Shown: positions 1 to 64,000 of the stretch, one piece after another
How the letters are laid out: each line of letters opens with the position of its first letter
Numbering within the stretch: position 1 is the stretch's first letter
Assembly: GCF_024054035.1 (NCBI RefSeq)
Contig: NZ_JAMXQU010000003.1
Location: 248,001 to 312,000, forward strand
Length of the DNA stretch: 64,000 nt
Source: Asaia lannensis NBRC 102526
GTDB taxonomy: Bacteria; Pseudomonadota; Alphaproteobacteria; Acetobacterales; Acetobacteraceae
Reading direction: 5' to 3'
Translations under genes and position numbers: made by a program
Notes under the pieces: model-generated
Databases searched by the model: none
Told to the model about the DNA's origin: nothing
What the model saw: the letters and a program-made list of their open reading frames with translations, nothing else

Positions 1-1443
1 ACCGGACCCGAAGCTCGCTGCCGTCGCATCCAGCTCCTTGCCGATACGCGTCCAGCGCTTGCGCTCGCTGCCGAGCAGCCCCTCAAGCCCGGATTTCTCC
101 TTGAGAAGGGCATCGCGTTCCTTGCGTATCTCGATTTCCTCAAGACGACGCAGGGAGCGCAGGCGCATGTTCAGCACATACTCGGCCTGCAACTCGGTCA
201 GGGTGAAGGCACGCATAAGCTCGGGTTTGGGCTCATCGCTCTCGCGTATGATGCGAATGACCTCATCGAGATTGAGATAGACGGCCAGAAAGCCCTCCAG
301 GATCTCAAGACGACGATCCACCGCATTCAGGCGATGCTGCGAACGACGCACCAGAACGATTTCGCGATGATCGAGCCAGGACTGGATCACCTCGCGCAGA
401 CCCATGACGCGCGGCACGCGATTGGCATCCAGCACGTTCATGTTCAGGCTGAAACGGCTCTCGAGCGGTGTGACGCGAAACAGCGTTTCCATCAGCACTT
501 CCGGCTCGATCCCCTTGGTCTTGGGTTCAAGAACCAGTCGGATATCGGTCGTGCTTTCATCGCGGATATCAGCCAGCAGAGGCAGTTTTTTCTGCTCCAT
601 CAGCTCGGCAATCTGCTCGATCAGGCGCGATTTCTGCACCTGATAGGGAATTTCGGTCACGATCACGGTCCAGGTGCCGAAACGGCCCTGCTCGACCTCC
701 CATTTCGCACGCGTGCGGAAACTGCCGCGCCCCGTCTCATAGGCCGTCTGCATGCTGGCGGGATCTTCGATCAGAACGCCACCGGTCGGAAAATCGGGGC
801 CCGGCATGAACTGCATCAGCGCCTCGACCGAGGCTTGCGGATTTTCGATCAGATGACGTGCGGCACGGCAGATTTCCGCCGCGTTATGAGGGGGAATGCT
901 TGTGGCCATACCCACGGCAATACCGGCAGCGCCATTGGCCAGCAGATTGGGGAAAGCACCTGGCAGAACGACAGGCTCGGCATCCTCATTGTCATAGGTC
1001 GGGCGAAAATCGACCGCGTCGTCCTCGATCCCTTCGAGCAACGCCTTGGCTACCGCCGTCAGGCGAGACTCGGTGTAACGCATGGCGGCCGCATTATCGC
1101 CGTCGATCGAGCCGAAATTGCCCTGCCCCTCGACCAGCGGATAGCGCACGGCAAAATCCTGCGCGAGGCGCACGAGCGCCTCATAGACTGCCGCATCGCC
1201 ATGGGGATGGAACTTACCGATAACGTCACCGACGACGCGCGCGCATTTCTTGAAACCCGCGCTCGGATCGAGCTTGAGCTGCTGCATGGCGTAAAGAATA
1301 CGACGATGGACCGGCTTCATGCCGTCACGCACATCGGGAAGCGAGCGCGCCATGATGGTGGACATGGCGTAGGCGATATACCGTTCGCTCAGCGCATCTG
1401 CGAGCTTCGTATCCTCGATATGTCCTGCCAGATCCTGACTCAT
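1..1443 (-). CDS. parC: DNA topoisomerase IV subunit A, N-terminal part (partial)
   Basis: This is the breakage-reunion subunit of topoisomerase IV, which with ParE decatenates daughter chromosomes. The gene starts with ATG at 1443 and runs off the left edge, so about 481 residues are present. The translation begins [20 protein letters not shown] and contains the [14 protein letters not shown] segment and the [10 protein letters not shown] segment, whose Tyr123 is the DNA-attacking tyrosine. The quinolone pocket reads [10 protein letters not shown], with Ala84 where E. coli ParC has Ser80; the following Glu is kept. I call it ParC rather than GyrA from the N-terminal form and the nearby recO. 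The C-terminal beta-pinwheel domain lies outside the window. Same strand as recO, but a plus-strand rhodopsin cassette separates them. Confidence 0.93.
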
Positions 1444-1540
1444 GCAACGCCCTTTCGTTTCAGGGCAGATAAGGCGGCGCGGCGCATGATGTCCAGAGTA
1501 AATACCCCGTTTTTGTTCCTGTTGTGTGGGCCATGTTTTT

Positions 1541-1558
1541 CACCGTGCACGGACGGTG
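1541..1558. promoter_or_regulatory. Dyad upstream of the rhodopsin gene, possible operator
   Basis: CACCGT (1541-1546) and ACGGTG (1553-1558) form an inverted repeat around GCACGG, and CCGTGCACGG (1543-1552) is itself a perfect palindrome. It lies in the 262-base gap between the divergently transcribed parC and rhodopsin genes, about 150 bases before the rhodopsin start. I could not place a convincing -35/-10 pair in this gap. Calling it an operator is inference only. Confidence 0.3.
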
Positions 1559-1705
1559 GCGTCTGACTCTCTCCTGCTGCCGTGCTTGCTCGGCTCGCAT
1601 GGCCGGCGCGCAACGTCGCGGCAGGAAAGGAGCAGAAAAGAGCAGGTCAAGCGCGTGGCTCTACAACTTTATGTGTCAGCGCCCGTTCATCGCTGCTCAA
1701 CTACC

Positions 1706-2431
1706 ATGAGAAATGCGAAAATGACCCAGTCCATCCTCTGGCTGACTGCCCTGATCATGTTCGCAGGAGGAACGGCCCTGCTGTTTCTCGGCAAACGCCG
1801 CACGGAAACAGAAGGCGTGATGAGCCTTGCCCATGGCATCGTTCCGATTATTGCGGGGTGTCTCTATGTCGCCATGGCGACGGGCCAGGGCGCTGTTCTG
1901 CTTCCCACCGATGCAACACTTGCCGGTGTCGGCAATTCCACGCGTATCCTGTGGTTCGGTCGTTATATCGACTGGTTTTTCACCACCCCGCTTCTGCTGG
2001 TCGGCCTCGGTTGCCTTGGCATGCTGCGTGGTCGCAAGCGCGCCGATCTGCTGCTCGGCGCTGTGGCAGCCGATATCATCATGATCGTCACGGCTTTTGC
2101 CTTCAGCGCGTCTGAAAACGTGATCAGCCGCTGGATCTGGTTCATTCTCTCCTGCCTCGCTTTTCTCGGCGTCTATTACGTCATCTGGGTGTCACAGAAA
2201 GAGGCGAACCAGCTCGAAACACCGGCCGTGCAGCAGGCCTATCTGCGTAGCGCCGCAATCCTGTCGGTGCTCTGGATGGTCTACCCGGTCATTCTGGCCC
2301 TGTCGCCCGACGGTCTTGGGATCGTGCCCGATGGTGCGAGCGTGCTGATCATTGCGATCACCGACGTGCTGGCCAAGGTCGGCTTCGGTTTTCTCAGCCT
2401 GTCCGACGACAGAAAACTCGTGACAGCCTGA
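1706..2431 (+). CDS. Microbial (type 1) rhodopsin with DTG motif, probable light-driven proton pump
   Basis: A 241-residue seven-helix retinal protein of the bacteriorhodopsin class. Helix C reads RYIDWFFTTPLLLVG: Asp89 is the Schiff-base proton acceptor (bacteriorhodopsin D85), Thr93 matches T89, and Gly100 replaces the cytoplasmic donor D96/E108, giving a DTG motif. Helix G reads ITDVLAKVGFG, with Asp220 and the retinal lysine Lys224. Trp90, Trp190, Tyr193 and Pro194 line the pocket. Leu97 matches the residue linked to green absorption in proteorhodopsins. The proteorhodopsin counterion His appears to be Leu53, so the pump looks more bacteriorhodopsin-like. Phe occupies the place where carotenoid-antenna rhodopsins need Gly. 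The start is uncertain: ATG 1706 or ATG 1721, neither with a strong ribosome site. blh follows after 4 bases. Pump direction is inferred. Confidence 0.93.
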   Translation: MRNAKMTQSILWLTALIMFAGGTALLFLGKRRTETEGVMSLAHGIVPIIAGCLYVAMATGQGAVLLPTDATLAGVGNSTRILWFGRYIDWFFTTPLLLVGLGCLGMLRGRKRADLLLGAVAADIIMIVTAFAFSASENVISRWIWFILSCLAFLGVYYVIWVSQKEANQLETPAVQQAYLRSAAILSVLWMVYPVILALSPDGLGIVPDGASVLIIAITDVLAKVGFGFLSLSDDRKLVTA

Positions 2432-2435
2432 TCGC

Positions 2436-3377
2436 ATGATACCCGGTCGACTGCTCGATGCTCCGACCGGGCCTTCAGACCGGATCGTACAGGCATACTG
2501 GCTGCTCGCCGGAGCAAGCGCCGTCTTGTCCATAGCGTTTGCAAACGAGACCCTGATGCTCCTGACGATCCTCCTTTTTGGCGTGCCTCACGGGGCGCTG
2601 GATGGAGAAATGGCACGGGAGCGTTTGCACGCACGCTGGGGCGTCGCCTGGTTTCCTCTTTTCGGCCTGCCCTATCTTGCAGCGATCGCTCTCGTGATCG
2701 CTGCATGGCAAATCTGGCCCTATGCGACACTCACGGCATTTCTTGTTCTGTCGCTATGCCATTTTGGCGCCGAAACCGCTGGGACCGACCGTCCCCTGTT
2801 ATCGGCTTTCGTACTGGGCGGCGCACCGCTCATTCTGCCAGTCTGTCTGTATCCAGCTCAGACAGCGACTCTGCTTGACGGCATGATCGCCCCTCACGTT
2901 CTGGACGGTCCACCGCCCTGGATGACAGACCTCATGCCTGTCTGGACGGTTTGCGCGCTCGTATGGCTGGCGAAAACCGATCGATACGTCGTCGTAGCGA
3001 TTTTCCTGCCGGTCCTGCTGGTTTTCTGGCTGCTGCCGCCTTTGCCAGCCTTCATGCTCTATTTCATTTTCATCCATGCACCGGCGCATATAGACGGGCT
3101 GACTGCGTCGAATAACTGGTCTCGCCTCACGTCACAGCGCGATGCGCTCAAAAGGGCGATCCCCCTGTCGCTCCTGACGGCCATTATCGCTTTCGGTCTC
3201 TGGCCGCTTTATGCGGGGCCGCCTGTATCGCGCCTGTTACAGCTGACATTCCAGCTACTGGCAGCACTCACCCTGCCCCATATGGTGTTCGACATGCTGA
3301 TAACGCGCAATTCCCCCATCATCAGGGGAGGTTCGGCACGACGGCGTTCCATTTCAGGCGGAATCGACCGCCTCTGA
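2436..3377 (+). CDS. blh: Brp/Blh-family beta-carotene 15,15'-dioxygenase
   Basis: Integral membrane enzyme that cleaves beta-carotene into two retinal molecules, the chromophore for the rhodopsin just upstream. It is 313 residues, strongly hydrophobic, with about eight membrane segments. The family's iron-ligand histidines are visible in order: GVPHGALDGE (His52, with Asp56), LSLCHFGAE (His110), FIHAPAHIDG (His215/His219) and LPHMVFD (His283). ATG 2436 lies 4 bases after the rhodopsin stop, so the two are surely cotranscribed and probably translationally coupled. The last 24 bases overlap the 3' end of recO on the other strand, and the Arg/Ser-rich tail after about residue 290 looks like read-through into that sequence. 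Beta-carotene synthesis genes are not in the window. Confidence 0.9.
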   Translation: MIPGRLLDAPTGPSDRIVQAYWLLAGASAVLSIAFANETLMLLTILLFGVPHGALDGEMARERLHARWGVAWFPLFGLPYLAAIALVIAAWQIWPYATLTAFLVLSLCHFGAETAGTDRPLLSAFVLGGAPLILPVCLYPAQTATLLDGMIAPHVLDGPPPWMTDLMPVWTVCALVWLAKTDRYVVVAIFLPVLLVFWLLPPLPAFMLYFIFIHAPAHIDGLTASNNWSRLTSQRDALKRAIPLSLLTAIIAFGLWPLYAGPPVSRLLQLTFQLLAALTLPHMVFDMLITRNSPIIRGGSARRRSISGGIDRL

Positions 3378-4124
3378 CATAGATTCAGCAAGACTGCGTA
3401 TGCGCATTTCCAGTCGCTCACGCGATGCCGGCACAGGCCTGTGGCGCGTGCCGAACAAATGACGAGCAAGAAAATGGCCGGTCAGGGTCAACCCCTGTAC
3501 CCAGAGTGCGGGATCGTCCTCGCCTTCATCGCCGCCATCCGGTCTGAGAAAGGGCGGGAGCGGCAGCAGACGATCAACCCATGGCCCTGCCCCTTCCTCA
3601 CTGACGGCACGACCGGTTTTGGGAGAAACGAAGCGCAGACCGCCGGTCTCCCCGGTCGTTGCGCAACGATCGAGCGTAAGGCCATAACCGAGCGTCGACA
3701 GAAGCGCGGTTTCCCAGCGTATGTAGTCGATTACGGGTGCGGGATCGGCCAGCACGCAAAAGGCGGTCAGATCGCGCACGGTACGCAGGAAAAAATCGGG
3801 GTGGGGTTCGCGATCCGGCAGGGCGCTGTCGGTCAGTTCCGCAGCGGATTGCACCAGACCGAGCTGTAACGGGCGGTCCAGCAGCCTCACAGCTGTTTCC
3901 TGAACGAGTTCTCCCGTCAGATGGCCCAGCTGATCGGATAATCTTGAGGCATAGCGGGCAAGGATCAGATTACCCGGCTGCCAGAGTGCCGCCTGGCGAC
4001 GCGACGATCCGCCACGCACCAGACCGGCAATGCGGCCATACTCTTCGGTGAAGAGATGCACCACGGCTCCGCCCTCGCCGTAGCGCCGGGCGGAGAGGAC
4101 GATTGCCGCACATTCGAAATTCAT
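3354..4124 (-). CDS. recO: DNA repair protein RecO
   Basis: RecO helps RecR displace SSB and load RecA during RecF-pathway gap repair. It is 256 residues from ATG 4124, a typical length. The N-terminal OB-fold reads MNFECAAIVLSARRYGEGG and is followed by the VHLFTEEYGRIAGLVRG signature. The C-terminal part includes RFVSPKTGRAVSEE and a segment ending in LFGTRHRPVPASRERLEMRI, typical of alphaproteobacterial RecO. A TTG nine bases further upstream is a possible alternative start. It lies downstream of tsf on the same strand. The stop overlaps the tail of blh, which converges on it. In many alphaproteobacteria recO and parC are adjacent; here the rhodopsin cassette lies between them. Confidence 0.9.
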   Translation of the reverse strand: MNFECAAIVLSARRYGEGGAVVHLFTEEYGRIAGLVRGGSSRRQAALWQPGNLILARYASRLSDQLGHLTGELVQETAVRLLDRPLQLGLVQSAAELTDSALPDREPHPDFFLRTVRDLTAFCVLADPAPVIDYIRWETALLSTLGYGLTLDRCATTGETGGLRFVSPKTGRAVSEEGAGPWVDRLLPLPPFLRPDGGDEGEDDPALWVQGLTLTGHFLARHLFGTRHRPVPASRERLEMRIRSLAESMSEAVDSA

Positions 4125-4157
4125 GCGCAGCAATCCGTCCCGTGATCGTGCAGACGA

Positions 4158-5063
4158 TCAGGTACCAGCGGCAGCAGCCACTTCGGCGGCGAAATCGCTG
4201 GTTTCCTTTTCGATGCCTTCGCCGAGCTGGAAGCGCTCGAAAGCAACGAGCTTGGCACCGGCCTTCTCGACAACCTTGGCAACGCGCGTTTCGCCGTCAT
4301 GCACCCAGACCTGCTCCAGAAGAACGACTTCTTCGTAGAACTTGCGGATACGACCTTCGATCATTTTCTCGATGATGGCTTCCGGCTTGCCGGACTCACG
4401 AGCCTGCTCGATCAGAACCTGACGCTCACGCTCCAGGGCTTCCGGATCGACACTGGCGACGTCCAGAGCGGACGGACGCGTTGCTGCAACATGCATGCCG
4501 ATCTGGCGGCCCAGCGTCAGCAGCGCGTCGGACTCGGAAGGAGCCTCGACAGCGGCCAGAACGCCGATCTTGCCAACGCCCGGACGCAGTGCGCCGTGAA
4601 CGTAGGAAGCCACGATGCCCGAAGGAACCGTCAGCACCTTGGCGCGACGCAGCGACATGTTCTCGCCGATGGTGGCGATCAGGTGGGTCAGCTCTTCGGC
4701 AACCGTACGGCCCGTGGGCAGCTTGGCCTGCGAAAGGCTGTCAAGATCGTCACCGGCATCGAGAGCAGCGTGAGCCACGGATTCGACGAATGCCTGGAAA
4801 GCTTCGTTACGACCCACGAAGTCGGTCTCGGCATTGACTTCGACCATGGCGGCCTTGTTCTTGCCCGAAGCGACAGCCACGAGGCCCTCTGCCGTGGTAC
4901 GGCCGGACTTCTTGGCAGCCTGCGACAGACCCTTGGCGCGCAGCCAGTCGATGGCAGCGTCCATGTCGCCAGCGGCTTCGGTAAGAGCCTTTTTGCAATC
5001 CATCATGCCGGCGCCGGTTTTCTCGCGCAGGTCACGAACGAGGGCAGCTGTGATTTCCGCCAT
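4158..5063 (-). CDS. tsf: Translation elongation factor Ts
   Basis: Guanine nucleotide exchange factor for EF-Tu in the cytoplasm. It is 301 residues and starts [20 protein letters not shown], with the conserved [10 protein letters not shown] motif, then the [10 protein letters not shown] core motif. The C-terminal end contains [21 protein letters not shown] 5063 has an AAGGAG ribosome site about 9 bases upstream. It is the second gene of an rpsB-tsf operon; the 104-base gap holds a stem-loop that may tune the tsf to rpsB ratio. Confidence 0.97.
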
Positions 5064-5138
5064 GTTCCAAACTCCTTCAGGAACGAAACGGCGCGCCGCA
5101 GCCTTTCAGCCGGGCACGCCAGAAAATTTCGAATGCAG

Positions 5139-5158
5139 GGGAGATCTCACGATCTCCC
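5139..5158 (-). promoter_or_regulatory. Stem-loop between rpsB and tsf
   Basis: GGGAGATC and GATCTCCC form an 8-bp perfect stem around TCAC in the rpsB-tsf intercistronic gap, just after the rpsB stop. No U-run follows in either direction, so it is more likely an attenuator or RNA-processing/stability element than a full terminator. Confidence 0.5.
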
Positions 5159-5167
5159 GCACGCATT

Positions 5168-5953
<786 letters not shown>

Positions 5954-6422
5954 GATGCAAATTCCTGTTCTTCTGGTTGTGCCTCCGTATGACATTGCGC
6001 GCTTTCGCGGGCACCAGAGAGTCTGTCGTCATACGTGCGAATTGTTCTTTCCCTCCTGCAGCAGCGCCGCAGACAAGAGAGAACGGGCGCGGTATCGCCG
6101 TTTTCGCGGAAAAAGGCAAGAAGTAAGCGCAAAATGCCTTATGAACCCTCCATGACAGACACCGCTTTGGGCACCTGTCGGCTCATGCAGCCGCAAGCCC
6201 TGCCGCGCGCACACATGCCGCAGATCACCGCAACAGTCGAACCGAAGGGCCCGTAAAAACGTTTCCCTAATAGACGGCAAATAAGATGCCTCTGCCTGTC
6301 GAGGGAGAAGTTCCTCCCATACCAAGACCCTGCGGACAGCTGACCGGCAGAGCGTTGCATTCTTTATCGCCCTGCATTTTCCTGACGCATGTAAAGCACC
6401 AGACAGGGAATGACCCGGGGCC
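5954..6422. other. Intergenic region, rpsB leader and upstream sequence
   Basis: About 470 bases separate rpsB (minus) from the dehydrogenase promoter (plus). The proximal 140 bases would be the rpsB leader with the weak promoter candidate at 6091-6119. I see no credible protein gene or strong hairpin in the rest. The short open frames here have no ribosome sites or family resemblance. Confidence 0.4.
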
Positions 6423-6451
6423 TTGAACTCGGTGGACAGGCTCATTATTTC
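6423..6451 (+). promoter_or_regulatory. Probable sigma70-type promoter of the quinone-oxidoreductase-like gene
   Basis: TTGAAC (6423-6428) and TATTTC (6446-6451) are separated by 17 bases, 35 bases before the ATG. The -10 element overlaps a perfect palindrome. Its position also argues that translation starts at ATG 6486 and not at the in-frame TTG at 6423. Confidence 0.45.
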
Positions 6452-6465
6452 GATTTTTATCGAAA
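6448..6465. promoter_or_regulatory. Palindromic operator overlapping the -10 and start site
   Basis: TTTCGAT (6448-6454), TTTT, ATCGAAA (6459-6465): 7-bp perfect arms with a 4-base centre, sitting on the -10 element and the likely transcription start. This is the classic position for a repressor. The regulator is not adjacent in this window. Confidence 0.55.
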
Positions 6466-6485
6466 CAAAGGAGCGAACACGTCTC

Positions 6486-7493
6486 ATGACACGTGCCATG
6501 GTTATCACCCCACCCGGTGGCTTCGAGAACATCAGGCTCACCGAGATCGAGACACCGGCCCCTGGCCCTGACGAGATCCGTGTCAGGCTGCATGCGTCAT
6601 CGCTCAATTATCATGACTATGCCGTCGTCAGCGGCATGTGGGCACCTACCGAACCCCGGATCCCCATGGCCGACGGTGCGGGTGAGGTCATCGAGACCGG
6701 CAGCAACGTCACCGAATTCCGGATCGGCGATCGTGCGGTGAGCACGTTTTTCCCGACCTGGCTTGCAGGCCGACCCGAGGTGATCGGTTTCTCCACGGTA
6801 CCCGGCGACGGCGTCGATGGCTATGCACGTGAGGAAGTGACCGCAAAAGCGACCTCTTTTACCCATGCCCCGAAAAACTGGAGTCATGCCGAAGCCGCCA
6901 CACTAACCACAGCCGGCCTGACCGCATGGCGCTCGCTCTTCGTCGATGACCGCATCACGCCAGCCAGCACGGTCCTCGTTCAGGGGACCGGGGGCGTGTC
7001 CATTTTTGCCCTGCAATTTGCCAAGATGGCGGGGGCAACAGTCATCGCCACATCATCGAGCGATGAGAAGCTTCAGCGCCTGCGGGAACTCGGTGCAGAT
7101 CACCTGATCAATTACCGCAGCAATCCCGAATGGGGCCGCACGGCATGGGACATCACGGGCGGACGGGGTGTCGATCATGTGGTCGAGGTTGGTGGTGCCA
7201 CTTCGCTGGCCCAGTCGATGGAGGCTGTGCGCGTGGGTGGCCATATCGCAACCATCGGTATTCTGAGCGGCGTCTCAGCATCGCTCGAACTCGTTCCCAT
7301 GCTGCTCAAGCAGTTTCGCCTGCAAGGCGTGCTGGTAGGCAGCCGTGAAAACCAGATCGACATGATCCGTGCGCTCGATGCGCATGCCATGCGCCCGGTT
7401 CTCGACCGCTCCTTCGGGCTGGAAGATATCGTGGCCGCCTTCCGTTATCAGGAGACCAATCGTCATTTCGGCAAGATCTGTCTCGAATTCTGA
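6486..7493 (+). CDS. Zinc-free medium-chain dehydrogenase, NADPH:quinone oxidoreductase-like
   Basis: A 335-residue cytoplasmic oxidoreductase of the MDR superfamily. The N-terminal GroES-like domain contains ASSLNYHDYAVVSG, with the quinone-reductase NYHD pattern instead of the catalytic-zinc Cys of alcohol dehydrogenases. A structural-zinc Cys cluster is also absent. The Rossmann domain has LTTAGLTAWRSL, VLVQGTGGVSIFALQFAK and the LGADHLINYR motif. The likely activity is NAD(P)H-dependent reduction of quinones or activated alkenes; the substrate cannot be read from sequence. ATG 6486 follows AAAGGAG at 6467-6473. It stands alone with its own promoter and operator and converges on dnaE. Confidence 0.82.
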   Translation: MTRAMVITPPGGFENIRLTEIETPAPGPDEIRVRLHASSLNYHDYAVVSGMWAPTEPRIPMADGAGEVIETGSNVTEFRIGDRAVSTFFPTWLAGRPEVIGFSTVPGDGVDGYAREEVTAKATSFTHAPKNWSHAEAATLTTAGLTAWRSLFVDDRITPASTVLVQGTGGVSIFALQFAKMAGATVIATSSSDEKLQRLRELGADHLINYRSNPEWGRTAWDITGGRGVDHVVEVGGATSLAQSMEAVRVGGHIATIGILSGVSASLELVPMLLKQFRLQGVLVGSRENQIDMIRALDAHAMRPVLDRSFGLEDIVAAFRYQETNRHFGKICLEF

Positions 7494-7513
7494 TCGACGT
7501 CGCTTGGCACATA

Positions 7514-7545
7514 TCGGGGGAGAGGCTCGAATTCCTCTCCCCCGA
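7514..7545. terminator. Long stem-loop between convergent genes, probable bidirectional terminator
   Basis: TCGGGGGAGAGG (7514-7525) and CCTCTCCCCCGA (7534-7545) form a perfect 12-bp stem with an 8-base loop, between the dehydrogenase stop and the dnaE stop. No U-run follows, so it may act as a barrier or 3' stabiliser rather than a canonical intrinsic terminator. Confidence 0.6.
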
Positions 7546-7567
7546 CAAGACAAAGCCTGACTGCCTT

Positions 7568-10500
7568 TCAGAAATGATCGATGCGTGACACGCCCTGGAT
7601 AGTGCGCAACTGCTCGCCCAGACGCGGCGTGACGGGGAAATGGCCGGTCAGGGTCACCTCGACCGCCTTGGTTTCATCCACGGCGGGAACCAGAACGATC
7701 TTGCCACGCCCCCTGCCCTTGCTGATCAGTAGATCGCGCACCTTGGTCACGGCAGAAGCATCGCTGATCCAGACACGCATTTCCGAGCTTTCCTGCGCCG
7801 CTGCCTTTTCAAGATCCGTCACGTCATTGGCGGTAATACGCAGCGCGTCGCCTTCCAGCTTCAGATCTGCCGTGACCATCACGGCCTGACCGGCCACAAG
7901 CAGATCGCGACAGCGTGACAATACTTCTGAAAACAGTGTGACCTCGCAGCCGCCGGTGGCATCCGACAGGCGCACCCAGGCCATTTTGCTGCCGCTCTTG
8001 GTGGGGCGCTCCTTCTTGTCGACTACGCAGCCTGCAATACGCACACGATAGGAGCCGTTTTCAGCGGCAGTCATGAGGTTCTGCGATGTCAGCACGTTGG
8101 CCCGTTTGAGAACGGCGCGATAAGCGTCGAGCGGATGGGCAGACATATGAAAGCCGATCGCCTCAGCCTCGGCCGCCAGACGTTCGAATTCGGGCCAGTA
8201 CGGGGCTTCGGCCAGGCGCAATTCCTCAGGCTCGGCCGAAGCCCCGAACAGACCGATCTGACCCGAAGCAGCCTCCTGCGCATCGGACTGCGCACGGCGC
8301 ATGATGATTTCAGAACTGGCGAAGACAATATGTCTTGGCTTGTCGAGCGAGTCGAACGCACCGGCTTTCGCCAGATTTTCGATCTGGATCTTGTTGAGCA
8401 GCTTGGCATCGCAGCGCGACGCAAGATCGGCCAGGCTCCTGAAGGGCTTGTCACCTCGTGCATCGACAATGGCCTGCATGGCCGAAAAACCCACGCGCTT
8501 GACGGCGGCAAGCGCATAACGAATGGCCCAGCTCCCGTCTTCCTGCTTCTCAAGCGAGAAATCGGCTTCGGAGCGATTGATATCGACAGGAAGCACCCTG
8601 ATTTTCATCCGACGCGCTTCCTGACAGAGCGAGGCGAGCTTGTCGGTCTTTTCGCGTGCCAGAGACATACATCCGGCAAGGAAGGCAACCGGGTGGTTGG
8701 CCTTCATCCATGCCGTCTGATACGAGACGAGCGCATAGGCGGCCGCGTGGGATTTGTTGAACCCGTAATCGGCAAACCGCGCCATGAGGTCGAACACCTC
8801 GGCCGCTTTTTCGGGCGTAATGCCGCGTCCTGTCGCACCCTTGACGAAAATCTCGCGCTGCGTGTCCATTTCGGCGCGAATTTTCTTGCCCATGGCGCGA
8901 CGCAAAAGATCTGCGCCGCCGAGACTGTATCCGGCCATTTTCTGCGCGATCTGCATGACCTGTTCCTGATAGACCATGATGCCGTAAGTCTCGGACAGGA
9001 TATCGCGAATTTCCTCATGGGGCGGCTCCCACGAGGCACCATGCTTGCGCGCGCAGTAATCGGGAATATTCGCCATCGGTCCGGGGCGATACAGCGCCAC
9101 TGCAGCAATCAGATCTTCAAGTCTCGTGGGCCGCATCTGCTTGAGCACGTCGCGCATGCCTGCGCCTTCGAACTGGAACACACCGCCCGCATCGCCACGG
9201 GCCAGCATGTCGTAGGTCGGTGCGTCGTCCAGAGGCAGGGTGGCGAGATCGACCTCAATACCCTGCTGCTTGATGAAGTTGATACCGCGTTTGAGAATGG
9301 TGAGCGTGGTAAGGCCAAGGAAGTCGAACTTCACCAGACCGGCCTGCTCGACAAACTTCATGTTGTACTGCGTGACAAGCATATCGCTTTTCGGATCGCG
9401 ATAGAGCGGCACAAGCTCGACCAGAGGGCGATCGCCAATCACCACGCCGGCGGCATGGGTCGAGGCATGTCGGAAAAGCCCTTCGAGCTGCAAGGCGATT
9501 TCCATCAGGCGCCGCAGGGCCTCATCGCTATCGCGCATTTCCTGAAGGCGCGGCTCGCCATCGATGGCCTGTTTGAGTGTAACGGGCTTGGCCGGGTTGT
9601 TCGGAATCAGTTCCGCCACGCGGTTGACCATACCGAACGGCAGGCCCAGCACACGCCCTACATCGCGCACGGCGGCACGCGCCTGAAGCTTGCCGAAGGT
9701 GATGATCTGCGCCACGCGCTCACCACCGTACTCGGTTCGCACATAGCGAATGACCTCGTCACGGCGATCCTGACAGAAATCGATATCGAAATCGGGCATC
9801 GAGACGCGTTCAGGATTCAGAAACCGCTCGAACAGCAGATTGAATGGCAATGGGTCGATATCGGTAATGGTCAGCGCCCAGGCCACCAGAGAGCCCGCAC
9901 CCGATCCACGTCCCGGCCCGACAGGAATATCGTGCTCTTTGGCCCACTGGATGAAATCGGCCACGATCAGGAAGTAACCGGGGAAGCCCATACGGGCGAT
10001 GATGCCCAGCTCCATTTCCAGACGGTCTTCGTAGCGCTTGCGCGTGTCGTCATCGGCCTGCATGCGTAGCAGGCGCTGGCGCAGCCCTTCTTCAGACATG
10101 GACCGAAGCGTCTCTTCCTCGGTCGCTCCCTCATTGACCTTGGGGCAGACCGGCAGCAGCGGCGGACGTGTCGAGACCTTCACTGCGCAACGCTGCGCGA
10201 TCATCAGCGTGTTGTCGCAGGCCTCGGGGAGATCGGCAAAAAGCGCACGCATGGCGTCGGGCGTCTTGAACCAGTGCTCAGGCGTGACGCGCCAGCGCTC
10301 CTGCTCGGCCATGGTGCGCCCCTGCGCGATGCAAAGCAGCGCGTCATGCGCTTCATACATGGCAGGCTTGGCAAAGAAGCACTCATTTGTGGCGACGAGC
10401 GGCAGACCGAGCCTGTCCGCCGCTGCAATCATACCAGGCTCGACAGCCCTTTCCTCGGGCAGGCCGTGGCGATGCAGCTCGACCGCCATATGCGCGCCAA

Positions 10501-11023
10501 AGCCTTCCTGCAGGCGACGCAGCAGCGCCATGGCCTGATCTTCCTGCCCTTCGGCCAGCAGGCGAAAAAGCGGTCCTCGTGTGCCGCCTGTCAGCAGAAA
10601 GAGTCCGTCGGCATGGGCGCAGAGGGTTTCGAGCAAAATGGCCGGGTCGGATGGGTCACCTTTGAGGAACCCTTCCGACGACAGAAACTGGAGATTGGCG
10701 AGCCCCGTCTCATTACGCGCCAGCGCCACCATAGGTTCGGACGGCGCGCCCGGCTTATCGCTGCGCGATGGCAAGGCGAGCTGGCAGCCGATAATGGGCT
10801 GCACGCCCTTGCCTGTGCAGTATTGCGAGAATTCCAGCGCCCCGAAGAGATTGCCCGTATCGGTCAATGCGACGGCAGGCATGGCAGAATCGGCAGCCAG
10901 AGCCACCAGATCGGGGATGCGTATGGCCCCCTGGCTCAGCGAATAGGCGGAGTGATTACGAAGGTGAACGAAGGAGGCATGAGGCATGTCTCGTGATCTA
11001 CCAGACACGCCCGCCCCCTTCAT
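7568..11023 (-). CDS. dnaE: DNA polymerase III subunit alpha
   Basis: The catalytic subunit of the replicative polymerase, 1151 residues. The N-terminal PHP domain begins FVHLRNHSAYSLSQGAI. The catalytic core has VGPGRGSGAGSLVAW and PDFDIDFCQDRRDEV, whose Asp residues bind metal; FQFEGAGMRDVLKQM and LYRPGPMANIPDY are also conserved. The C-terminal third carries a helix-hairpin-helix region and an OB fold (YRVRIAGCVVDKKERPTKSG). It is the last gene of the proS-lolC-lolD-dnaE run, 8 bases after lolD. The ATG at 11023 has GAAAGGG directly against it; ATG 10987 is an alternative giving the usual MPHASFVHLR start. Confidence 0.97.
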   Translation of the reverse strand: MKGAGVSGRSRDMPHASFVHLRNHSAYSLSQGAIRIPDLVALAADSAMPAVALTDTGNLFGALEFSQYCTGKGVQPIIGCQLALPSRSDKPGAPSEPMVALARNETGLANLQFLSSEGFLKGDPSDPAILLETLCAHADGLFLLTGGTRGPLFRLLAEGQEDQAMALLRRLQEGFGAHMAVELHRHGLPEERAVEPGMIAAADRLGLPLVATNECFFAKPAMYEAHDALLCIAQGRTMAEQERWRVTPEHWFKTPDAMRALFADLPEACDNTLMIAQRCAVKVSTRPPLLPVCPKVNEGATEEETLRSMSEEGLRQRLLRMQADDDTRKRYEDRLEMELGIIARMGFPGYFLIVADFIQWAKEHDIPVGPGRGSGAGSLVAWALTITDIDPLPFNLLFERFLNPERVSMPDFDIDFCQDRRDEVIRYVRTEYGGERVAQIITFGKLQARAAVRDVGRVLGLPFGMVNRVAELIPNNPAKPVTLKQAIDGEPRLQEMRDSDEALRRLMEIALQLEGLFRHASTHAAGVVIGDRPLVELVPLYRDPKSDMLVTQYNMKFVEQAGLVKFDFLGLTTLTILKRGINFIKQQGIEVDLATLPLDDAPTYDMLARGDAGGVFQFEGAGMRDVLKQMRPTRLEDLIAAVALYRPGPMANIPDYCARKHGASWEPPHEEIRDILSETYGIMVYQEQVMQIAQKMAGYSLGGADLLRRAMGKKIRAEMDTQREIFVKGATGRGITPEKAAEVFDLMARFADYGFNKSHAAAYALVSYQTAWMKANHPVAFLAGCMSLAREKTDKLASLCQEARRMKIRVLPVDINRSEADFSLEKQEDGSWAIRYALAAVKRVGFSAMQAIVDARGDKPFRSLADLASRCDAKLLNKIQIENLAKAGAFDSLDKPRHIVFASSEIIMRRAQSDAQEAASGQIGLFGASAEPEELRLAEAPYWPEFERLAAEAEAIGFHMSAHPLDAYRAVLKRANVLTSQNLMTAAENGSYRVRIAGCVVDKKERPTKSGSKMAWVRLSDATGGCEVTLFSEVLSRCRDLLVAGQAVMVTADLKLEGDALRITANDVTDLEKAAAQESSEMRVWISDASAVTKVRDLLISKGRGRGKIVLVPAVDETKAVEVTLTGHFPVTPRLGEQLRTIQGVSRIDHF

Positions 11024-11031
11024 CCCTTTCT

Positions 11032-11745
11032 TTATTTCGCCACGATCCGACCGTCGCGCAGCGTGACCACGCGATCCATGCGCGCGGCGAGTTCTTCATT
11101 ATGGGTAGCAATCAACGCGCCGACATTTTCGCTGCGAACCGCATGGAGCAATTCGTCGAACACGGCATCGGAAGTATGCACATCCAGATTGCCGGTCGGC
11201 TCGTCTGCCAGAAGAAGCTTCGGGCGATTGGCGAGCGCACGCGCAATGGCCACACGCTGCTTTTCTCCTCCCGAGAGCTTGCCCGGCAGATTATTCAGCC
11301 GGTGAGCCAGACCGAAGCGCGTCAGGAGATCTGTTGCCCTTGCCTTGGCATCGCGCGGTGATACACCGGCGATATGCTGCGGCAACACCACATTTTCGAG
11401 CGCCGAGAATTCGGCGAGCAGATGGTGGAACTGATAGACAAACCCGATCTCGTCACGCCTGATCTGGGTGCGCATCTTGTCCGACAGGGCCCCTGTATCG
11501 TGCCCTGCTACGCGCACATGACCTTCCTGCGGGGATTCGAGCAGCCCAGCAATATGAAGCAGGGTCGATTTGCCGGTGCCGCTCGGAGCCACAAGGGCCA
11601 CGATCTCACCGGGGTAGAGATCGAAAGACGCGCCCTTGAGGATTTCCAGCGTTTCCTCACCCGAGCGGAAACGTCGCGTGACATCTGCCAGAGAGAGAAC
11701 CGGTGGAACGGAACCGCCCGGTGCGACAGAGCTTGTGTCATTCAT
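11032..11745 (-). CDS. lolD: Lipoprotein-releasing system ATPase LolD
   Basis: The ATPase that powers release of outer-membrane lipoproteins from the inner membrane to LolA. It is 237 residues. The Walker A reads APSGTGKST, with Ala at the first Gly, a form I recall as common in alphaproteobacterial LolD. Other elements are the [16 protein letters not shown] signature, Walker [13 protein letters not shown] and switch His in [10 protein letters not shown] 11745 lies inside the end of lolC, whose stop overlaps the start, so translation is probably coupled. A start at 11781 is possible but would overlap lolC deeply. Confidence 0.94.
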
Positions 11746-12985
11746 GGCGCAGCGCCTCGATCGGATCGGTTTTGGCAGCACGCCAGGACGGATAGAGCGT
11801 CGCGATGAAAGACAGGACGAGGGCCATCACCATGACCTCGATCACCTGCGACCAGATCAGCTTGGCCGGCAGATGCTCCAGATAATAGAATTCCGGATTG
11901 AACAGGCTGGTATGGGTCAGGTGTTCCACGCCGTGCTGGATACGCTCGATATTGAGGCAGAATAACACCCCGATCCCGAAGCCGATCAGCGTTCCGGAAA
12001 CGCCCACAGAGGCACCGCACATCAGGAAGATGCGCATGACGGCACCGCGGCTCGCGCCCAGTGTTCGCAACACGGCAATATCGCGCGTCTTGTCCTTGAC
12101 CATCATGATCATGGAAGAAATCACGTTGAAGGCGGCGACCAGAATGATCAGGGTGAGGATCAGGAACATCACGTTCTGCTGCACCGTAAGTGCCCCGAGA
12201 AACGCGTTATTGCTCTGTGTCCAGTCCATGACGCGCAGTCTCGGATCATCCAGACGCTGGGCGATGGCACGCGTGACAGGCGCGACCTCAAGCGGATCGC
12301 GCGTTGCGACCTGAATAAGCGACACTGCGCCCGGCATCATCAGAAAGCGCTGGGCTGCTTCCAGCGGCATCAGGATCACGCTCGTATCGTAGTCGTTCAC
12401 ACCGGCATCGAACACCATGGCCACATGATAGGCCTTGATGCGCGGCATGGTGCCGAAAGGCGTAGCCCGACCGTTGGGAGAAAGCAGGGTCACCTTGCTG
12501 CCTACGGTCAATCCTGCCCGCGCAGCGAGCGTCGTGCCTACAGCAATCGCATCGTCACCCTTGAAATCGTCAAGCCTGCCGTCAACAACGTTGTCGCTCA
12601 GGGCATGAAGTTCGCGCAGGTCCGAAGGGATAATGCCGCGCACCACGCCTCCGGTGGAATAATTGCCGGCATCGATCAGCACTGTGCCCTCGGCCATGGG
12701 CGTGACACGGGTGACGTTTTTCACCTCGCGTATGGCGACCACATCGTCCTGATAATTGGTGATGCTGTGGCCCGCGCTGAAAATATTCAGATCGCCATTG
12801 AGTCCGAGCACACGACCCATCAGATCGGCACGAAACCCGTTCATTACCGCCATGACGATAATGAGTGTCGCCACACCGAGCGCGATGCCGATGAGCGAGA
12901 AAATCGCAATAATGGAAACGAAACGTTCCCCGCGACGGGCGCGCAGATAGCGCCCCGCCACCACGCGCTCGAAGCGGTTGAACAT
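11738..12985 (-). CDS. lolC: Lipoprotein-releasing ABC transporter permease LolC/LolE
   Basis: Inner-membrane permease of the Lol system, 415 residues. There is one N-terminal membrane helix ([21 protein letters not shown]), a large periplasmic domain, and three C-terminal helices in the FtsX-like region ([20 protein letters not shown] onward, with [15 protein letters not shown]). Many alphaproteobacteria have a single permease acting as homodimer in place of LolC plus LolE, and only one is here. It lies 2 bases after proS and overlaps lolD, forming a tight operon. Confidence 0.92.
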
Positions 12986-12987
12986 GA

Positions 12988-14328
12988 TCAGGCGGCGTCC
13001 TTGCCTGCTGCGTCGGTCCCAAGCACCTTCGCAAGGGCTTCTTCGGCCGTCAGCTCGAAGCGCTCGCCTGTGGCGCGACGCTTGAGTTCGACCTTGCCTT
13101 CCTTCGCACCACGCGGACCGACGATCATCTGCCAGGGATGGCCCATCAGGTCGGCATCGTTGAACTTCACGCCAGCACGCTCGCCACGATCGTCATACAG
13201 AAACGCATCGGGTGCTGCGGCATAAAGCTGCTCGCACAGGGCGTCCACCGCCTCGTCGCCCGGCTTGAGGCTCAGGATAGCCGCACGATAGGGCGCGACA
13301 GAGTCGGGCCAGATGATACCGGCCTCGTCATGACTGGCTTCGATAATGGCACCGACGAGACGCGACACGCCGATGCCATAAGACCCCATTTCGGGGAAGA
13401 ACTGGTTGCCATCGGCACCGCTCACCGAGACACCCATGGACTCGGTATATTTGGTGCCGAAATAGAAGATATGCCCGACCTCGATCCCGCGACCCTCGCG
13501 ACGACGCTCGGCGGGTACATCGTTCCAGGCCTTGTCATCATGCATTTCGTCAGTCGCCGCATAGTGCTTCGTGACGCCGGTGAAGAAGGCTTCGAGGCTT
13601 GCATGATCGGCGATATCGACCGCTTCATGCAGCCAGTCCTGCTCTTCGAGGGCGGCATCGAAAAACACGCCGCTTTCGCCCGTCGGGGCAAGTACGAGAA
13701 ATTCGTGGCTCAAATCGCCACCGATCGGGCCGGTATCGGCCTTCATGGGCACGGCGCGCACGCCAAGGCGCTGGAAGGTACGCAGATAAGCCAGCATCAT
13801 GCGACGATAGGATGCGACGGCATCGTCATAGGAAGCGTCGAAGGAATAAGCGTCCTTCATGAGGAATTCGCGACCGCGCATCACGCCGAAACGCGGACGC
13901 AGCTCATCGCGGAATTTCCACTGCACATGGTACAGCGACTGGGGCAGTTCGCGATAGGATTTCACCACCTGACCGAAAAGGTCGGTGATCATTTCCTCGT
14001 TCGTCGGTCCGTAAAGCAGTTCGCGATCCTGACGATCCTGGATACGCAGCATTTCCGGCCCATAGGCATCGTAACGACCGGAGCGCTTCCACAGATCGGA
14101 AGACTGAACGGTCGGCATAAGCAGTTCCTGCGCCCCGATGGCGTTCTGCTCTTCTCTCACGATCTGCTCGATATTGCGCAGCACGCGCAGACCGGCAGGA
14201 AGCCAGGCATAGATACCGGCAGAGGTCTGGCGCACCAGACCGGCACGCAGCATCAGGCGATGCGACGCAATCTGGGCCTCGGCGGGCACTTCTTTGAGGG
14301 TGGGCAGGAAACTGCGGGACAGACGCAT
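12988..14328 (-). CDS. proS: Prolyl-tRNA synthetase (short alphaproteobacterial type)
   Basis: Charges tRNA-Pro with proline. It is 446 residues, the short form that lacks the editing INS domain present in the E. coli enzyme. Class II motif 1 is near [20 protein letters not shown], motif 2 around [20 protein letters not shown], and motif 3 around [13 protein letters not shown]. The C-terminal anticodon-binding domain contains [18 protein letters not shown]. Upstream of lolC and lolD in one operon, 69 bases after rnj. Confidence 0.96.
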
Positions 14329-14397
14329 CGTGAGTGACCGTTCTCGTGTGAAAAAAGGCGCGCCTGAAGCGGCGCGTTCTTGGCAGAAACTGCGGGA

Positions 14398-16044
14398 TCA
14401 GACCCGCAGCAGATGAACATCGACCAGAGGACGCTTCTGCAGCTTGCGCCCCAGCGCGCGACGCAGAGCCGTTTTTGCCGCATCGCGGAAAGCATCGTCG
14501 TCCTGACGCAGATCGTCGGGAATTTCATCGATGGCGTCGGCGAATTCTTCCGAAATACGCGTGCTTTCCGGGTCGTCCGCTTCCAGCAGGCCGGGTGCGC
14601 TGATCTTGGGCATACCGATCACATAGCCTTCGTCATCGACGGCGAAGCTTGCAATGACCATACCGTTGAAGAGCATCTTGCGACGCGCAGCCAGAACACC
14701 CCCGGTCATGGGGAGAAGGCGTCCGCCATCCAGCGCCAGACGGCCCGTGGGAGCCGTATCGACAACTTCGGCATGATCCGGACCAAGGCGCAGCAGATCG
14801 CCGTCTTCCAGAAGGATCGCTTCCGCGCCCGTCTCACGCGCCAGAGCTGCATGGGCCGTCAGATGACGCCACTCGCCATGCGTCGGGACGCTCAGCTTCG
14901 GGCGGACGAGCGTGTAGAGATGACGCAGATCGTCTGCCGTGGCATGGCCCGACACATGGACCAGATGGTCCTTGTCCGTCAGCACCGTAGCACCGCGACG
15001 GGTCAGGTTATCCTGCACAGCCATGACTGCCTGCTCGTTGCCGGGGATCATGCGCGAGGAATAGATGACCGTATCGCCCTCACCCAGCGAAATGTTCGGG
15101 TGAACATCAGAGGCGATGCGCGACAGAGCCGAACGTGGCTCGCCCTGACTGCCCGTGATGATCATCAGCAGACGGTTATCAGGTACCGAATTCGCTTCGC
15201 GCTCATCGAGGAAAGGCGGGATATCCTGCAGATAACCGCATTCGCGTGCCGCAACCTCGAGATTGCGCAGCGACCGCCCGACTACCATGACCTGGCGCCC
15301 GGCAGCCTTCGCTGCACGCGCAATGCTCTCGACACGTGCCACGTTACTGGCAAAGCAGGTAATGGCTACGCGACCGTGAAGCGTCTTGATCAGATCGGCC
15401 ATGGAATCGCGCACCTGGCCTTCCGTGCCGGAAATGCCTTCACGGAAGACATTGGTGCTGTCGCACACCATGGCCAGCACGCCCTCGTCACCGACTGCCT
15501 TGAACGCATCGAGATCGGTAAGCGGTCCGACGACGGGCTCGCGATCGAGCTTGAGATCGCCTGTATGAACGATGGTGCCATAAGGCGTGCGCAGAACCAG
15601 CGACTGCGCCTCGGGCACCGAATGCGTCACGTTGATGAACTGAAGATCGAACGGTCCGACCTCGAAACGGCTCCCCATAGGGATCGTATGGATGGTCACC
15701 TGCGACAGGAGATGCGCCTCGCCCAGCTTGCGACGCAGAACGGCCGCGGCGAAAGGCGTTGCGTAGATCGGGCAACGAAGCTGCGGCCAGAGATGCGCGA
15801 CAGCACCCAGATGGTCTTCATGGGCATGCGTAATGACAAGACCGCACAGGCTCTTGTGCCGCTCGGCAATAAAGAGCGGATCGGGCATGAGAATTTCGGC
15901 TTCGGGGGTATCGTTCCCCGAAAAACCGATCCCGCAATCGATGGCAAGCCATTTGCCGTCGAGACAATAGAGATTGAAATTCATCCCGATCTCGCCCGTC
16001 CCGCCGAGTGGCAGGAAGGCCAGACCTTTTTCAGTGATGCTCAT
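14398..16044 (-). CDS. rnj: Ribonuclease J
   Basis: A metallo-beta-lactamase/beta-CASP ribonuclease with 5'-exonuclease and endonuclease activity in RNA maturation and decay, 548 residues. The zinc motif THAHEDHLGAV supplies the H-x-H-x-D-H ligands. Further ligands appear in NVTHSVPEAQ and in HTGDLKLD. The beta-CASP region includes ITGSQGEPRSALSRIA and VHVSGHATADDL. An alphaproteobacterial feature beside RNase E; it lies 34 bases after coaX in the birA-coaX-rnj-proS cluster. Confidence 0.93.
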   Translation of the reverse strand: MSITEKGLAFLPLGGTGEIGMNFNLYCLDGKWLAIDCGIGFSGNDTPEAEILMPDPLFIAERHKSLCGLVITHAHEDHLGAVAHLWPQLRCPIYATPFAAAVLRRKLGEAHLLSQVTIHTIPMGSRFEVGPFDLQFINVTHSVPEAQSLVLRTPYGTIVHTGDLKLDREPVVGPLTDLDAFKAVGDEGVLAMVCDSTNVFREGISGTEGQVRDSMADLIKTLHGRVAITCFASNVARVESIARAAKAAGRQVMVVGRSLRNLEVAARECGYLQDIPPFLDEREANSVPDNRLLMIITGSQGEPRSALSRIASDVHPNISLGEGDTVIYSSRMIPGNEQAVMAVQDNLTRRGATVLTDKDHLVHVSGHATADDLRHLYTLVRPKLSVPTHGEWRHLTAHAALARETGAEAILLEDGDLLRLGPDHAEVVDTAPTGRLALDGGRLLPMTGGVLAARRKMLFNGMVIASFAVDDEGYVIGMPKISAPGLLEADDPESTRISEEFADAIDEIPDDLRQDDDAFRDAAKTALRRALGRKLQKRPLVDVHLLRV

Positions 16045-16078
16045 CGAATAATCCTAGATTGAGTCAAAAAATACACCT

Positions 16079-16870
16079 TCATCCTGGTGCCGGAATAAAT
16101 TCGCCCGTCGAGTTGCGCGCAGCCAGAAGGCGCAATCCATCGAGCGTGAGTGTTGGGGCAACGTGCTGGAACAGATCTGTTCCTTCAGAAAAAAGCGGGG
16201 CCAGACCCCCTGTCGCAATGATCTTGATCGGTGTGGCCATCTCAAGCGCGATGCGCGAGACGATCCCTTCCACCAGACCGACATAGCCCCAGAACAGGCC
16301 CGAGCGCATGGCAACGCTCGTGCTGCGCCCGATTGCCGACGATGGACGGCCCACGCTGATGCGCGGCAGACGCGCCGCCGCCTGATGCAGTGCCTCGAGC
16401 GAGAGGTTGACACCGGGCGCGATCGCACCGCCGCAGAACGCGCCCTCAGCATCCACCACATCGAACGTGGTTGCGGTACCGAAATCCACCACGACGAGCG
16501 GTCCGCCGAAAAAATGCTGTGCCGCCAGGCCGTTCAGACGGCGATCCACGCCGACTTCAGCCGGGGTATCCACCTTCACCGGATAGCCCCAGTTCAGCGC
16601 ATTATTGGCAATCAGGGGTTCGATATCGAGCCACTCACGGCAGAGGCGACGCAGGTGATACAGCGCAGCGGGCACCACCGTACCGATGATGGCACGGGTT
16701 ATCGCCCTGTAGTCCAGCTCGGATAGCGCGATCAGCCCCAGCAGCCAGACAGCGTATTCATCGGAAGTGCGCTGGTCGTTGGTCGATATACGCCAGGTTC
16801 CACGCCATTCCTTGCCGTCATGGACGGCAAAGACAATGTTCGTATTACCAGCGTCAACAACGAGGAGCAC
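16079..16870 (-). CDS. coaX: Type III pantothenate kinase
   Basis: Catalyses ATP-dependent phosphorylation of pantothenate, the first step of coenzyme A synthesis. It is 263 residues from a GTG start. ASKHA-fold motifs are visible: [15 protein letters not shown] (phosphate 1), [24 protein letters not shown] (phosphate 2) and [15 protein letters not shown]. The GTG at 16870 has AAGGA 7-8 bases upstream and starts 10 bases after the birA stop. The ATG at 16903 would overlap birA and gives an unusual N-terminal extension, so GTG is preferred. Confidence 0.92.
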
Positions 16871-16880
16871 AGACCGTCCT

Positions 16881-17621
16881 TCATCCAAGCAGTAGAATAT
16901 CACCCGCCGCGAACGTCTGAACCTCGTTCAGGTCGGTCTGGAGAAGAAGCCGACCGCGCTCATCGAGACCCGCGAAGAAACCCTCTATATAGTTCTCCCC
17001 CCTCTGGACCGCAAGCCGGGAACCCGGCTCATGGGCGCGGTCGAGCCAGGCCTGACGCAGCGGCGCGAAGCCATCGCGCTTCCAGCGGCCCAGCCACAGA
17101 CCTACCTGATCGAGGATAAGCCGTGCCAGAGACGGCGCATCGATCTGCGCACCCAGCGTCACGAGAGCGACGGTCTTCCTGCCTGTGATCATGGGGGCAG
17201 AGCGGATATTCACGCCTATCCCTGTCACGATCCAGCTGCTTTCACCCGCTCCGCCGCGCTCGATCAGAACACCCGCCAGCTTGGCACCATGAGCGGTGAT
17301 ATCGTTCGGCCATTTGATCCGCAGCGGCGCATTGATAACGCAGGATGCGAGCGCATCGTGCAACGCGACAGCCAGAAGAAAAGGCATGATTTCAACAAGA
17401 GCGTCACAGTGCGCGTCACGACAGATGAAGGAGAAGGACAGGTTGCCCTCAGGGGCATCCCACTGGCGGCCGCGCGTGCCACGCCCTGCCGTCTGGCGAA
17501 ACGCGAGCACGGCCATTCCATGAGGCGCTCCCTCATCGGCCGCAATCTTGCAGAAATCGGAGGTGGAGCCGAGTAACTCGTGGCACTCTAGGGTCCAGCG
17601 AAAGCCTGTCTGGAAGCTCAT
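16881..17621 (-). CDS. birA: Biotin-[acetyl-CoA-carboxylase] ligase
   Basis: Activates biotin as biotinyl-AMP and attaches it to the biotin carboxyl carrier protein. It is 246 residues and lacks the N-terminal winged-helix DNA-binding domain of E. coli BirA, so it is a ligase without repressor function. The biotin-binding loop reads [25 protein letters not shown] with the catalytic Lys and KLAGVLIE follow, and the C-terminal SH3-like domain is present. The family-typical order birA-coaX-rnj is kept; upstream lies tRNA-Val. Confidence 0.92.
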
Positions 17622-17643
17622 CGATCTTCCGGAAGCTGAGGAA

Positions 17644-17718
17644 TGGTGGGCGATGACGGGATTGAACCGCCGACCCTCTCGGTGTAAACGAGACGCTCTA
17701 CCGCTGAGCTAATCGCCC
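17644..17718 (-). tRNA. tRNA-Val (UAC)
   Basis: Cloverleaf on the minus strand: acceptor GGGCGAT pairs with ATCGCCC, D-loop AGCTCAGCGGTAGAG, anticodon loop TTTACAC giving anticodon UAC, T-loop GGTTCAATCCC, discriminator A. The 3' CCA is encoded (17644-17646). 75 bases. Confidence 0.96.
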
Positions 17719-17768
17719 TCAGGGCAGGAGCACTCGAATCGCTGCCTGCCGTGGAAAGAGGGGATACG

Positions 17769-18053
17769 TTAACTTACGGCATCCTTCAAGCCCTTACCGG
17801 GACGGAAACGCACAGAAACGGACGCAGGAATGTCGATTTCCTCACCTGTGCGCGGATTACGCCCCTTTGCCGCCTTGCGCGTTGCCGTGGCGAAAGACCC
17901 GAAACCGACCAGACGCACTTCCTGCTTGCGCGCGAGCGCCTCTTCAATGCTGGAAAACAGGGCTTCGACCACATCGCCTGCCTTGGCCTTGGGCAGATCG
18001 GTCTTCTCGGCGACCGCCGCGATGAGCTCCTGTTTATTCAGCGGCTTTTCCAT
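17769..18053 (-). CDS. hup: DNA-binding protein HU
   Basis: Histone-like nucleoid protein, 94 residues. It starts MEKPLNKQELIAAVAEKTDL and has the DNA-binding arm GFGSFATATRKAAKGRNPRTGEEI ending with FRPGKGLKDAV. ATG 18053 has a GAGGAAA ribosome site; longer upstream frames add no family sequence. It follows lon, as in many proteobacteria, but a terminator and its own promoter lie between them. Confidence 0.96.
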   Translation of the reverse strand: MEKPLNKQELIAAVAEKTDLPKAKAGDVVEALFSSIEEALARKQEVRLVGFGSFATATRKAAKGRNPRTGEEIDIPASVSVRFRPGKGLKDAVS

Positions 18054-18120
18054 CTCGTTTCCTCGCAAACTAGGCTTGCGGTCCTGCGTGATGCCGGACC
18101 GACCAGATATGATGCAAGGC

Positions 18121-18148
18121 ACTATGAAGCTGTTTTCTGCAACGTCAA
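18121..18148 (-). promoter_or_regulatory. Probable sigma70-type promoter of hup
   Basis: On the minus strand TTGACG (18148-18143) and CATAGT (18126-18121) are separated by 16 bases, about 70 bases before the hup ATG. Its place between the lon terminator and hup fits independent hup transcription. Confidence 0.5.
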
Positions 18149-18220
18149 CAGCGTTGAAAGCCTTGACGCGCAAGGTTTAACGCTTTGCCGCAGGCTGCGA
18201 CTTTCCTGCCATGAAACGCA

Positions 18221-18248
18221 GATGGCCGCCCCTTTCGGGGCGGCCATC
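18221..18248 (-). terminator. Terminator after lon
   Basis: GATGGCCGCCCC and GGGGCGGCCATC form a perfect 12-bp stem with a 4-base loop, 28 bases after the lon stop. The U-run is weak on the lon strand (TGCGTTTC), but the stem is very strong. Confidence 0.7.
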
Positions 18249-18275
18249 GTTTTCCAGACAGAGCGATCCAGATGC

Positions 18276-20756
18276 TTAATGAGGCAGCTGGTTCGCAATC
18301 CCGTCGGCAGTATGCGGCGCAGGAACGGTTTCTGCTTCCTCATCCCATTCGATCGCTTCAGGCGGACGCACGAGCGCCGAGGCCAGAACCTGATCGACAT
18401 GAGAGACAGGAATGATCGTCAACGCGTCTTTTACGTTGTCGGGGATTTCCGCCAGATCCTTCTCGTTATCCTTGGGAATAAACACCGTCTTGATGCCAGC
18501 GCGTGTGGCCGCCAAGAGCTTTTCCTTCAGACCGCCAATCTCGAGCACGCGACCGCGCAGGGTAATTTCTCCCGTCATGGCCACATCGCGACGGATCGCG
18601 ATACCGGTCATTACGCTAACGATAGATGTTGCCATGGCAACGCCAGCCGACGGACCGTCCTTGGGCGTTGCGCCTTCGGGCACATGCACATGGATGTCAC
18701 GCTTTTCGAACAGCGAGGGCTTGATGCCGAAATGCTGTGCGCGCGAACGCACATAGGACACGGCAGCAGAAACACTCTCCTGCATCACCTCGCCGAGCTT
18801 GCCTGTCGCCTTCACGTGGCCCTTGCCGGGCAGCATCACGCTTTCGATCGTCAGGATCTCACCACCGACCTCGGTCCAGGCAAGACCCGACACCATGCCG
18901 ACCAGATCCTCGCTCTCGGTCTCGCCATGCTTGAAGCGACGGATGCCGGAGAACTCGCCGAGATTTTCAGGCGTGACCGCAATCGTCTCGACAGAGCTCG
19001 TCACCAGGCGCTTGACGACGCGACGGGCAATCTTCGCGATCTCACGCTCGAGATTACGCACACCGGCTTCACGCGTGTAGTGCTGGATCAGGCTACGCAG
19101 AGCGTCATCGCTGATCGACCATTCATGCGGCTTGAGGTTATGCGCCTCGGCCTGCTTGCCCACCAGATGGCGCCGAGCAATCTCGACCTTCTCATCTTCG
19201 GTGTAGCCCGAAAGACGAATGATCTCCATGCGGTCCAGCAGAGGCTGGGGCATGTTGAGGCTGTTGGCGGTCGTGACGAACATTACATCCGACAGGTCGT
19301 AATCGACCTCGAGATAATGATCGTTGAACGTGCTGTTCTGTTCCGGATCCAGCACCTCAAGCAGAGCCGAAGACGGATCGCCACGCCAGTCGGACCCCAT
19401 CTTGTCGATTTCATCGAGCAGGAAGAGCGGGTTCGACGTCTTGGCCTTCTTCATACCCTGCACGATCTTGCCGGGCATCGAGCCGATATAGGTGCGACGA
19501 TGACCGCGTATCTCGGACTCATCGTGCACACCGCCAAGCGACATGCGGACATACTGACGACCCGTCGCCTTGGCGATCGAGCGGGCGAGCGACGTTTTAC
19601 CGACACCCGGAGGCCCGACAAGGCACAGGATCGGCCCCTTGAGCTTCTGCGAACGCGTCTGCACGGCAAGATATTCAAGGATACGCTCCTTGACCTTCTC
19701 CAGCCCGTAATGCTCGGATTCGAGCACTTCTTCCGCAGCGTTGAAGTCGCGCGAAACCTTCGAGCGCTTTTTCCAGGGAATGGACAGGATCCAGTCCAGG
19801 TAGTTGCGCACGACCGTCGATTCAGCCGACATCGGGCTCATGCCGCGCAGCTTGCGCAGCTCACCGATGGCCTTCTCGCGCGCTTCCTTGCTGAGGCGCG
19901 TCTTGGCAATGCGTTCCTCGATTTCGGCCGTTTCATCGCGACCGTCTTCGCCTTCTCCGAGTTCCTTCTGGATCGCCTTGAGCTGCTCGTTCAGATAATA
20001 CTCGCGCTGCGTCTTTTCCATCTGACGCTTCACGCGGTTGCGTATTTTCTTCTCGACCTGAAGAACGCCGATCTCCTGCTCCATATGAGCGAAAACCTGC
20101 TCAAGACGCTGACTTACGGAGCCTCCTTCGAGGATCTCCTGCTTTTCGGCAATCTTGAGGTTGAGATGGCTTGCAATGGTGTCCGCCAGCTTCGAGAGAT
20201 CCTCGATCTGGTTCAGCGACACCATGACTTCGGGCGCAATTTTCTTGTTGAGCTTGATATACTGCTCGAACTGCGAAATTGCCGTGCGACCCAGTGCCTC
20301 GACTTCGCTCCCGGTCTCTGCGTCGTCCTGCACCTCTTCGATTTCGGCCTCGAAATGGCCGTCCACATCATGGAATTCCTTGATGCGGGCACGACGCATA
20401 CCCTCGACCAGAACCTTGACGGTTCCATCGGGCAGCTTGAGGAGCTGAAGGATCGTGGAAACCGTGCCGAAACGGTAAATATCCTCGGCCGGCGGATCGT
20501 CCTGCGAAGCGTTCTTCTGCGCGACAAGCAGGATCTGCTTGTTTTCGCGCGTGACAGCTTCGAGCGCACGAACCGATTTTTCGCGCCCGACGAACAGCGG
20601 CACGATCATATGCGGAAAGACCACAATATCACGAAGAGGCAGAACCGCGATCGTCTCGACCGTCTTGGCCTTGTCGACCGTCTTGGCCTTGCTCTCTTCT
20701 GCCTTCGCTGCGGTGCTCAGTTTGCTCACCGCAGTTTTCCTCTTTTTTTCAGTCAT
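18276..20756 (-). CDS. lon: ATP-dependent endopeptidase Lon (La)
   Basis: Quality-control AAA+ protease, 826 residues, cytoplasmic. The N-terminal LAN domain begins IAVLPLRDIVVFPHMIVPLF. Walker A is GPPGVGKTSLARSI and Walker B LFLLDEIDKMG. The C-terminal protease domain has the catalytic serine in PKDGPSAGVAM and the lysine in TGEITLRGRVLEIGGLKEK, forming the Ser-Lys dyad. A Lys/Ala-rich N-terminal tail of about 30 residues precedes the LAN domain. Part of the tig-clpP-clpX-lon-hup proteolysis cluster, all minus strand. Confidence 0.97.
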   Translation of the reverse strand: MTEKKRKTAVSKLSTAAKAEESKAKTVDKAKTVETIAVLPLRDIVVFPHMIVPLFVGREKSVRALEAVTRENKQILLVAQKNASQDDPPAEDIYRFGTVSTILQLLKLPDGTVKVLVEGMRRARIKEFHDVDGHFEAEIEEVQDDAETGSEVEALGRTAISQFEQYIKLNKKIAPEVMVSLNQIEDLSKLADTIASHLNLKIAEKQEILEGGSVSQRLEQVFAHMEQEIGVLQVEKKIRNRVKRQMEKTQREYYLNEQLKAIQKELGEGEDGRDETAEIEERIAKTRLSKEAREKAIGELRKLRGMSPMSAESTVVRNYLDWILSIPWKKRSKVSRDFNAAEEVLESEHYGLEKVKERILEYLAVQTRSQKLKGPILCLVGPPGVGKTSLARSIAKATGRQYVRMSLGGVHDESEIRGHRRTYIGSMPGKIVQGMKKAKTSNPLFLLDEIDKMGSDWRGDPSSALLEVLDPEQNSTFNDHYLEVDYDLSDVMFVTTANSLNMPQPLLDRMEIIRLSGYTEDEKVEIARRHLVGKQAEAHNLKPHEWSISDDALRSLIQHYTREAGVRNLEREIAKIARRVVKRLVTSSVETIAVTPENLGEFSGIRRFKHGETESEDLVGMVSGLAWTEVGGEILTIESVMLPGKGHVKATGKLGEVMQESVSAAVSYVRSRAQHFGIKPSLFEKRDIHVHVPEGATPKDGPSAGVAMATSIVSVMTGIAIRRDVAMTGEITLRGRVLEIGGLKEKLLAATRAGIKTVFIPKDNEKDLAEIPDNVKDALTIIPVSHVDQVLASALVRPPEAIEWDEEAETVPAPHTADGIANQLPH

Positions 20757-20867
20757 AAAATTCTGATCTCCTTGAGGACGATCTCAGCGTGGTCACCCGG
20801 AATTCGGCATGGCCGACGCCGCGTCTGCGCTGCCTATGAAGGCAGTCTCTACTTTATGTGAGGATGA

Positions 20868-20892
20868 GGGGCTGGTGCGGCAAGCCAGCCCC
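20868..20892 (-). terminator. Stem-loop after clpX
   Basis: GGGGCTGG (20868-20875) and CCAGCCCC (20885-20892) form an 8-bp stem about 20 bases after the clpX stop. A T-run lies on the plus-strand side (20896-20900), so the element is not a perfect intrinsic terminator on the clpX strand. Confidence 0.5.
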
Positions 20893-20912
20893 GTGTTTTT
20901 CAGCCGAAAGTC

Positions 20913-22184
20913 TCAGGCGGACTGTTCAGCCGGTTCGCTCGCTTTGCCCTTGCCGTAAACATAAACAGGGGCTGCACGGTTTTCAGCAACATCCTTGTTG
21001 ATGACGACTTCTTCCACCCCATCGAGCCCGGGAAGGTCGAACATCGTGCCAAGCAGGATGTTTTCCATGATCGACCGAAGGCCTCGCGCGCCTGTCTTGC
21101 GGGCAATGGCACGCTGGGCAATCTGAACGAGCGCATCGTCCGTAAAGGTCAGATCGACGCCCTCCATCTGGAACAGACGCTGATACTGCTTGACCAGAGC
21201 GTTTTTCGGCTTGGAGAGAATGGCGACGAGCGTATCCTCGTCGAGATCCTCAAGCGTTGCCACCACAGGCAGACGACCGATGAACTCGGGAATCAGGCCG
21301 AATTTCAGCAGGTCCTCAGGTTCGACATCGTGCAGCACGGCGCCCAGACGACGATCATCGGGATTCTGCACATCAGCCCCGAAGCCGATGCCCGAACCCT
21401 TGCCACGAGCAGAAATGATCTTGTCCAGCCCCGCGAATGCGCCACCGCAGATGAAGAGCATGTTCGTGGTATCCACCTGCAGGAACTCCTGCTGCGGATG
21501 CTTGCGTCCACCCTGCGGGGGAACAGAAGCCACGGTCCCTTCCATCAGCTTGAGCAGAGCCTGCTGCACGCCCTCGCCGCTGACATCGCGCGTGATCGAA
21601 GGATTATCCGACTTGCGGGAAATCTTGTCGATCTCGTCGATATAGACAATGCCGCGCTGGGCGCGTTCGACGTTGTAATCGGCGGCCTGAAGCAGCTTGA
21701 GAATGATGTTCTCGACATCCTCACCCACATAGCCGGCTTCGGTCAGCGTCGTGGCATCGGCCATGGTGAACGGTACATCGAGGATACGCGCAAGCGTCTG
21801 CGCCAGAAGCGTCTTGCCCGAACCTGTCGGCCCGATGAGCATGATATTGGACTTTGCAATCTCGATATCATTGCTTTTCTGGGCATGGGCCAGACGCTTG
21901 TAATGGTTATGCACGGCCACCGAGAGCGCGCGTTTGGCAATGAACTGGCCAATCACGTAGTCGTCGAGAACCTTGCAGATCTCCTTGGGAGTGGGCACGC
22001 CATCGCGGGATTTCACAAGATGGGTCTTGTGTTCCTCACGGATGATATCCATGCACAGCTCGACGCATTCATCGCAGATGAAAACGGTCGGACCGGCAAT
22101 CAGCTTGCGCACCTCGTGCTGCGATTTACCGCAGAACGAGCAATACAGGGTGTTTTTCGAATCGCCGGTCTTGTTATTCATCAC
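20913..22184 (-). CDS. clpX: ATP-dependent Clp protease ATP-binding subunit ClpX
   Basis: AAA+ unfoldase that feeds substrates to ClpP, 423 residues. The N-terminal zinc-binding domain has [11 protein letters not shown] and [10 protein letters not shown] (four Cys). Walker A is [13 protein letters not shown], Walker [10 protein letters not shown], sensor 2 [10 protein letters not shown]. The pore loop GYVGEDVE is present. A run of ATG-ATG starts the gene. Separated from clpP by about 200 bases that contain the clpP terminator, so clpX probably has its own promoter. Confidence 0.97.
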
Positions 22185-22342
22185 TGCTCCTCCTCCCCGA
22201 TCCGACGCATCGCCGATGACATCGCGACAGGGGGAACTTCAAACTTAGGCCAGGCCCGAACAGCCCGGCAAGCCCCTCCGGCACGGGGCAATGATTGGAT
22301 ACCATGATGCAATCACGGGGCGTTCGTGAAAAGGCCCCTTGT

Positions 22343-22364
22343 AAAATCCGGCAGGAGGGCCGGA
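22343..22364 (-). terminator. Intrinsic terminator after clpP
   Basis: On the minus strand TCCGGC, loop CCTCCT, GCCGGA, followed directly by TTTTAC, 24 bases after the clpP stop. This is a canonical stem plus U-tract. Confidence 0.75.
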
Positions 22365-22387
22365 CCTCACAACCGGCGAGCAGGTGC

Positions 22388-23032
22388 TCAGCCCTGCTCG
22401 GTCACGCTCTTGGGGCGTGCCTGGACCACTTCGTCAACAAGACCGAATGCCTTGGCTTCTTCAGCCGACATATAGGCATCGCGCTCGAGCTTCTGCTCGA
22501 TTTCCTCAAGCGTGCGGCCGGTATGGTGGCGATAGATGTTGTTCAGGCGCTTGCGGATTTCAAGAATCTCGCGTGCCTGGATCTCGATATCCGAAGCCTG
22601 TCCCTGCGCGCCGCCAGAAGGCTGATGCACCATGACGCGCGCATTCGGCAGACAGAAGCGACGCCCCTTCTCACCTGCGGCGAGAAGCAGCGAGCCCATG
22701 GAGGCAGCCTGACCGATACACACGGTGCTCACGGGGCAGCGGATATACTGCATGGTGTCGTACATCGCGAGACCGGCAGAAACGACACCGCCGGGGCTGT
22801 TGATGTAGAAAGAGATTTCCTTGCTCGGATTGACGCTCTCAAGATAGAGCAGCTGAGCCGAGATGACAGCGGCCACCTGATCATAGACAGGGCCGGTCAG
22901 GAAAATGATACGCTCCTGAAGCAGGCGCGAATAGATATCGAAAGCGCGTTCGCCGCGTGACGTCTGCTCGACGACCATCGGTACGAGCGCGTTATTGAAG
23001 ATCTCGACAGGATCGCGATCCCTCATGGCCAT
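22388..23032 (-). CDS. clpP: ATP-dependent Clp protease proteolytic subunit ClpP
   Basis: Serine peptidase of the ClpXP/ClpAP chamber, 214 residues. The catalytic Ser lies in [11 protein letters not shown], the His in [14 protein letters not shown], and the Asp near [12 protein letters not shown]. The N-terminal axial-loop region reads [23 protein letters not shown] 23032 is preceded by AGGAACGG, and a strong hairpin sits 16 bases before the ATG. Between tig and clpX. Confidence 0.97.
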
Positions 23033-23048
23033 TTCCGTTCCTAACTGG

Positions 23049-23071
23049 CACCGGCCCTGTGCGGGCCGGTG
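23049..23071 (-). promoter_or_regulatory. Hairpin in the clpP leader
   Basis: CACCGGCCC (23049-23057), loop of 5, GGGCCGGTG (23063-23071): a perfect 9-bp GC-rich stem ending 16 bases before the clpP ATG, next to its ribosome site. It could be the tig 3' end structure, a processing site or a translational control element. Confidence 0.5.
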
Positions 23072-23118
23072 TGTGACTTCTATGATCTTGGTATGGCCAC
23101 CATGAACGCCTAGAGCCC

Positions 23119-23140
23119 GTCCGTCAAAAAACGAACGGAC
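23119..23140 (-). terminator. Possible terminator after tig
   Basis: GTCCGT and ACGGAC form a 6-bp stem with a T-rich loop (minus strand TCGTTTTTTG), about 30 bases after the tig stop. The U-tract is inside the loop, so strength is doubtful. Confidence 0.35.
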
Positions 23141-23168
23141 TCCGGATGTTTCGGTGCGACTCAGACGA

Positions 23169-24500
23169 TCAGAGATCGGCCGGCGGGATTTCTGCCAGCT
23201 CTTCGGGGGTCACTTCCTTGTCGGTCACCTTGGCCAGCTCGATCAGATAATCGACAACCTTGTTCTCGAGAATCGGACCGCGAAGACCGTCGGCAGCCTG
23301 CGGGTTCTTGCCGAAGAACTCGAACACGGCCTGTTCCTGACCGGGGTAGCGCATGGCTTCCTGACGAACGGCCTGCATCAGTTCCTCACGGGACACCGTG
23401 ATTTCCTTGGTGCGTCCGATTTCAGCCAGCAGAAGACCGAGCTTCACGCGACGTTCGGCGATCTTGCGATAATCGGCACGCAGGGTCTCTTCGTCCTTGC
23501 CTGCGTCTTCCTCGTCCATCTCACCCGAAGCGCGGTCCTGTTCGACGCGCTGCCAGATCTGACCGAACTCGGCATCGACCATGCTCTCAGGAGCCTCGAA
23601 ATCGGTCTTGTCCGACAGGGCATCCAGCAGCTCGCGCTTGATGCGCAGACGCGAAAGCTGGGCATATTCGCCTTCGGCCTGCTTGACGATGATGTCACGC
23701 ACCTGAGCGATGGTTTCGAAGCCGATCTTCTTTGCCAGCTCGTCATCGAGTGCAGGATCGACAGGCGTCTTGAGCGCATTCGCCTTGATATCGAACGTCG
23801 CTTCCTTGCCTGCCAGTTCCTTGGCCTGATACTCGGCAGGGAACGTGACCGTGATCACCTTCTCTTCGCCGGCCTTCATGCCTTCGAGCTGCTCGGCAAA
23901 ACCGGGGATGAAACCATCGCCACCGATCTCGACATTGACGTCCTGCGCCGTACCGCCATCGAAAGGCGTGCCGTCGAGCTTGCCGACGAAATCACAGTTC
24001 ACGACATCGCCCTGACGAGCGGCGCGATCTTCCTCGATCGTCTCGAAGCTGCGCTGACGCTTGGCCAGCTCTGCAAGAGCCTTGTCGATCGTCTCATCGC
24101 TGGGCTTTGCCGTCAGGCGCGTCAGCTCAAGACCGGACAGGTCCGGCATGGCGATTTCAGGAAGGGTCTCGAGTTCGATCTTGAACACCAGATCGCCTTC
24201 GCCTTCACCGCCCGAAACCAGCTCGACCTTGGGCTGTGTTGCCGGACGCAGCTTGTTCTCTTCGAGCACCTTGTTGGTGGAGTCGTTGACGACCTGCTCC
24301 ATGATCTCGCCATTCAGAGCTGCGCCGTAGCGCTGCTTGACGAGCGATGCGGGCACCTTGCCGGGGCGGAAGCCGGGGAGGTTGATCGTGCGGCCGAGCT
24401 CGGCGAGACGAGCGGCGCGTCGCGCCTCCAGATCGCCAGCCGGCACAGTGACGGTAAAGCCGCGCTTCAGACCTTCGGATTGCGTTTGGGTAACCTGCAT
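23169..24500 (-). CDS. tig: Trigger factor
   Basis: Ribosome-associated chaperone and peptidyl-prolyl isomerase, 443 residues. The N-terminal ribosome-binding signature [17 protein letters not shown] is clear. The central FKBP-type domain spans about residues 160-245 ([20 protein letters not shown]). The C-terminal domain includes [19 protein letters not shown]. First gene of the tig-clpP-clpX-lon group, 102 bases from tRNA-Leu. Confidence 0.96.
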
Positions 24501-24601
24501 CTGTCAGGCGATCCTCTATTGACCGGGTTGCCGTCGGAGCCCCGCACCCGGCTTCATCGCAGCGCAGGCAAGGCGGAAAGCCCCGACTAAGGAGAAATTT
24601 T

Positions 24602-24686
<85 letters not shown>

Positions 24687-24797
24687 ACACGCGGCCCAGC
24701 CAGAGCTAAGCCGTCAAGCGCGCCGCTTTACAGCAAGATTGTCCGTTCCACAAGACAGGGGATTGCCTGTTCCACAAGAGCGGGGTGTACGATTTCG

Positions 24798-26243
24798 TCA
24801 GTCGTCACACGCAGCATCGGCCGCCAGGGCGATTGCCCTCGCGCGCGCATCCCCCAGATGCCCGTCGAAATCTTCTACGATTGGCCAGTTCCCTGCATTC
24901 AGACCGGCCTCGCCATGAAGCCACGCGCCGGCACAGGCAGCCTCCCAGTGCGGCATGCCTGCGGCAAGCAGTGTCGCAATAACCCCCGAGAGCGTATCGC
25001 CCGACCCTGCGGTCGCGAGAGCGGGCGTCGCATGATCGTTCAGCGCAACGCGACCGTCAGGAGCAGCGATAACGGTGACGGATCCCTTGAGCAGCACCAC
25101 GCAATCGAGTTCGCGGGCAGCATCCCGAACCGCCTGCACCCTGTCGTCTCCAGGTTTGCCGAACAAGCCGGCAAACTCTCCGATATGGGGGGTGATGACC
25201 GAAACGCCTCGCAGCTTGTCCGGGGCGCCGGCAGCCCATCCCAGAGCACCGGCATCGGCAAGCACCACACGTCCTGCAGCAACAAGAACGGGCAGCGTCG
25301 CCTCGACCTCATCCTCGGTCAGGCCTGGACCGCATAGCCAGACCTTGCGTCTTTCGTCTTCAAGCAAAGCCGCGAGCGGTGCGTCGTCGATCACGAGACC
25401 GGGGGCGCCCAGTCGATAGGCTTCGGCAGCCCTTCCCGCACTGATGCGCACCAGCCCTGCCCCGCTGGCACGCGCCCCTGCCGCTGCCAGACGCGTCGCC
25501 CCCGGCATGATGCGCCCTCCGCAAAGGCTGACGACGCCGCGGCTGTATTTATGATCCTCCGGCTTCATGGCAGGAACCGACCACAACCCCGGCTGGTTCA
25601 GCCAGATGTCCGGGGCGGCAGCTTCCAGACAACGCATCGGCATACCGATATCGGCGCATACCAGCTCGCCCCTTGTTACGCGTCCCGGTGGAAGGATATG
25701 GCCCGGCTTGGGCCGCACGAAAGTAACGCTCAATGCGTAATCCGGCCCCTCGGCCAGAGCGGCCCCGGTTTTGCCGTTGACGAAACTCGGCAGATCGACC
25801 GCAACCAGCGTTCCTGCCTCGCGGATTACATTCATCACCTCATCCGCGGGCGCACGATCCAGCCCCGCACCGAAAACAGCATCGATCACGAGATCGGCGC
25901 GGCGCGCATTCTCTGGCGTGAATGCCACGCGGTTACCCCGAAAAAGTCGCGCCGCTTCAGCGGCCGGTCCACCCTCGCGCGGTTCAGCGAGCGCGGCGAC
26001 CTGCACCGGCCATCGTGCGCGCTCAAGATAGCGCGCTGCCACGTAGCCATCGCCCCCGTTATTGCCCGGCCCGCAGAGCACCAGCACACGACAGGGCGCG
26101 AAACGGGATCGCACCGCCTGCGCAACGGCCCAGCCTGCCCGATCCATCAATGCGGCAATGCCCGTTATCCGGCTGGCCGCTTCATCCATTGTCGCGCATT
26201 GCGCCGGTGTCGGCAGGCAGAAACGCAGGGTATGGGCCATCAT
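24798..26243 (-). CDS. nnrD: Bifunctional NAD(P)H-hydrate epimerase / ADP-dependent NAD(P)H-hydrate dehydratase
   Basis: Repairs hydrated NADH and NADPH. The N-terminal YjeF-N epimerase domain (about residues 1-210) has VLCGPGNNGGDGYVAARYL and the acidic VIDAVFGAGLDR. The C-terminal ribokinase-like domain (about 220-481) has GGRIMPGATRLAAAGARASG, TPHIGEFAGLFG, VLLKGSVTVIAAPDG and the active-site loop ATAGSGDTLSGVIA. 481 residues, the normal length of the fused enzyme. It stands alone, divergent from the membrane protein at 26382. Confidence 0.94.
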   Translation of the reverse strand: MMAHTLRFCLPTPAQCATMDEAASRITGIAALMDRAGWAVAQAVRSRFAPCRVLVLCGPGNNGGDGYVAARYLERARWPVQVAALAEPREGGPAAEAARLFRGNRVAFTPENARRADLVIDAVFGAGLDRAPADEVMNVIREAGTLVAVDLPSFVNGKTGAALAEGPDYALSVTFVRPKPGHILPPGRVTRGELVCADIGMPMRCLEAAAPDIWLNQPGLWSVPAMKPEDHKYSRGVVSLCGGRIMPGATRLAAAGARASGAGLVRISAGRAAEAYRLGAPGLVIDDAPLAALLEDERRKVWLCGPGLTEDEVEATLPVLVAAGRVVLADAGALGWAAGAPDKLRGVSVITPHIGEFAGLFGKPGDDRVQAVRDAARELDCVVLLKGSVTVIAAPDGRVALNDHATPALATAGSGDTLSGVIATLLAAGMPHWEAACAGAWLHGEAGLNAGNWPIVEDFDGHLGDARARAIALAADAACDD

Positions 26244-26381
26244 GGTTTCACTCCACTGTTGATGATTTCGTGCAGACTGCTAGGGAACGTCGCAAAGACC
26301 GCCAGTTTGCATGAACCCGATGTGCGATGCTGCCCATTCGAGGGCAGGATCGTCCGATACCCGATCCCTCATGGAGCCCCT

Positions 26382-26834
26382 ATGTCGAACCCGTTTCTCT
26401 GGAGCCTGGTGCTCGCGCTTCACCTGCTTTGCATGGCCTACTGGATAGGCGGCGGAATTTATGCCGTCATCGTCAGCCGCAGCACGGTTGCGTTGCTGGA
26501 GCCCGCACAGCGCCAGAACGTACAGATGCAGCTTATTGCCCGTTATTTTCGCGCTCTTTTGCATATTGTCCCGACCGCGCTGGTCACGGGCTGGCTGCTC
26601 GTCATCCATATGGGTGGCTTCGGTGTCATGAGCCTGCCCATCAATATCATGCAGGGCCTCGCTCTCATCATGGCACTGCTGTTCCTGAGCGCTTATTTCG
26701 GCCCTTTCCAGAGCCTGCGCCGTGCCATCCGCCCCCAGCCTGTCCTGTTCGACAAGGTGCGCAAACGCGTCATTCTGATGGTGGGTGTCGGCATCCTCAC
26801 GGTCATCGCCGCAGCCATGGGCGGAAATATGTAA
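26382..26834 (+). CDS. Four-helix integral membrane protein of unknown function
   Basis: 150 residues with hydrophobic stretches near residues 5-30, 55-75, 85-105 and 125-148, so four membrane helices. His residues lie in or near helices (LALHLLCMAYWIGGG, LLHIVPTALVTG, LLVIHMGG), a pattern reminiscent of CopD-like or heme-binding membrane proteins, but I cannot assign a function. ATG 26382 has GGAG 5 bases upstream; the frame is open far upstream only because it runs antisense to nnrD. A large hairpin follows at 26843. Confidence 0.8.
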   Translation: MSNPFLWSLVLALHLLCMAYWIGGGIYAVIVSRSTVALLEPAQRQNVQMQLIARYFRALLHIVPTALVTGWLLVIHMGGFGVMSLPINIMQGLALIMALLFLSAYFGPFQSLRRAIRPQPVLFDKVRKRVILMVGVGILTVIAAAMGGNM

Positions 26835-26842
26835 CAGCAGCC

Positions 26843-26886
26843 GCGATTGCGCAGGGGTTATGCGGCCACAATCCCCGCGCAATCGC
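26843..26886 (+). terminator. Long stem-loop after the membrane-protein gene
   Basis: GCGATTGCGC (26843-26852) and GCGCAATCGC (26877-26886) are perfect 10-bp arms. GGGG and CCCC inside extend the stem. It starts 9 bases after the stop; no U-run follows. Terminator or 3' stabiliser. Confidence 0.5.
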
Positions 26887-27098
26887 GCCCGCAGATCACG
26901 CAAGAGCGCCTAACCTGCGGCGACTATTTGCAAAATAATACCTAACCGCCCTCCGATATTCCGTAAAATCTTGCCTTTTGCCTGTTTTCCAGATAACGCA
27001 CTGGCGATTGGCCAGCGTTTCAGGCTGACCCCATTCGAAACGACGCGTTGCCAACGCACTGCGTTTTTTCCGAAACTCCAAAGTTATCAGAGAGCAGT

Positions 27099-29561
27099 TT
27101 GACCGCAAAATCGTCCGCAGGTTCCTCGAAAACCTCCCCCACGCGAAAGAAACGTTCCACCCCGAAGACGGAACAGACCGTGCTGGAGGCCGTTTCAGAC
27201 ACGCAACCGCGTAACGATCACGCCGAAACGACCGAGACCCAATCGTCAGCAAAGCCTGCGCCCAAATCCCGCGCTGCAAGCGTAAAAAATTCGGGTTCGG
27301 GCATTGCCGTGAAAGCCCGCAGCAAGACGAAGGCTGCAACGGCTGAAGAAGGCGCTGCCAAACCGATGGCCGACAAGAAGGCATCTCCGCGCAAACCCCG
27401 CGCTGCCACAAAGAAATCCGAGACTGCTTCCGCCGCGCCGGCAATGACCACCCAGATCGATGGGGCGCCTGTGAAGCGCGGCCCCGGGCGCCCGCGCAAG
27501 ACCCCTGTCGCTGCCCAGATCGCCGAAACAGCTGAAGCCACTCCGGTCGACACGCAGACCGTCGCCGAAAAGCCCAGGAGAGGCCGCAAGCCCAAAACCA
27601 AGATCGAAAATACGATCGAGCCCGCCCTGCCTGCAGTCGAAACGGCGCCCGCTCCGGAAGCCGCTGAAGCACCGGTTCCCGCCAGAAAGGCTGGTCGCCC
27701 CCCGCGCCAGCGCAATGCCCAGCGTGACGCAGCAAATTCTGTAACTGCGAGATCGCGGAAGCAGGCCGTGAATTCCGCACGCGCCAAGGCTGCATCGCAG
27801 GACAGCGCCCCGGAGACGGTCTCCGACAGCGATGCTGCCGATGCTGTCGCCCAAAACACCGCTTCTGCGAGTGCCGAGACGGCAGTGGTCGATGTAACTC
27901 CTGCTCCGCGTGCAAAGCGCGGGCGCGGTCGACCCAAGGCGCAAGGCAAGGCAGTTGCAAAGAACACCGTCCCTGCCGTGCCGGTCGAAGCCACCGATGC
28001 CACGCCGACGCCAGCCGATGACGCAGCGATGGAAGCCATTATCGAGGCGCCCAAGCCGCTTTTCTCGGAACTCGGCCTCTCTGCGCCGATCATGCGTGCT
28101 ATTGAAGAAATGGGCTATGAGCATCCCACGCCCATTCAGGCACGTGCAATTCCCGTTGTGCTGAACGGTCAGGACGTGCTCGGTGTTGCCCAGACGGGCA
28201 CGGGCAAGACGGCCTCGTTCACATTGCCCATGCTGGAAAAGCTTGCCGGGTCACGTGCCCGCGCCCGCATGCCGCGTTCGCTGATTCTCGAACCGACGCG
28301 TGAACTCGCGCTTCAGGTTGCGGAAAATCTCACGCTCTATGGCAAGCATCTGCGCCTGAATCACGCCCTGCTGATTGGCGGCGAAAGCATGGCCGACCAG
28401 CGTGCCGTGCTCAATCAGGGCGTGGATATTCTCATCGCCACGCCGGGCCGCCTGATGGATCTTTTCGATCGTGGCGGGCTGCTTCTTACCCAGACCGGCA
28501 TTCTGGTGATCGACGAAGCCGACCGCATGCTCGATATGGGGTTCATTCCCGATATCACGCGCATTGTTTCGATGCTGCCTGCACGTCGCCAGACCCTGCT
28601 TTTCTCGGCCACCATGGCCCCGGAAATTCGCACGCTGGCCGATCAGTTCCTGCACCTGCCGGAAGAGATCACGGTCTCCCGCCCCTCTTCGGTTGCAACG
28701 ACCATCGAGGAAGCCCTGCTGGTCGTCGACGAGCACGAAAAGCGCCGTGTGCTGCGCAAGCTGCTGAAGCGTGAGAACGTGCAGAATGCTATCGTGTTCT
28801 GCAACCGCAAACGCGATGTCGATGTGCTCTACAAATCACTGCACAAGCACGGCTTTGCGGTAGGCCATCTTCATGGTGATCTGGCGCAGTCCCTGCGCTT
28901 CAAGACGCTCGAACGCTTCAAGGCCGGCGAGCTGCAGATTCTCGTCTGTTCCGACGTTGCCGCACGCGGCATCGATATCGGCGGCCTGTCGCATGTGTTC
29001 AATTTCGATCTGCCGTTCAACGCCGAGGATTATATCCATCGCATCGGGCGTACAGGGCGTGCGGGCAAGACCGGCCACGCCTATAGTCTGGCATCACCGC
29101 GTCAGAAGCTGCTGGCCGAGGCAATCGAAAAGCTGAAGCATGCGCCGATTCCCATGGTCGAAATCGACGGGATCGAAACGCTCCCCTGGGCTGATCCCGA
29201 ACAGGAAACAGGCCAGCCCGAACGACACGAAAAGCGCGGCAAGGATCGTGGCGGTCGTCACAATCGTCATGGCGAGAGCCGTGACCGTGACCGTGACCGT
29301 GACCGTGACCGTGACCGTGACCGTGACCGCCCTGTATCGGCCGAACGCGACCGTCAAGCTGCGCGCCCCAAACCGGAAGCGACACCGGAGCGACAGGGTG
29401 TCGAGCGCGGCTCGGTGGCCCCGACATCGGCGTTCGATCACGATGGGCCCCGCACCGGGTTCGGACACGAAACACCGGCCTTCATGCTTCTGCCGCGCCG
29501 CAACCGCAAGGCAGAGACCGAAGAGCATGTCGGTCCCATCCAGCATCGCGGCACCGTCTGA
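27099..29561 (+). CDS. DEAD-box RNA helicase with AT-hook-like N-terminal extension and Arg-Asp repeat tail
   Basis: About 820 residues. The helicase core (about 325-700) has the Q motif (EHPTPIQARAIP), Walker A AQTGTGKT near 364, PTREL, TPGRLMDL, DEAD at 472-475, SATM, and the C-terminal ARGIDIGG and HRIGRTGRAG motifs; it is RhlE/DeaD-like. Before it lie some 320 residues rich in Ala, Lys, Pro and Thr with four AT-hook-like cores (GPGRPRK near 128, RRGRKPK near 161, AGRPPRQ near 198, RGRGRPK near 275). After it, eight Arg-Asp pairs come from a hexanucleotide repeat. The likely role is cold or stress RNA remodelling. The start is uncertain: TTG 27099 (weak AGAGAG upstream) or TTG 27048; no early in-frame ATG exists. 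Confidence 0.88.
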   Translation: MTAKSSAGSSKTSPTRKKRSTPKTEQTVLEAVSDTQPRNDHAETTETQSSAKPAPKSRAASVKNSGSGIAVKARSKTKAATAEEGAAKPMADKKASPRKPRAATKKSETASAAPAMTTQIDGAPVKRGPGRPRKTPVAAQIAETAEATPVDTQTVAEKPRRGRKPKTKIENTIEPALPAVETAPAPEAAEAPVPARKAGRPPRQRNAQRDAANSVTARSRKQAVNSARAKAASQDSAPETVSDSDAADAVAQNTASASAETAVVDVTPAPRAKRGRGRPKAQGKAVAKNTVPAVPVEATDATPTPADDAAMEAIIEAPKPLFSELGLSAPIMRAIEEMGYEHPTPIQARAIPVVLNGQDVLGVAQTGTGKTASFTLPMLEKLAGSRARARMPRSLILEPTRELALQVAENLTLYGKHLRLNHALLIGGESMADQRAVLNQGVDILIATPGRLMDLFDRGGLLLTQTGILVIDEADRMLDMGFIPDITRIVSMLPARRQTLLFSATMAPEIRTLADQFLHLPEEITVSRPSSVATTIEEALLVVDEHEKRRVLRKLLKRENVQNAIVFCNRKRDVDVLYKSLHKHGFAVGHLHGDLAQSLRFKTLERFKAGELQILVCSDVAARGIDIGGLSHVFNFDLPFNAEDYIHRIGRTGRAGKTGHAYSLASPRQKLLAEAIEKLKHAPIPMVEIDGIETLPWADPEQETGQPERHEKRGKDRGGRHNRHGESRDRDRDRDRDRDRDRDRPVSAERDRQAARPKPEATPERQGVERGSVAPTSAFDHDGPRTGFGHETPAFMLLPRRNRKAETEEHVGPIQHRGTV
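29281..29328 (+). repeat. Hexanucleotide tandem repeat, 8 x GTGACC, inside the helicase gene
   Basis: Eight perfect copies of GTGACC encode eight Arg-Asp pairs in the C-terminal tail of the helicase. The unit is a multiple of three, so copy-number slippage would lengthen or shorten the tail without a frameshift. Confidence 0.95.
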
Positions 29562-29567
29562 TCCGTC

Positions 29568-30854
29568 ATGCCCTCAATTCTTGAAACCACCGTTCTCTCC
29601 TATGGAGCGAACGGTGACGGGCTTGTCCTGATTGACGACAAGCCTGCCTACATCCCGCAAGCGGTCCCCGGCGACCGCCTGAAACTGCGTGTGGGCGACG
29701 ACCGTCATATCGACGTGCTCGACATACTCACCCCTTCCCCAAACCGGGTTGAACCCGTCTGCACATTGTTCGGCACCTGCGGGGGCTGCTCGATGCAGAC
29801 CATCTCGTTGCCTGCACTGCTGGAGTGGAAGACGGGGCTGGTCCAGCATGCGCTGGACCGCGCCGGATTCCGGAACCTGCCGCACATAGAGGCCACGCAG
29901 GTCCCTCCGCTCAGCCGCCGGCGCATCGATCTTGCGTTCCAGCGCCTTCCGGGCCGTGTCGTTCTGGGCCTGCATCGTCGTCACGGCGATGTCGTCGACA
30001 TGACAGAGTGTCACGTCATCGATCCCGCATTGTTCGCCCTGCTCGACCCGCTGCGCGATGTGCTGTCCTCACTCGGCGCCGTTACCGGGGGGGGCGATCT
30101 TCAGATCAATCTCTACACCTCCGGCCCCGATATTCTGATTTCCACCGATGCAACGCTCGCGCCGACGGATCGCGTCAAGCTGGCCGCTTTCGGACGTGTG
30201 CACAAAATTCCGCGCATATCATGGCGTTCGAAGCGTCGCCCCAATGAGGGTTACGAGATCGTCGCGCAGCAGGGGCCGGTTTTTCACGCTTTCGGCGCCG
30301 TAAAGCTGACACCTCCGCCGGGAGGGTTTCTGCAGGCGAGCGCACAGAGCGAAACCGCCATTGCCGATGCCGTTCTGGCCGCGTTACCTGCCCTCAATCG
30401 CAAGGACCCGATCGTCGAGCTCTTCGCGGGGTTTGGGACATTGACGGTTCCCCTCGCCCAGAAGGGTCGCGTTCTTGCCTACGAAGGACATTTCGAGGCT
30501 ATTGCCGCGCTCAGATCCGGTGCAGTCGGGCAGCGTATCGAAACCACGCATCGCGATCTGACACGCCAGCCACTCATCGCGAAAGAGCTGGCAAAAGCGC
30601 GTGTCGTCGTGCTCGATCCGCCTCATGCCGGTGCCCTGATCCAGATGGACCATATCGCCCGTTCGAATGTGGAGGATATCGTCTATATCAGCTGCAACCC
30701 GCAGGCCCTGCAGAAGGATTCCGCCCTCCTGCAGAAGGCTGGTTATGAGGTTCTGTCGATTTCAGTGATCGATCAGTTTCTCTGGTCGACCGAAGTCGAA
30801 GCCGTCGTGGCCTTTACGAAAAGCAGGAAGAGGCTTTCACGTCGTCAGACGTGA
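29568..30854 (+). CDS. 23S rRNA (uracil-5-)-methyltransferase of the RlmD/TrmA family
   Basis: SAM-dependent m5U methyltransferase, 428 residues. An N-terminal TRAM-like domain begins VLSYGANGDGLV. The Fe-S cluster cysteines appear in VCTLFGTCGGCSM and TECHVIDP. The SAM-binding motif is ELFAGFGTLTVPLA, the DPPHAGA motif supplies the uracil site, and the nucleophilic Cys sits in YISCNPQALQKD. RlmD (U1939) or RlmC-like; which base cannot be decided by reading. Starts 6 bases after the helicase stop, so the two are probably one operon for rRNA work. The end overlaps sufA by 10 bases, convergent. Confidence 0.87.
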   Translation: MPSILETTVLSYGANGDGLVLIDDKPAYIPQAVPGDRLKLRVGDDRHIDVLDILTPSPNRVEPVCTLFGTCGGCSMQTISLPALLEWKTGLVQHALDRAGFRNLPHIEATQVPPLSRRRIDLAFQRLPGRVVLGLHRRHGDVVDMTECHVIDPALFALLDPLRDVLSSLGAVTGGGDLQINLYTSGPDILISTDATLAPTDRVKLAAFGRVHKIPRISWRSKRRPNEGYEIVAQQGPVFHAFGAVKLTPPPGGFLQASAQSETAIADAVLAALPALNRKDPIVELFAGFGTLTVPLAQKGRVLAYEGHFEAIAALRSGAVGQRIETTHRDLTRQPLIAKELAKARVVVLDPPHAGALIQMDHIARSNVEDIVYISCNPQALQKDSALLQKAGYEVLSISVIDQFLWSTEVEAVVAFTKSRKRLSRRQT

Positions 30855-31216
30855 AAGCTCTCACCACAGCCGCAGCGGCCTTTTTCATTGGGATTGGTGA
30901 AAGTAAAGCCGGATTCGAGGTCCTTGACCTCATAATCCATCACCGTTCCAATCAGGAACAGCGTTGCCTTGCGGTCGATCAGCACATCGACGCCATGATC
31001 GGTCACGCGCTCGTCGCCCGGTGACACGGTATCGACAAAGCTCATGTCATAGGACATGCCGGAACAGCCACGCGTGTTCACACCGATGCGCAGAAGCTGC
31101 CCTTTATTCGCTCCCTCATAGAGCTTTTTGAGACGTGCTGCGGCACGCTCCGTCATCTGCATAAGGGGCGGCAAGGCTCGCGGCGCGGGGGCCGGAGCGG
31201 TCTGTGTATCGCTCAT
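30845..31216 (-). CDS. sufA: A-type iron-sulfur carrier SufA (HesB/IscA family)
   Basis: Carrier that transfers Fe-S clusters to apoproteins, 123 residues. The three cluster Cys are in NTRGCSGMSY and GRCGCGESFHV. A Pro/Ala-rich tail of about 20 residues precedes the family domain. Last gene of the SUF operon, 13 bases after sufT, converging on the methyltransferase. Confidence 0.93.
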   Translation of the reverse strand: MSDTQTAPAPAPRALPPLMQMTERAAARLKKLYEGANKGQLLRIGVNTRGCSGMSYDMSFVDTVSPGDERVTDHGVDVLIDRKATLFLIGTVMDYEVKDLESGFTFTNPNEKGRCGCGESFHV

Positions 31217-31229
31217 GATAATTCCCCGT

Positions 31230-31610
31230 TCAGAACATGTTCAGTGCAAGGCGGGCGTCGTCGCTCATGCGGCTCATGTCCCATGGTGGATCCCATACGA
31301 TCTGTACGGTCGCCTTGCTGACACCCGGCAGCGCAGCAACAGCCTCGCGCACCTGTTCGGGCAGCTCCTGCGCACTCGGACAGTTGGGCGCCGTGAGTGT
31401 CATCTCGATATCCACACGCCCGTCATCATGAAGATCGATGGCGTAGATAAGCCCGAGTTCATAGATATTCACCGGAATTTCCGGATCGTACACCGTAGCA
31501 ATGGCCGAGATGACGCTGTCCTCATCCGGCACACCGGGCTGCACTTCCGGCGCAGGCGGTTCTGCCGGCGCGCCAAGCGGTCTGGTCAGGATATGGCTTT
31601 CTTCGGACAT
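31230..31610 (-). CDS. sufT: SUF-associated DUF59/MIP18-family protein SufT
   Basis: Fe-S maturation factor, 126 residues. The domain reads VYDPEIPVNIYELGLIY and contains LTAPNCPSAQELPEQV with the conserved Cys, then IVWDPPWDMSRMSDDAR. A Pro-rich N terminus of about 25 residues precedes it. It lies between sufS and sufA, the position usual in alphaproteobacterial SUF operons. Confidence 0.92.
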   Translation of the reverse strand: MSEESHILTRPLGAPAEPPAPEVQPGVPDEDSVISAIATVYDPEIPVNIYELGLIYAIDLHDDGRVDIEMTLTAPNCPSAQELPEQVREAVAALPGVSKATVQIVWDPPWDMSRMSDDARLALNMF

Positions 31611-31625
31611 GAATGACCTCCTTGA

Positions 31626-32864
31626 TCAGACCAGCATCTGACGGGCGCGCGCAACGCCCTTCACCAGTGCATCGATATCGTCACGTGTGGTGTAAACGCC
31701 GAAGCTCGCGCGCGCCGTTGCCGTCAGGCCGAGGCGTCTGATCAGCGGCTCTGCACAATGCTGCCCGGCACGAATGGCTATGCCCTGCCGATCCAGCAAC
31801 ACTGCCAGATCATGTGGGTGCGCGCCTTCGACAATGAAAGAGACGACCCCGCCCTGATCGACCGGTGCACCCACAAGCTGCACGCCTTCGCTGCCGCCCA
31901 GCACATCGCGTGTATAAGCCACGAGCGCATTTTCATGCGCTGCAATCGCCTCTGCTCCGAGCTCTTCCATGAAAGACAGGGCAGCACCGAGCCCGATTAC
32001 TTCGATAATCGGTGGTGTTCCGGCTTCGAATTTATGCGGAATGGCCGCCCAGGTCGATTTCTCGAAGGTGACGCTTTCGATCATTTCGCCGCCGCCAAGG
32101 AAAGGCGGCATGGCATTGAGCAGTTCGCTACGCCCCCAGAGCACACCGATGCCGGTCGGCCCGTACAGCTTGTGCCCGGTGCAGACGAAGAAATCGGCGT
32201 CCAGATCCTGCACGTCGATGGCGCGATGGACAGCCGATTGCGAGCCATCGAGCAGGATCTTCGCCCCGTATTGATGGGCCAGACGCGCCAGCTCCCTGGC
32301 CGGGGTCAACGTGCCAAGAACGTTGGACATATGCGTAATGGCCACGAGCCCGACACGACCATCGGCCAGAAGCGCCTCATAGGCCCCGAGATCGAGATCG
32401 CCGGTTTCCGTAATCGGTGCGACGCGCAGCTCGATTCCGGCACGATCGCGCAGCATCTGCCAGGGCACGAGATTGGAGTGATGCTCCAGCTCGGAAATCA
32501 GAACGGCCTGACCGGGCCTGAGCAGAGCACCGAAAGAATGCGCAACCAGATTGATCGCTTCGGTGCTATTGCGCGTAAAGACGATCTCATGGCGATCGGG
32601 CGCATTCAGAAAACGTGCTGCCTGCGTCCGGACCGATTCATAGGCCTCGGTCGTACGCTCGCTCATCCAGTGCAATCCGCGATGGATATTGGCGTACTGG
32701 TGCTGCATCGCATCCGCCATCGCCTCGATCACGCAATCCGGTTTCTGTGACGACGCTGCGCTGTCGAGAAAGACCAGCGGGCGGCCATGAACCGTCTCGG
32801 ACAGGATCGGAAACCGGCCGCGCAGGTCGGCAAAACGGTCGAGCACGTCGATTGAGGACATCAT
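31626..32864 (-). CDS. sufS: Cysteine desulfurase SufS
   Basis: PLP enzyme that takes sulfur from L-cysteine for cluster assembly, 412 residues. The PLP lysine is in VCTGHKLYGPTGIGVLWG and the active-site Cys in IRAGQHCAEPLIRRLG. The N-terminal half reads GRPLVFLDSAASSQKP. The start is one of two adjacent ATG codons (32864/32861) overlapping the sufD stop, with GAGAGGG just upstream. No SufE or SufU partner is encoded in this operon. Confidence 0.95.
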   Translation of the reverse strand: MMSSIDVLDRFADLRGRFPILSETVHGRPLVFLDSAASSQKPDCVIEAMADAMQHQYANIHRGLHWMSERTTEAYESVRTQAARFLNAPDRHEIVFTRNSTEAINLVAHSFGALLRPGQAVLISELEHHSNLVPWQMLRDRAGIELRVAPITETGDLDLGAYEALLADGRVGLVAITHMSNVLGTLTPARELARLAHQYGAKILLDGSQSAVHRAIDVQDLDADFFVCTGHKLYGPTGIGVLWGRSELLNAMPPFLGGGEMIESVTFEKSTWAAIPHKFEAGTPPIIEVIGLGAALSFMEELGAEAIAAHENALVAYTRDVLGGSEGVQLVGAPVDQGGVVSFIVEGAHPHDLAVLLDRQGIAIRAGQHCAEPLIRRLGLTATARASFGVYTTRDDIDALVKGVARARQMLV

Positions 32865-34078
32865 CCCTCTCTTTTTTGCCACCATGCATCGACACGCTGG
32901 TCGAGCAGCGCATGCGCTGTCTCATCCGTCACCAGGGAAAGCGCATCGAGCAAAAACGCGCGAACGAGCATAGCGCGTGCCTCGGCATGGGGAATGCCGC
33001 GAGCACGCAGATAGAAAAGCTGCTCGTCATCGAGCGCGCCTACAGTTGCACCATGGCTGCATTTCACGTCGTCGGCGTAGATCTCAAGCTCAGGCTTGCT
33101 GTCGATCTGCGCCTTCTCGGAAAGCAGCAGCGCCTGGTTCATCTGGTAACCGTCTGTCTTCTGCGCAATGCGATCGACGAAGATCTTGCCTTGAAACACG
33201 CCATGAGACGCATCCATCAGCACGTTCTTCACGGTCTGGCGCGAATTGCAGTCGGGCGCCGCATGGGTGATGACCGAAGTCAGATCCGCATGCTGGGACT
33301 CAGCCAGAAGCTGGGCCGCATTGACATGCACGGTGGCATGTTTGCCCCCAAGATGGGCCAGCACTTCATGACGCGACAGTCTGGCGCCAAGCGTCAGGGT
33401 AAAGCTGTCATAAGTGCCATTTTCTACCACGTCTGCAGCGACGAAGGCGAGATTGGTGGCCTCGGCGGCATCCTGCTGAACACGCAGATGCGTAAGATGC
33501 GCCCCCTCGGCCACCGTCACCGCAAGGCTCGGATTGGCAAGATAGCGCCCCTCGCCCGACTGGATATCGAGCAGGGTCAGGCTTGCCCCGGCACCAAGCG
33601 CGACGCGATGCGCAAGATGCGTCGAGACGGGGGCTTCGCTGGTCACAAGGGAGACGAGGCATATCTGCCCGGCTTCCACCCCTTCTGGCACATGCAGCAT
33701 CAGACCTGGCTGCTGCAGGGCGGCATTGAGCACGCTCAGGGGGCGATCGGCCACGAGCGGCACACCGGCGCCACCGAGCGAAACCGCCTCAGGCAGACGC
33801 GTCAGCGCATCGACGACAACACCGTTGATGAAAACTATGCGATGCCCTGTGCGCGCCTCGGGAGCGAGACGCGCAACCAGTGCTTCGGCCTCACCGAGCG
33901 ACACAGCTCGGGGTGCTTCGAAACCCGTCTTGTCGATATCGCGCAGCGGGGTATAGCGCCAGGCTTCCAGACGACGCTGCGGCAGACCCTCGCGTTCCAG
34001 AAGTGCGCGGGCTTCGCCTTCATGCGCGCGTGCAACGAAAGACGCGACCGCAGGCGATAAAGCTGCGATATCGCTCAT
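32861..34078 (-). CDS. sufD: Fe-S cluster assembly protein SufD
   Basis: Scaffold subunit of the SufBCD complex, 405 residues. The beta-helix core and the C-terminal family motif EIYADDVKCSHGATVGALDDEQLFYLRARG are clear. The N terminus is less conserved (LLEREGLPQRRLEAWRYTPL). It overlaps sufC by 4 bases (ATGA) and sufS by its stop codon. Confidence 0.95.
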   Translation of the reverse strand: MSDIAALSPAVASFVARAHEGEARALLEREGLPQRRLEAWRYTPLRDIDKTGFEAPRAVSLGEAEALVARLAPEARTGHRIVFINGVVVDALTRLPEAVSLGGAGVPLVADRPLSVLNAALQQPGLMLHVPEGVEAGQICLVSLVTSEAPVSTHLAHRVALGAGASLTLLDIQSGEGRYLANPSLAVTVAEGAHLTHLRVQQDAAEATNLAFVAADVVENGTYDSFTLTLGARLSRHEVLAHLGGKHATVHVNAAQLLAESQHADLTSVITHAAPDCNSRQTVKNVLMDASHGVFQGKIFVDRIAQKTDGYQMNQALLLSEKAQIDSKPELEIYADDVKCSHGATVGALDDEQLFYLRARGIPHAEARAMLVRAFLLDALSLVTDETAHALLDQRVDAWWQKREG

Positions 34079-34845
34079 GCCACCGCCTCAAGATATTGCT
34101 GATAACCCTGTGCCTCGAGCGCCAGTGCCACTTCGGCGCCACCGCTATGGATGATCCTGCCCTTGGCCATGACATGCACGCGGTCGGGCTGGATATAATC
34201 CAGCAGACGCTGGTGGTGGGTAATGATCAGCGCAGAGAAATCGGGGCCACGCAGACTGTTCACGCCCTCGGCAACGATACGCAGGGCATCGATGTCGAGC
34301 CCGCTATCGGTCTCGTCGAGAATGGCGAATTTGGGGCGCAGCATACGCATCTGCAGCACCTCGTTGCGCTTCTTCTCACCGCCCGAAAAGCCCACATTGA
34401 CGTTGCGCTTGAGCATCTCGTCGGACATGTGAAGATGCTTGGTTTCGGCGCGTACGGCCTTCAGAAAGCCGACGGCATCGAGCTCGTCTTCCTTGCGGGC
34501 ACGACGCACGGCATTGACCGCAGTGCGCAGGAAGTTGGCATTGTTGACGCCCGGCAGCTCCACAGGAGACTGGAAGGCAAGAAAGACGCCAAGTGCCGCA
34601 CGTTCTTCAGGTTCGAGCGCCAGCAGATCCTCACCGAGGAAACTCGCGCTACCGCCGGTTACCTCATAGTCCTCGCGCCCGGCCAGAACGTAAGACAGTG
34701 TGGACTTGCCCGATCCGTTCGGCCCCATGATTGCATGGATCTGCCCCTTGGGCACATCGAGATCCAGACCGCGCAGAATCTCCTTGGGGGTTCCGTTATC
34801 GTCGATCTGCGCACAGAGACCGGAAATTTTCAGAAAATCATTCAT
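34075..34845 (-). CDS. sufC: Fe-S cluster assembly ATPase SufC
   Basis: ABC-type ATPase of SufBCD, 256 residues, soluble. Walker A is GPNGSGKSTLSYVLAG; the SufC insertion ALEPEERAALGVFLAFQ, signature FSGGEKKRNEVLQM and Walker B FAILDETDSGLDIDAL follow. ATG 34845 lies 11 bases after sufB. Confidence 0.97.
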   Translation of the reverse strand: MNDFLKISGLCAQIDDNGTPKEILRGLDLDVPKGQIHAIMGPNGSGKSTLSYVLAGREDYEVTGGSASFLGEDLLALEPEERAALGVFLAFQSPVELPGVNNANFLRTAVNAVRRARKEDELDAVGFLKAVRAETKHLHMSDEMLKRNVNVGFSGGEKKRNEVLQMRMLRPKFAILDETDSGLDIDALRIVAEGVNSLRGPDFSALIITHHQRLLDYIQPDRVHVMAKGRIIHSGGAEVALALEAQGYQQYLEAVA

Positions 34846-34856
34846 GATGCGGCTCT

Positions 34857-36344
34857 TTACCCGACGCTACCTTCAAGACTGAGCTGCAGGAGCTTCTGAG
34901 CTTCCACTGCAAACTCCATGGGGAGTTCCTTCAGGACATCCTTGCAGAACCCGTTGACGATGAGACCCACGGCATCTTCTTCCGACAGGCCACGTGACCG
35001 GCAATAGAAGAGCTGGTCCTCAGAGATTTTCGACGTTGTCGCCTCATGCTCGACACGGGCCGTCATGTTGCGGTTTTCGATATAGGGCACGGTATGCGCA
35101 CCGCACTGATCGCCGATCAGCAGGCTGTCGCATTGCGTGAAGTTACGGGCACCGCGCGCCTTGGGCATCATGCGCACCAGACCGCGATAGGTACTGTCCG
35201 AATGACCGGCAGAGATGGTCTTTGCGATGATCGTCGAGCGTGTGTTCGGTGCCAGATGGATCATCTTCGTGCCGGTATCGGCCTGCTGGCGATTGTTGGT
35301 CACGGCCACCGAATAGAACTCACCGACCGATCCCTCACCTGCCAGAATGCATGAAGGATATTTCCAGGTGATGGCGGAACCGGTCTCGACCTGCGTCCAG
35401 GAGATCTTGGCATTGCGACCGCGACACGCGCCGCGCTTGGTCACGAAGTTGTAGATACCACCCTTGCCGTTCTCGTCGCCCGGATACCAGTTCTGCACCG
35501 TGGAATACTTGATCGTGGCATCGTTCATGGCCACCAGTTCGACCACGGCCGCATGAAGCTGGTTTTCATCGCGCATCGGCGCGGTGCAGCCTTCGAGATA
35601 GGACACGGTCGCGCGGTCTTCGCAGATGATCAGGGTACGCTCGAACTGACCGGTATTGCGCGCATTGATGCGAAAATAGGTCGACAGCTCCATCGGACAA
35701 CGCACGCCCTCTGGCACGTAAACGAAGGACCCGTCGGTGAACACGGCCGAATTGAGCGCGGCAAAGAAATTATCGCTGACCGGCACGACAGAGCCGAGAT
35801 AGCGTTTCACCAGCTCAGGATGCTCGCGAATGGCGTCTGAAATCGGGCAGAAGATGACCCCTGCCTCTTCCAGCGTCTTGCGGAATGTCGTGACAACCGA
35901 CACTGAATCGAACACGGCATCGACGGCGACCGGCAGGCGCTCTGCCTGGTCTGCCCCTTCGACACCGGCCAGTATGGCCTGCTCATGCAAGGGTATGCCG
36001 AGTTTCTCGTAAGTACGCAGCAGCTCCGGATCGACTTCTTCCAGCGATTTCGGACCGGGCTTCTTCTTCGGCTCGGCGAAATAGAAAGCATCCTGATAAT
36101 CGATCGCCGGATAATCGGGCTTCTGCCATGTCGGCTCTTCCATCGCCTGCCAGGCACGAAACGCCTGAAGACGCCAGTCGAGCATCCATTCGGGTTCCTG
36201 CTTGCGGGCGGAGATGAAACGGATCGTCTCCTCGCTCAGGCCCTTGGGCGCGAACTCCATCTCGATATCGGTTTCGAAGCCCCATTTGTAGGTCGACTGG
36301 CCAAGGGTTTCGACGGCTTCGCGTGTCTCGGTTACAGCTGGCAT
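34857..36344 (-). CDS. sufB: Fe-S cluster assembly protein SufB
   Basis: Core scaffold of the SUF system, 495 residues. Conserved stretches include [17 protein letters not shown]-type sequence near the middle ([14 protein letters not shown]), [33 protein letters not shown] and the C-terminal [17 protein letters not shown]. Begins 2 bases after the Rrf2 regulator gene. Confidence 0.97.
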
Positions 36345-36345
36345 A

Positions 36346-36813
36346 TCATCCCTCCCCTACAGGATGGTGGTCGTGCGCCGCGCATCCGGAGGCGGTCATG
36401 GCCCCTCCCGACAGATGAGCGCGGCTCATATCGGCCAGATTGATCGATTCGAGAGTCGAGCGTATGGCGTTGTTCACGATATCCCACTGCCCGGAGGACA
36501 GGGCGCAAAGCGATTTCGCTTCGCAGATACGTCCCTCGACACAGGCGGTGAGCGCGATAGGGCCATCGACCGATGTGATGACCGCGGCGATCGAGATTTC
36601 GGACAGGGAGCGTGCCAAGCGATATCCGCCGCGCGCACCGCGATGCGATGCCACCAGACCGTCCGCTGCAAGCCCTTTGAGGAGCTTGGCTACCGTCGGC
36701 TCGGGCACACCGGTTGCCGCAGCAAGCGCTGTGGCCGTCACAAGCGTATCCTGCTGCCCAAGCTGCACGAGCAGAACCGTAGCGTAATCAGCGAGTTTGG
36801 ATAACCTGAGCAT
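36346..36813 (-). CDS. Rrf2-family [Fe-S]-sensing regulator of the SUF operon
   Basis: 155 residues. An N-terminal winged helix ([18 protein letters not shown], then [14 protein letters not shown]) is followed by the cluster-binding pattern C-x5-C-x5-C in [13 protein letters not shown], the same spacing as IscR. It heads the operon and very probably represses it when clusters are plentiful. GAGGGAGC precedes ATG 36813. A weak partial dyad (CCTA near 36855, TAGG near 36877) upstream could be part of its operator. Confidence 0.92.
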
Positions 36814-36942
36814 TCTGCTCCCTCGATCAGTTCCGCATAAACAGAAATTAAAGACCTAAATGGTGCTATTTTCTAGGAGATGCGCGTCCGGGGGCCGCGC
36901 GTCAACCCTTTTCGCCCTTTGTTGCGGTGATAAAAACCTGCC

Positions 36943-38268
36943 TCAACCAAGATGACCGAAACACAGACGCATGAGCATGTCGAGAACGGCCCCCACGACA
37001 AAACCGACCAGTGTGCCGTTGACGCGGATATATTGCAGGTCCCGCCCCACCCGCTGTTCCAGCCGGGCAGAAAGCTCCGCCGGGTCCCACCGCTCCATCA
37101 CCGATGAGATATAGGCGGCCAGTTTGTCGCGAAGCGAGGGCAGAATACGCACCAGCGTTGTCTTGAGCGTCTGTTCAAGACGCGCACGCATGGTCGGATC
37201 GTGATCGAGCTGATCCGCAAGGCTCTGCAACGCGCTTTCGATCACGCTGCGGCTCCACCCCTGCTCGCAGGCCAGATCGGCCTCGGCAAGCCCCCTGAAG
37301 CGCTGCCAGATTTCCGACCACCAGAGCTTCAGGCTGTCATGACCCAGATAGCCGGTAATGGCATCGCCAAAGCGTGCACGACGATCCGGGTCCTGCTCCA
37401 GACGGTCGATCTCCGCGCGTACCCAACTGGTGAATCCCTCACGCAATTCGGAATCCTGAGGGTCGATGCGCTCCAGTTCGAGATAGAGCGCCGTGATGAC
37501 GCGATTGGCGACCGATGGGCCGATTGCCCAGCCGATCATGCGCCCCCCCTGCTCACGCACACGCTCCTCGATAAAGCTGCGCAGCGTCGCCTCGCGTTTC
37601 TGCACACCGGCCTTGAAGCGCTCGAGCAGCGCGGAAAGCACCTCCTGATGCAGGGCATCGTCAACCAGCGCGCGCAGGGCACGCGTCACAACATTGATCG
37701 AAGCCTCGCCGCGCGCGAGAACGGGCAAGGCCTTTGCAATGGCCGCACTCGCGCGCCCGTCCTCAAGCCGGTCGAGCATATCGGGCACACTGCGCTGCAA
37801 GGCCGCCGCTGTGGCATTGGCCGTACGGGGCTGACGCAGAAGGTTGGCAAGAATGCGGGCCACATCGGCAGAGGCCAGGGCACGACTGGCGTCTTCCTCT
37901 GTGAAGAACTGCGTCGAGACGAACCGCCCGAGCGCACGGGCAAGACGCACCTGCTGGCGGGGCAACACGGCGGTGTGAGGAATGGGCAGGCCGAGCGGAT
38001 GACGGAACAGCGCGGTCACGGCAAACCAGTCGGCGATGCCGCCCACGACGCCCGCACGCGCGCCCGAGCGCAGCACCTCAAGCAAAAAGCTGTCGCGCAT
38101 CAATCCGGCAGCGGGGAGACCCGCCGACACCACCATGAGTCCCCCCATGGAGATGAGCAGTCCGCTCGCCAGACGACGCGATGCCTTCAAGGCAGCCAGT
38201 GCCTCGCGTTCTGCTGCCTCGGCCGAACGATCCACTGGTGGGGAATTATCGGAAATCGAATGATGCAT
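36943..38268 (-). CDS. DUF445-family membrane protein
   Basis: About 441 residues from ATG 38268. A first hydrophobic segment (LASGLLISMGGLMVVSAG) is followed by the family signature GARAGVVGGIADWFAVTALF and the HPLGLPIPHT motif. A long helical middle contains RMIGWAIGPSVANRV, and a C-terminal membrane helix NGTLVGFVVGAVLDMLMRL ends the protein. DUF445 function is unknown; it is an inner-membrane protein. The start lacks a clear ribosome site; upstream ATGs fall in the region divergent to the next gene. Confidence 0.87.
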   Translation of the reverse strand: MHHSISDNSPPVDRSAEAAEREALAALKASRRLASGLLISMGGLMVVSAGLPAAGLMRDSFLLEVLRSGARAGVVGGIADWFAVTALFRHPLGLPIPHTAVLPRQQVRLARALGRFVSTQFFTEEDASRALASADVARILANLLRQPRTANATAAALQRSVPDMLDRLEDGRASAAIAKALPVLARGEASINVVTRALRALVDDALHQEVLSALLERFKAGVQKREATLRSFIEERVREQGGRMIGWAIGPSVANRVITALYLELERIDPQDSELREGFTSWVRAEIDRLEQDPDRRARFGDAITGYLGHDSLKLWWSEIWQRFRGLAEADLACEQGWSRSVIESALQSLADQLDHDPTMRARLEQTLKTTLVRILPSLRDKLAAYISSVMERWDPAELSARLEQRVGRDLQYIRVNGTLVGFVVGAVLDMLMRLCFGHLG

Positions 38269-38390
38269 GATGGATTGAATACCACTGGCGGGGTAAAAAG
38301 TCCTGCGCCGCGCGCAATCCTCCATTGCCATGACTCTTGCGGCATGGAAAACCGGGCGCAATCCGTGAACCGAATTCAAGCGAGAGTGCC

Positions 38391-41279
38391 TTGTCCCATA
38401 CTGCGCCGCATCACGCCTCTTCCGGAACGCCCGCCCCTGAAGCGGACAGCAAAGCCAATCCGAAAATCGCACCGGATATGCGTGATGGCGCAGATTTCGC
38501 CAGGCATCTGACGGGCGAAATGCAGGCGCTGCAGGATCGCGCTGCCCATGAGCGTCATGCTCCCGATCCGATCGAGACACTTTCCAGCCAGATCGGCGAT
38601 GAACTGATCGATGGCGCTCTGGCGGTCTCCACGCTTGAAAACGCCGTACGCGTGCTGCGTGACGGCAATCTCAAGCAGCGCGCATCACGGCTGCGCAATT
38701 ACGTGGGCCTCAAGGATGAGAAAGCCCCCGAGGCACGCCTTATCGAGGCCGCGCGTCTGACCGTCGAAAGCTGCGGCAGTGTCGAGGCCCTGGTTGCGCG
38801 TCTTTCGCGCCCGGGTTTTGCAGCCGTCTTCACCGCGCATCCCACATTCGCGCTCGCCGATAACGTCTATCGACACATCGTCGAAATGGCGACCGATCCG
38901 AGCCATCGTCTGCCCGAGCTGAAATCGCACCGTCGCGAGGGGGCACCGACCCTCGCCCATGAACAGAACCTCGCACTCACGGCAATCCTGCGCGGCCGCG
39001 ACGCCCTCGATATCTTCAATGCGGCCATTTTCGATCATGCGGTCAAACGCTGGCCCGATCAGCCCGAAATACTGGGTGCGCTCGATATCAGAACGCTGAT
39101 CCTGGCCACGTGGGTCGGATTCGACACCGATGGCCGAAGCGATATTCACTGGTGGGACACGCTGCGCATCCGTCTTGCGCTCAAGCGCACCCAGCTCGAA
39201 CGACTGCGCACACAGCTCGAATCGCTCTTGCCCGCATGCTCGCATCTGGTTGCACGTATCGATGTGGCCCTCGGCGCAGTGAAGGAGCAGGAAGCCGCCT
39301 GTCCGGATCAGCAGCACCACGATGCAACCGCCATTGCCGCTTTCGCCCAGACGCTCGTCAGCCGACGCGAAGCCGCACTCGTATCCGCTGAACCGCTGAA
39401 GCCCCTTTTCGACGAAGCCCTCACCCTGATGGGCGACGACAACGACAGGCGCGTAGCACTTCTTACGGCGCGGTCCGGCTTCATGGCTCATGGGCTCGGC
39501 GCAGCCCATATCCACACACGCCTCAATGCCACACAGATCTACAATGTCGTGCGCCATCGCCTCGGCATCGAGGATGACCCCACCATCCCCTCGCGCCGGC
39601 GCCTCGTGCTGTCGCAGATCAACGAAGCCCTCGAAGCCATCAAGGAGCCGATCCCGGTCGATTTCGGCGCGGTGATGATGGAGCAGTCTTCTGCCGGTCG
39701 TCTGATGATGACGATGGCGCAGATACTCAAGCATATCGATGGCGCAACGCCGATACGCTTCCTGATTGCCGAGACCGAGAGCGGCTACACGCTTCTCGCA
39801 ACGCTCTGGCTGGCGCGACTGCTGGGCATCCGTGACGAGCAGATCCAGATCTCTCCGCTCTTCGAGACGCAGAGCGCGCTCGAACATGGCGAGATCATTC
39901 TGGAAGAAGCTTTCCGTTCGCCGCACTGGCGTGAGTATATTCGCAATAACGGCCGCCTCTGCCTGCAATTCGGCTATTCGGATTCCGGCCGTTATATCGG
40001 CCAGCTTGCCGCGACCAATCTTGTCGAGCGTTTGCGCCTGCGCACCCTCTCACTCATGCAGAAACACGGCATGCAGGATATCGAACTGGTTCTGTTCGAC
40101 ACGCATGGCGAGAGCATAGGGCGCGGCGCTCATCCTTTCAGCCTGTCCGACCGGCTGAGCTATTTCTCGCCTGACCATACGCGCGGTCTTTTCGCCAAGG
40201 CCGGAATCAGCCTGCGTGAGGAAGCCGCTTTTCAGGGGGGCGATGGCTATACACTGTTCGGCACGGCGCCGCTCGCCACCTCGACCATCGCGACACTGGC
40301 CGAGCATCTGGTGCGTCCGCTCTCCGCAGCGCGCGATCCGATTTATGACGAGCCCGATTTCTCTGCCGATTTCTTCTCGACCATCGCACACGATATGAGC
40401 AGCCTGGTCGAGGATCCCGGCTATGCCGGCCTTCTCGGTGCTTTCGGCCCTGCCCTGATCGACAAATCCGGCTCTCGTCCTTCAGCACGTCAGGGCGATG
40501 GCATCAGTGTGACGCGCATCACGCATCCCAGCCAGCTGCGCGCCATTCCAAACAATGCGATTCTCGAACAGCTCGGCTGGTGGACGAACGTATTGCAGGG
40601 TTTCGGCACGGCAGCATCGCGCCATCCCGAGACCTTCGAAAAGCTGGCTCGCAGCAGCCGCCGCTTCGGCCTCGCGCTCGACTTTGCCCGTCAGGCCGCC
40701 GCGCATTCGGATATCGGCGCCCTGCGTGGGATCGTGCGCCTGCTGGACCCTGGCACCTGGCTGGACCGCGCGGCCTCGGCACGCAATGAGGAGCAGCGCA
40801 GCCAGCATCTCGTGCTGGCAAGCGGGCTTGAAGGGCTCGAATTCTGGCGCAGCCTGCCCGCCATGTTCAGACGTATCCAGGCCGATCACATTGCGCTCGA
40901 ATCCGCCTGGAGCCACACACTCAAGATGAGTGCACAGGAGCGTACGCTTCATGCCATACGGCATGCGGTCATCGGACAGATCTGGCTGCTGGCCACGCGC
41001 ATCCCGTATTTCAGTCCGCGCAACGACATCAATCGCGAGACCCTGCTCAAGCTCGTGCTCCAGCTCGAAATTCCCGCTGTACTCAAGCGTCTGTCGGAAA
41101 TTTTCCCGCAATCGGCCGGCATGGTGACCGATCTCGATTTCCATGAGCCCAGCGGTCCGCGCGACGATCACGGCTTCACCAAGGAGCACGAGGAAATCTT
41201 TGCGCCTATGGCACGACTTTTCGCGCTACTGCGCGAAATCAGCGTTGCGGTCATGCACGCTAACGGGTCATTCGGCTGA
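38391..41279 (+). CDS. Divergent phosphoenolpyruvate carboxylase homologue
   Basis: About 960 residues, the size of PEP carboxylase, which makes oxaloacetate from PEP and bicarbonate. FTAHPT (His near residue 150) matches the catalytic VLTAHPT motif, and GYSDSG (near 528) and GRG inside FDTHGESIGRGAHP (near 569) match the other two family motifs. Several canonical residues differ: Arg replaces the conserved Lys after GYSDS, Asp and His replace His and Arg in the FHGRGG motif, and the C terminus ends MHANGSFG instead of QNTG. Annotation as ppc is by fold and should be held loosely. The start is uncertain: TTG 38391 (GAGAG upstream), TTG 38337 or ATG 38478. Confidence 0.75.
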   Translation: MSHTAPHHASSGTPAPEADSKANPKIAPDMRDGADFARHLTGEMQALQDRAAHERHAPDPIETLSSQIGDELIDGALAVSTLENAVRVLRDGNLKQRASRLRNYVGLKDEKAPEARLIEAARLTVESCGSVEALVARLSRPGFAAVFTAHPTFALADNVYRHIVEMATDPSHRLPELKSHRREGAPTLAHEQNLALTAILRGRDALDIFNAAIFDHAVKRWPDQPEILGALDIRTLILATWVGFDTDGRSDIHWWDTLRIRLALKRTQLERLRTQLESLLPACSHLVARIDVALGAVKEQEAACPDQQHHDATAIAAFAQTLVSRREAALVSAEPLKPLFDEALTLMGDDNDRRVALLTARSGFMAHGLGAAHIHTRLNATQIYNVVRHRLGIEDDPTIPSRRRLVLSQINEALEAIKEPIPVDFGAVMMEQSSAGRLMMTMAQILKHIDGATPIRFLIAETESGYTLLATLWLARLLGIRDEQIQISPLFETQSALEHGEIILEEAFRSPHWREYIRNNGRLCLQFGYSDSGRYIGQLAATNLVERLRLRTLSLMQKHGMQDIELVLFDTHGESIGRGAHPFSLSDRLSYFSPDHTRGLFAKAGISLREEAAFQGGDGYTLFGTAPLATSTIATLAEHLVRPLSAARDPIYDEPDFSADFFSTIAHDMSSLVEDPGYAGLLGAFGPALIDKSGSRPSARQGDGISVTRITHPSQLRAIPNNAILEQLGWWTNVLQGFGTAASRHPETFEKLARSSRRFGLALDFARQAAAHSDIGALRGIVRLLDPGTWLDRAASARNEEQRSQHLVLASGLEGLEFWRSLPAMFRRIQADHIALESAWSHTLKMSAQERTLHAIRHAVIGQIWLLATRIPYFSPRNDINRETLLKLVLQLEIPAVLKRLSEIFPQSAGMVTDLDFHEPSGPRDDHGFTKEHEEIFAPMARLFALLREISVAVMHANGSFG

Positions 41280-41291
41280 CACCTTCAAAAC

Positions 41292-41320
41292 CCTGCCCGC
41301 ACAACCAAAAAACGGGCAGG
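41292..41320 (+). terminator. Stem-loop after the PEP-carboxylase-like gene
   Basis: CCTGCCCG (41292-41299) and CGGGCAGG (41313-41320) are perfect 8-bp arms with an A-rich 13-base loop, 12 bases after the stop. No U-run follows. Confidence 0.5.
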
Positions 41321-41348
41321 TGCAGATCCCTGTTCTGTGTGGGTAATT

Positions 41349-41472
41349 CAGTCCCAGTGGCGGGCAAAATGCACCGCCGGGGCTGAACGCAAGGACAGGC
41401 TCAGTCGTTAAAGACGCGTGGTACGGATACAACCTGTATCGAACCCTTCTGAAGCGGGGCTTGCAAAGCCCC
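41349..41472 (+). promoter_or_regulatory. Multi-hairpin leader or small RNA upstream of the small exported protein
   Basis: Three hairpins follow in 124 bases. The first pairs CAGTCCC (41349) with GGGGCTG (41379) and GGCGG (41359) with CCGCC (41374), with an AGT bulge. The second is GATACA-ACC-TGTATC (41426-41440) with GGT/ACC outside. The third is GGGGCTT-GCA-AAGCCCC (41456-41472), ending 8 bases before the AAGGA of the next gene. It matches no riboswitch I recognise. It could be a regulated 5' leader or an independent small RNA. Confidence 0.45.
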
Positions 41473-41490
41473 CTTGCTCAAGGATCTGTC

Positions 41491-41856
41491 ATGAAACGAC
41501 TGCGCTTTCTTGCTTATACGATCCCGTTACTCGGGGCTTTGTTCGGGCATACGGCATTGTCACCGGCCTTAGCGGCAGAGGAAACTGGGCCTCTCCCCGA
41601 TTCAGGGGTTAAATCGCCGTACTCCCCCTTGGCCATTCCAACCACATTAAAACCGCTGCCCGCAGCGCTCGATTCGTATCTCGACCAAGGATACAGCATT
41701 GGGGCGATTGCCCGTACAGGCCCCGAGCTGGTGATGACCCTCTCGCGTCGCGGCTCGACGCTGATCTGCGCTCTAACGCCGCCCGATACGCGCAACGACC
41801 AGAATGTCCCGACATCGCGTTGCTGGTCGCTCAACAAACAGGATCGGAAACCCTGA
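41491..41856 (+). CDS. Small exported protein of unknown function
   Basis: 121 residues. A typical signal peptide (MKRLRFLAYTIPLLGALFGH, then TALSPALA) with predicted cleavage at ALA-AEE leaves about 93 residues. The mature part has two Cys (LICALTPP and SRCWSLNK) that may form a disulfide, and no family I recognise. ATG 41491 has AAGGA 8 bases upstream; a start at 41461 would overlap the third leader hairpin. The structured leader upstream suggests post-transcriptional control. Confidence 0.72.
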   Translation: MKRLRFLAYTIPLLGALFGHTALSPALAAEETGPLPDSGVKSPYSPLAIPTTLKPLPAALDSYLDQGYSIGAIARTGPELVMTLSRRGSTLICALTPPDTRNDQNVPTSRCWSLNKQDRKP

Positions 41857-41952
41857 TTCGTGCGGCCCTGTGACATGACTTGCGTTTCATGTTAGTCACA
41901 CAGAGTTGATAATTACTCACACTCTCGCAATCTGAAAAACCATGGAGATGAC

Positions 41953-42213
41953 ATGCATCTGATCTGGACACTGATCGTCGGCTTCTTCGTCGGACTTATC
42001 GCCAAATTTCTGATGCCCGGGCGCGATCCGGGTGGCTTCATCATCACGATTTTTCTCGGCATTGCCGGCGCCCTGCTTGCAGGATGGCTGGGACAGAAAT
42101 TTCACTTCTATCATGAAGGCCAGCCTGCCGGTTTCGTGGCATCCGTATTCGGCGCCATGATCCTGCTTCTCATCTACCGCATTTTTGCGAAGAACAACGA
42201 TCAGCCAAACTGA
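41953..42213 (+). CDS. GlsB/YeaQ/YmgE-family stress-response membrane protein
   Basis: 86 residues with three hydrophobic segments. Family features are LIWTLIVGFFVGLIAKFLMPG, DPGGFIITIFLGIAGALLAGWLG and the C-terminal FVASVFGAMILLLIYR. These small inner-membrane proteins are linked to general stress responses; molecular function is unknown. GGAG lies 7 bases before ATG 41953. A strong hairpin (42220-42244) follows. Confidence 0.9.
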   Translation: MHLIWTLIVGFFVGLIAKFLMPGRDPGGFIITIFLGIAGALLAGWLGQKFHFYHEGQPAGFVASVFGAMILLLIYRIFAKNNDQPN

Positions 42214-42219
42214 ACACGG

Positions 42220-42244
42220 CTCCCCGGCGTCCTGCGCCGGGGAG
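42220..42244. terminator. Stem-loop between convergent genes
   Basis: CTCCCCGGCG (42220-42229), TCCTG, CGCCGGGGAG (42235-42244): perfect 10-bp arms between the GlsB-family gene and the sugar-binding protein gene, which converge here. Probable shared terminator, without a good U-run. Confidence 0.6.
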
Positions 42245-42268
42245 GATTACCTATTTCGTTCAGTATTC

Positions 42269-43210
42269 TTATTCGCCTGTCCAACCCTTGTAGCTGCCGA
42301 CATTATCACGCGTAATCAGCGTGGGTGCCATAAGGCGTACCGTGCCTTTGGCAACCTTGCCGTCTTTGATGGCCTGCCCCATTTCCACCCCATCCTTCCC
42401 CATCTGATAAGGATCCTGGCTTGCAGAGGCGACGATGGAAGAGCGCGGATCTTTCAGTGACGAGACGATATCCGGCGCGCCGTCGACCGATGTCACGACA
42501 ATACCCTGACGACGTGCCTGACGGATTGCGAGATCACCGCCGATTGCCTCGGGGTCATTGATCGCAAAAACGCCCTTCAGGTTGGGAAAGCGCACCAGGA
42601 AGCCCTGCATAACCTTGAACCCGAGGTCACGTTCGGCCCCGCCATTCTGGTCGTCGCTGACGATTTTTATGTCGGGATATTTTGCGAGTACTTCCTTGCA
42701 CCCCTTCACCCGGTCGATGATCGAAGAAACCTGCGGCCCGTTCTCGATCGCCACCTCACCCTTGCCGTCGATTTTCCTGGCAAGATACTCGCAGGATATG
42801 CGGCCTGCCGCGACGTTGTCGGTCTGCACCGTTCCGTCCACTCCGGCAGAAGCCACGTCCACCGCAATGACGGTCGCGCCGGATTTCTGCACGCGCTTGA
42901 CTGCGGGCATGACGGCCTGAGGATCGACGCCGTTGATCAGGATCAGATTGACGCCCGACGTCACGAAGCTGTCCATCTGTGAGAACTGCTTGTTCAGATC
43001 GTAATCCGCTGAAAGCGCATTGATGCTGGCACTCGGCGCCACCGTCTTGAGCTGCGTCGTCGCGCCTTTGACGAGCGCCACGAAATACGGATTGCCGAGG
43101 GAGCCGACCGAAACGCCCACATTGGAGATGCCATCGGCACGTGCCGCAGGCGCCGCCAGAATGGTTGAGAGAGCGAGAGCGCCGAGGAAAAATTTGGAAC
43201 GAGTGATCAT
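42269..43210 (-). CDS. Sugar ABC transporter substrate-binding protein (ribose class)
   Basis: Periplasmic binding protein of the RbsB/ALS type, 313 residues with a signal peptide ending AAPAARA. Family motifs include VSVGSLGNPYFVALVKGA, LILINGVDPQAVMPAV, VIAVDVASAGVDGTVQTDN and FAINDPEAIGGDLA. The ligand cannot be read from sequence; a pentose, polyol or galactose-like sugar is plausible. Last gene of the ATPase-permease-binding protein operon. An intercistronic hairpin at 43289-43306 may raise its mRNA level over the membrane genes. Confidence 0.9.
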   Translation of the reverse strand: MITRSKFFLGALALSTILAAPAARADGISNVGVSVGSLGNPYFVALVKGATTQLKTVAPSASINALSADYDLNKQFSQMDSFVTSGVNLILINGVDPQAVMPAVKRVQKSGATVIAVDVASAGVDGTVQTDNVAAGRISCEYLARKIDGKGEVAIENGPQVSSIIDRVKGCKEVLAKYPDIKIVSDDQNGGAERDLGFKVMQGFLVRFPNLKGVFAINDPEAIGGDLAIRQARRQGIVVTSVDGAPDIVSSLKDPRSSIVASASQDPYQMGKDGVEMGQAIKDGKVAKGTVRLMAPTLITRDNVGSYKGWTGE

Positions 43211-43288
43211 CTTGAAACATCCGAAACGGAAGAAAGACAAACTATGGAAGGAGAAAAGCCGGAGGCATCGATAGGGCCCCCGGCAGGC

Positions 43289-43306
43289 AGCGCCACGAAG
43301 GGCGCT
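43289..43306 (-). promoter_or_regulatory. Intercistronic hairpin before the binding-protein gene
   Basis: AGCGCC (43289-43294) and GGCGCT (43301-43306) flank a 6-base loop between the permease and binding-protein genes. Such hairpins often stabilise or process the binding-protein transcript. Confidence 0.35.
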
Positions 43307-43325
43307 TTCCGCTGGCGAAGCACGA

Positions 43326-44345
43326 TCAGGTGCGTGCCGTCGGTGCCCGGAAACGGTCGAGTGCGACAGCCACGATAATGACCAGCCCTTTGACGATAAA
43401 CTGCCAGATATCCGACACGCCGATCAGGATGAGCCCGTTGGTGAGCACGGCAATCAGAAGCGCGCCGACCAGCGTACCCCAGATCGATCCGATGCCGCCC
43501 ACGAAGGAGGTCCCGCCCAGAATGACCGCCGCAATGGCATCCAGCTCATAGGATTGCCCAAGCTGCAGGCCATTGGCGGCGTAGAGACGTGCCGAGGACA
43601 TGACAGCACCGAGACCGGCCAGAAGGCCCGATGCCGCATAAACGAACATCAGAACCAGGCCGACACGGATACCCGCCAGACGGGCGGCAGAAGGATTGCC
43701 GCCGATGGCGTAGATATGAACGCCCAGTACCGTGCGACGCAGAATGAACCAGCTCGCAACGACCACGGCAAAGGCAATGACAGCGAGCCAGGGGATCGTG
43801 AAGGTTGAGGTAATTGCGATGCCGTCATTACCGATCCAGGCAAAGGACAGATCGGGATTGAAGATTGTGCGGTCGTTACCCATCAGACGGGCAAGGCCAC
43901 GCACGGCCGTGAGCGTACCCAGCGTCACGATGAAAGGCGGTATCTTCACACCCGCAATAAGGGCACCGTTGAAGACACCGATCAGCAGCCCTGCACCAAG
44001 GCAGGCAGGCACCGCGAGCCAGGCCAGATGCGGCATGACCGAGACGAGAAGACCGCACATGGCGGCGAAAGCCAGAATGGAGCCGACCGACAGATCGATA
44101 CCGCCGGTGAGAATAACGAAGGTCATTCCCGAAGCAAGAACGGTGTTGATCGAGGCCTGCTGGGCGATGATGGAGAGGTTTTGCCCCGACAGGAAACGAT
44201 GGCCGCCGAGGAAGTGAAAGCCCAGAGCGAGCAGGATAAGGACGGGCAGCATTCCAGCCGCCTGCATGATGCTGCGCGTCGTGGCGCGCGCGTTCATCTG
44301 CGCGGCGGGCGAAACCGCCACCGCCGGATTGAGAGTATTACTCAT
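43326..44345 (-). CDS. Sugar ABC transporter permease (ribose class)
   Basis: Inner-membrane channel subunit, 339 residues with about ten hydrophobic helices. The RbsC-type motif GGIDLSVGSILAFAAM and the loop GIPPFIVTLGT-like stretch (VKIPPFIVTLGTLTAVRGLARL) are present, as is GGTSFVGGIGSIWGTLVGA near the C terminus. It lies 12 bases after the ATPase gene. Confidence 0.92.
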   Translation of the reverse strand: MSNTLNPAVAVSPAAQMNARATTRSIMQAAGMLPVLILLALGFHFLGGHRFLSGQNLSIIAQQASINTVLASGMTFVILTGGIDLSVGSILAFAAMCGLLVSVMPHLAWLAVPACLGAGLLIGVFNGALIAGVKIPPFIVTLGTLTAVRGLARLMGNDRTIFNPDLSFAWIGNDGIAITSTFTIPWLAVIAFAVVVASWFILRRTVLGVHIYAIGGNPSAARLAGIRVGLVLMFVYAASGLLAGLGAVMSSARLYAANGLQLGQSYELDAIAAVILGGTSFVGGIGSIWGTLVGALLIAVLTNGLILIGVSDIWQFIVKGLVIIVAVALDRFRAPTART

Positions 44346-44357
44346 AGACGTGATATC

Positions 44358-45914
44358 CTAGGCGGCGATTGGCGAGGGAGAGACGAGCCCGACTGCGAGA
44401 GACATGATTGCCTCCTGCGTGATCGCGCGGCCTTCGAGTTCGCCCGTGAGATGGCCTTCGCGCATGACGAGAACGCGATCGCTCACACCGATGATCTCGG
44501 CCATCTCGCTCGAGATAACGATAATCCCCAGTCCTTGCGCTGCCAGATCGTTGATAATACGATATATTTCTGTCTTGGCCCCGATATCGACACCGCGTGT
44601 CGGCTCATCGAGGATAAGAACCTTGGGCCCGGTTTCCAGAAGGCGACCGAGCAGAACCTTCTGCTGATTACCCCCCGACAGACCGCCCACATTGGTCAGC
44701 ATGTTCTGGGCCTTGATACGCAGAGCCGAAAACGACCCAGTCGCTCTTGTGCGCCCCTTGGACTGATCGAGCACACCCATGCGTGAATCGCGCTCGACCA
44801 CCCCCAGATTGATATTGCCGCTGCACGACATATCCAGAAAAAGCCCCAGAGCTTTCCGGTCTTCGGTCAGATAGGCGATCCCTGCCGCCAGCGCGTCCCG
44901 CGGGCTGCGGATATCGACCCTGTCTGCATTCAGCCAGACCGTACCGCCTGTTTTCGGATCGGCGCCGAAAACAAGGCGTGCCAATTCGGTGCGCCCGGCA
45001 CCGACCAGCCCGGCAATGCCCAGAACCTCACCGGGGCGCAGATCGAAACTGGTCGGCTGGACGCGCCGTCCGTCTGTAAGACCCTCGACCCGGAGAATGG
45101 GGGCGGCATCGCGACGGACATGATTGCCGTCTTTTTCATAAAAACTGGACAGATCGCGCCCGACCATCAGGCTCACGATACGCGCTGAGGAAAGCTCGTG
45201 CTTTTCCAGCGTGCCGACGTGCGCACCGTCACGCAGAACCGAAACCCTGTCGGCCAGCTCATCGATTTCGTCCATGCGATGGCTGATATAAATCAGGGCG
45301 AGCCCTCGCGCCCTCAGCTGACGGATCAGGGCGAACAGCCTGTCCGTCTCACGCGCCGATAAAGCTGTCGTCGGCTCATCGAGCACGAGAATGCGGGCAT
45401 CCCGGTGCAGGGCGCGGGCAATTTCCACCAGTTGCTGTTCGGCCACAGACATGGTCGACAGCTTGTCTTCGGGGCCGAAAGGTGCGCCAAGCTCCCTGAG
45501 CAGATCGCGACAGGCGTCATTCATCGCCGCGCGATCGATCATGCCGTTTTTGCGAAGCTCCGAACCGAGATGGATGTTTTCGGCCACGGTGAGGTTCGGG
45601 GCGAGAGCCAGCTCCTGATAGATAATACCGATGCCCAGAGCGCGCGCCGAAGCCGGGTTGGTAATTTTCGCAACGTCGCCGGCAATGCGGATTTCGCCAC
45701 CCGGATCGGCCGTATAGGCCCCGGAAAGGATTTTCATAAGAGTGGATTTACCAGCCCCGTTCTCACCCATCAGGGCAAGAATTTCGCCACCATAGGCGAC
45801 GAGGGAAACATCCTTGAGGACCTTAACGCCCGAGAATGTCTTGGAAATACCCTCGATATGCAGAAGCGGTTTATCGCCCTGCGTATCACACGAAATGTGT
45901 TGGGCCAGTGTCAT
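44358..45914 (-). CDS. Sugar ABC transporter ATP-binding protein (ribose class, double ABC)
   Basis: 518 residues with two ABC cassettes. The first has Walker [17 protein letters not shown], signature [15 protein letters not shown] and Walker [13 protein letters not shown]. The second has the degenerate Walker [17 protein letters not shown] usual for RbsA/MglA proteins, signature [16 protein letters not shown] and Walker [17 protein letters not shown]. First gene of the operon; its upstream region is an AT-rich stretch. No sugar kinase or repressor gene is adjacent, so the substrate stays open. Confidence 0.93.
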
Positions 45915-45984
45915 GGGAACAGTCTCCCGGATGAAAAATCGGGCAGTGAGACCGGTCCTGACGCGTCCCTCTGCCTTTCATGAG

Positions 45985-46065
45985 AGAAGCAGATATTTTG
46001 TTAAATTTATATAATGTTTTTGCAATCAAACGGTATAATACGAAAACGTGATAATTAATTCGAGT
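45985..46065 (-). promoter_or_regulatory. AT-rich promoter region of the sugar transporter operon
   Basis: About 80 bases of unusually low GC (for example TTAAATTTATATAATG and TATAATACG) lie 70-150 bases before the transporter start codon, in a genome of otherwise high GC. Several TATAAT-like hexamers occur, but I cannot pick one -35/-10 pair. Likely promoter and regulator-binding region. Confidence 0.45.
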
Positions 46066-46148
46066 TCATCTTGAAGGGCCGGGCCGGGTTCTGTGGAGCC
46101 GCTACCCGACCCTCTGCCGATCGCTGTGAAAGAATGCTAACGCCTGTC

Positions 46149-46751
46149 TCAGCGTGCCGATCTACCCTCTCCAAGAGCACGCATGAGAAAACCCGTCACG
46201 GTTTCATCGCTGTCATCACCAAGAAAAGGGATCAGCATGCCATCTATGGCGAGCACCGCGAGTCCATGCACCCGTCCCCATAGGCCCGCCATGCGCGCGG
46301 GGCTGGACCCATCGTCCGGTGCCTGACCTGCGAGGGTCTCCAGGGTGACGAAAGCGCGCGCCGAGGCCTCAGCCAGAGCAGGAATGCTGAAGTCCAGCAT
46401 CGTACGACGAAACATGAGGCGGAACAGGTCGGGATTGGCTCTGGCAAAACCGATATAGGCCATCCCGACCTCAAGGGTACTGCCCCCTTTGGCGGCGTTG
46501 AGACGAGTGGCCAGGGCCTCGTACCCCTTTGCCGCGATTGCAGAGCGCAGGCCTGTCAGATTACCGAAATGCGGTGTCGCAGCTGTCGCAGATACCCCCG
46601 CACGTCGTGTGACGGCGCGGAGCGTAAGGGCATCAACACCGGATTCCGTGAGGATGTCGCTCCCCGCCTCCACCAGCGCACGGGCCAGATCGCCATGATG
46701 ATAAGGTGCACTTTCGTGCGGGCGTCGTTGCAACTGGGCCGAACGGTTCAT
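46149..46751 (-). CDS. TetR/AcrR-family transcriptional regulator with WHG-type C-terminal domain
   Basis: 200 residues. The N-terminal HTH lies in YHHGDLARALVEAGSDILTE and LRAVTRRAGVSATAATPHFG. The ligand-binding domain has ARANPDLFRLMFRR and the WHG-like GLWGRVHGLAVLAIDGML. It diverges from the membrane-protein gene at 46838 across 86 bases that hold a palindrome and an extra half site, so it probably represses itself and that gene. The inducer is unknown. Confidence 0.88.
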   Translation of the reverse strand: MNRSAQLQRRPHESAPYHHGDLARALVEAGSDILTESGVDALTLRAVTRRAGVSATAATPHFGNLTGLRSAIAAKGYEALATRLNAAKGGSTLEVGMAYIGFARANPDLFRLMFRRTMLDFSIPALAEASARAFVTLETLAGQAPDDGSSPARMAGLWGRVHGLAVLAIDGMLIPFLGDDSDETVTGFLMRALGEGRSAR

Positions 46752-46757
46752 GCAGAA

Positions 46758-46764
46758 TCTTTAC
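46758..46764. promoter_or_regulatory. Extra TCTTTAC half site near the tetR start
   Basis: TCTTTAC repeats the left arm of the palindrome at 46801, exactly 43 bases upstream (about four helical turns). It lies 7 bases before the tetR ATG, a position suited to autorepression. Confidence 0.35.
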
Positions 46765-46800
46765 AGGAAAAAGTTGACATGGATAAGTCAGTCGCCCCAA

Positions 46801-46817
46801 TCTTTACGTTGTAAAGA
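46801..46817. promoter_or_regulatory. Palindromic operator in the tetR divergent region
   Basis: TCTTTAC-GTT-GTAAAGA: perfect 7-bp arms with a 3-base centre, 20 bases before the ATG of the membrane protein. A TTGACA at 46774-46779 lies upstream and could be a -35 element, but no good -10 follows. Very likely the binding site of the adjacent TetR protein. Confidence 0.6.
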
Positions 46818-46837
46818 ACACAAACCCAAGATCAGTC

Positions 46838-47452
46838 ATGCACGAAAGCCCGTCATCCCCCAATCTTCGAAGCTGGCGCGCCGTTGTAGGAGAAGTCGGC
46901 AGTCTCGCACTCGTCTGGGGTGGAGAAATGGCCGGATTACAGCGCTTCGCCCTGCCTGCCTGCATCGTGCTGATCGCCGCCGACGCTGCAAGGCGCTATC
47001 GGGCAAGGCTGGGTTTCGGGAGGATCTGGTGGCTTTTCAACGCCACGGCGCTCCTTTTCAGCACAATGGACCGGTTGGTGGGAGATCGTCTATCTCCCGA
47101 TCTGTTCGGAGCGCTCTGCGCGCTCATCCTCTCCGCTGTTTTTGCGATCGGAAGCGTGTGGCGCGTCCCCCTCGTTATGCAGCTCGCCGAGCAGCGTCGG
47201 GGAGAGTTCGTCGTAAGCGACAGCAGGCATCTCAGGCTTACACGCTTCTTCAGGCTCTATACGCTTGCCTGGACGCTCTATTTCACGCTTCGAGCTGCCG
47301 TGTTTGTCATCATGTCCTGCCTGAAGTCGGATCCTGTCGGCGCCCATACCCTGCTCAGGCTGAGCCTGCTCGCAATGATCGGACTCACTTTCTTTGGCAA
47401 AAGCCTTTTCCTCTTTTACGAGTCACGTTGCGCACCGGCCGAGGCCGTCTGA
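46838..47452 (+). CDS. Membrane protein of unknown function, likely TetR-controlled
   Basis: 204 residues with four or five hydrophobic helices, around residues 20-50, 62-80, 90-115, 132-158 and 170-192. Arg-rich loops (AARRYRARLGF) fit positive-inside topology. I do not recognise the family. ATG 46838 follows the operator; the divergent TetR gene suggests an inducible role, perhaps in response to a small hydrophobic compound, by inference only. It ends at a bidirectional terminator shared with fusA. Confidence 0.72.
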   Translation: MHESPSSPNLRSWRAVVGEVGSLALVWGGEMAGLQRFALPACIVLIAADAARRYRARLGFGRIWWLFNATALLFSTMDRLVGDRLSPDLFGALCALILSAVFAIGSVWRVPLVMQLAEQRRGEFVVSDSRHLRLTRFFRLYTLAWTLYFTLRAAVFVIMSCLKSDPVGAHTLLRLSLLAMIGLTFFGKSLFLFYESRCAPAEAV

Positions 47453-47499
47453 ACACAGGCTGAAATGGTATCCCGTTACCCCCGTGCCGCCCATACGAA

Positions 47500-47525
47500 A
47501 AAAGCCGCCCCGAAGGGCGGCTTTT
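47500..47525. terminator. Bidirectional intrinsic terminator
   Basis: AAAAGCCGCCC, CGAA, GGGCGGCTTTT: an 11-bp stem with a tetraloop, an A-tract on one side and a T-tract on the other, between the convergent membrane-protein gene and fusA. It works in both directions. Confidence 0.85.
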
Positions 47526-47552
47526 CCGTATTCCGAGACTGAACCCGAAGGA

Positions 47553-49658
<2,106 letters not shown>

Positions 49659-49852
49659 GGGATACCTCCAGAATGCGATGAAAGGTGCTTCAGGCCGCCC
49701 CGAAACACCTTTGCCGTGGCCGTCACAGATCGACGCTTTTCCGAAGAAACCCGGGAAGTAATACGTCGAAGCCGGACCGACCAAGTGGGCCTTGTGATCG
49801 AAAGGGTGAATGAAACAACCCGATCACGTTTTCAAGGCCAATTTTGTTGCAG

Positions 49853-49918
49853 CCTGCCTTTTGCTGCATGGACCTCATTGCTGCGCAGGGCAGCTGGGAA
49901 CAGGCGGCAAAAGGCAGG
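49853..49918 (-). terminator. Large nested stem-loop between rpmB and fusA
   Basis: CCTGCCTTTTGC (49853-49864) and GCAAAAGGCAGG (49907-49918) are perfect 12-bp arms. The 42-base loop holds a second hairpin, GCTGC-GCAGG-GCAGC (49880-49894). It begins 12 bases after the rpmB stop, so it is probably the rpmB 3' end. Confidence 0.55.
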
Positions 49919-49929
49919 TGCCGTCAGTC

Positions 49930-50232
49930 TCAGGCGGACTGAGCGGCCTTGCTTTCCTGAGCGCGCAGGATGCGACGCTTGATGACCTGAGCCTCAACCG
50001 GCAGCTTGCGGTTCGGCGTGCTGATCAGGAACGAGTCCAGACCGCCATTGTGCTCAACCGTACGAATGCCCTGCGTGGACAGACGCAGGCGAACGCCCGT
50101 ACCCAGGATGTCGGACAGCAGGGTGATTTCCTGCAGGTTCGGCAGGAAGCGACGACGGGTCTTGTTGTTGGCGTGGCTGACGTTGTTGCCCGTCAGCACA
50201 CCCTTGCCCGTGATTTGGCAGCGGCGTGACAT
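49930..50232 (-). CDS. rpmB: 50S ribosomal protein L28
   Basis: Large-subunit protein, 100 residues. Starts [20 protein letters not shown] and continues with [13 protein letters not shown] and the [20 protein letters not shown] region. ATG 50232 is the family-normal start; longer in-frame sequence upstream belongs to the leader. Promoter at 50303-50331. Confidence 0.97.
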
Positions 50233-50302
50233 GGACTTGATCCTCGGTAGTAATATGTTCGCCGAGACCAGTCCCGGCATACGACGATGCGTTAAGGCGC
50301 GG

Positions 50303-50331
50303 CTTATGACGGAGCACCCCGCTCCCGTCAA
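50303..50331 (-). promoter_or_regulatory. Probable sigma70-type promoter of rpmB
   Basis: On the minus strand TTGACG (50331-50326) and CATAAG (50308-50303) are separated by 17 bases, about 70 bases before rpmB. The spacer contains an inverted repeat (AGC/GCT within CCGTCA/TGACGG) that may also act at the 3' end of the upstream gene. Confidence 0.5.
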
Positions 50332-50352
50332 GCCGAAAGCGTCTCAAACAGC

Positions 50353-50697
50353 CTATTCGCCGTCCGAAAAGGCATCGGCGCAGATGAGTTCACCCGAACG
50401 AACGCTCTCTATGGCCGTGTGCAGCATGCGGATCATCGTCTCGGCGTCGGTCGTGCGGGCCAGCACACCCAGCGATCCGCCGAGCAGCGCCGAGGCGATA
50501 AGCTCGGTCGGCAGGTTCTGTTCGACAAGATAACCGATTGCCTTGTCGATCACGGCACCGCACTGGCGCAGCTCCTCGGGAATCTCCACGGCATCGGGAT
50601 CTTCGGAAAGCTCATGAGCGGCCTGTTCCCGGATCTCCTCCTCCACAGCCTTGTCCGGATGGAAATCCTGAGCGAGGTCTTCGGCCTGCTTTGTCAT
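50353..50697 (-). CDS. Small conserved-looking hypothetical protein
   Basis: 114 residues from ATG 50697, which has AAAGGAG 8 bases upstream. The first half is acidic and helical (DKAVEEEIREQAAHELSEDP), the second contains a moderately hydrophobic helix (LPTELIASALLGGSLGVLAR) and one Cys in each half (RQCG, LICAD). No signal peptide or membrane helix of full length. I do not recognise the family. It lies between rpmB and an Atm1-type exporter. Confidence 0.68.
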   Translation of the reverse strand: MTKQAEDLAQDFHPDKAVEEEIREQAAHELSEDPDAVEIPEELRQCGAVIDKAIGYLVEQNLPTELIASALLGGSLGVLARTTDAETMIRMLHTAIESVRSGELICADAFSDGE

Positions 50698-50759
50698 GAA
50701 CAGTCTCCTTTGGTCTTTTGTCCTGTGGCCCAACACGTAGGTCGCGTGCATGCGTAAAA

Positions 50760-52562
50760 CTAGGTGCCTGTCTCCAATTGGGTGGTCACCATCTCAAAAT
50801 AGCGCCCCTGCTGTGCCATCAGCACATCATGACTCCCCTCCTCCACGATCCTGCCGGACTCGATCACCAGAATACGGCCCGCGTGGCGTATGGTGGACAG
50901 GCGATGGGCAATGGCGATGGTCGTCTGGCGCGCCGTTACGTCACGCAAGGCATCCATGAGCCTCTGTTCGGTGCCTGTATCGAGCGCGCTGGTGGCCTCA
51001 TCCAGCAACAGCACGCGCGGACGACGCAGAATGATCCGTGCCAGAGCGATACGCTGCCGCTCCCCGCCGGACAGCTTGAGCCCGCGCTCACCCACGAGCG
51101 TATCGTACCCGTCCTCCAGCCCGTCGACAAAGTCGTGGATCTGGGCCAGCCGTGCGGCTTCCTTAATCGCCTCGAGGCTGGCATCGAGATGACCGTAGGC
51201 AATGTTATAGCCGATCGTATCGTTGAAGAGCTGCGTATCCTGCGGCACCACGCCGACCATGCGGTGAAGGTCGGCCGGCGCAATGGTGGTCAGATCGCAC
51301 CCATCGAGCAGGATCCGCCCCGAACCCGGCGCATAGGCTCCGAGAATAAGCCGCGCGATGGTGGATTTCCCCGCTCCGGTCGGTCCGACGATGGCAATGG
51401 TCTCACCGGCACCCGCGTGGAAGGTCACGTCTTGCAGGATCTGACGTCCGTCATAATCGAACTCCACATGCTCGAAGGAAAGCGATGCCGGTTGCTGCGC
51501 TCCCTGATCCTGTAAATCATGCGCAACGCCCGCGCTCCTGGGCGTTTCATCCATCAGATCGGTCAGGTGCTCCAGATCGACGCAGGCATTACGCCAGCCC
51601 GCATAGACCAGATTGAGCGAGATAATGGCCTGATAGAGAGTACGCAGATAGGTGCCGATCATGACAAAGGCGGCAACATCGAGCCTGCCTGCCGCGAGAT
51701 CTCGTGCTGCCATGAAGAAAATCGCCAGCGTTGCCAGAGCGATCATGCCGTTCTGGCTGACAGAGGATAACCCCGCCACCATCGTCATGCGCAGACTGGC
51801 TTTTTCCTGCTCGCGACGCGCGGCCTCGTAACGTCCATATTCGTGGGATTCGTTGGCGAAATGCCGCACAGCCTCGAAATTGAGCAGTGAGTCGAGCAGG
51901 AAATGCTGCGCGCGCCCGTTGGCCTCGTTACGCTGCCGGCGCGCCCGGACACGCTGACGCACGAACCATTGCGCAAGCCCGATATAGCTCAGCAGGGCAA
52001 CCGCAATCACCGCAGCGTAACGCCCACCCAGAAAATGAAAGACCACGGCAATCGTAAGGCCGGTATCGAGAAATGCAGGCAGGATGTTGAACAGAGCGAG
52101 GCGCAACAACGTGTCTGCGGCCTCCGAGCCGCGCTCGATGGCGCGTGTCAGTGCCCCGGTCTGACGGTCGCGATGAAAACGGTAGGGTAGATCGAGCAGG
52201 TGTCTGAACGCCTCCTGCGCGGTCAGAGCCTGCAACCGCTGACCGACTGGCTGATACACCAGTTCCTGGAGTGCCGAAAAAACACTGCGGAAAAAAATCA
52301 ACCCTCCATAAGCCAGAATCAGCCCGACCGGGATCAGCATCCTGAGATCCTGAACGGAAAAATGCGCCACAAGACGGCTGAACATATAGGGAATAGCCAG
52401 AATGCAGAGGCGCTCTCCGAGCAGGAGAAGCAGGGTGAGCCCCATACCGAGCCGGAAAAAGCGGATATCGTGAGACAGGACCAGCCGCCAGGCACGGGCG
52501 AGACCGGTCACTGCCTGAGGCAGTCGCCATGAGAAGATCATCTCACCAGAGTGAGGTGCCAC
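50760..52562 (-). CDS. Atm1-type ABC exporter (fused membrane and ATPase domains)
   Basis: 600 residues, a half-transporter that dimerises. Six membrane helices span about residues 35-320. The Atm1/HMT-class features FHRDRQTGALTRAIERG and DSLLNFEAVRHFANESHEYG are clear. The ATPase domain has Walker A GPTGAGKSTIARL, signature LSGGERQRIALARIIL, Walker B VLLLDEATSALD and switch IAHRLSTI. Relatives export glutathione-linked sulfur or metal species that support Fe-S assembly or metal detoxification. The start is uncertain: GTG 52562 or ATG 52541. Divergent from the Nudix gene. Confidence 0.88.
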   Translation of the reverse strand: MAPHSGEMIFSWRLPQAVTGLARAWRLVLSHDIRFFRLGMGLTLLLLLGERLCILAIPYMFSRLVAHFSVQDLRMLIPVGLILAYGGLIFFRSVFSALQELVYQPVGQRLQALTAQEAFRHLLDLPYRFHRDRQTGALTRAIERGSEAADTLLRLALFNILPAFLDTGLTIAVVFHFLGGRYAAVIAVALLSYIGLAQWFVRQRVRARRQRNEANGRAQHFLLDSLLNFEAVRHFANESHEYGRYEAARREQEKASLRMTMVAGLSSVSQNGMIALATLAIFFMAARDLAAGRLDVAAFVMIGTYLRTLYQAIISLNLVYAGWRNACVDLEHLTDLMDETPRSAGVAHDLQDQGAQQPASLSFEHVEFDYDGRQILQDVTFHAGAGETIAIVGPTGAGKSTIARLILGAYAPGSGRILLDGCDLTTIAPADLHRMVGVVPQDTQLFNDTIGYNIAYGHLDASLEAIKEAARLAQIHDFVDGLEDGYDTLVGERGLKLSGGERQRIALARIILRRPRVLLLDEATSALDTGTEQRLMDALRDVTARQTTIAIAHRLSTIRHAGRILVIESGRIVEEGSHDVLMAQQGRYFEMVTTQLETGT

Positions 52563-52630
52563 CGGTCGTTTTGCAATCGCCTCGCGATACGCGATATCGT
52601 TTGCGTTCAGACAAGAGAGTACCGCCTTTC

Positions 52631-53476
52631 ATGCATGATGACAGTCTCGTCCCGTTTCTGGCCCATATCGCACGATGCCACACGGCCATCCTGCCGGGCG
52701 ACCGCAGGCCCGTCGCCCTCGGACAACACATATTCGGCCTGGCAGATCCACGTCTGTTCGACGCCCTGACATCGTTCGGCTATGCCTCGGATCCCGACCG
52801 GACGGCAGGCTCCCCCTCCTTCCAGCTGCCCGAAAACACGGACCTCGTGATACTTGGAGAACGGTTGGCAGCGCTCGGGCTTTATCGCCCCCATAACGAG
52901 CTGTTCGACGTTTTCGATGACAAGGGCGACGTGATTGGCCAGATCGACCGCGGCGCCCTTCCCCTGCTTGGCTGTACCGCCGCTGGCGTGCATCTCAACG
53001 GGCTGGTGCGACGTGATGACGGGCTGTTTCTCTGGATGGGTCACCGTGCGCGCAACAAGCGCCTCGATCCAGGCAAACTGGATCACCTCGCCGCCGGCGG
53101 TATCTGCGCAGGCCTCACACCTCTTGAGGCACTGGTAAAGGAAGCGGGCGAAGAAGCCGCCATCCCGCCTGCGCTCGCGGAACAGGCACGGCCTGTGGCA
53201 ACATTGCGCTACGCGATGGAGCGCCCTGAGGGACTGAGACAGGACACGCTTTTCTGCTATGATCTGACCCTGCTTGAGGACTTCACGCCCCAACCCGTTG
53301 ATGGCGAGGTCGAGTACTTCGAGCTGATGCCGATCGAAACCGTATATCGCCTTGTGCGCGATACGACCGAAATCAAGTTCAACGTCAATCTGGTGCTTAT
53401 CGACCTGTTCATACGCGAAGGTCTGTTCACGCCCGAGCAGAGCATCGTTCTGCGCGAAGCGCTCGATCGCGCATGA
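52631..53476 (+). CDS. Nudix-family hydrolase with DUF4743-type N-terminal region
   Basis: 281 residues, resembling the Nudix half of fungal thiamine pyrophosphokinases (Tnr3 type). The N-terminal 110 residues carry LYRPHNELFDVFD, and the Nudix core begins GCTAAGVHLNGLV. The Nudix box reads GGICAGLTPLEALVKEAGEE. It keeps EAGEEA, but Leu replaces the first Glu and Lys replaces Arg of the RE pair, so activity may differ from standard Nudix enzymes. Substrate is unknown, possibly an oxidised thiamine diphosphate analogue. Its stop overlaps the next gene (ATGA). Confidence 0.83.
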   Translation: MHDDSLVPFLAHIARCHTAILPGDRRPVALGQHIFGLADPRLFDALTSFGYASDPDRTAGSPSFQLPENTDLVILGERLAALGLYRPHNELFDVFDDKGDVIGQIDRGALPLLGCTAAGVHLNGLVRRDDGLFLWMGHRARNKRLDPGKLDHLAAGGICAGLTPLEALVKEAGEEAAIPPALAEQARPVATLRYAMERPEGLRQDTLFCYDLTLLEDFTPQPVDGEVEYFELMPIETVYRLVRDTTEIKFNVNLVLIDLFIREGLFTPEQSIVLREALDRA

Positions 53477-53961
53477 GCCCAACATGCCCTGCCCTGCGCC
53501 ATTTCGTGGCGATACTGTGCGTGGCCTGTTTCTCGGGGTGCGCGGGTCCTGACGCGACAGCAGATCGACCAGGAACGGACAGCCGGACAGGAAAGACAGC
53601 TCAGGGAGACCGGGACCTCTGCCTCTTGCCGCATGGCCAGAAAATGGAGTCCATCACGCTTGCCTTTGGCCTGACGACTCCCGATGGCCGACAGATCACG
53701 ACGGAGGCGTGGAACAACTTCCTCGCCAGAACCGTGACGCCACGATTCCCCGCCGGTTTGTCTGTCATCGAGGCTCAGGGGCAATGGCAGGAAACGCCCG
53801 CTCAGTCGGTCACGCATGAGCCGTCAAGGCTGGTATGGATCATGGCGCCGGACAGTCCGTCCCTCGTTCCTGCGCTCGACGCCATTCGCGAAGCCTATAA
53901 AAAACGCTTCAACCAGAAATCGGTCGCTGCGTTTATGCATTCGGGTTGCGCATCGTTCTGA
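53473..53961 (+). CDS. DUF3574-family lipoprotein
   Basis: 162 residues. The N terminus has a lipoprotein signal peptide with lipobox CFSGCAG, the lipidated residue being that Cys. The domain shows the family pattern LAFGLTTPDGRQITTEAWNN, VTPRFPAGLSVIEAQGQW and a C-terminal IREAYKKRFNQKSV. Function is unknown. It overlaps the Nudix gene by 4 bases, so the pair is coexpressed. Topology suggests the envelope. Confidence 0.83.
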   Translation: MSPTCPALRHFVAILCVACFSGCAGPDATADRPGTDSRTGKTAQGDRDLCLLPHGQKMESITLAFGLTTPDGRQITTEAWNNFLARTVTPRFPAGLSVIEAQGQWQETPAQSVTHEPSRLVWIMAPDSPSLVPALDAIREAYKKRFNQKSVAAFMHSGCASF

Positions 53962-54006
53962 GGCGGCCTCAACGGGCAATCCTGTCGGGACCTCGTTTCA
54001 GGGTCG

Positions 54007-54160
54007 AAAAAAGACAGTGCAGATCAGGCACTGTCCCAAGGTTACAGGATTTAGACCTGTCGGTGCGGTCCATGATAAACTGGAATGTGCAAATGATATT
54101 GACGTGACCCTCTGTCGTGTCCGTACTGACTTTCGGCTTTTCCATAATCACTCTGATACG
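54007..54160 (-). ncRNA. Candidate small RNA ending in an intrinsic terminator
   Basis: On the minus strand a perfect 8-bp hairpin (GACAGTGC, 7-base loop, GCACTGTC at 54035-54013) is followed at once by TTTTTT (54012-54007), a textbook intrinsic terminator. Just before it is a smaller hairpin ACAGG-N7-CCTGT. No minus-strand gene precedes it: the region up to 54282 is non-coding between two plus-strand genes. The 5' end is a guess; I could not fix a promoter. A 58-codon frame crosses the terminator and is unlikely to be real. Confidence 0.45.
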
Positions 54161-54282
54161 GTGACATGGCGATGCCAGCGCAGCCGGCAATAAGCTACAC
54201 GCAATAACAAGACAGGCAGCGCACCGCGCGCGACGCCTCATTCGAAATTCCGAGGCGCAGGCCGCTGAGGTTGAGGAACATG
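54161..54282. other. Rest of the gap before the AI-2E family gene
   Basis: Together with the candidate small RNA this completes the 321-base gap after the DUF3574 gene. The plus strand ends in TTGAGGAAC, the ribosome site of the next gene. I see no other structure. Confidence 0.4.
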
Positions 54283-55449
54283 ATGACCGATCAGAACGCC
54301 ATGCCACCCCGTAACCTGAAAGGCGCATCCACCGCCGGTCAGGACTGCACGGTGGACGACGATCTTCCAGAAGAAGTCACGACCGGCTCCCCGGTCGGCC
54401 GGGCCCAGAGACGGTCGCGCGGCCTGCTCGGCTTTTTCTTCATCGCGCTCGCTCTCTTCACACTCAAGAATTTCCTGCCAGCACTCCTGTGGGGCTGCGT
54501 GTTCGCAATTGCCTCCTGGCCACTCTACAAGCGCACGGAAGCGCGTTTCGGACGCACGGAATGGCTTCCCATGCTGTTCACCGCTGCGATCGCCCTGATC
54601 TTCCTGATTCCCCTGAGTCTGGTCGGCTACAAGGCCGCAGAAGAGGCACAGAGCGCGCTCCACTGGATCGATACGGTACGCCATACAGGCATTCCCATGC
54701 CGGAATGGCTGAACGAGCTTCCATTCGAGCGTGCGCAGGTTGCACGCTGGTGGCAGAACAATCTGGTCAATCCGGAACATCTCAACCGTCTTTTCCATTC
54801 CGTGGATGCGAATCACGGCATGGCGGTGACCCGTCAGGTCACGACCCAGGTCGCCAAACGGGCCACCCTGTTCCTGTTCTCCATCCTGACCCTGTTCTTC
54901 CTGCTGCGTGACGGTGCCGACATCATCCATCGCGTTCTTGTCGTCTCGAACAGGACTTTCGGGCGACGGGGGGAGAAGCTTGCCAGGCAGATCATCTCAT
55001 CGGTGCATGGAACGGTTGCAGGGCTCGTTCTGGTCGGCCTTGGAGAAGGTTTCGTCATGGGCATCGCCTATGTCCTGACAGATACGCCTCAACCGCTCCT
55101 ATTCGCCCTCCTCACGGGTGTTGCGGCCATGATCCCGTTCCTTGGCCTGCCGACTGTCCTTTTTGCGGCTCTGCTCATCATCGTGCAGGGAAAGATGATC
55201 GCCGGAATCGTGGTCGTGGCACTCGGGGCCGTGGTCATCTTCGTGGCCGATCACTTCATCCGCCCTGCCCTTATCGGCGGCAGCACACAAATGCCGTTTC
55301 TATGGGTCCTGCTGGGCATTCTGGGGGGTGTGGAAACCTGGGGACTGCTCGGCCTGTTTCTCGGCCCGGCAATCATGGCAGCCGTCCACCTTCTATGGCG
55401 CATCTGGAGCTCCGATTCGGAAATCCAGCTTCGTGAGGATGCGCATTAA
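54283..55449 (+). CDS. AI-2E family transporter (PerM/YdiK-like)
   Basis: 388 residues with about seven or eight membrane helices. A 45-residue polar N terminus precedes GFFFIALALFTLKNFLPALLWG. The family core includes FSILTLFFLLRDGADI, TVAGLVLVGLGEGFVMGIAY and the C-terminal IPFLGLPTVLFAALLII then LLGILGGVETWGLLGLFLGP. These proteins are membrane exporters of unsettled substrate. Two adjacent ATG codons (54280, 54283) follow GAGGA; spacing favours the second. Confidence 0.9.
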   Translation: MTDQNAMPPRNLKGASTAGQDCTVDDDLPEEVTTGSPVGRAQRRSRGLLGFFFIALALFTLKNFLPALLWGCVFAIASWPLYKRTEARFGRTEWLPMLFTAAIALIFLIPLSLVGYKAAEEAQSALHWIDTVRHTGIPMPEWLNELPFERAQVARWWQNNLVNPEHLNRLFHSVDANHGMAVTRQVTTQVAKRATLFLFSILTLFFLLRDGADIIHRVLVVSNRTFGRRGEKLARQIISSVHGTVAGLVLVGLGEGFVMGIAYVLTDTPQPLLFALLTGVAAMIPFLGLPTVLFAALLIIVQGKMIAGIVVVALGAVVIFVADHFIRPALIGGSTQMPFLWVLLGILGGVETWGLLGLFLGPAIMAAVHLLWRIWSSDSEIQLREDAH

Positions 55450-55519
55450 CCCCCTCTGGCGTCGCATTGCCTGCGGCGCCACAGTCCTGTGAAAGCCTCA
55501 CAGGCGGGCCAGGAACGCA

Positions 55520-55547
55520 TCGCGTCATGCGTCTCGCGTCATGCGTC
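55520..55547. repeat. Two perfect tandem copies of a 14-base unit
   Basis: TCGCGTCATGCGTC occurs twice head to tail (55520-55533, 55534-55547) in the gap between the AI-2E family gene and the tRNA-Pro terminator. No function is evident. Confidence 0.6.
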
Positions 55548-55644
55548 CGCCCAAAGCATACAGCCAGAACAAATATCCAATATGGCGTCAGGGCGGTCCC
55601 AACGGAGCATCACAGAATGCTGCCTGACAGCCCCAAACACATGC

Positions 55645-55676
55645 AAAAAACCGCACGAGGCTACGCCCCAATGCGG
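55645..55676 (-). terminator. Intrinsic terminator after tRNA-Pro
   Basis: On the minus strand CCGCA and TGCGG form the outer stem and GGGGC/GCCTC the inner stem around GTA, followed by TTTTTT (55650-55645). It lies about 60 bases after the tRNA-Pro 3' end, on the same strand. Confidence 0.8.
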
Positions 55677-55738
55677 ATTGCATAAAAACGGTCTGCTGGA
55701 ACGATAATTTGGGGAAAGAACCGCAGGACAGGACGATA

Positions 55739-55812
55739 TCGGGCAGGCGGGATTCGAACCCACGACCCCCAGTCCCCCAGACTGATGCGCTACCAGGCTG
55801 CGCTACTGCCCG
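55739..55812 (-). tRNA. tRNA-Pro (GGG)
   Basis: Minus-strand cloverleaf with acceptor CGGGCAG and CTGCCCG, D-arm AGCGCAGCCTGGTAGCGC, anticodon stem TCAGT/ACTGG around CTGGGGG giving GGG, T-loop GGTTCGAATCC and discriminator A. The 3' CCA is not encoded, unlike the Val and Leu tRNAs of this window. 74 bases. Confidence 0.95.
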
Positions 55813-55895
55813 TCAGTCCTGCGGTAGAGGCCGTTTAGCAGGGGGGCGCTTTCCCTGCAAGCGTCTGAGGGCAGGTTTTTTCACTAAAATTCCAC

Positions 55896-56735
55896 TCAGC
55901 TGGTCGGGACCATCTGACGCAGATTATCCAGTTCGCCCAGAACGTCCTCAAGTGCCAGACGCAGGGCACGGCGCTCCTGTGTCCAGCGATCCTGACGCGC
56001 GCGCAGCTCTGCAAGCTCGTCGAGAAGAACGGTCTCGATATCATGCTCCAGCACAGACTCCGCCTGGACCTCGTCCTGCACAGGACCCTGCGGTGCCTCA
56101 TGCGCCCAAGCGGCGCTGGTTTCCTCGCCGGGGTCGATCATGAGCGCTTCGGCAGCGTCCACGACTTCTTCTTCAGGCCGATGAAGCGCCTCGTGCTCCG
56201 CCTCATCGGGCAGAGCATCGCTGGCTCGCATACCGTGTTCTTCAGAGAAAATGACCCCAGCGGATGCATCATCCCCGGCGCCTTCAGGCAAAGCTGCCTC
56301 GGCGCTTTCGGACGCGGGAAAATCTGGAATATCGAAAGAGGTGCGCGCGATCTCCTCTTCTTCGGACACCGGCACTGGCACCACCACGGCCTCGACCGGC
56401 GTTTCCTGAACCACAACCGAATCGGCCTGCTCGCGCTCCTTGAGCACGCGCTGCACACCCTTGATCGTGTAACCCTGCACATAGAGCAGGTCGGTGATAT
56501 GGCGCAGGATTTCGATATCTTCCGGGCTATAATAGCGACGGCCGCCGCCACGCTTGAGCGGCTTAACCTCCGGGAAACGCGTTTCCCAGAATCTGAGCAC
56601 ATGCTGCGGGACATGCAGCTCGTCAGCCACCTCGCTGATCGTTCTATAGGCGTTCGGACCTTTGACCAGGCGTTCCAGATCGTTTCGATCCTCCGGCACC
56701 TTCGGAGAGGTGGTGCCGGTATAGGAGGTTGTCAT
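55896..56735 (-). CDS. MerR-family transcriptional regulator
   Basis: 279 residues. The N-terminal winged helix-turn-helix (about residues 30-100) reads YRTISEVADELHVPQHVLRF then WETRFPEVKPLKRGGGRRYY and the YVQGYTIKGVQRVL helix. The long C-terminal part is acidic and of low complexity, ending in a coiled-coil-like stretch (LDELAELRARQDRWTQERRA). It overlaps ihfA by 4 bases, the ihfA-merR pair usual in alphaproteobacteria; the target is not known to me. Confidence 0.88.
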   Translation of the reverse strand: MTTSYTGTTSPKVPEDRNDLERLVKGPNAYRTISEVADELHVPQHVLRFWETRFPEVKPLKRGGGRRYYSPEDIEILRHITDLLYVQGYTIKGVQRVLKEREQADSVVVQETPVEAVVVPVPVSEEEEIARTSFDIPDFPASESAEAALPEGAGDDASAGVIFSEEHGMRASDALPDEAEHEALHRPEEEVVDAAEALMIDPGEETSAAWAHEAPQGPVQDEVQAESVLEHDIETVLLDELAELRARQDRWTQERRALRLALEDVLGELDNLRQMVPTS

Positions 56736-57055
56736 GAATCATCGCTTTCGCTGGTCAGGCCCTCGGTCGATTCTCCGTTGACCTCCGCCCGCAGGATCTG
56801 GCTCGGCCTGAAAACAAGCACTGAGCGTGGCAGAATTGGCACCTCGATGCCGGTCTTCGGGTTACGACCGACACGCCGACCTTTCTGCCGGACGGAAAAC
56901 GTGCCGAATCCACTGAGTTTGACCGTCTCACCCTTTTCGAGCCGCGCAGCGATCAGCTCGAGAACCGTCTCGAGCAGATCGGCGGATTCGTGCCGGGACA
57001 GCCCAACTTCACTGTAGATATGCTCTGCAATTTGCGCGCGGGTCACCGTGGTCAT
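56732..57055 (-). CDS. ihfA: Integration host factor subunit alpha
   Basis: DNA-bending protein, 107 residues, works with IhfB. Starts MTTVTRAQIAEHIYSEVGLS and has ETVKLSGFGTFSVRQKGRRVG and RNPKTGIEVPILPRSVLVFRPS. It differs from the HU gene at 17769, which lacks the alpha-type N terminus. Located after fabH and overlapping merR. Confidence 0.94.
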   Translation of the reverse strand: MTTVTRAQIAEHIYSEVGLSRHESADLLETVLELIAARLEKGETVKLSGFGTFSVRQKGRRVGRNPKTGIEVPILPRSVLVFRPSQILRAEVNGESTEGLTSESDDS

Positions 57056-57136
57056 GACGTCACCGTATCATGACAGTAACGAAGGTCAATCAAATCAGTG
57101 ACGTGAGACGTAATGTGAAGACGAGACGATGCGTCT

Positions 57137-58090
57137 TTACATACGCAGCAGCGCAGAACCCCAGGTGAGACCGCCCCCAAGCGCCTCGAGAAGGACGAGA
57201 TCGCCCTTTTTGATACGCCCGTCTCTCATGGCTTCATCGAACGCAAGCGGGATGGAAGCCGCCGAGGTGTTCGCATGACGATCGACTGTCACGACAACGC
57301 GGTCGAGCGGCAGAGCGAGCTTCTTGGCCATTCCTTCGATAATCCGCAGATTGGCCTGATGCGGCACAAGCCAGGCAATATCCTGCCCGGTCAACCCATT
57401 GCACGACAGGGCCTCGTCGACCACGGCCGACAGCTTGGCCACGGCATGGCGGAACACATCGCGCCCCTGCATGTGCAGAACCGGTTTGGTGCAGCTTGGC
57501 CCATCGACATAAAGCATGTCGCCGAAAGCGCCGTCGCTATGCAGATGGGTCGAGAGTATTCCTACTCCCTCTTCCTCGGTCGCCTCCAGCAGGACGGCTC
57601 CGGCACCATCGCCGAACAGAACGCAGGTCGTCCTGTCTTCCCAGTCCAGTATGCGCGAGTAAACCTCGCTGCCGATCACCAGGGCTTTCCTGGCCTGGCC
57701 GCTGCGTATGAACGCCTCGGCAACAGAAAGTGCATAGACGAAACCCGAACAGGCCGCCGTGACATCGAACGCAAAACCCTGGCTCATGCCCAGAGCAGCC
57801 TGCACACGCACGGCTGTCGCGGGAAAGCTCTGATCCGGGGTTGCGGTAGCAACAATGACGGCATCGACATCACTGGCCGAGACCCCCGCGAAATCCAGAG
57901 CGGCACGCGCGGCCTGCGTTGCCATGAAAACAGCCGTTTCATCATCGCCTGCGATATGACGCTGGGCGATGCCGGTGCGTGTCCTGATCCACTCGTCGGA
58001 GGTCTCGATACGCAGGGCAAGATCGGCATTCGTGACGACCTGCTTGGGCAGATAGCTGCCGGATCCGGTCAGGCGCGCGCGCAGGGGCAT
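57137..58090 (-). CDS. fabH: 3-oxoacyl-[acyl-carrier-protein] synthase III
   Basis: Starts fatty acid synthesis by condensing acetyl-CoA with malonyl-ACP. It is 317 residues. The catalytic triad is visible: Cys in [12 protein letters not shown], His in [12 protein letters not shown], Asn in [11 protein letters not shown]. Other signatures are RTGIAQRH and [11 protein letters not shown]; the C-terminal [13 protein letters not shown] is typical. 146 bases after plsX and upstream of ihfA. Confidence 0.96.
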
Positions 58091-58236
58091 GTCTCTTCCT
58101 CATGAACTGATGCCGGGATTGTCTGATGCCTGTGTTCCGGGCGCCGCGCGAGCCGGAACAACGAAGCACAAGACGGCAGTGGCTGCCGAACGATTGTCAT
58201 GCAACCGCGCCGCATCTTGTAAAGGCCCTGTATCGG

Positions 58237-59328
58237 TCAGGCCGCAGTAGTGGACGGAGCAAGATCGTTCTCGGCATCGGAGGCCATAAGCGCCTCGACC
58301 TGACGAAGACGCTCACGGATCTTTTCGTTGATCGAGTGGGTTACCGCATCCATCGCAACATCGATCGCCGCGGCAAAACCTTCAGCATCGGCACCGCCAT
58401 GGGACTTCACGACAATGCCGTTCAGCCCGACGAATACCGCACCGTTGTAACGTCGCGGATCGATCCACTCCTTCATGCGCTCCAGCCCGGGGCGCACAAG
58501 AAGATACCCGATGCGCGTCAGAAGGTTGGTCTTGAACACGCGCTGAAGAAGCAGGGAGACGAGCTTGAGCGCGCCCTCGCCTGTCTTGAGGGCGATATTG
58601 CCCGAGAATCCATCCGTCACCACCACGTCGGTCGTCCCGGCCGTGATATCATGCCCTTCGACGAAGCCGTGAAACTGGGACGAAAGCGGCGAATCGCGCA
58701 GAATATCCGCTGCGGCACGCAGGCGCTCGTCGCCCTTCAGCTCTTCGGCGCCGACATTGAGCAGACCGATGCTCGGCGCAGGCAGGCCGAGCACAGCCTT
58801 GGCAAAAGCCTCACCCATAACGGCGAACTCGACGAGATTGCGCGTATCGCAGGCGATATTCGCCCCCAGATCGAGCATCACCACATCGCCACGCGCAGAC
58901 GGGTTGACCGCTGCCATGGCTGGACGGGTAATGCCCGGCAATGTTTTGAGCACGATCTTGGCAAGAGCGAGCATTGCACCGCTGTTACCAGCCGACACGA
59001 CACCACCGGCCTCGCCCGAGGCCACAGCATCGATCGCCATACGCAGCGAGGAGTCACGCAGACGCAGAGCCGCCGTGGGCTTCATCTCCATCGAAATGGA
59101 AGAAGGCGCGTGACGTATCTCGCAGATACGCTGTGCTTTCGCGTAACGGGCAAGCTGCGGACGCAGTATGGCCTCGTCACCGACAAGCAGGATTTTTGCT
59201 GAGGGATGTCGATCGGCAGCGCGATCCAAACCGGCCAGAACGATATCGGGGGCATGATCCCCTCCCATCGCATCAATGGCCAAACTATAAGGCGCAGCCT
59301 GGCTGGCCGGCGCATCTAGGTCAGTCAT
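58237..59328 (-). CDS. plsX: Phosphate acyltransferase PlsX
   Basis: Converts acyl-ACP to acyl-phosphate for phospholipid synthesis, 363 residues. Family stretches are SLAIDAMGGDHAPDIVLAGL, DSSLRMAIDAVASGEAGGVVSAGNSGA, LLNVGAEELKGDERL and VVTDGFSGNIALKTGEGALK. It sits between rpmF and fabH, the conserved rpmF-plsX-fabH order. Confidence 0.96.
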   Translation of the reverse strand: MTDLDAPASQAAPYSLAIDAMGGDHAPDIVLAGLDRAADRHPSAKILLVGDEAILRPQLARYAKAQRICEIRHAPSSISMEMKPTAALRLRDSSLRMAIDAVASGEAGGVVSAGNSGAMLALAKIVLKTLPGITRPAMAAVNPSARGDVVMLDLGANIACDTRNLVEFAVMGEAFAKAVLGLPAPSIGLLNVGAEELKGDERLRAAADILRDSPLSSQFHGFVEGHDITAGTTDVVVTDGFSGNIALKTGEGALKLVSLLLQRVFKTNLLTRIGYLLVRPGLERMKEWIDPRRYNGAVFVGLNGIVVKSHGGADAEGFAAAIDVAMDAVTHSINEKIRERLRQVEALMASDAENDLAPSTTAA

Positions 59329-59393
59329 GCTCCGCCCCGCGTCTCATTTCAAACAAGATGAGCCGGCCCCGGACGGGCCAGCCCCATCGAGCC

Positions 59394-59597
59394 TCAAACG
59401 CGAACGGTCGTCTTGAGCGTCTTGCCGGAAGCCACGACTTCACGACCGTCGTAATGACCGCAATGCGCGCAGACATGGTGCGGGCGCTTCAGCTCACCGC
59501 AGTTGCTGCATTCAGCATGAGCCTGAACGGTCAGGGCGTGGTGGCTGCGACGCATGCCCATGCGGGACGGCGTGGTCTTTCTTTTGGGGACGGCCAT
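59394..59597 (-). CDS. rpmF: 50S ribosomal protein L32
   Basis: 67 residues from ATG 59597. Starts [20 protein letters not shown] and has the zinc-binding Cys pattern [18 protein letters not shown]. Between DUF177 and plsX, as expected. Confidence 0.97.
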
Positions 59598-59734
59598 GGC
59601 GGGAGCCTCTTTCTTCTTAGATCGTCCCTGCATCCGGTCGCCATTCGACCGCAACAGGGAACGATACTGTTCACTATGATCAGGCGGGCGGCTCTAGCAG
59701 ACCCTAGGCCGGGTCGCAAGCATCCTGTTCAATT

Positions 59735-60352
59735 CTAGCTCAGATCCGTCTTTTTTTTGTCAAGCGACAGACCTGCGAGAGCACCGAACGGATTGGGACG
59801 TGCGTCCGCTTCATCAGGGGCATCCTCTGCCGTCTCACGCGGGGCTTCGTCAACCGCATTTTCAAGTGCGGCACCCGGCTTGCGCGGGTAAGGCGGCAAA
59901 ACCAGAGCCAGCTGTTCGGTTGTGATCTCACCCAGATCCAGCGCGTGACCCTCATATGGGATCTCATCGATCGCTTCGAGATCGGAGGCGCTTTCTTCGG
60001 AAAAATGTCGCATCGGCACCAGGCGAACCGCGAAGGAGTCGGTCAGGGCGTCTTCGAATGCTTCGCCCGTAATCACGCACTCCATCGATACATGTGCCGT
60101 CAGCACACCGTCGAGCACGAACTGGTCAGCCCCCTCGGGCATGACCCTGATCTTGCAGCTCAGCGCATGAACGGCCGGTATGTCCAGCCGCCTGGCCAGC
60201 TGGCGGCACTCGGCTTCATTGGCCTTGACCGTCTCGGTCAGACCCTCATGCCCGATGCGATTGATGAGCAGACGGCGTGAAAACTCCGGGGGATGCCCCT
60301 CGGTGCTCGCCATGCCGGACTGGGTAAACGGCGACCCCTTGCTGTCTTTCAT
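59735..60352 (-). CDS. DUF177/YceD-family protein
   Basis: 205 residues. The domain has ADQFVLDGVLTAHVSMECVITGEAFE, with the single conserved Cys of the family, and the C-terminal DLGEITTEQLALVLPPYPRKPG. YceD relatives are linked to 23S rRNA accumulation and are always next to rpmF, as here. The C-terminal tail is rich in Glu and Asp. Divergent from bamE. Confidence 0.92.
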   Translation of the reverse strand: MKDSKGSPFTQSGMASTEGHPPEFSRRLLINRIGHEGLTETVKANEAECRQLARRLDIPAVHALSCKIRVMPEGADQFVLDGVLTAHVSMECVITGEAFEDALTDSFAVRLVPMRHFSEESASDLEAIDEIPYEGHALDLGEITTEQLALVLPPYPRKPGAALENAVDEAPRETAEDAPDEADARPNPFGALAGLSLDKKKTDLS

Positions 60353-60462
60353 GCTGCCTTCCTGAGATTATGCTGGAAAAAACCCGCGAACAGGCTTTCT
60401 TTTACGAATTGCCTTACCGTTGCTCTCCGCAATATAGAAGAGTTGGTTCGTCCTGCGATGTT

Positions 60463-60482
60463 GGAGAAACACCGTTTTCTCC
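60463..60482. promoter_or_regulatory. Inverted repeat between DUF177 and bamE
   Basis: GGAGAAA (60463-60469), CACCGT, TTTCTCC (60476-60482): perfect 7-bp arms in the divergent promoter region, 57 bases before bamE. Operator or leader hairpin; undetermined. Confidence 0.35.
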
Positions 60483-60538
60483 TGTCCGGGACGATCATTC
60501 GCCATTTTATCGATCACTGCAGGACGACATAATCCGCC

Positions 60539-61111
60539 ATGAAGAGCGCCTCCAAGAAGACCTCCCCGCGGCAGACATCGCATGCGGGCCTTGCGCGCGC
60601 CCTGCTTTGCATCGCTCCCCTTGCCCTGGCTGGCTGCTCGGTTTTCGGTCCGATCCCACAGAATCGTGGCTCGCTGATCGAAAAGGACGATTATTCCCAG
60701 CTTCAGCCCGGCACCAGCACGCGTAACGACGTGACCGACCTTCTCGGCTCGCCCACAACCCACGCGACGTTCGACGACAATACGTGGTTCTATATCTCGA
60801 TGGTGACGGTACCGCAGCCGCTCGGCTTTCCCCGGGTGACGAAGCAGAACGTTCTGGTGCTGGCCTTCGACACGACGGGCGTGCTGCGCCGCATGGACAT
60901 GCTGCATCGCAAGAACGGCTACAATGTCGGCATGGTCGGCGAAACGACACCGACGCCGGGCACCAAGATCAACGTGCTGCAACAGCTGCTGGGCAATGTC
61001 GGACGCTACAACCCGATGAGCAACATGGGCAGCACCTTCGGCGGCACACAGGGCCCGCTCGGTGCCGGTCAGGGTACAGGCCATGGCGGTACGGGCAACT
61101 CGATTCCCTGA
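60539..61111 (+). CDS. bamE: Outer membrane assembly lipoprotein BamE (SmpA/OmlA family)
   Basis: 190 residues, a lipoprotein of the BAM complex that inserts beta-barrel proteins. The signal peptide ends in lipobox LALAGCS. The family core is LQPGTSTRNDVTDLLGSPTT then FDDNTWFYISM and VLAFDTTGVLRRM. A Gly-rich tail of about 40 residues extends beyond the usual domain. The opposite orientation to DUF177 is a conserved alphaproteobacterial arrangement. Confidence 0.94.
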   Translation: MKSASKKTSPRQTSHAGLARALLCIAPLALAGCSVFGPIPQNRGSLIEKDDYSQLQPGTSTRNDVTDLLGSPTTHATFDDNTWFYISMVTVPQPLGFPRVTKQNVLVLAFDTTGVLRRMDMLHRKNGYNVGMVGETTPTPGTKINVLQQLLGNVGRYNPMSNMGSTFGGTQGPLGAGQGTGHGGTGNSIP

Positions 61112-61140
61112 TCGTCCCTTTCTCCAAGGCACACGATACG

Positions 61141-61174
61141 AACCGGCTTCGTCTTGCGACGAGGCCGGTTTTTT
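61141..61174 (+). terminator. Intrinsic terminator after bamE
   Basis: AACCGGC (61141-61147) pairs with GCCGGTT (61164-61170), with TCGTC/GACGA inside, followed by TTTT. It lies 30 bases after the bamE stop. Confidence 0.85.
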
Positions 61175-61308
61175 GTTGCCTGTCACCTGTCTGAGTTTAT
61201 GGATCGGCATCAGCCCGGCGATGCTTCCCCAGATGCCGGGTGTGGAATGTGCACCCGACAGGCAATTCCCCTGCCCTCGCTATCCGGATCGGCTCGACCG
61301 CTCCGTTC

Positions 61309-62655
61309 CTATTGCGGCAGTTTGAGCATCACCCGCAGACCGCCAAGCGGGCTGTTGCGCAGCACGACGCTCCCGCCATGCGCTGCCATGATATCGCGCG
61401 CAATGGTCAGACCCAGCCCCGTCCCGCCCTGCGGTCCTGCAGTACTGCTGAAAGCCCGGAAGACATCCTTCCTGCGTGACTGGGCGATCCCCGGCCCGTC
61501 GTCATCTATCGTGACCTCGACCATACGCCCTGTCTGGCGCAGGGAGAACGTCATGCGCCCGCCGTGACGTCTGGCATTTTCCGCAAGATTGATCAGCACG
61601 CGACGTATCGCATCGGGGCGCACGGTCACGGTGAGGCTCTGCTCTGCATGAATCGCGAGCACCTCTCCCCCTGCTCGAGTCGTCGCCGCCGCCACGTCAT
61701 TGAGCAGGGCAAGAAGATCGGTCGGCACAGGATCTTCTTCCCCCTCGCCACGCGCAAAGGAGAGATAACTGCCGATCAGACGCTCCATCTCGGCGATATC
61801 GGCAATCATGTCTTCGATATCGGGGCGCAGTTCCTGTGCCTCCACCGCCCCTTCGACAGGCATCATGGCCAGGGTAAGACGCAATCGTGTCAGCGGCGTG
61901 CGCAGATCGTGCGATACACCCGCCAGAACGGCCGTACGATGGGTGACGAAGCGATTGACGCGCGCCTGCATACGATTGAACGCCAGGGCCGCCTTGCGTA
62001 TCTCCAGCGCGCCCTGAGGGGTTATCGGCCCATCGTCGCGCCCGAGCCCGAAATTCTCGGCAGCCTTGGCCAGACGGCGCACGGCGCGCACCTGTTTGCC
62101 GATAAAAAGACCCGCCACGATGAAAAGCAGGATCGCACTGCCGACTTCCCATACCACGAACAGCCAGATCGGCCCGACATCGAGGCGTTTCCTCGGCACG
62201 ATGACATCGAGCACGCCGTCGCTGAGCGGTATTTCCAGCCTCACGCTCTGTCTGGTTGCATTCCAGTCGATATGACATGGCGCATCGAACACCCTGCGCA
62301 CGGCATTTGTCAGGTCTTCATCCATGGGGCCAAGCACGAAAGGCGCGCGGGCATCGGTCAGCGTTTCGCCCGGATGGAAGGCAATATCGAGCTGGGTGCG
62401 CCATCTCGCCTGACGAATCAGCCATTCCTTGTCCGCAGGATGACGCTCAACGGAATCCCTGATCAGGGCCAGATCGGCCACAACGCCATCGGCAAGGCGG
62501 CGCGAAACGACATTGAGATAATTGCCGTAGAAAAGCTGCAACGCCACGATCTGCGTAATCAGCAGCGGCATGAAGACGATGAGCAGCGACCGCCCCTGGA
62601 AGGAGCGCGGCAGAATACGGCGAACGAGCCGCTCCATCATACGCGCAGGCTGCAT
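61309..62655 (-). CDS. Sensor histidine kinase (EnvZ/PetR-partner type)
   Basis: 448 residues. Two membrane helices (about 22-42 and 163-185) flank a periplasmic domain of 120 residues. HAMP follows, then the H-box GVSHDLRTPLTRLRL with the phospho-accepting His, N-box NLAENARRHGG and G-boxes DDDGPGIA and GGTGLGLTIA. It is the partner of the response regulator 7 bases upstream. The input signal is not readable from sequence. Confidence 0.94.
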   Translation of the reverse strand: MQPARMMERLVRRILPRSFQGRSLLIVFMPLLITQIVALQLFYGNYLNVVSRRLADGVVADLALIRDSVERHPADKEWLIRQARWRTQLDIAFHPGETLTDARAPFVLGPMDEDLTNAVRRVFDAPCHIDWNATRQSVRLEIPLSDGVLDVIVPRKRLDVGPIWLFVVWEVGSAILLFIVAGLFIGKQVRAVRRLAKAAENFGLGRDDGPITPQGALEIRKAALAFNRMQARVNRFVTHRTAVLAGVSHDLRTPLTRLRLTLAMMPVEGAVEAQELRPDIEDMIADIAEMERLIGSYLSFARGEGEEDPVPTDLLALLNDVAAATTRAGGEVLAIHAEQSLTVTVRPDAIRRVLINLAENARRHGGRMTFSLRQTGRMVEVTIDDDGPGIAQSRRKDVFRAFSSTAGPQGGTGLGLTIARDIMAAHGGSVVLRNSPLGGLRVMLKLPQ

Positions 62656-62662
62656 GACGATA

Positions 62663-63352
62663 TCAGCTCCCGGGCTTCAGAACATAACCCTTGCCCCGAA
62701 CGGTCTGCAGAAAGCGCGGTTCTTTCTGGTCCGGCTCTATGCGCCGGCGCAGACGTGTCACCTGAACATCCACGGCGCGCTCGCCGATTTCATCCATCCC
62801 CAGCGCCTCGGCAATCGCCTCACGCGACAATATCTCGCCGGGAGAGCGTGTCAGCACGCCAAGAAGCGCCGCCTCACCGCTGGTAAGATGCACAATCCCC
62901 TCAGGACCGCTCAGCAGACCGCGTCCCGTATCGAATTCCAGCTTCCCCAAGCGCAACAGGCGCGGTGCTCCCGAGGGGCGCGGAACATGACGCCTGAGAT
63001 GTGCCTGCAGACGCAGCAGCAGTTCGCGCGGCTCGAAGGGTTTGCCAAGATAGTCATCCGCTCCGGATTCGAGCCCAATGATCCTGTCGGCCGGCTCGCC
63101 ACGCGCTGTCAGCAATATGATCGGCCACACCTGGCCTTTTTCTCGCAGCCAGCGTGTCAGGCTCAGCCCATCCTCACCGGGCATGGTGATATCGGCCACC
63201 ATGGCATCGGGCTGCGTGACGGAAAGGATTTTGCGTGCGGCCTCTGCATCCATCGCCGTAGTGATCCTGAAGCCGTTTTCGCTCAGGAAACGCTGTAGCA
63301 GGCGAAGCAGACGTGCATCGTCATCGACGACGAGAACATGGGCCTGGGTCAT
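62663..63352 (-). CDS. OmpR-family response regulator
   Basis: 229 residues. The receiver domain has VLVVDDDARLLRLL, phospho-acceptor Asp in MVADITMPGEDG, and the switch Lys in LGKPFEPREL. The winged-helix output domain ends with VDVQVTRLRRRIEPD and TVRGKGYVLKP. It overlaps the MarR gene by 4 bases; the MarR-OmpR-kinase order matches the PetP-PetR arrangement of alphaproteobacteria. Confidence 0.95.
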   Translation of the reverse strand: MTQAHVLVVDDDARLLRLLQRFLSENGFRITTAMDAEAARKILSVTQPDAMVADITMPGEDGLSLTRWLREKGQVWPIILLTARGEPADRIIGLESGADDYLGKPFEPRELLLRLQAHLRRHVPRPSGAPRLLRLGKLEFDTGRGLLSGPEGIVHLTSGEAALLGVLTRSPGEILSREAIAEALGMDEIGERAVDVQVTRLRRRIEPDQKEPRFLQTVRGKGYVLKPGS

Positions 63353-63831
63353 GAGATGTCTCCCTCTCCCTGAAGGGTCGCAAGAACACGCCTGAACCCC
63401 TCGACAGCCTGCCCACCCGCTGCACGATAGGCGAGTGTCATACGGTCGCGCAGAGCAGCGAAAATCTCTTCTTCCATCGCCGCTCCCTCAGGCGTGAGGT
63501 GCAGATGCTTCAGCCTCTTGTCATGCTCATCGGGGCGCTGTTCGAGCAGATTGCGCGCCATCAGCTCCTGCAGAACGCGATTGAGACTCTGTTTGGTGAT
63601 GTTGAGCCGACGCAAGAGTGCACTCATGGTCAGACCCTGATGGGTGGAGACCAGAAACATCACGCGATGATGCGCTGCGCCCAGTTGATGATCGCGCTGA
63701 TAGGGATCGCAGGTGGCGCCCAGTTCGCGCCAGGCCAGAAGCATCGCCTCATAGGTCAGACGTATCTGCTCTTCACGCAGATAAAGATGCGCCTGACCCG
63801 GCGCGTCGCGTTGTACTCGTACTCCCGACAT
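63349..63831 (-). CDS. MarR-family transcriptional regulator (PetP-like)
   Basis: 160 residues. The winged-helix core is TMSALLRRLNITKQSLNRVL then MARNLLEQRPDEHDKRLKHLHLT. It starts 3 bases after the def stop and overlaps the response regulator, so def-marR-regulator-kinase look like one transcript. The ligand is unknown. Confidence 0.9.
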   Translation of the reverse strand: MSGVRVQRDAPGQAHLYLREEQIRLTYEAMLLAWRELGATCDPYQRDHQLGAAHHRVMFLVSTHQGLTMSALLRRLNITKQSLNRVLQELMARNLLEQRPDEHDKRLKHLHLTPEGAAMEEEIFAALRDRMTLAYRAAGGQAVEGFRRVLATLQGEGDIS

Positions 63832-63834
63832 CGC

Positions 63835-64000
63835 CTAGCTCTCGCGCATGAGAGCGAATTCCTCGGCATAGCCGAAGGTCGCGAAATCGGTCATGCGCAT
63901 CGTATAAAGAATACCCTCGAGATGATCGTATTCATGCTGCAGCACATTGGCGTGAAAACCGCTTGCCTCGCCTGTGATCACCGCCCCATCCAGATCGAGG
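63835..64000 (-). CDS. def: Peptide deformylase, C-terminal part (partial)
   Basis: Removes the formyl group from nascent N-terminal methionine. Only the last 55 residues are inside the window. The metal motif QHEYDHLEGILY supplies the HExxH histidines. The protein ends MRES. The N-terminal motifs lie beyond the right edge. Confidence 0.93.
   Translation of the reverse strand, partial: LDLDGAVITGEASGFHANVLQHEYDHLEGILYTMRMTDFATFGYAEEFALMRES

Follow-up and report, generated by a model that had tools for sequence, protein, structure and literature searches.

A conserved rhodopsin–blh operon in Asaia lannensis encoding a probable MpR-like rhodopsin with glycine at the proton donor site

The window analysed here, a stretch of 64,000 nucleotides from Asaia lannensis NBRC 102526, carries a rhodopsin gene followed at once by blh, and the pair is a two-gene phototrophy operon conserved in Asaia. 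The rhodopsin adds a new member to the known MpR-like DTG/DTS group; it is probably MpR-like by descent, judging from its alignment and trees, with a residue set of its own. With moderate confidence, we read it as a seven-helix, retinal-binding pump that uses light to move cations outward, H+ most likely, with Blh belonging to the family that makes retinal from beta-carotene and the Schiff base reprotonated through a gate at His43.

The rhodopsin–blh operon

1706..2431, + strand: rhodopsin gene, intact 241-aa frame, probable start 1721 (residue numbers count from 1706)
1811..1813, + strand: Glu36, equivalent of MpR E32; E in 25/25 Asaia and MpR-like rows of the alignment
1832..1834, + strand: His43, at the site of bacteriorhodopsin (BR) T46 and SpaR H37, proposed proton relay; His in 31/31 rows of the Asaia, MpR-like and SpaR-like groups and in 0/30 other rows
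1970..1972, + strand: Asp89 (BR D85), primary proton acceptor/counterion; D in 31/31 rows of the three groups
1982..1984, + strand: Thr93 (BR T89); T in 31/31 rows of the three groups
2003..2005, + strand: Gly100 (BR D96), cytoplasmic donor site; G, S, T or A across the three groups
2363..2377, + strand: Asp220 (BR D212) to Lys224 (retinal Schiff-base lysine, BR K216), by alignment
2436..3377, + strand: blh, beta-carotene 15,15'-dioxygenase (Brp/Blh family); TIGR03753, 158 bits against a cut-off of 95.25

Translation of 1706-2431 (+) gives a complete and uninterrupted microbial rhodopsin of 241 aa, the only one in its genome, which is a type 1 rhodopsin both by the Pfam profile Bac_rhodopsin (E=1.9e-44, 152.3 bits; cut-off 24.6 bits) and by the retinal lysine in helix G; D220 and K224, within DVLAK, were invariant in 22/22 aligned rows. 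The start is probably 1721, not 1706, because an in-frame TGA stands just 5' of the MTQS Met in 7/8 relatives and an ATG at the MRNAK position was found in 0/8. An AlphaFold2 model comprised seven helices (mean pLDDT 82) and returned 359 PDB matches at E<=0.001 in Foldseek, with PspR (7w74) and SpaR (8anq) at ranks 1-4 (E 2.8e-13 to 1.9e-12) and archaerhodopsin-2 close behind (E 2.5e-12), a small margin of PspR and SpaR over other rhodopsins.

Helix C reads RYIDWFFTTPLLLVGL, and within the motif YIDWFFTTPLLLVGL we take D89, T93, L97 and G100 to correspond to BR D85, T89, L93 and D96. The preliminary description had read Asp89 and Thr93 in helix C and Gly100 at the donor position, and translation and alignment agree with it. 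A carboxylate at the donor site, which would contradict that description, was sought by alignment and Gly100 stands there instead; a carboxylate donor hidden by misalignment is ruled out by translation and alignment together. The reported loss of the proteorhodopsin counterion histidine likewise holds, as Leu53 occupies a column that is His in 13/15 proteorhodopsin/xanthorhodopsin-type rows. The donor and acceptor roles of sites of the BR D85/D96 type are as stated by Okhrimenko et al. 2023 (PMC10154332).

The blh gene begins 4 bases 3' of the rhodopsin stop. It lies downstream on the same strand in 18/18 Asaia/Swaminathania loci (10 distinct rhodopsins; blh in two pieces in L006 and L043), and downstream in 12/15 other MpR-like loci, some of them on short contigs. 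Blh residues H52, D56, H109, H214 and H282 were conserved in 22/22 rows (the window and 21 chosen rows, with L006, L043 and L055 left out of the count because blh is in two pieces there), and the conserved histidines are presumably metal ligands. In L006, from the draft genome of Asaia platycodi, the pieces start at 8713 and 9066, reflecting either a sequencing error or a broken gene. The rhodopsin–blh pair is flanked by minus-strand genes that we take, by recognition and without a profile scan, to be parC-like and recO-like, and gene order around the pair is identical in Asaia sp. W19. A promoter scan was uninformative, with no promoter found where 0.8 would be expected by chance-level counts and 4 terminators where 2.1 would be.

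Rhodopsin was present in 9/9 Asaia genomes examined, which are placed in the genus by rhodopsin domain sequences matching those of named Asaia loci exactly, and a Bac_rhodopsin match in 30/397 genomes of the family sample, the closest named relatives of the window rhodopsin being 7 Asaia loci and Swaminathania (83-88% identity). The acetic acid bacterium host put forward in the preliminary description is thereby supported; a rhodopsin/blh operon from Asaia bogorensis, the same operon in the same genus, has been in print since 2015 (Kawai et al., PMC4596401). In the passage of that paper on the operon, both genes are named and a light-driven ion pump is raised as a possibility, without motif, clade or function test, and a literature search joining rhodopsin, Acetobacteraceae and DTG found no paper. 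A phage origin was considered and rejected, the protein having no match in 50,697 phage records.

The rhodopsin is under purifying selection (window against 7 relatives: dN 0.08-0.11, with dS of 1.07-1.65 near saturation), which together with its presence in every Asaia genome examined argues that it is not a chance frame. In the same comparisons, which included the L006 Blh piece of 148 codons and in which dS was near saturation, dN was 0.49-0.56 for Blh and 0.09-0.21 for recO. Among five Asaia/Swaminathania rows (the window, L001, L002, L004 and L008) the rhodopsins are 80-89% identical and the Blh proteins 44-52%; between two Methylobacterium loci the values are 72% and 62%. The opsin is firmly constrained and Blh far less so, though its conserved histidines stay.

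Descent and the donor site

Okhrimenko et al. (PMC10154332) describe two clades, the SpaR-like mirror proteorhodopsins and the MpR-like proteins (60 proteins); the former are acid-pH proton pumps with H32/H33 and S121/S199, and most of the latter carry E32, E33 and D35. From 99 distinct rows we chose 61 for a first tree and 36 for a second, the short fragments L015 and L059 having been dropped beforehand. SpaR and PspR rows were partial, and MpR itself was not among the tree sequences, the name of the MpR-like clade resting on Methylobacterium kin and on two Methylobacterium rows (L090, L091) with exactly E, E and D at the E32/E33/D35 sites.

In the 61-row tree, the ten Asaia/Swaminathania rows formed a clade (100/100) whose stem was long (0.78 changes per column). 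It lay inside the Acetobacteraceae MpR-like rows at starred support values (98/89 and 100/98), with Methylobacterium outside; Asaia, Acetobacteraceae and Methylobacterium rhodopsins together made one clade at 94/97, just under the starred level of the tool. SpaR, PspR, Sphingomonas and Pantoea, with one other Acetobacteraceae protein, fell in a separate clade (100/99), and the six SpaR-like rows grouped without the window protein in both trees (100/99 with 61 rows, 99/100 with 36). With the donor column left out, the 36-row tree still placed Asaia within the Acetobacteraceae MpR-like rows (98/88 and 99/98, again starred). The free search with 36 rows missed the MpR-like clade, yet a tree containing that clade was the better one by 1.6 log units (p-AU 0.555). 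Identity of the window rhodopsin was 43.7-54.7% to 13/14 MpR-like rows, with L034 lower at 37.0%, compared with 30.7-35.1% for the 6 SpaR-like rows; among plasmid relatives it was 45% for Methylobacterium and 31-35% for Sphingomonas/Pantoea, with two more distant.

These results bear directly on whether the window protein could be a true mirror proteorhodopsin of the SpaR/PspR clade, as had been implied when PspR was offered as its comparator. It has the DTG motif, His43 and both extracellular serines (Ser134 and Ser212 for SpaR S121 and S199) in common with that clade, and SpaR and PspR are its best solved-structure matches by sequence as well as by fold. The SpaR H32/H33 pair is replaced by Val38 and Met39, and identity and both nestings within Acetobacteraceae MpR-like rows point the other way. 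A tree joining Asaia with the SpaR-like rows was rejected with 61 rows (p-AU 0.023) but not with 36 (p-AU 0.255), so that the phylogenetic check called for in the preliminary description came out MpR-like in the larger tree and weaker in the smaller, and the MpR-like assignment is probable, not certain. Membership of the mirror clade is accordingly very improbable, and PspR was probably the wrong comparator. At the sites of MpR E32/E33/D35, the window protein keeps Glu36 and has Gly37 and Met39 at the other two.

Several other genomes carry rhodopsins of these kinds. An Acetobacteraceae genome (G360) encodes a SpaR-like DTG rhodopsin with the HH pair (L033), so both DTG clades occur in the family, and has CrtY over the cut-off. 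Genome G108 has two MpR-like rhodopsins (L037, L101), and G017 (L053, L089) has one MpR-like and one xanthorhodopsin-type rhodopsin; roughly 1-3 kb from the xanthorhodopsin-type gene lie phytoene-synthase matches and weak CrtY-like ones.

Glycine itself does not define the group. Across the 31 Asaia, MpR-like and SpaR-like rows, the donor column holds G in 15, S in 8, T in 6 and A in 2, and in the 15 other MpR-like rows T in 6, S in 5, A in 2 and G in 2. Swaminathania salitolerans (L001, rhodopsin from 8001) has Ser (DTS) against DTG in 9 distinct Asaia rows, and parsimony counted 8 changes in the column on the 61-row tree and 11 on the 36-row tree, also when the donor column was left out. By alignment, Gly100 is best described as one state of a drifting donor site, with His43, invariant in all 31 rows, as the fixed feature. 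Five rows from Actinomycetota MAGs (L009-L013) show a further combination, with Gly at the donor site and Ser at the T46 site in 5/5, hence neither a carboxyl donor nor the histidine.

In SpaR, H37 occupies the BR T46 site at hydrogen-bond distance from S84, and according to PMC10154332 Leu or Phe there blocks pumping, A and Y block it incompletely, and K, R and N have no dramatic effect. In the same source, His37 is proposed to act below about pH 6 as an internal donor or gate, while at higher pH the proton would be taken up directly from the bulk. Since several of these mutants still pump, a histidine at this site may be a gate more than a donor.

Proposed mechanism and supply of retinal

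We propose that light would isomerise retinal on Lys224 and that the Schiff base proton would pass to Asp89, with Thr93, Arg86 and Asp220 around it, much as in bacteriorhodopsin. Gly100 being unable to supply a proton, reprotonation would run by way of a cavity on the cytoplasmic side, with His43 as its gate and Glu36 closer to the surface. By analogy with SpaR, His43-assisted reprotonation is the likeliest bypass of the missing donor, and H+ pumping of this kind would be our best estimate for the window rhodopsin. A pump is favoured by the pump-core residues, the constant T46-site histidine, the adjacent blh and the absence of an adjoining transducer gene. Pumping, its direction, the ion, the role of His43 and any pH dependence are what we infer here, beside the observed residues, conservation, operon and purifying selection and the probable clade.

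The ion is the point at which a second reading enters. MpR is reported as a Na+/Li+ pump in PMC10154332, which cites Cho et al. 2021 (our literature search for MpR found PMC10154332, and no paper titled on MpR among the matches listed), so proton pumping is not to be assumed for a probable relative. The grouping with Methylobacterium rhodopsins and the Glu36 common to all Asaia and MpR-like rows would both suit a light-driven Na+/Li+ pump like that of Methylobacterium populi, with proton movement secondary. Against this, MpR E33 and D35 are replaced by Gly37 and Met39 in 10/10 Asaia/Swaminathania rows, Asp89 and Thr93 make a Schiff-base site of the proton-pump type, and Na+ pumping in the clade is supported by that one cited report; we consider such a pump unlikely. 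The MpR report, the missing H32/H33 pair and the activity of several H37 mutants nevertheless all count against H+ pumping through His43.

A light-sensing or regulatory role, with no net pumping, would accommodate the slow photocycle that we would expect without a carboxyl donor, and DTS also occurs in Anabaena sensory rhodopsin, the three-letter motif not fixing function (PMC10154332). The characterised relatives in that source pump, however, and no transducer-like or soluble partner gene adjoins the rhodopsin in the window or in L002, making a sensor improbable. Whichever function holds, the rhodopsin would be dark if it were without retinal, a concern raised by the carotenoid genes of its genome:

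contig 12, 72653-75751, and contig 15, 26920-30488 (loci L120, L121): own carotenoid genes of squalene/C30 type (HpnCDE; CrtI-family cluster)

The genome has two squalene/phytoene-synthase homologues, which curated models name HpnD (317.4 bits, cut-off 278.6) and HpnC (250.7, cut-off 250.45), with HpnE adjoining; 9/9 Asaia genomes have two squalene/phytoene-synthase matches each (one in two pieces in G259), of which only the pair of A. lannensis was named. Contig 12 carries in a row an aldehyde dehydrogenase, two CrtI-family genes, a gene that we take by recognition, without an NCBIfam match, to be acyltransferase-like, and a glycosyltransferase. This cluster resembles the enzyme set for the squalene-derived C30 carotenoid of Methylobacterium extorquens AM1 as given in PMC10448405. 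The same source states that only C30 carotenoids have been reported from Methylobacterium, naming M. populi, the MpR host species, and mentions a crtB gene in M. extorquens without effect on its pigment, so C30 hosts need not lack crtB.

Despite the blh in the operon, no phytoene synthase and no CrtY were found in the A. lannensis genome by a search for squalene/phytoene-synthase and CrtY (TIGR01789) matches, and CrtY matched 0/9 Asaia genomes. At E<=1e-7, CrtY matched 0/21 genomes whose rhodopsins are all Asaia/Swaminathania or MpR-like and 8/8 genomes that carry a rhodopsin of SpaR-like or proteorhodopsin/xanthorhodopsin type (best E from 1.2e-8 to 6.3e-146; curated cut-off exceeded in 3 of the 8). 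Among the 21, two genomes showed weak similarity (E 1.0e-4 and 7.5e-4) confined to the first 140 positions, and 2 of 14 control genomes had a match, 0 over the cut-off. The split gave Fisher p of 2.3e-7 by genome and 1.6e-4 by genus, in a comparison framed after seeing the data, among related genomes, with genus g18 on both sides and 2 of the 21 genomes <75% complete. These 29 genomes comprised 26 of the 30 rhodopsin-positive family genomes and 3 of 35 further class genomes, G084, G105, G148 and G260 being left out for weak or partial rhodopsin matches. In other MpR-like hosts, phytoene synthases that serve acyclic C40 carotenoids may be present.

The profile PF05834 gave six weak matches in the A. 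lannensis genome, two of them over its 23.4-bit cut-off and two more with neighbours, and is unspecific, having matched 10/14 control genomes. The two matches that span more than 40 profile positions resemble an FAD/NAD-binding protein and a dihydrolipoamide dehydrogenase, names presumed from recognition, and the other four cover only the first 36-40 positions.

On gene content, Asaia seems unable to make beta-carotene. Maxima at 486/523 nm do not fit the spectra of neurosporene, alpha-carotene or canthaxanthin. These same maxima are given for all three peaks so named in PMC6151773, which disagrees with the gene result: using UHPLC-DAD-MS and standards, it reports C40 carotenoids for six Asaia strains, 2/6 of them with beta-carotene (0.1 and 0.7 ug per 100 mL); we infer that a C30 pigment may have been misnamed there as C40. 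A precedent for a possible unknown retinal route in Asaia is Aurantimicrobium minutum, a rhodopsin host that contains retinal without known retinal-making genes (PMC7734400).

We therefore put forward tentatively, as plausible rather than probable, that MpR-like rhodopsin–blh operons form a module for phototrophy in bacteria that lack a beta-carotene pathway. Asaia would make squalene-derived C30 carotenoids, be unable to build the C40 backbone, and take beta-carotene or retinal from a plant, nectar or insect host, or use an unknown route; the fast evolution of Blh may reflect a changed substrate. Asaia are cultivable, acid-tolerant, insect- and flower-associated bacteria, and an outside carotenoid need, if true, would tie their use of light to living on a host that supplies carotenoids. 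If the missing pathway is real, it would offer a clean case of a conserved rhodopsin–blh pair depending on outside carotenoid and would put published C40 assignments for Asaia in doubt. The source of retinal is the more interesting question beside that of the pumped ion. The rhodopsin, for its part, provides a further setting beside SpaR and MpR in which the carboxyl donor is missing and the T46-site histidine present, and could be used to test whether that histidine is the shared solution and which residues set the choice of H+ or Na+.

Comparison with known systems

Proteorhodopsins and xanthorhodopsins (DTE/DTD) have the pump core and Leu97, a colour-tuning site, in common with the window protein; proteorhodopsins differ in their carboxylate donor and helix-B counterion histidine, where the window protein has Gly100 and Leu53. 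Gly at the site of Phe146 has a carotenoid antenna role in the xanthorhodopsin type and occurs in 4/15 proteorhodopsin/xanthorhodopsin-type rows; from the Phe146 of the window protein, such an antenna was rejected.

Mirror proteorhodopsins (SpaR 8ANQ, PspR 7W74 and PaR) have in common with the window protein DTG/DTS, the T46-site histidine and the extracellular serines. Proton pumping confined to acid pH and inhibited by zinc is a further mark of that group. They differ in the H32/H33 pair and in forming a separate clade in the 61-row tree, and the window Blh is only 20.7-22.4% identical to four SpaR-like Blh rows.

With the MpR-like rhodopsins the window protein has in common a clade (probable), Glu at the MpR E32 site, a small residue at the donor site, an adjacent blh and the T46-site histidine, present in 15/15 rows assigned to the clade. 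What sets the Asaia/Swaminathania proteins apart are Gly37, Met39, Leu53 and Ser134, found in 10/10 of their rows, at positions mostly occupied by E, H or Q, S and G in the remaining 15 MpR-like rows.
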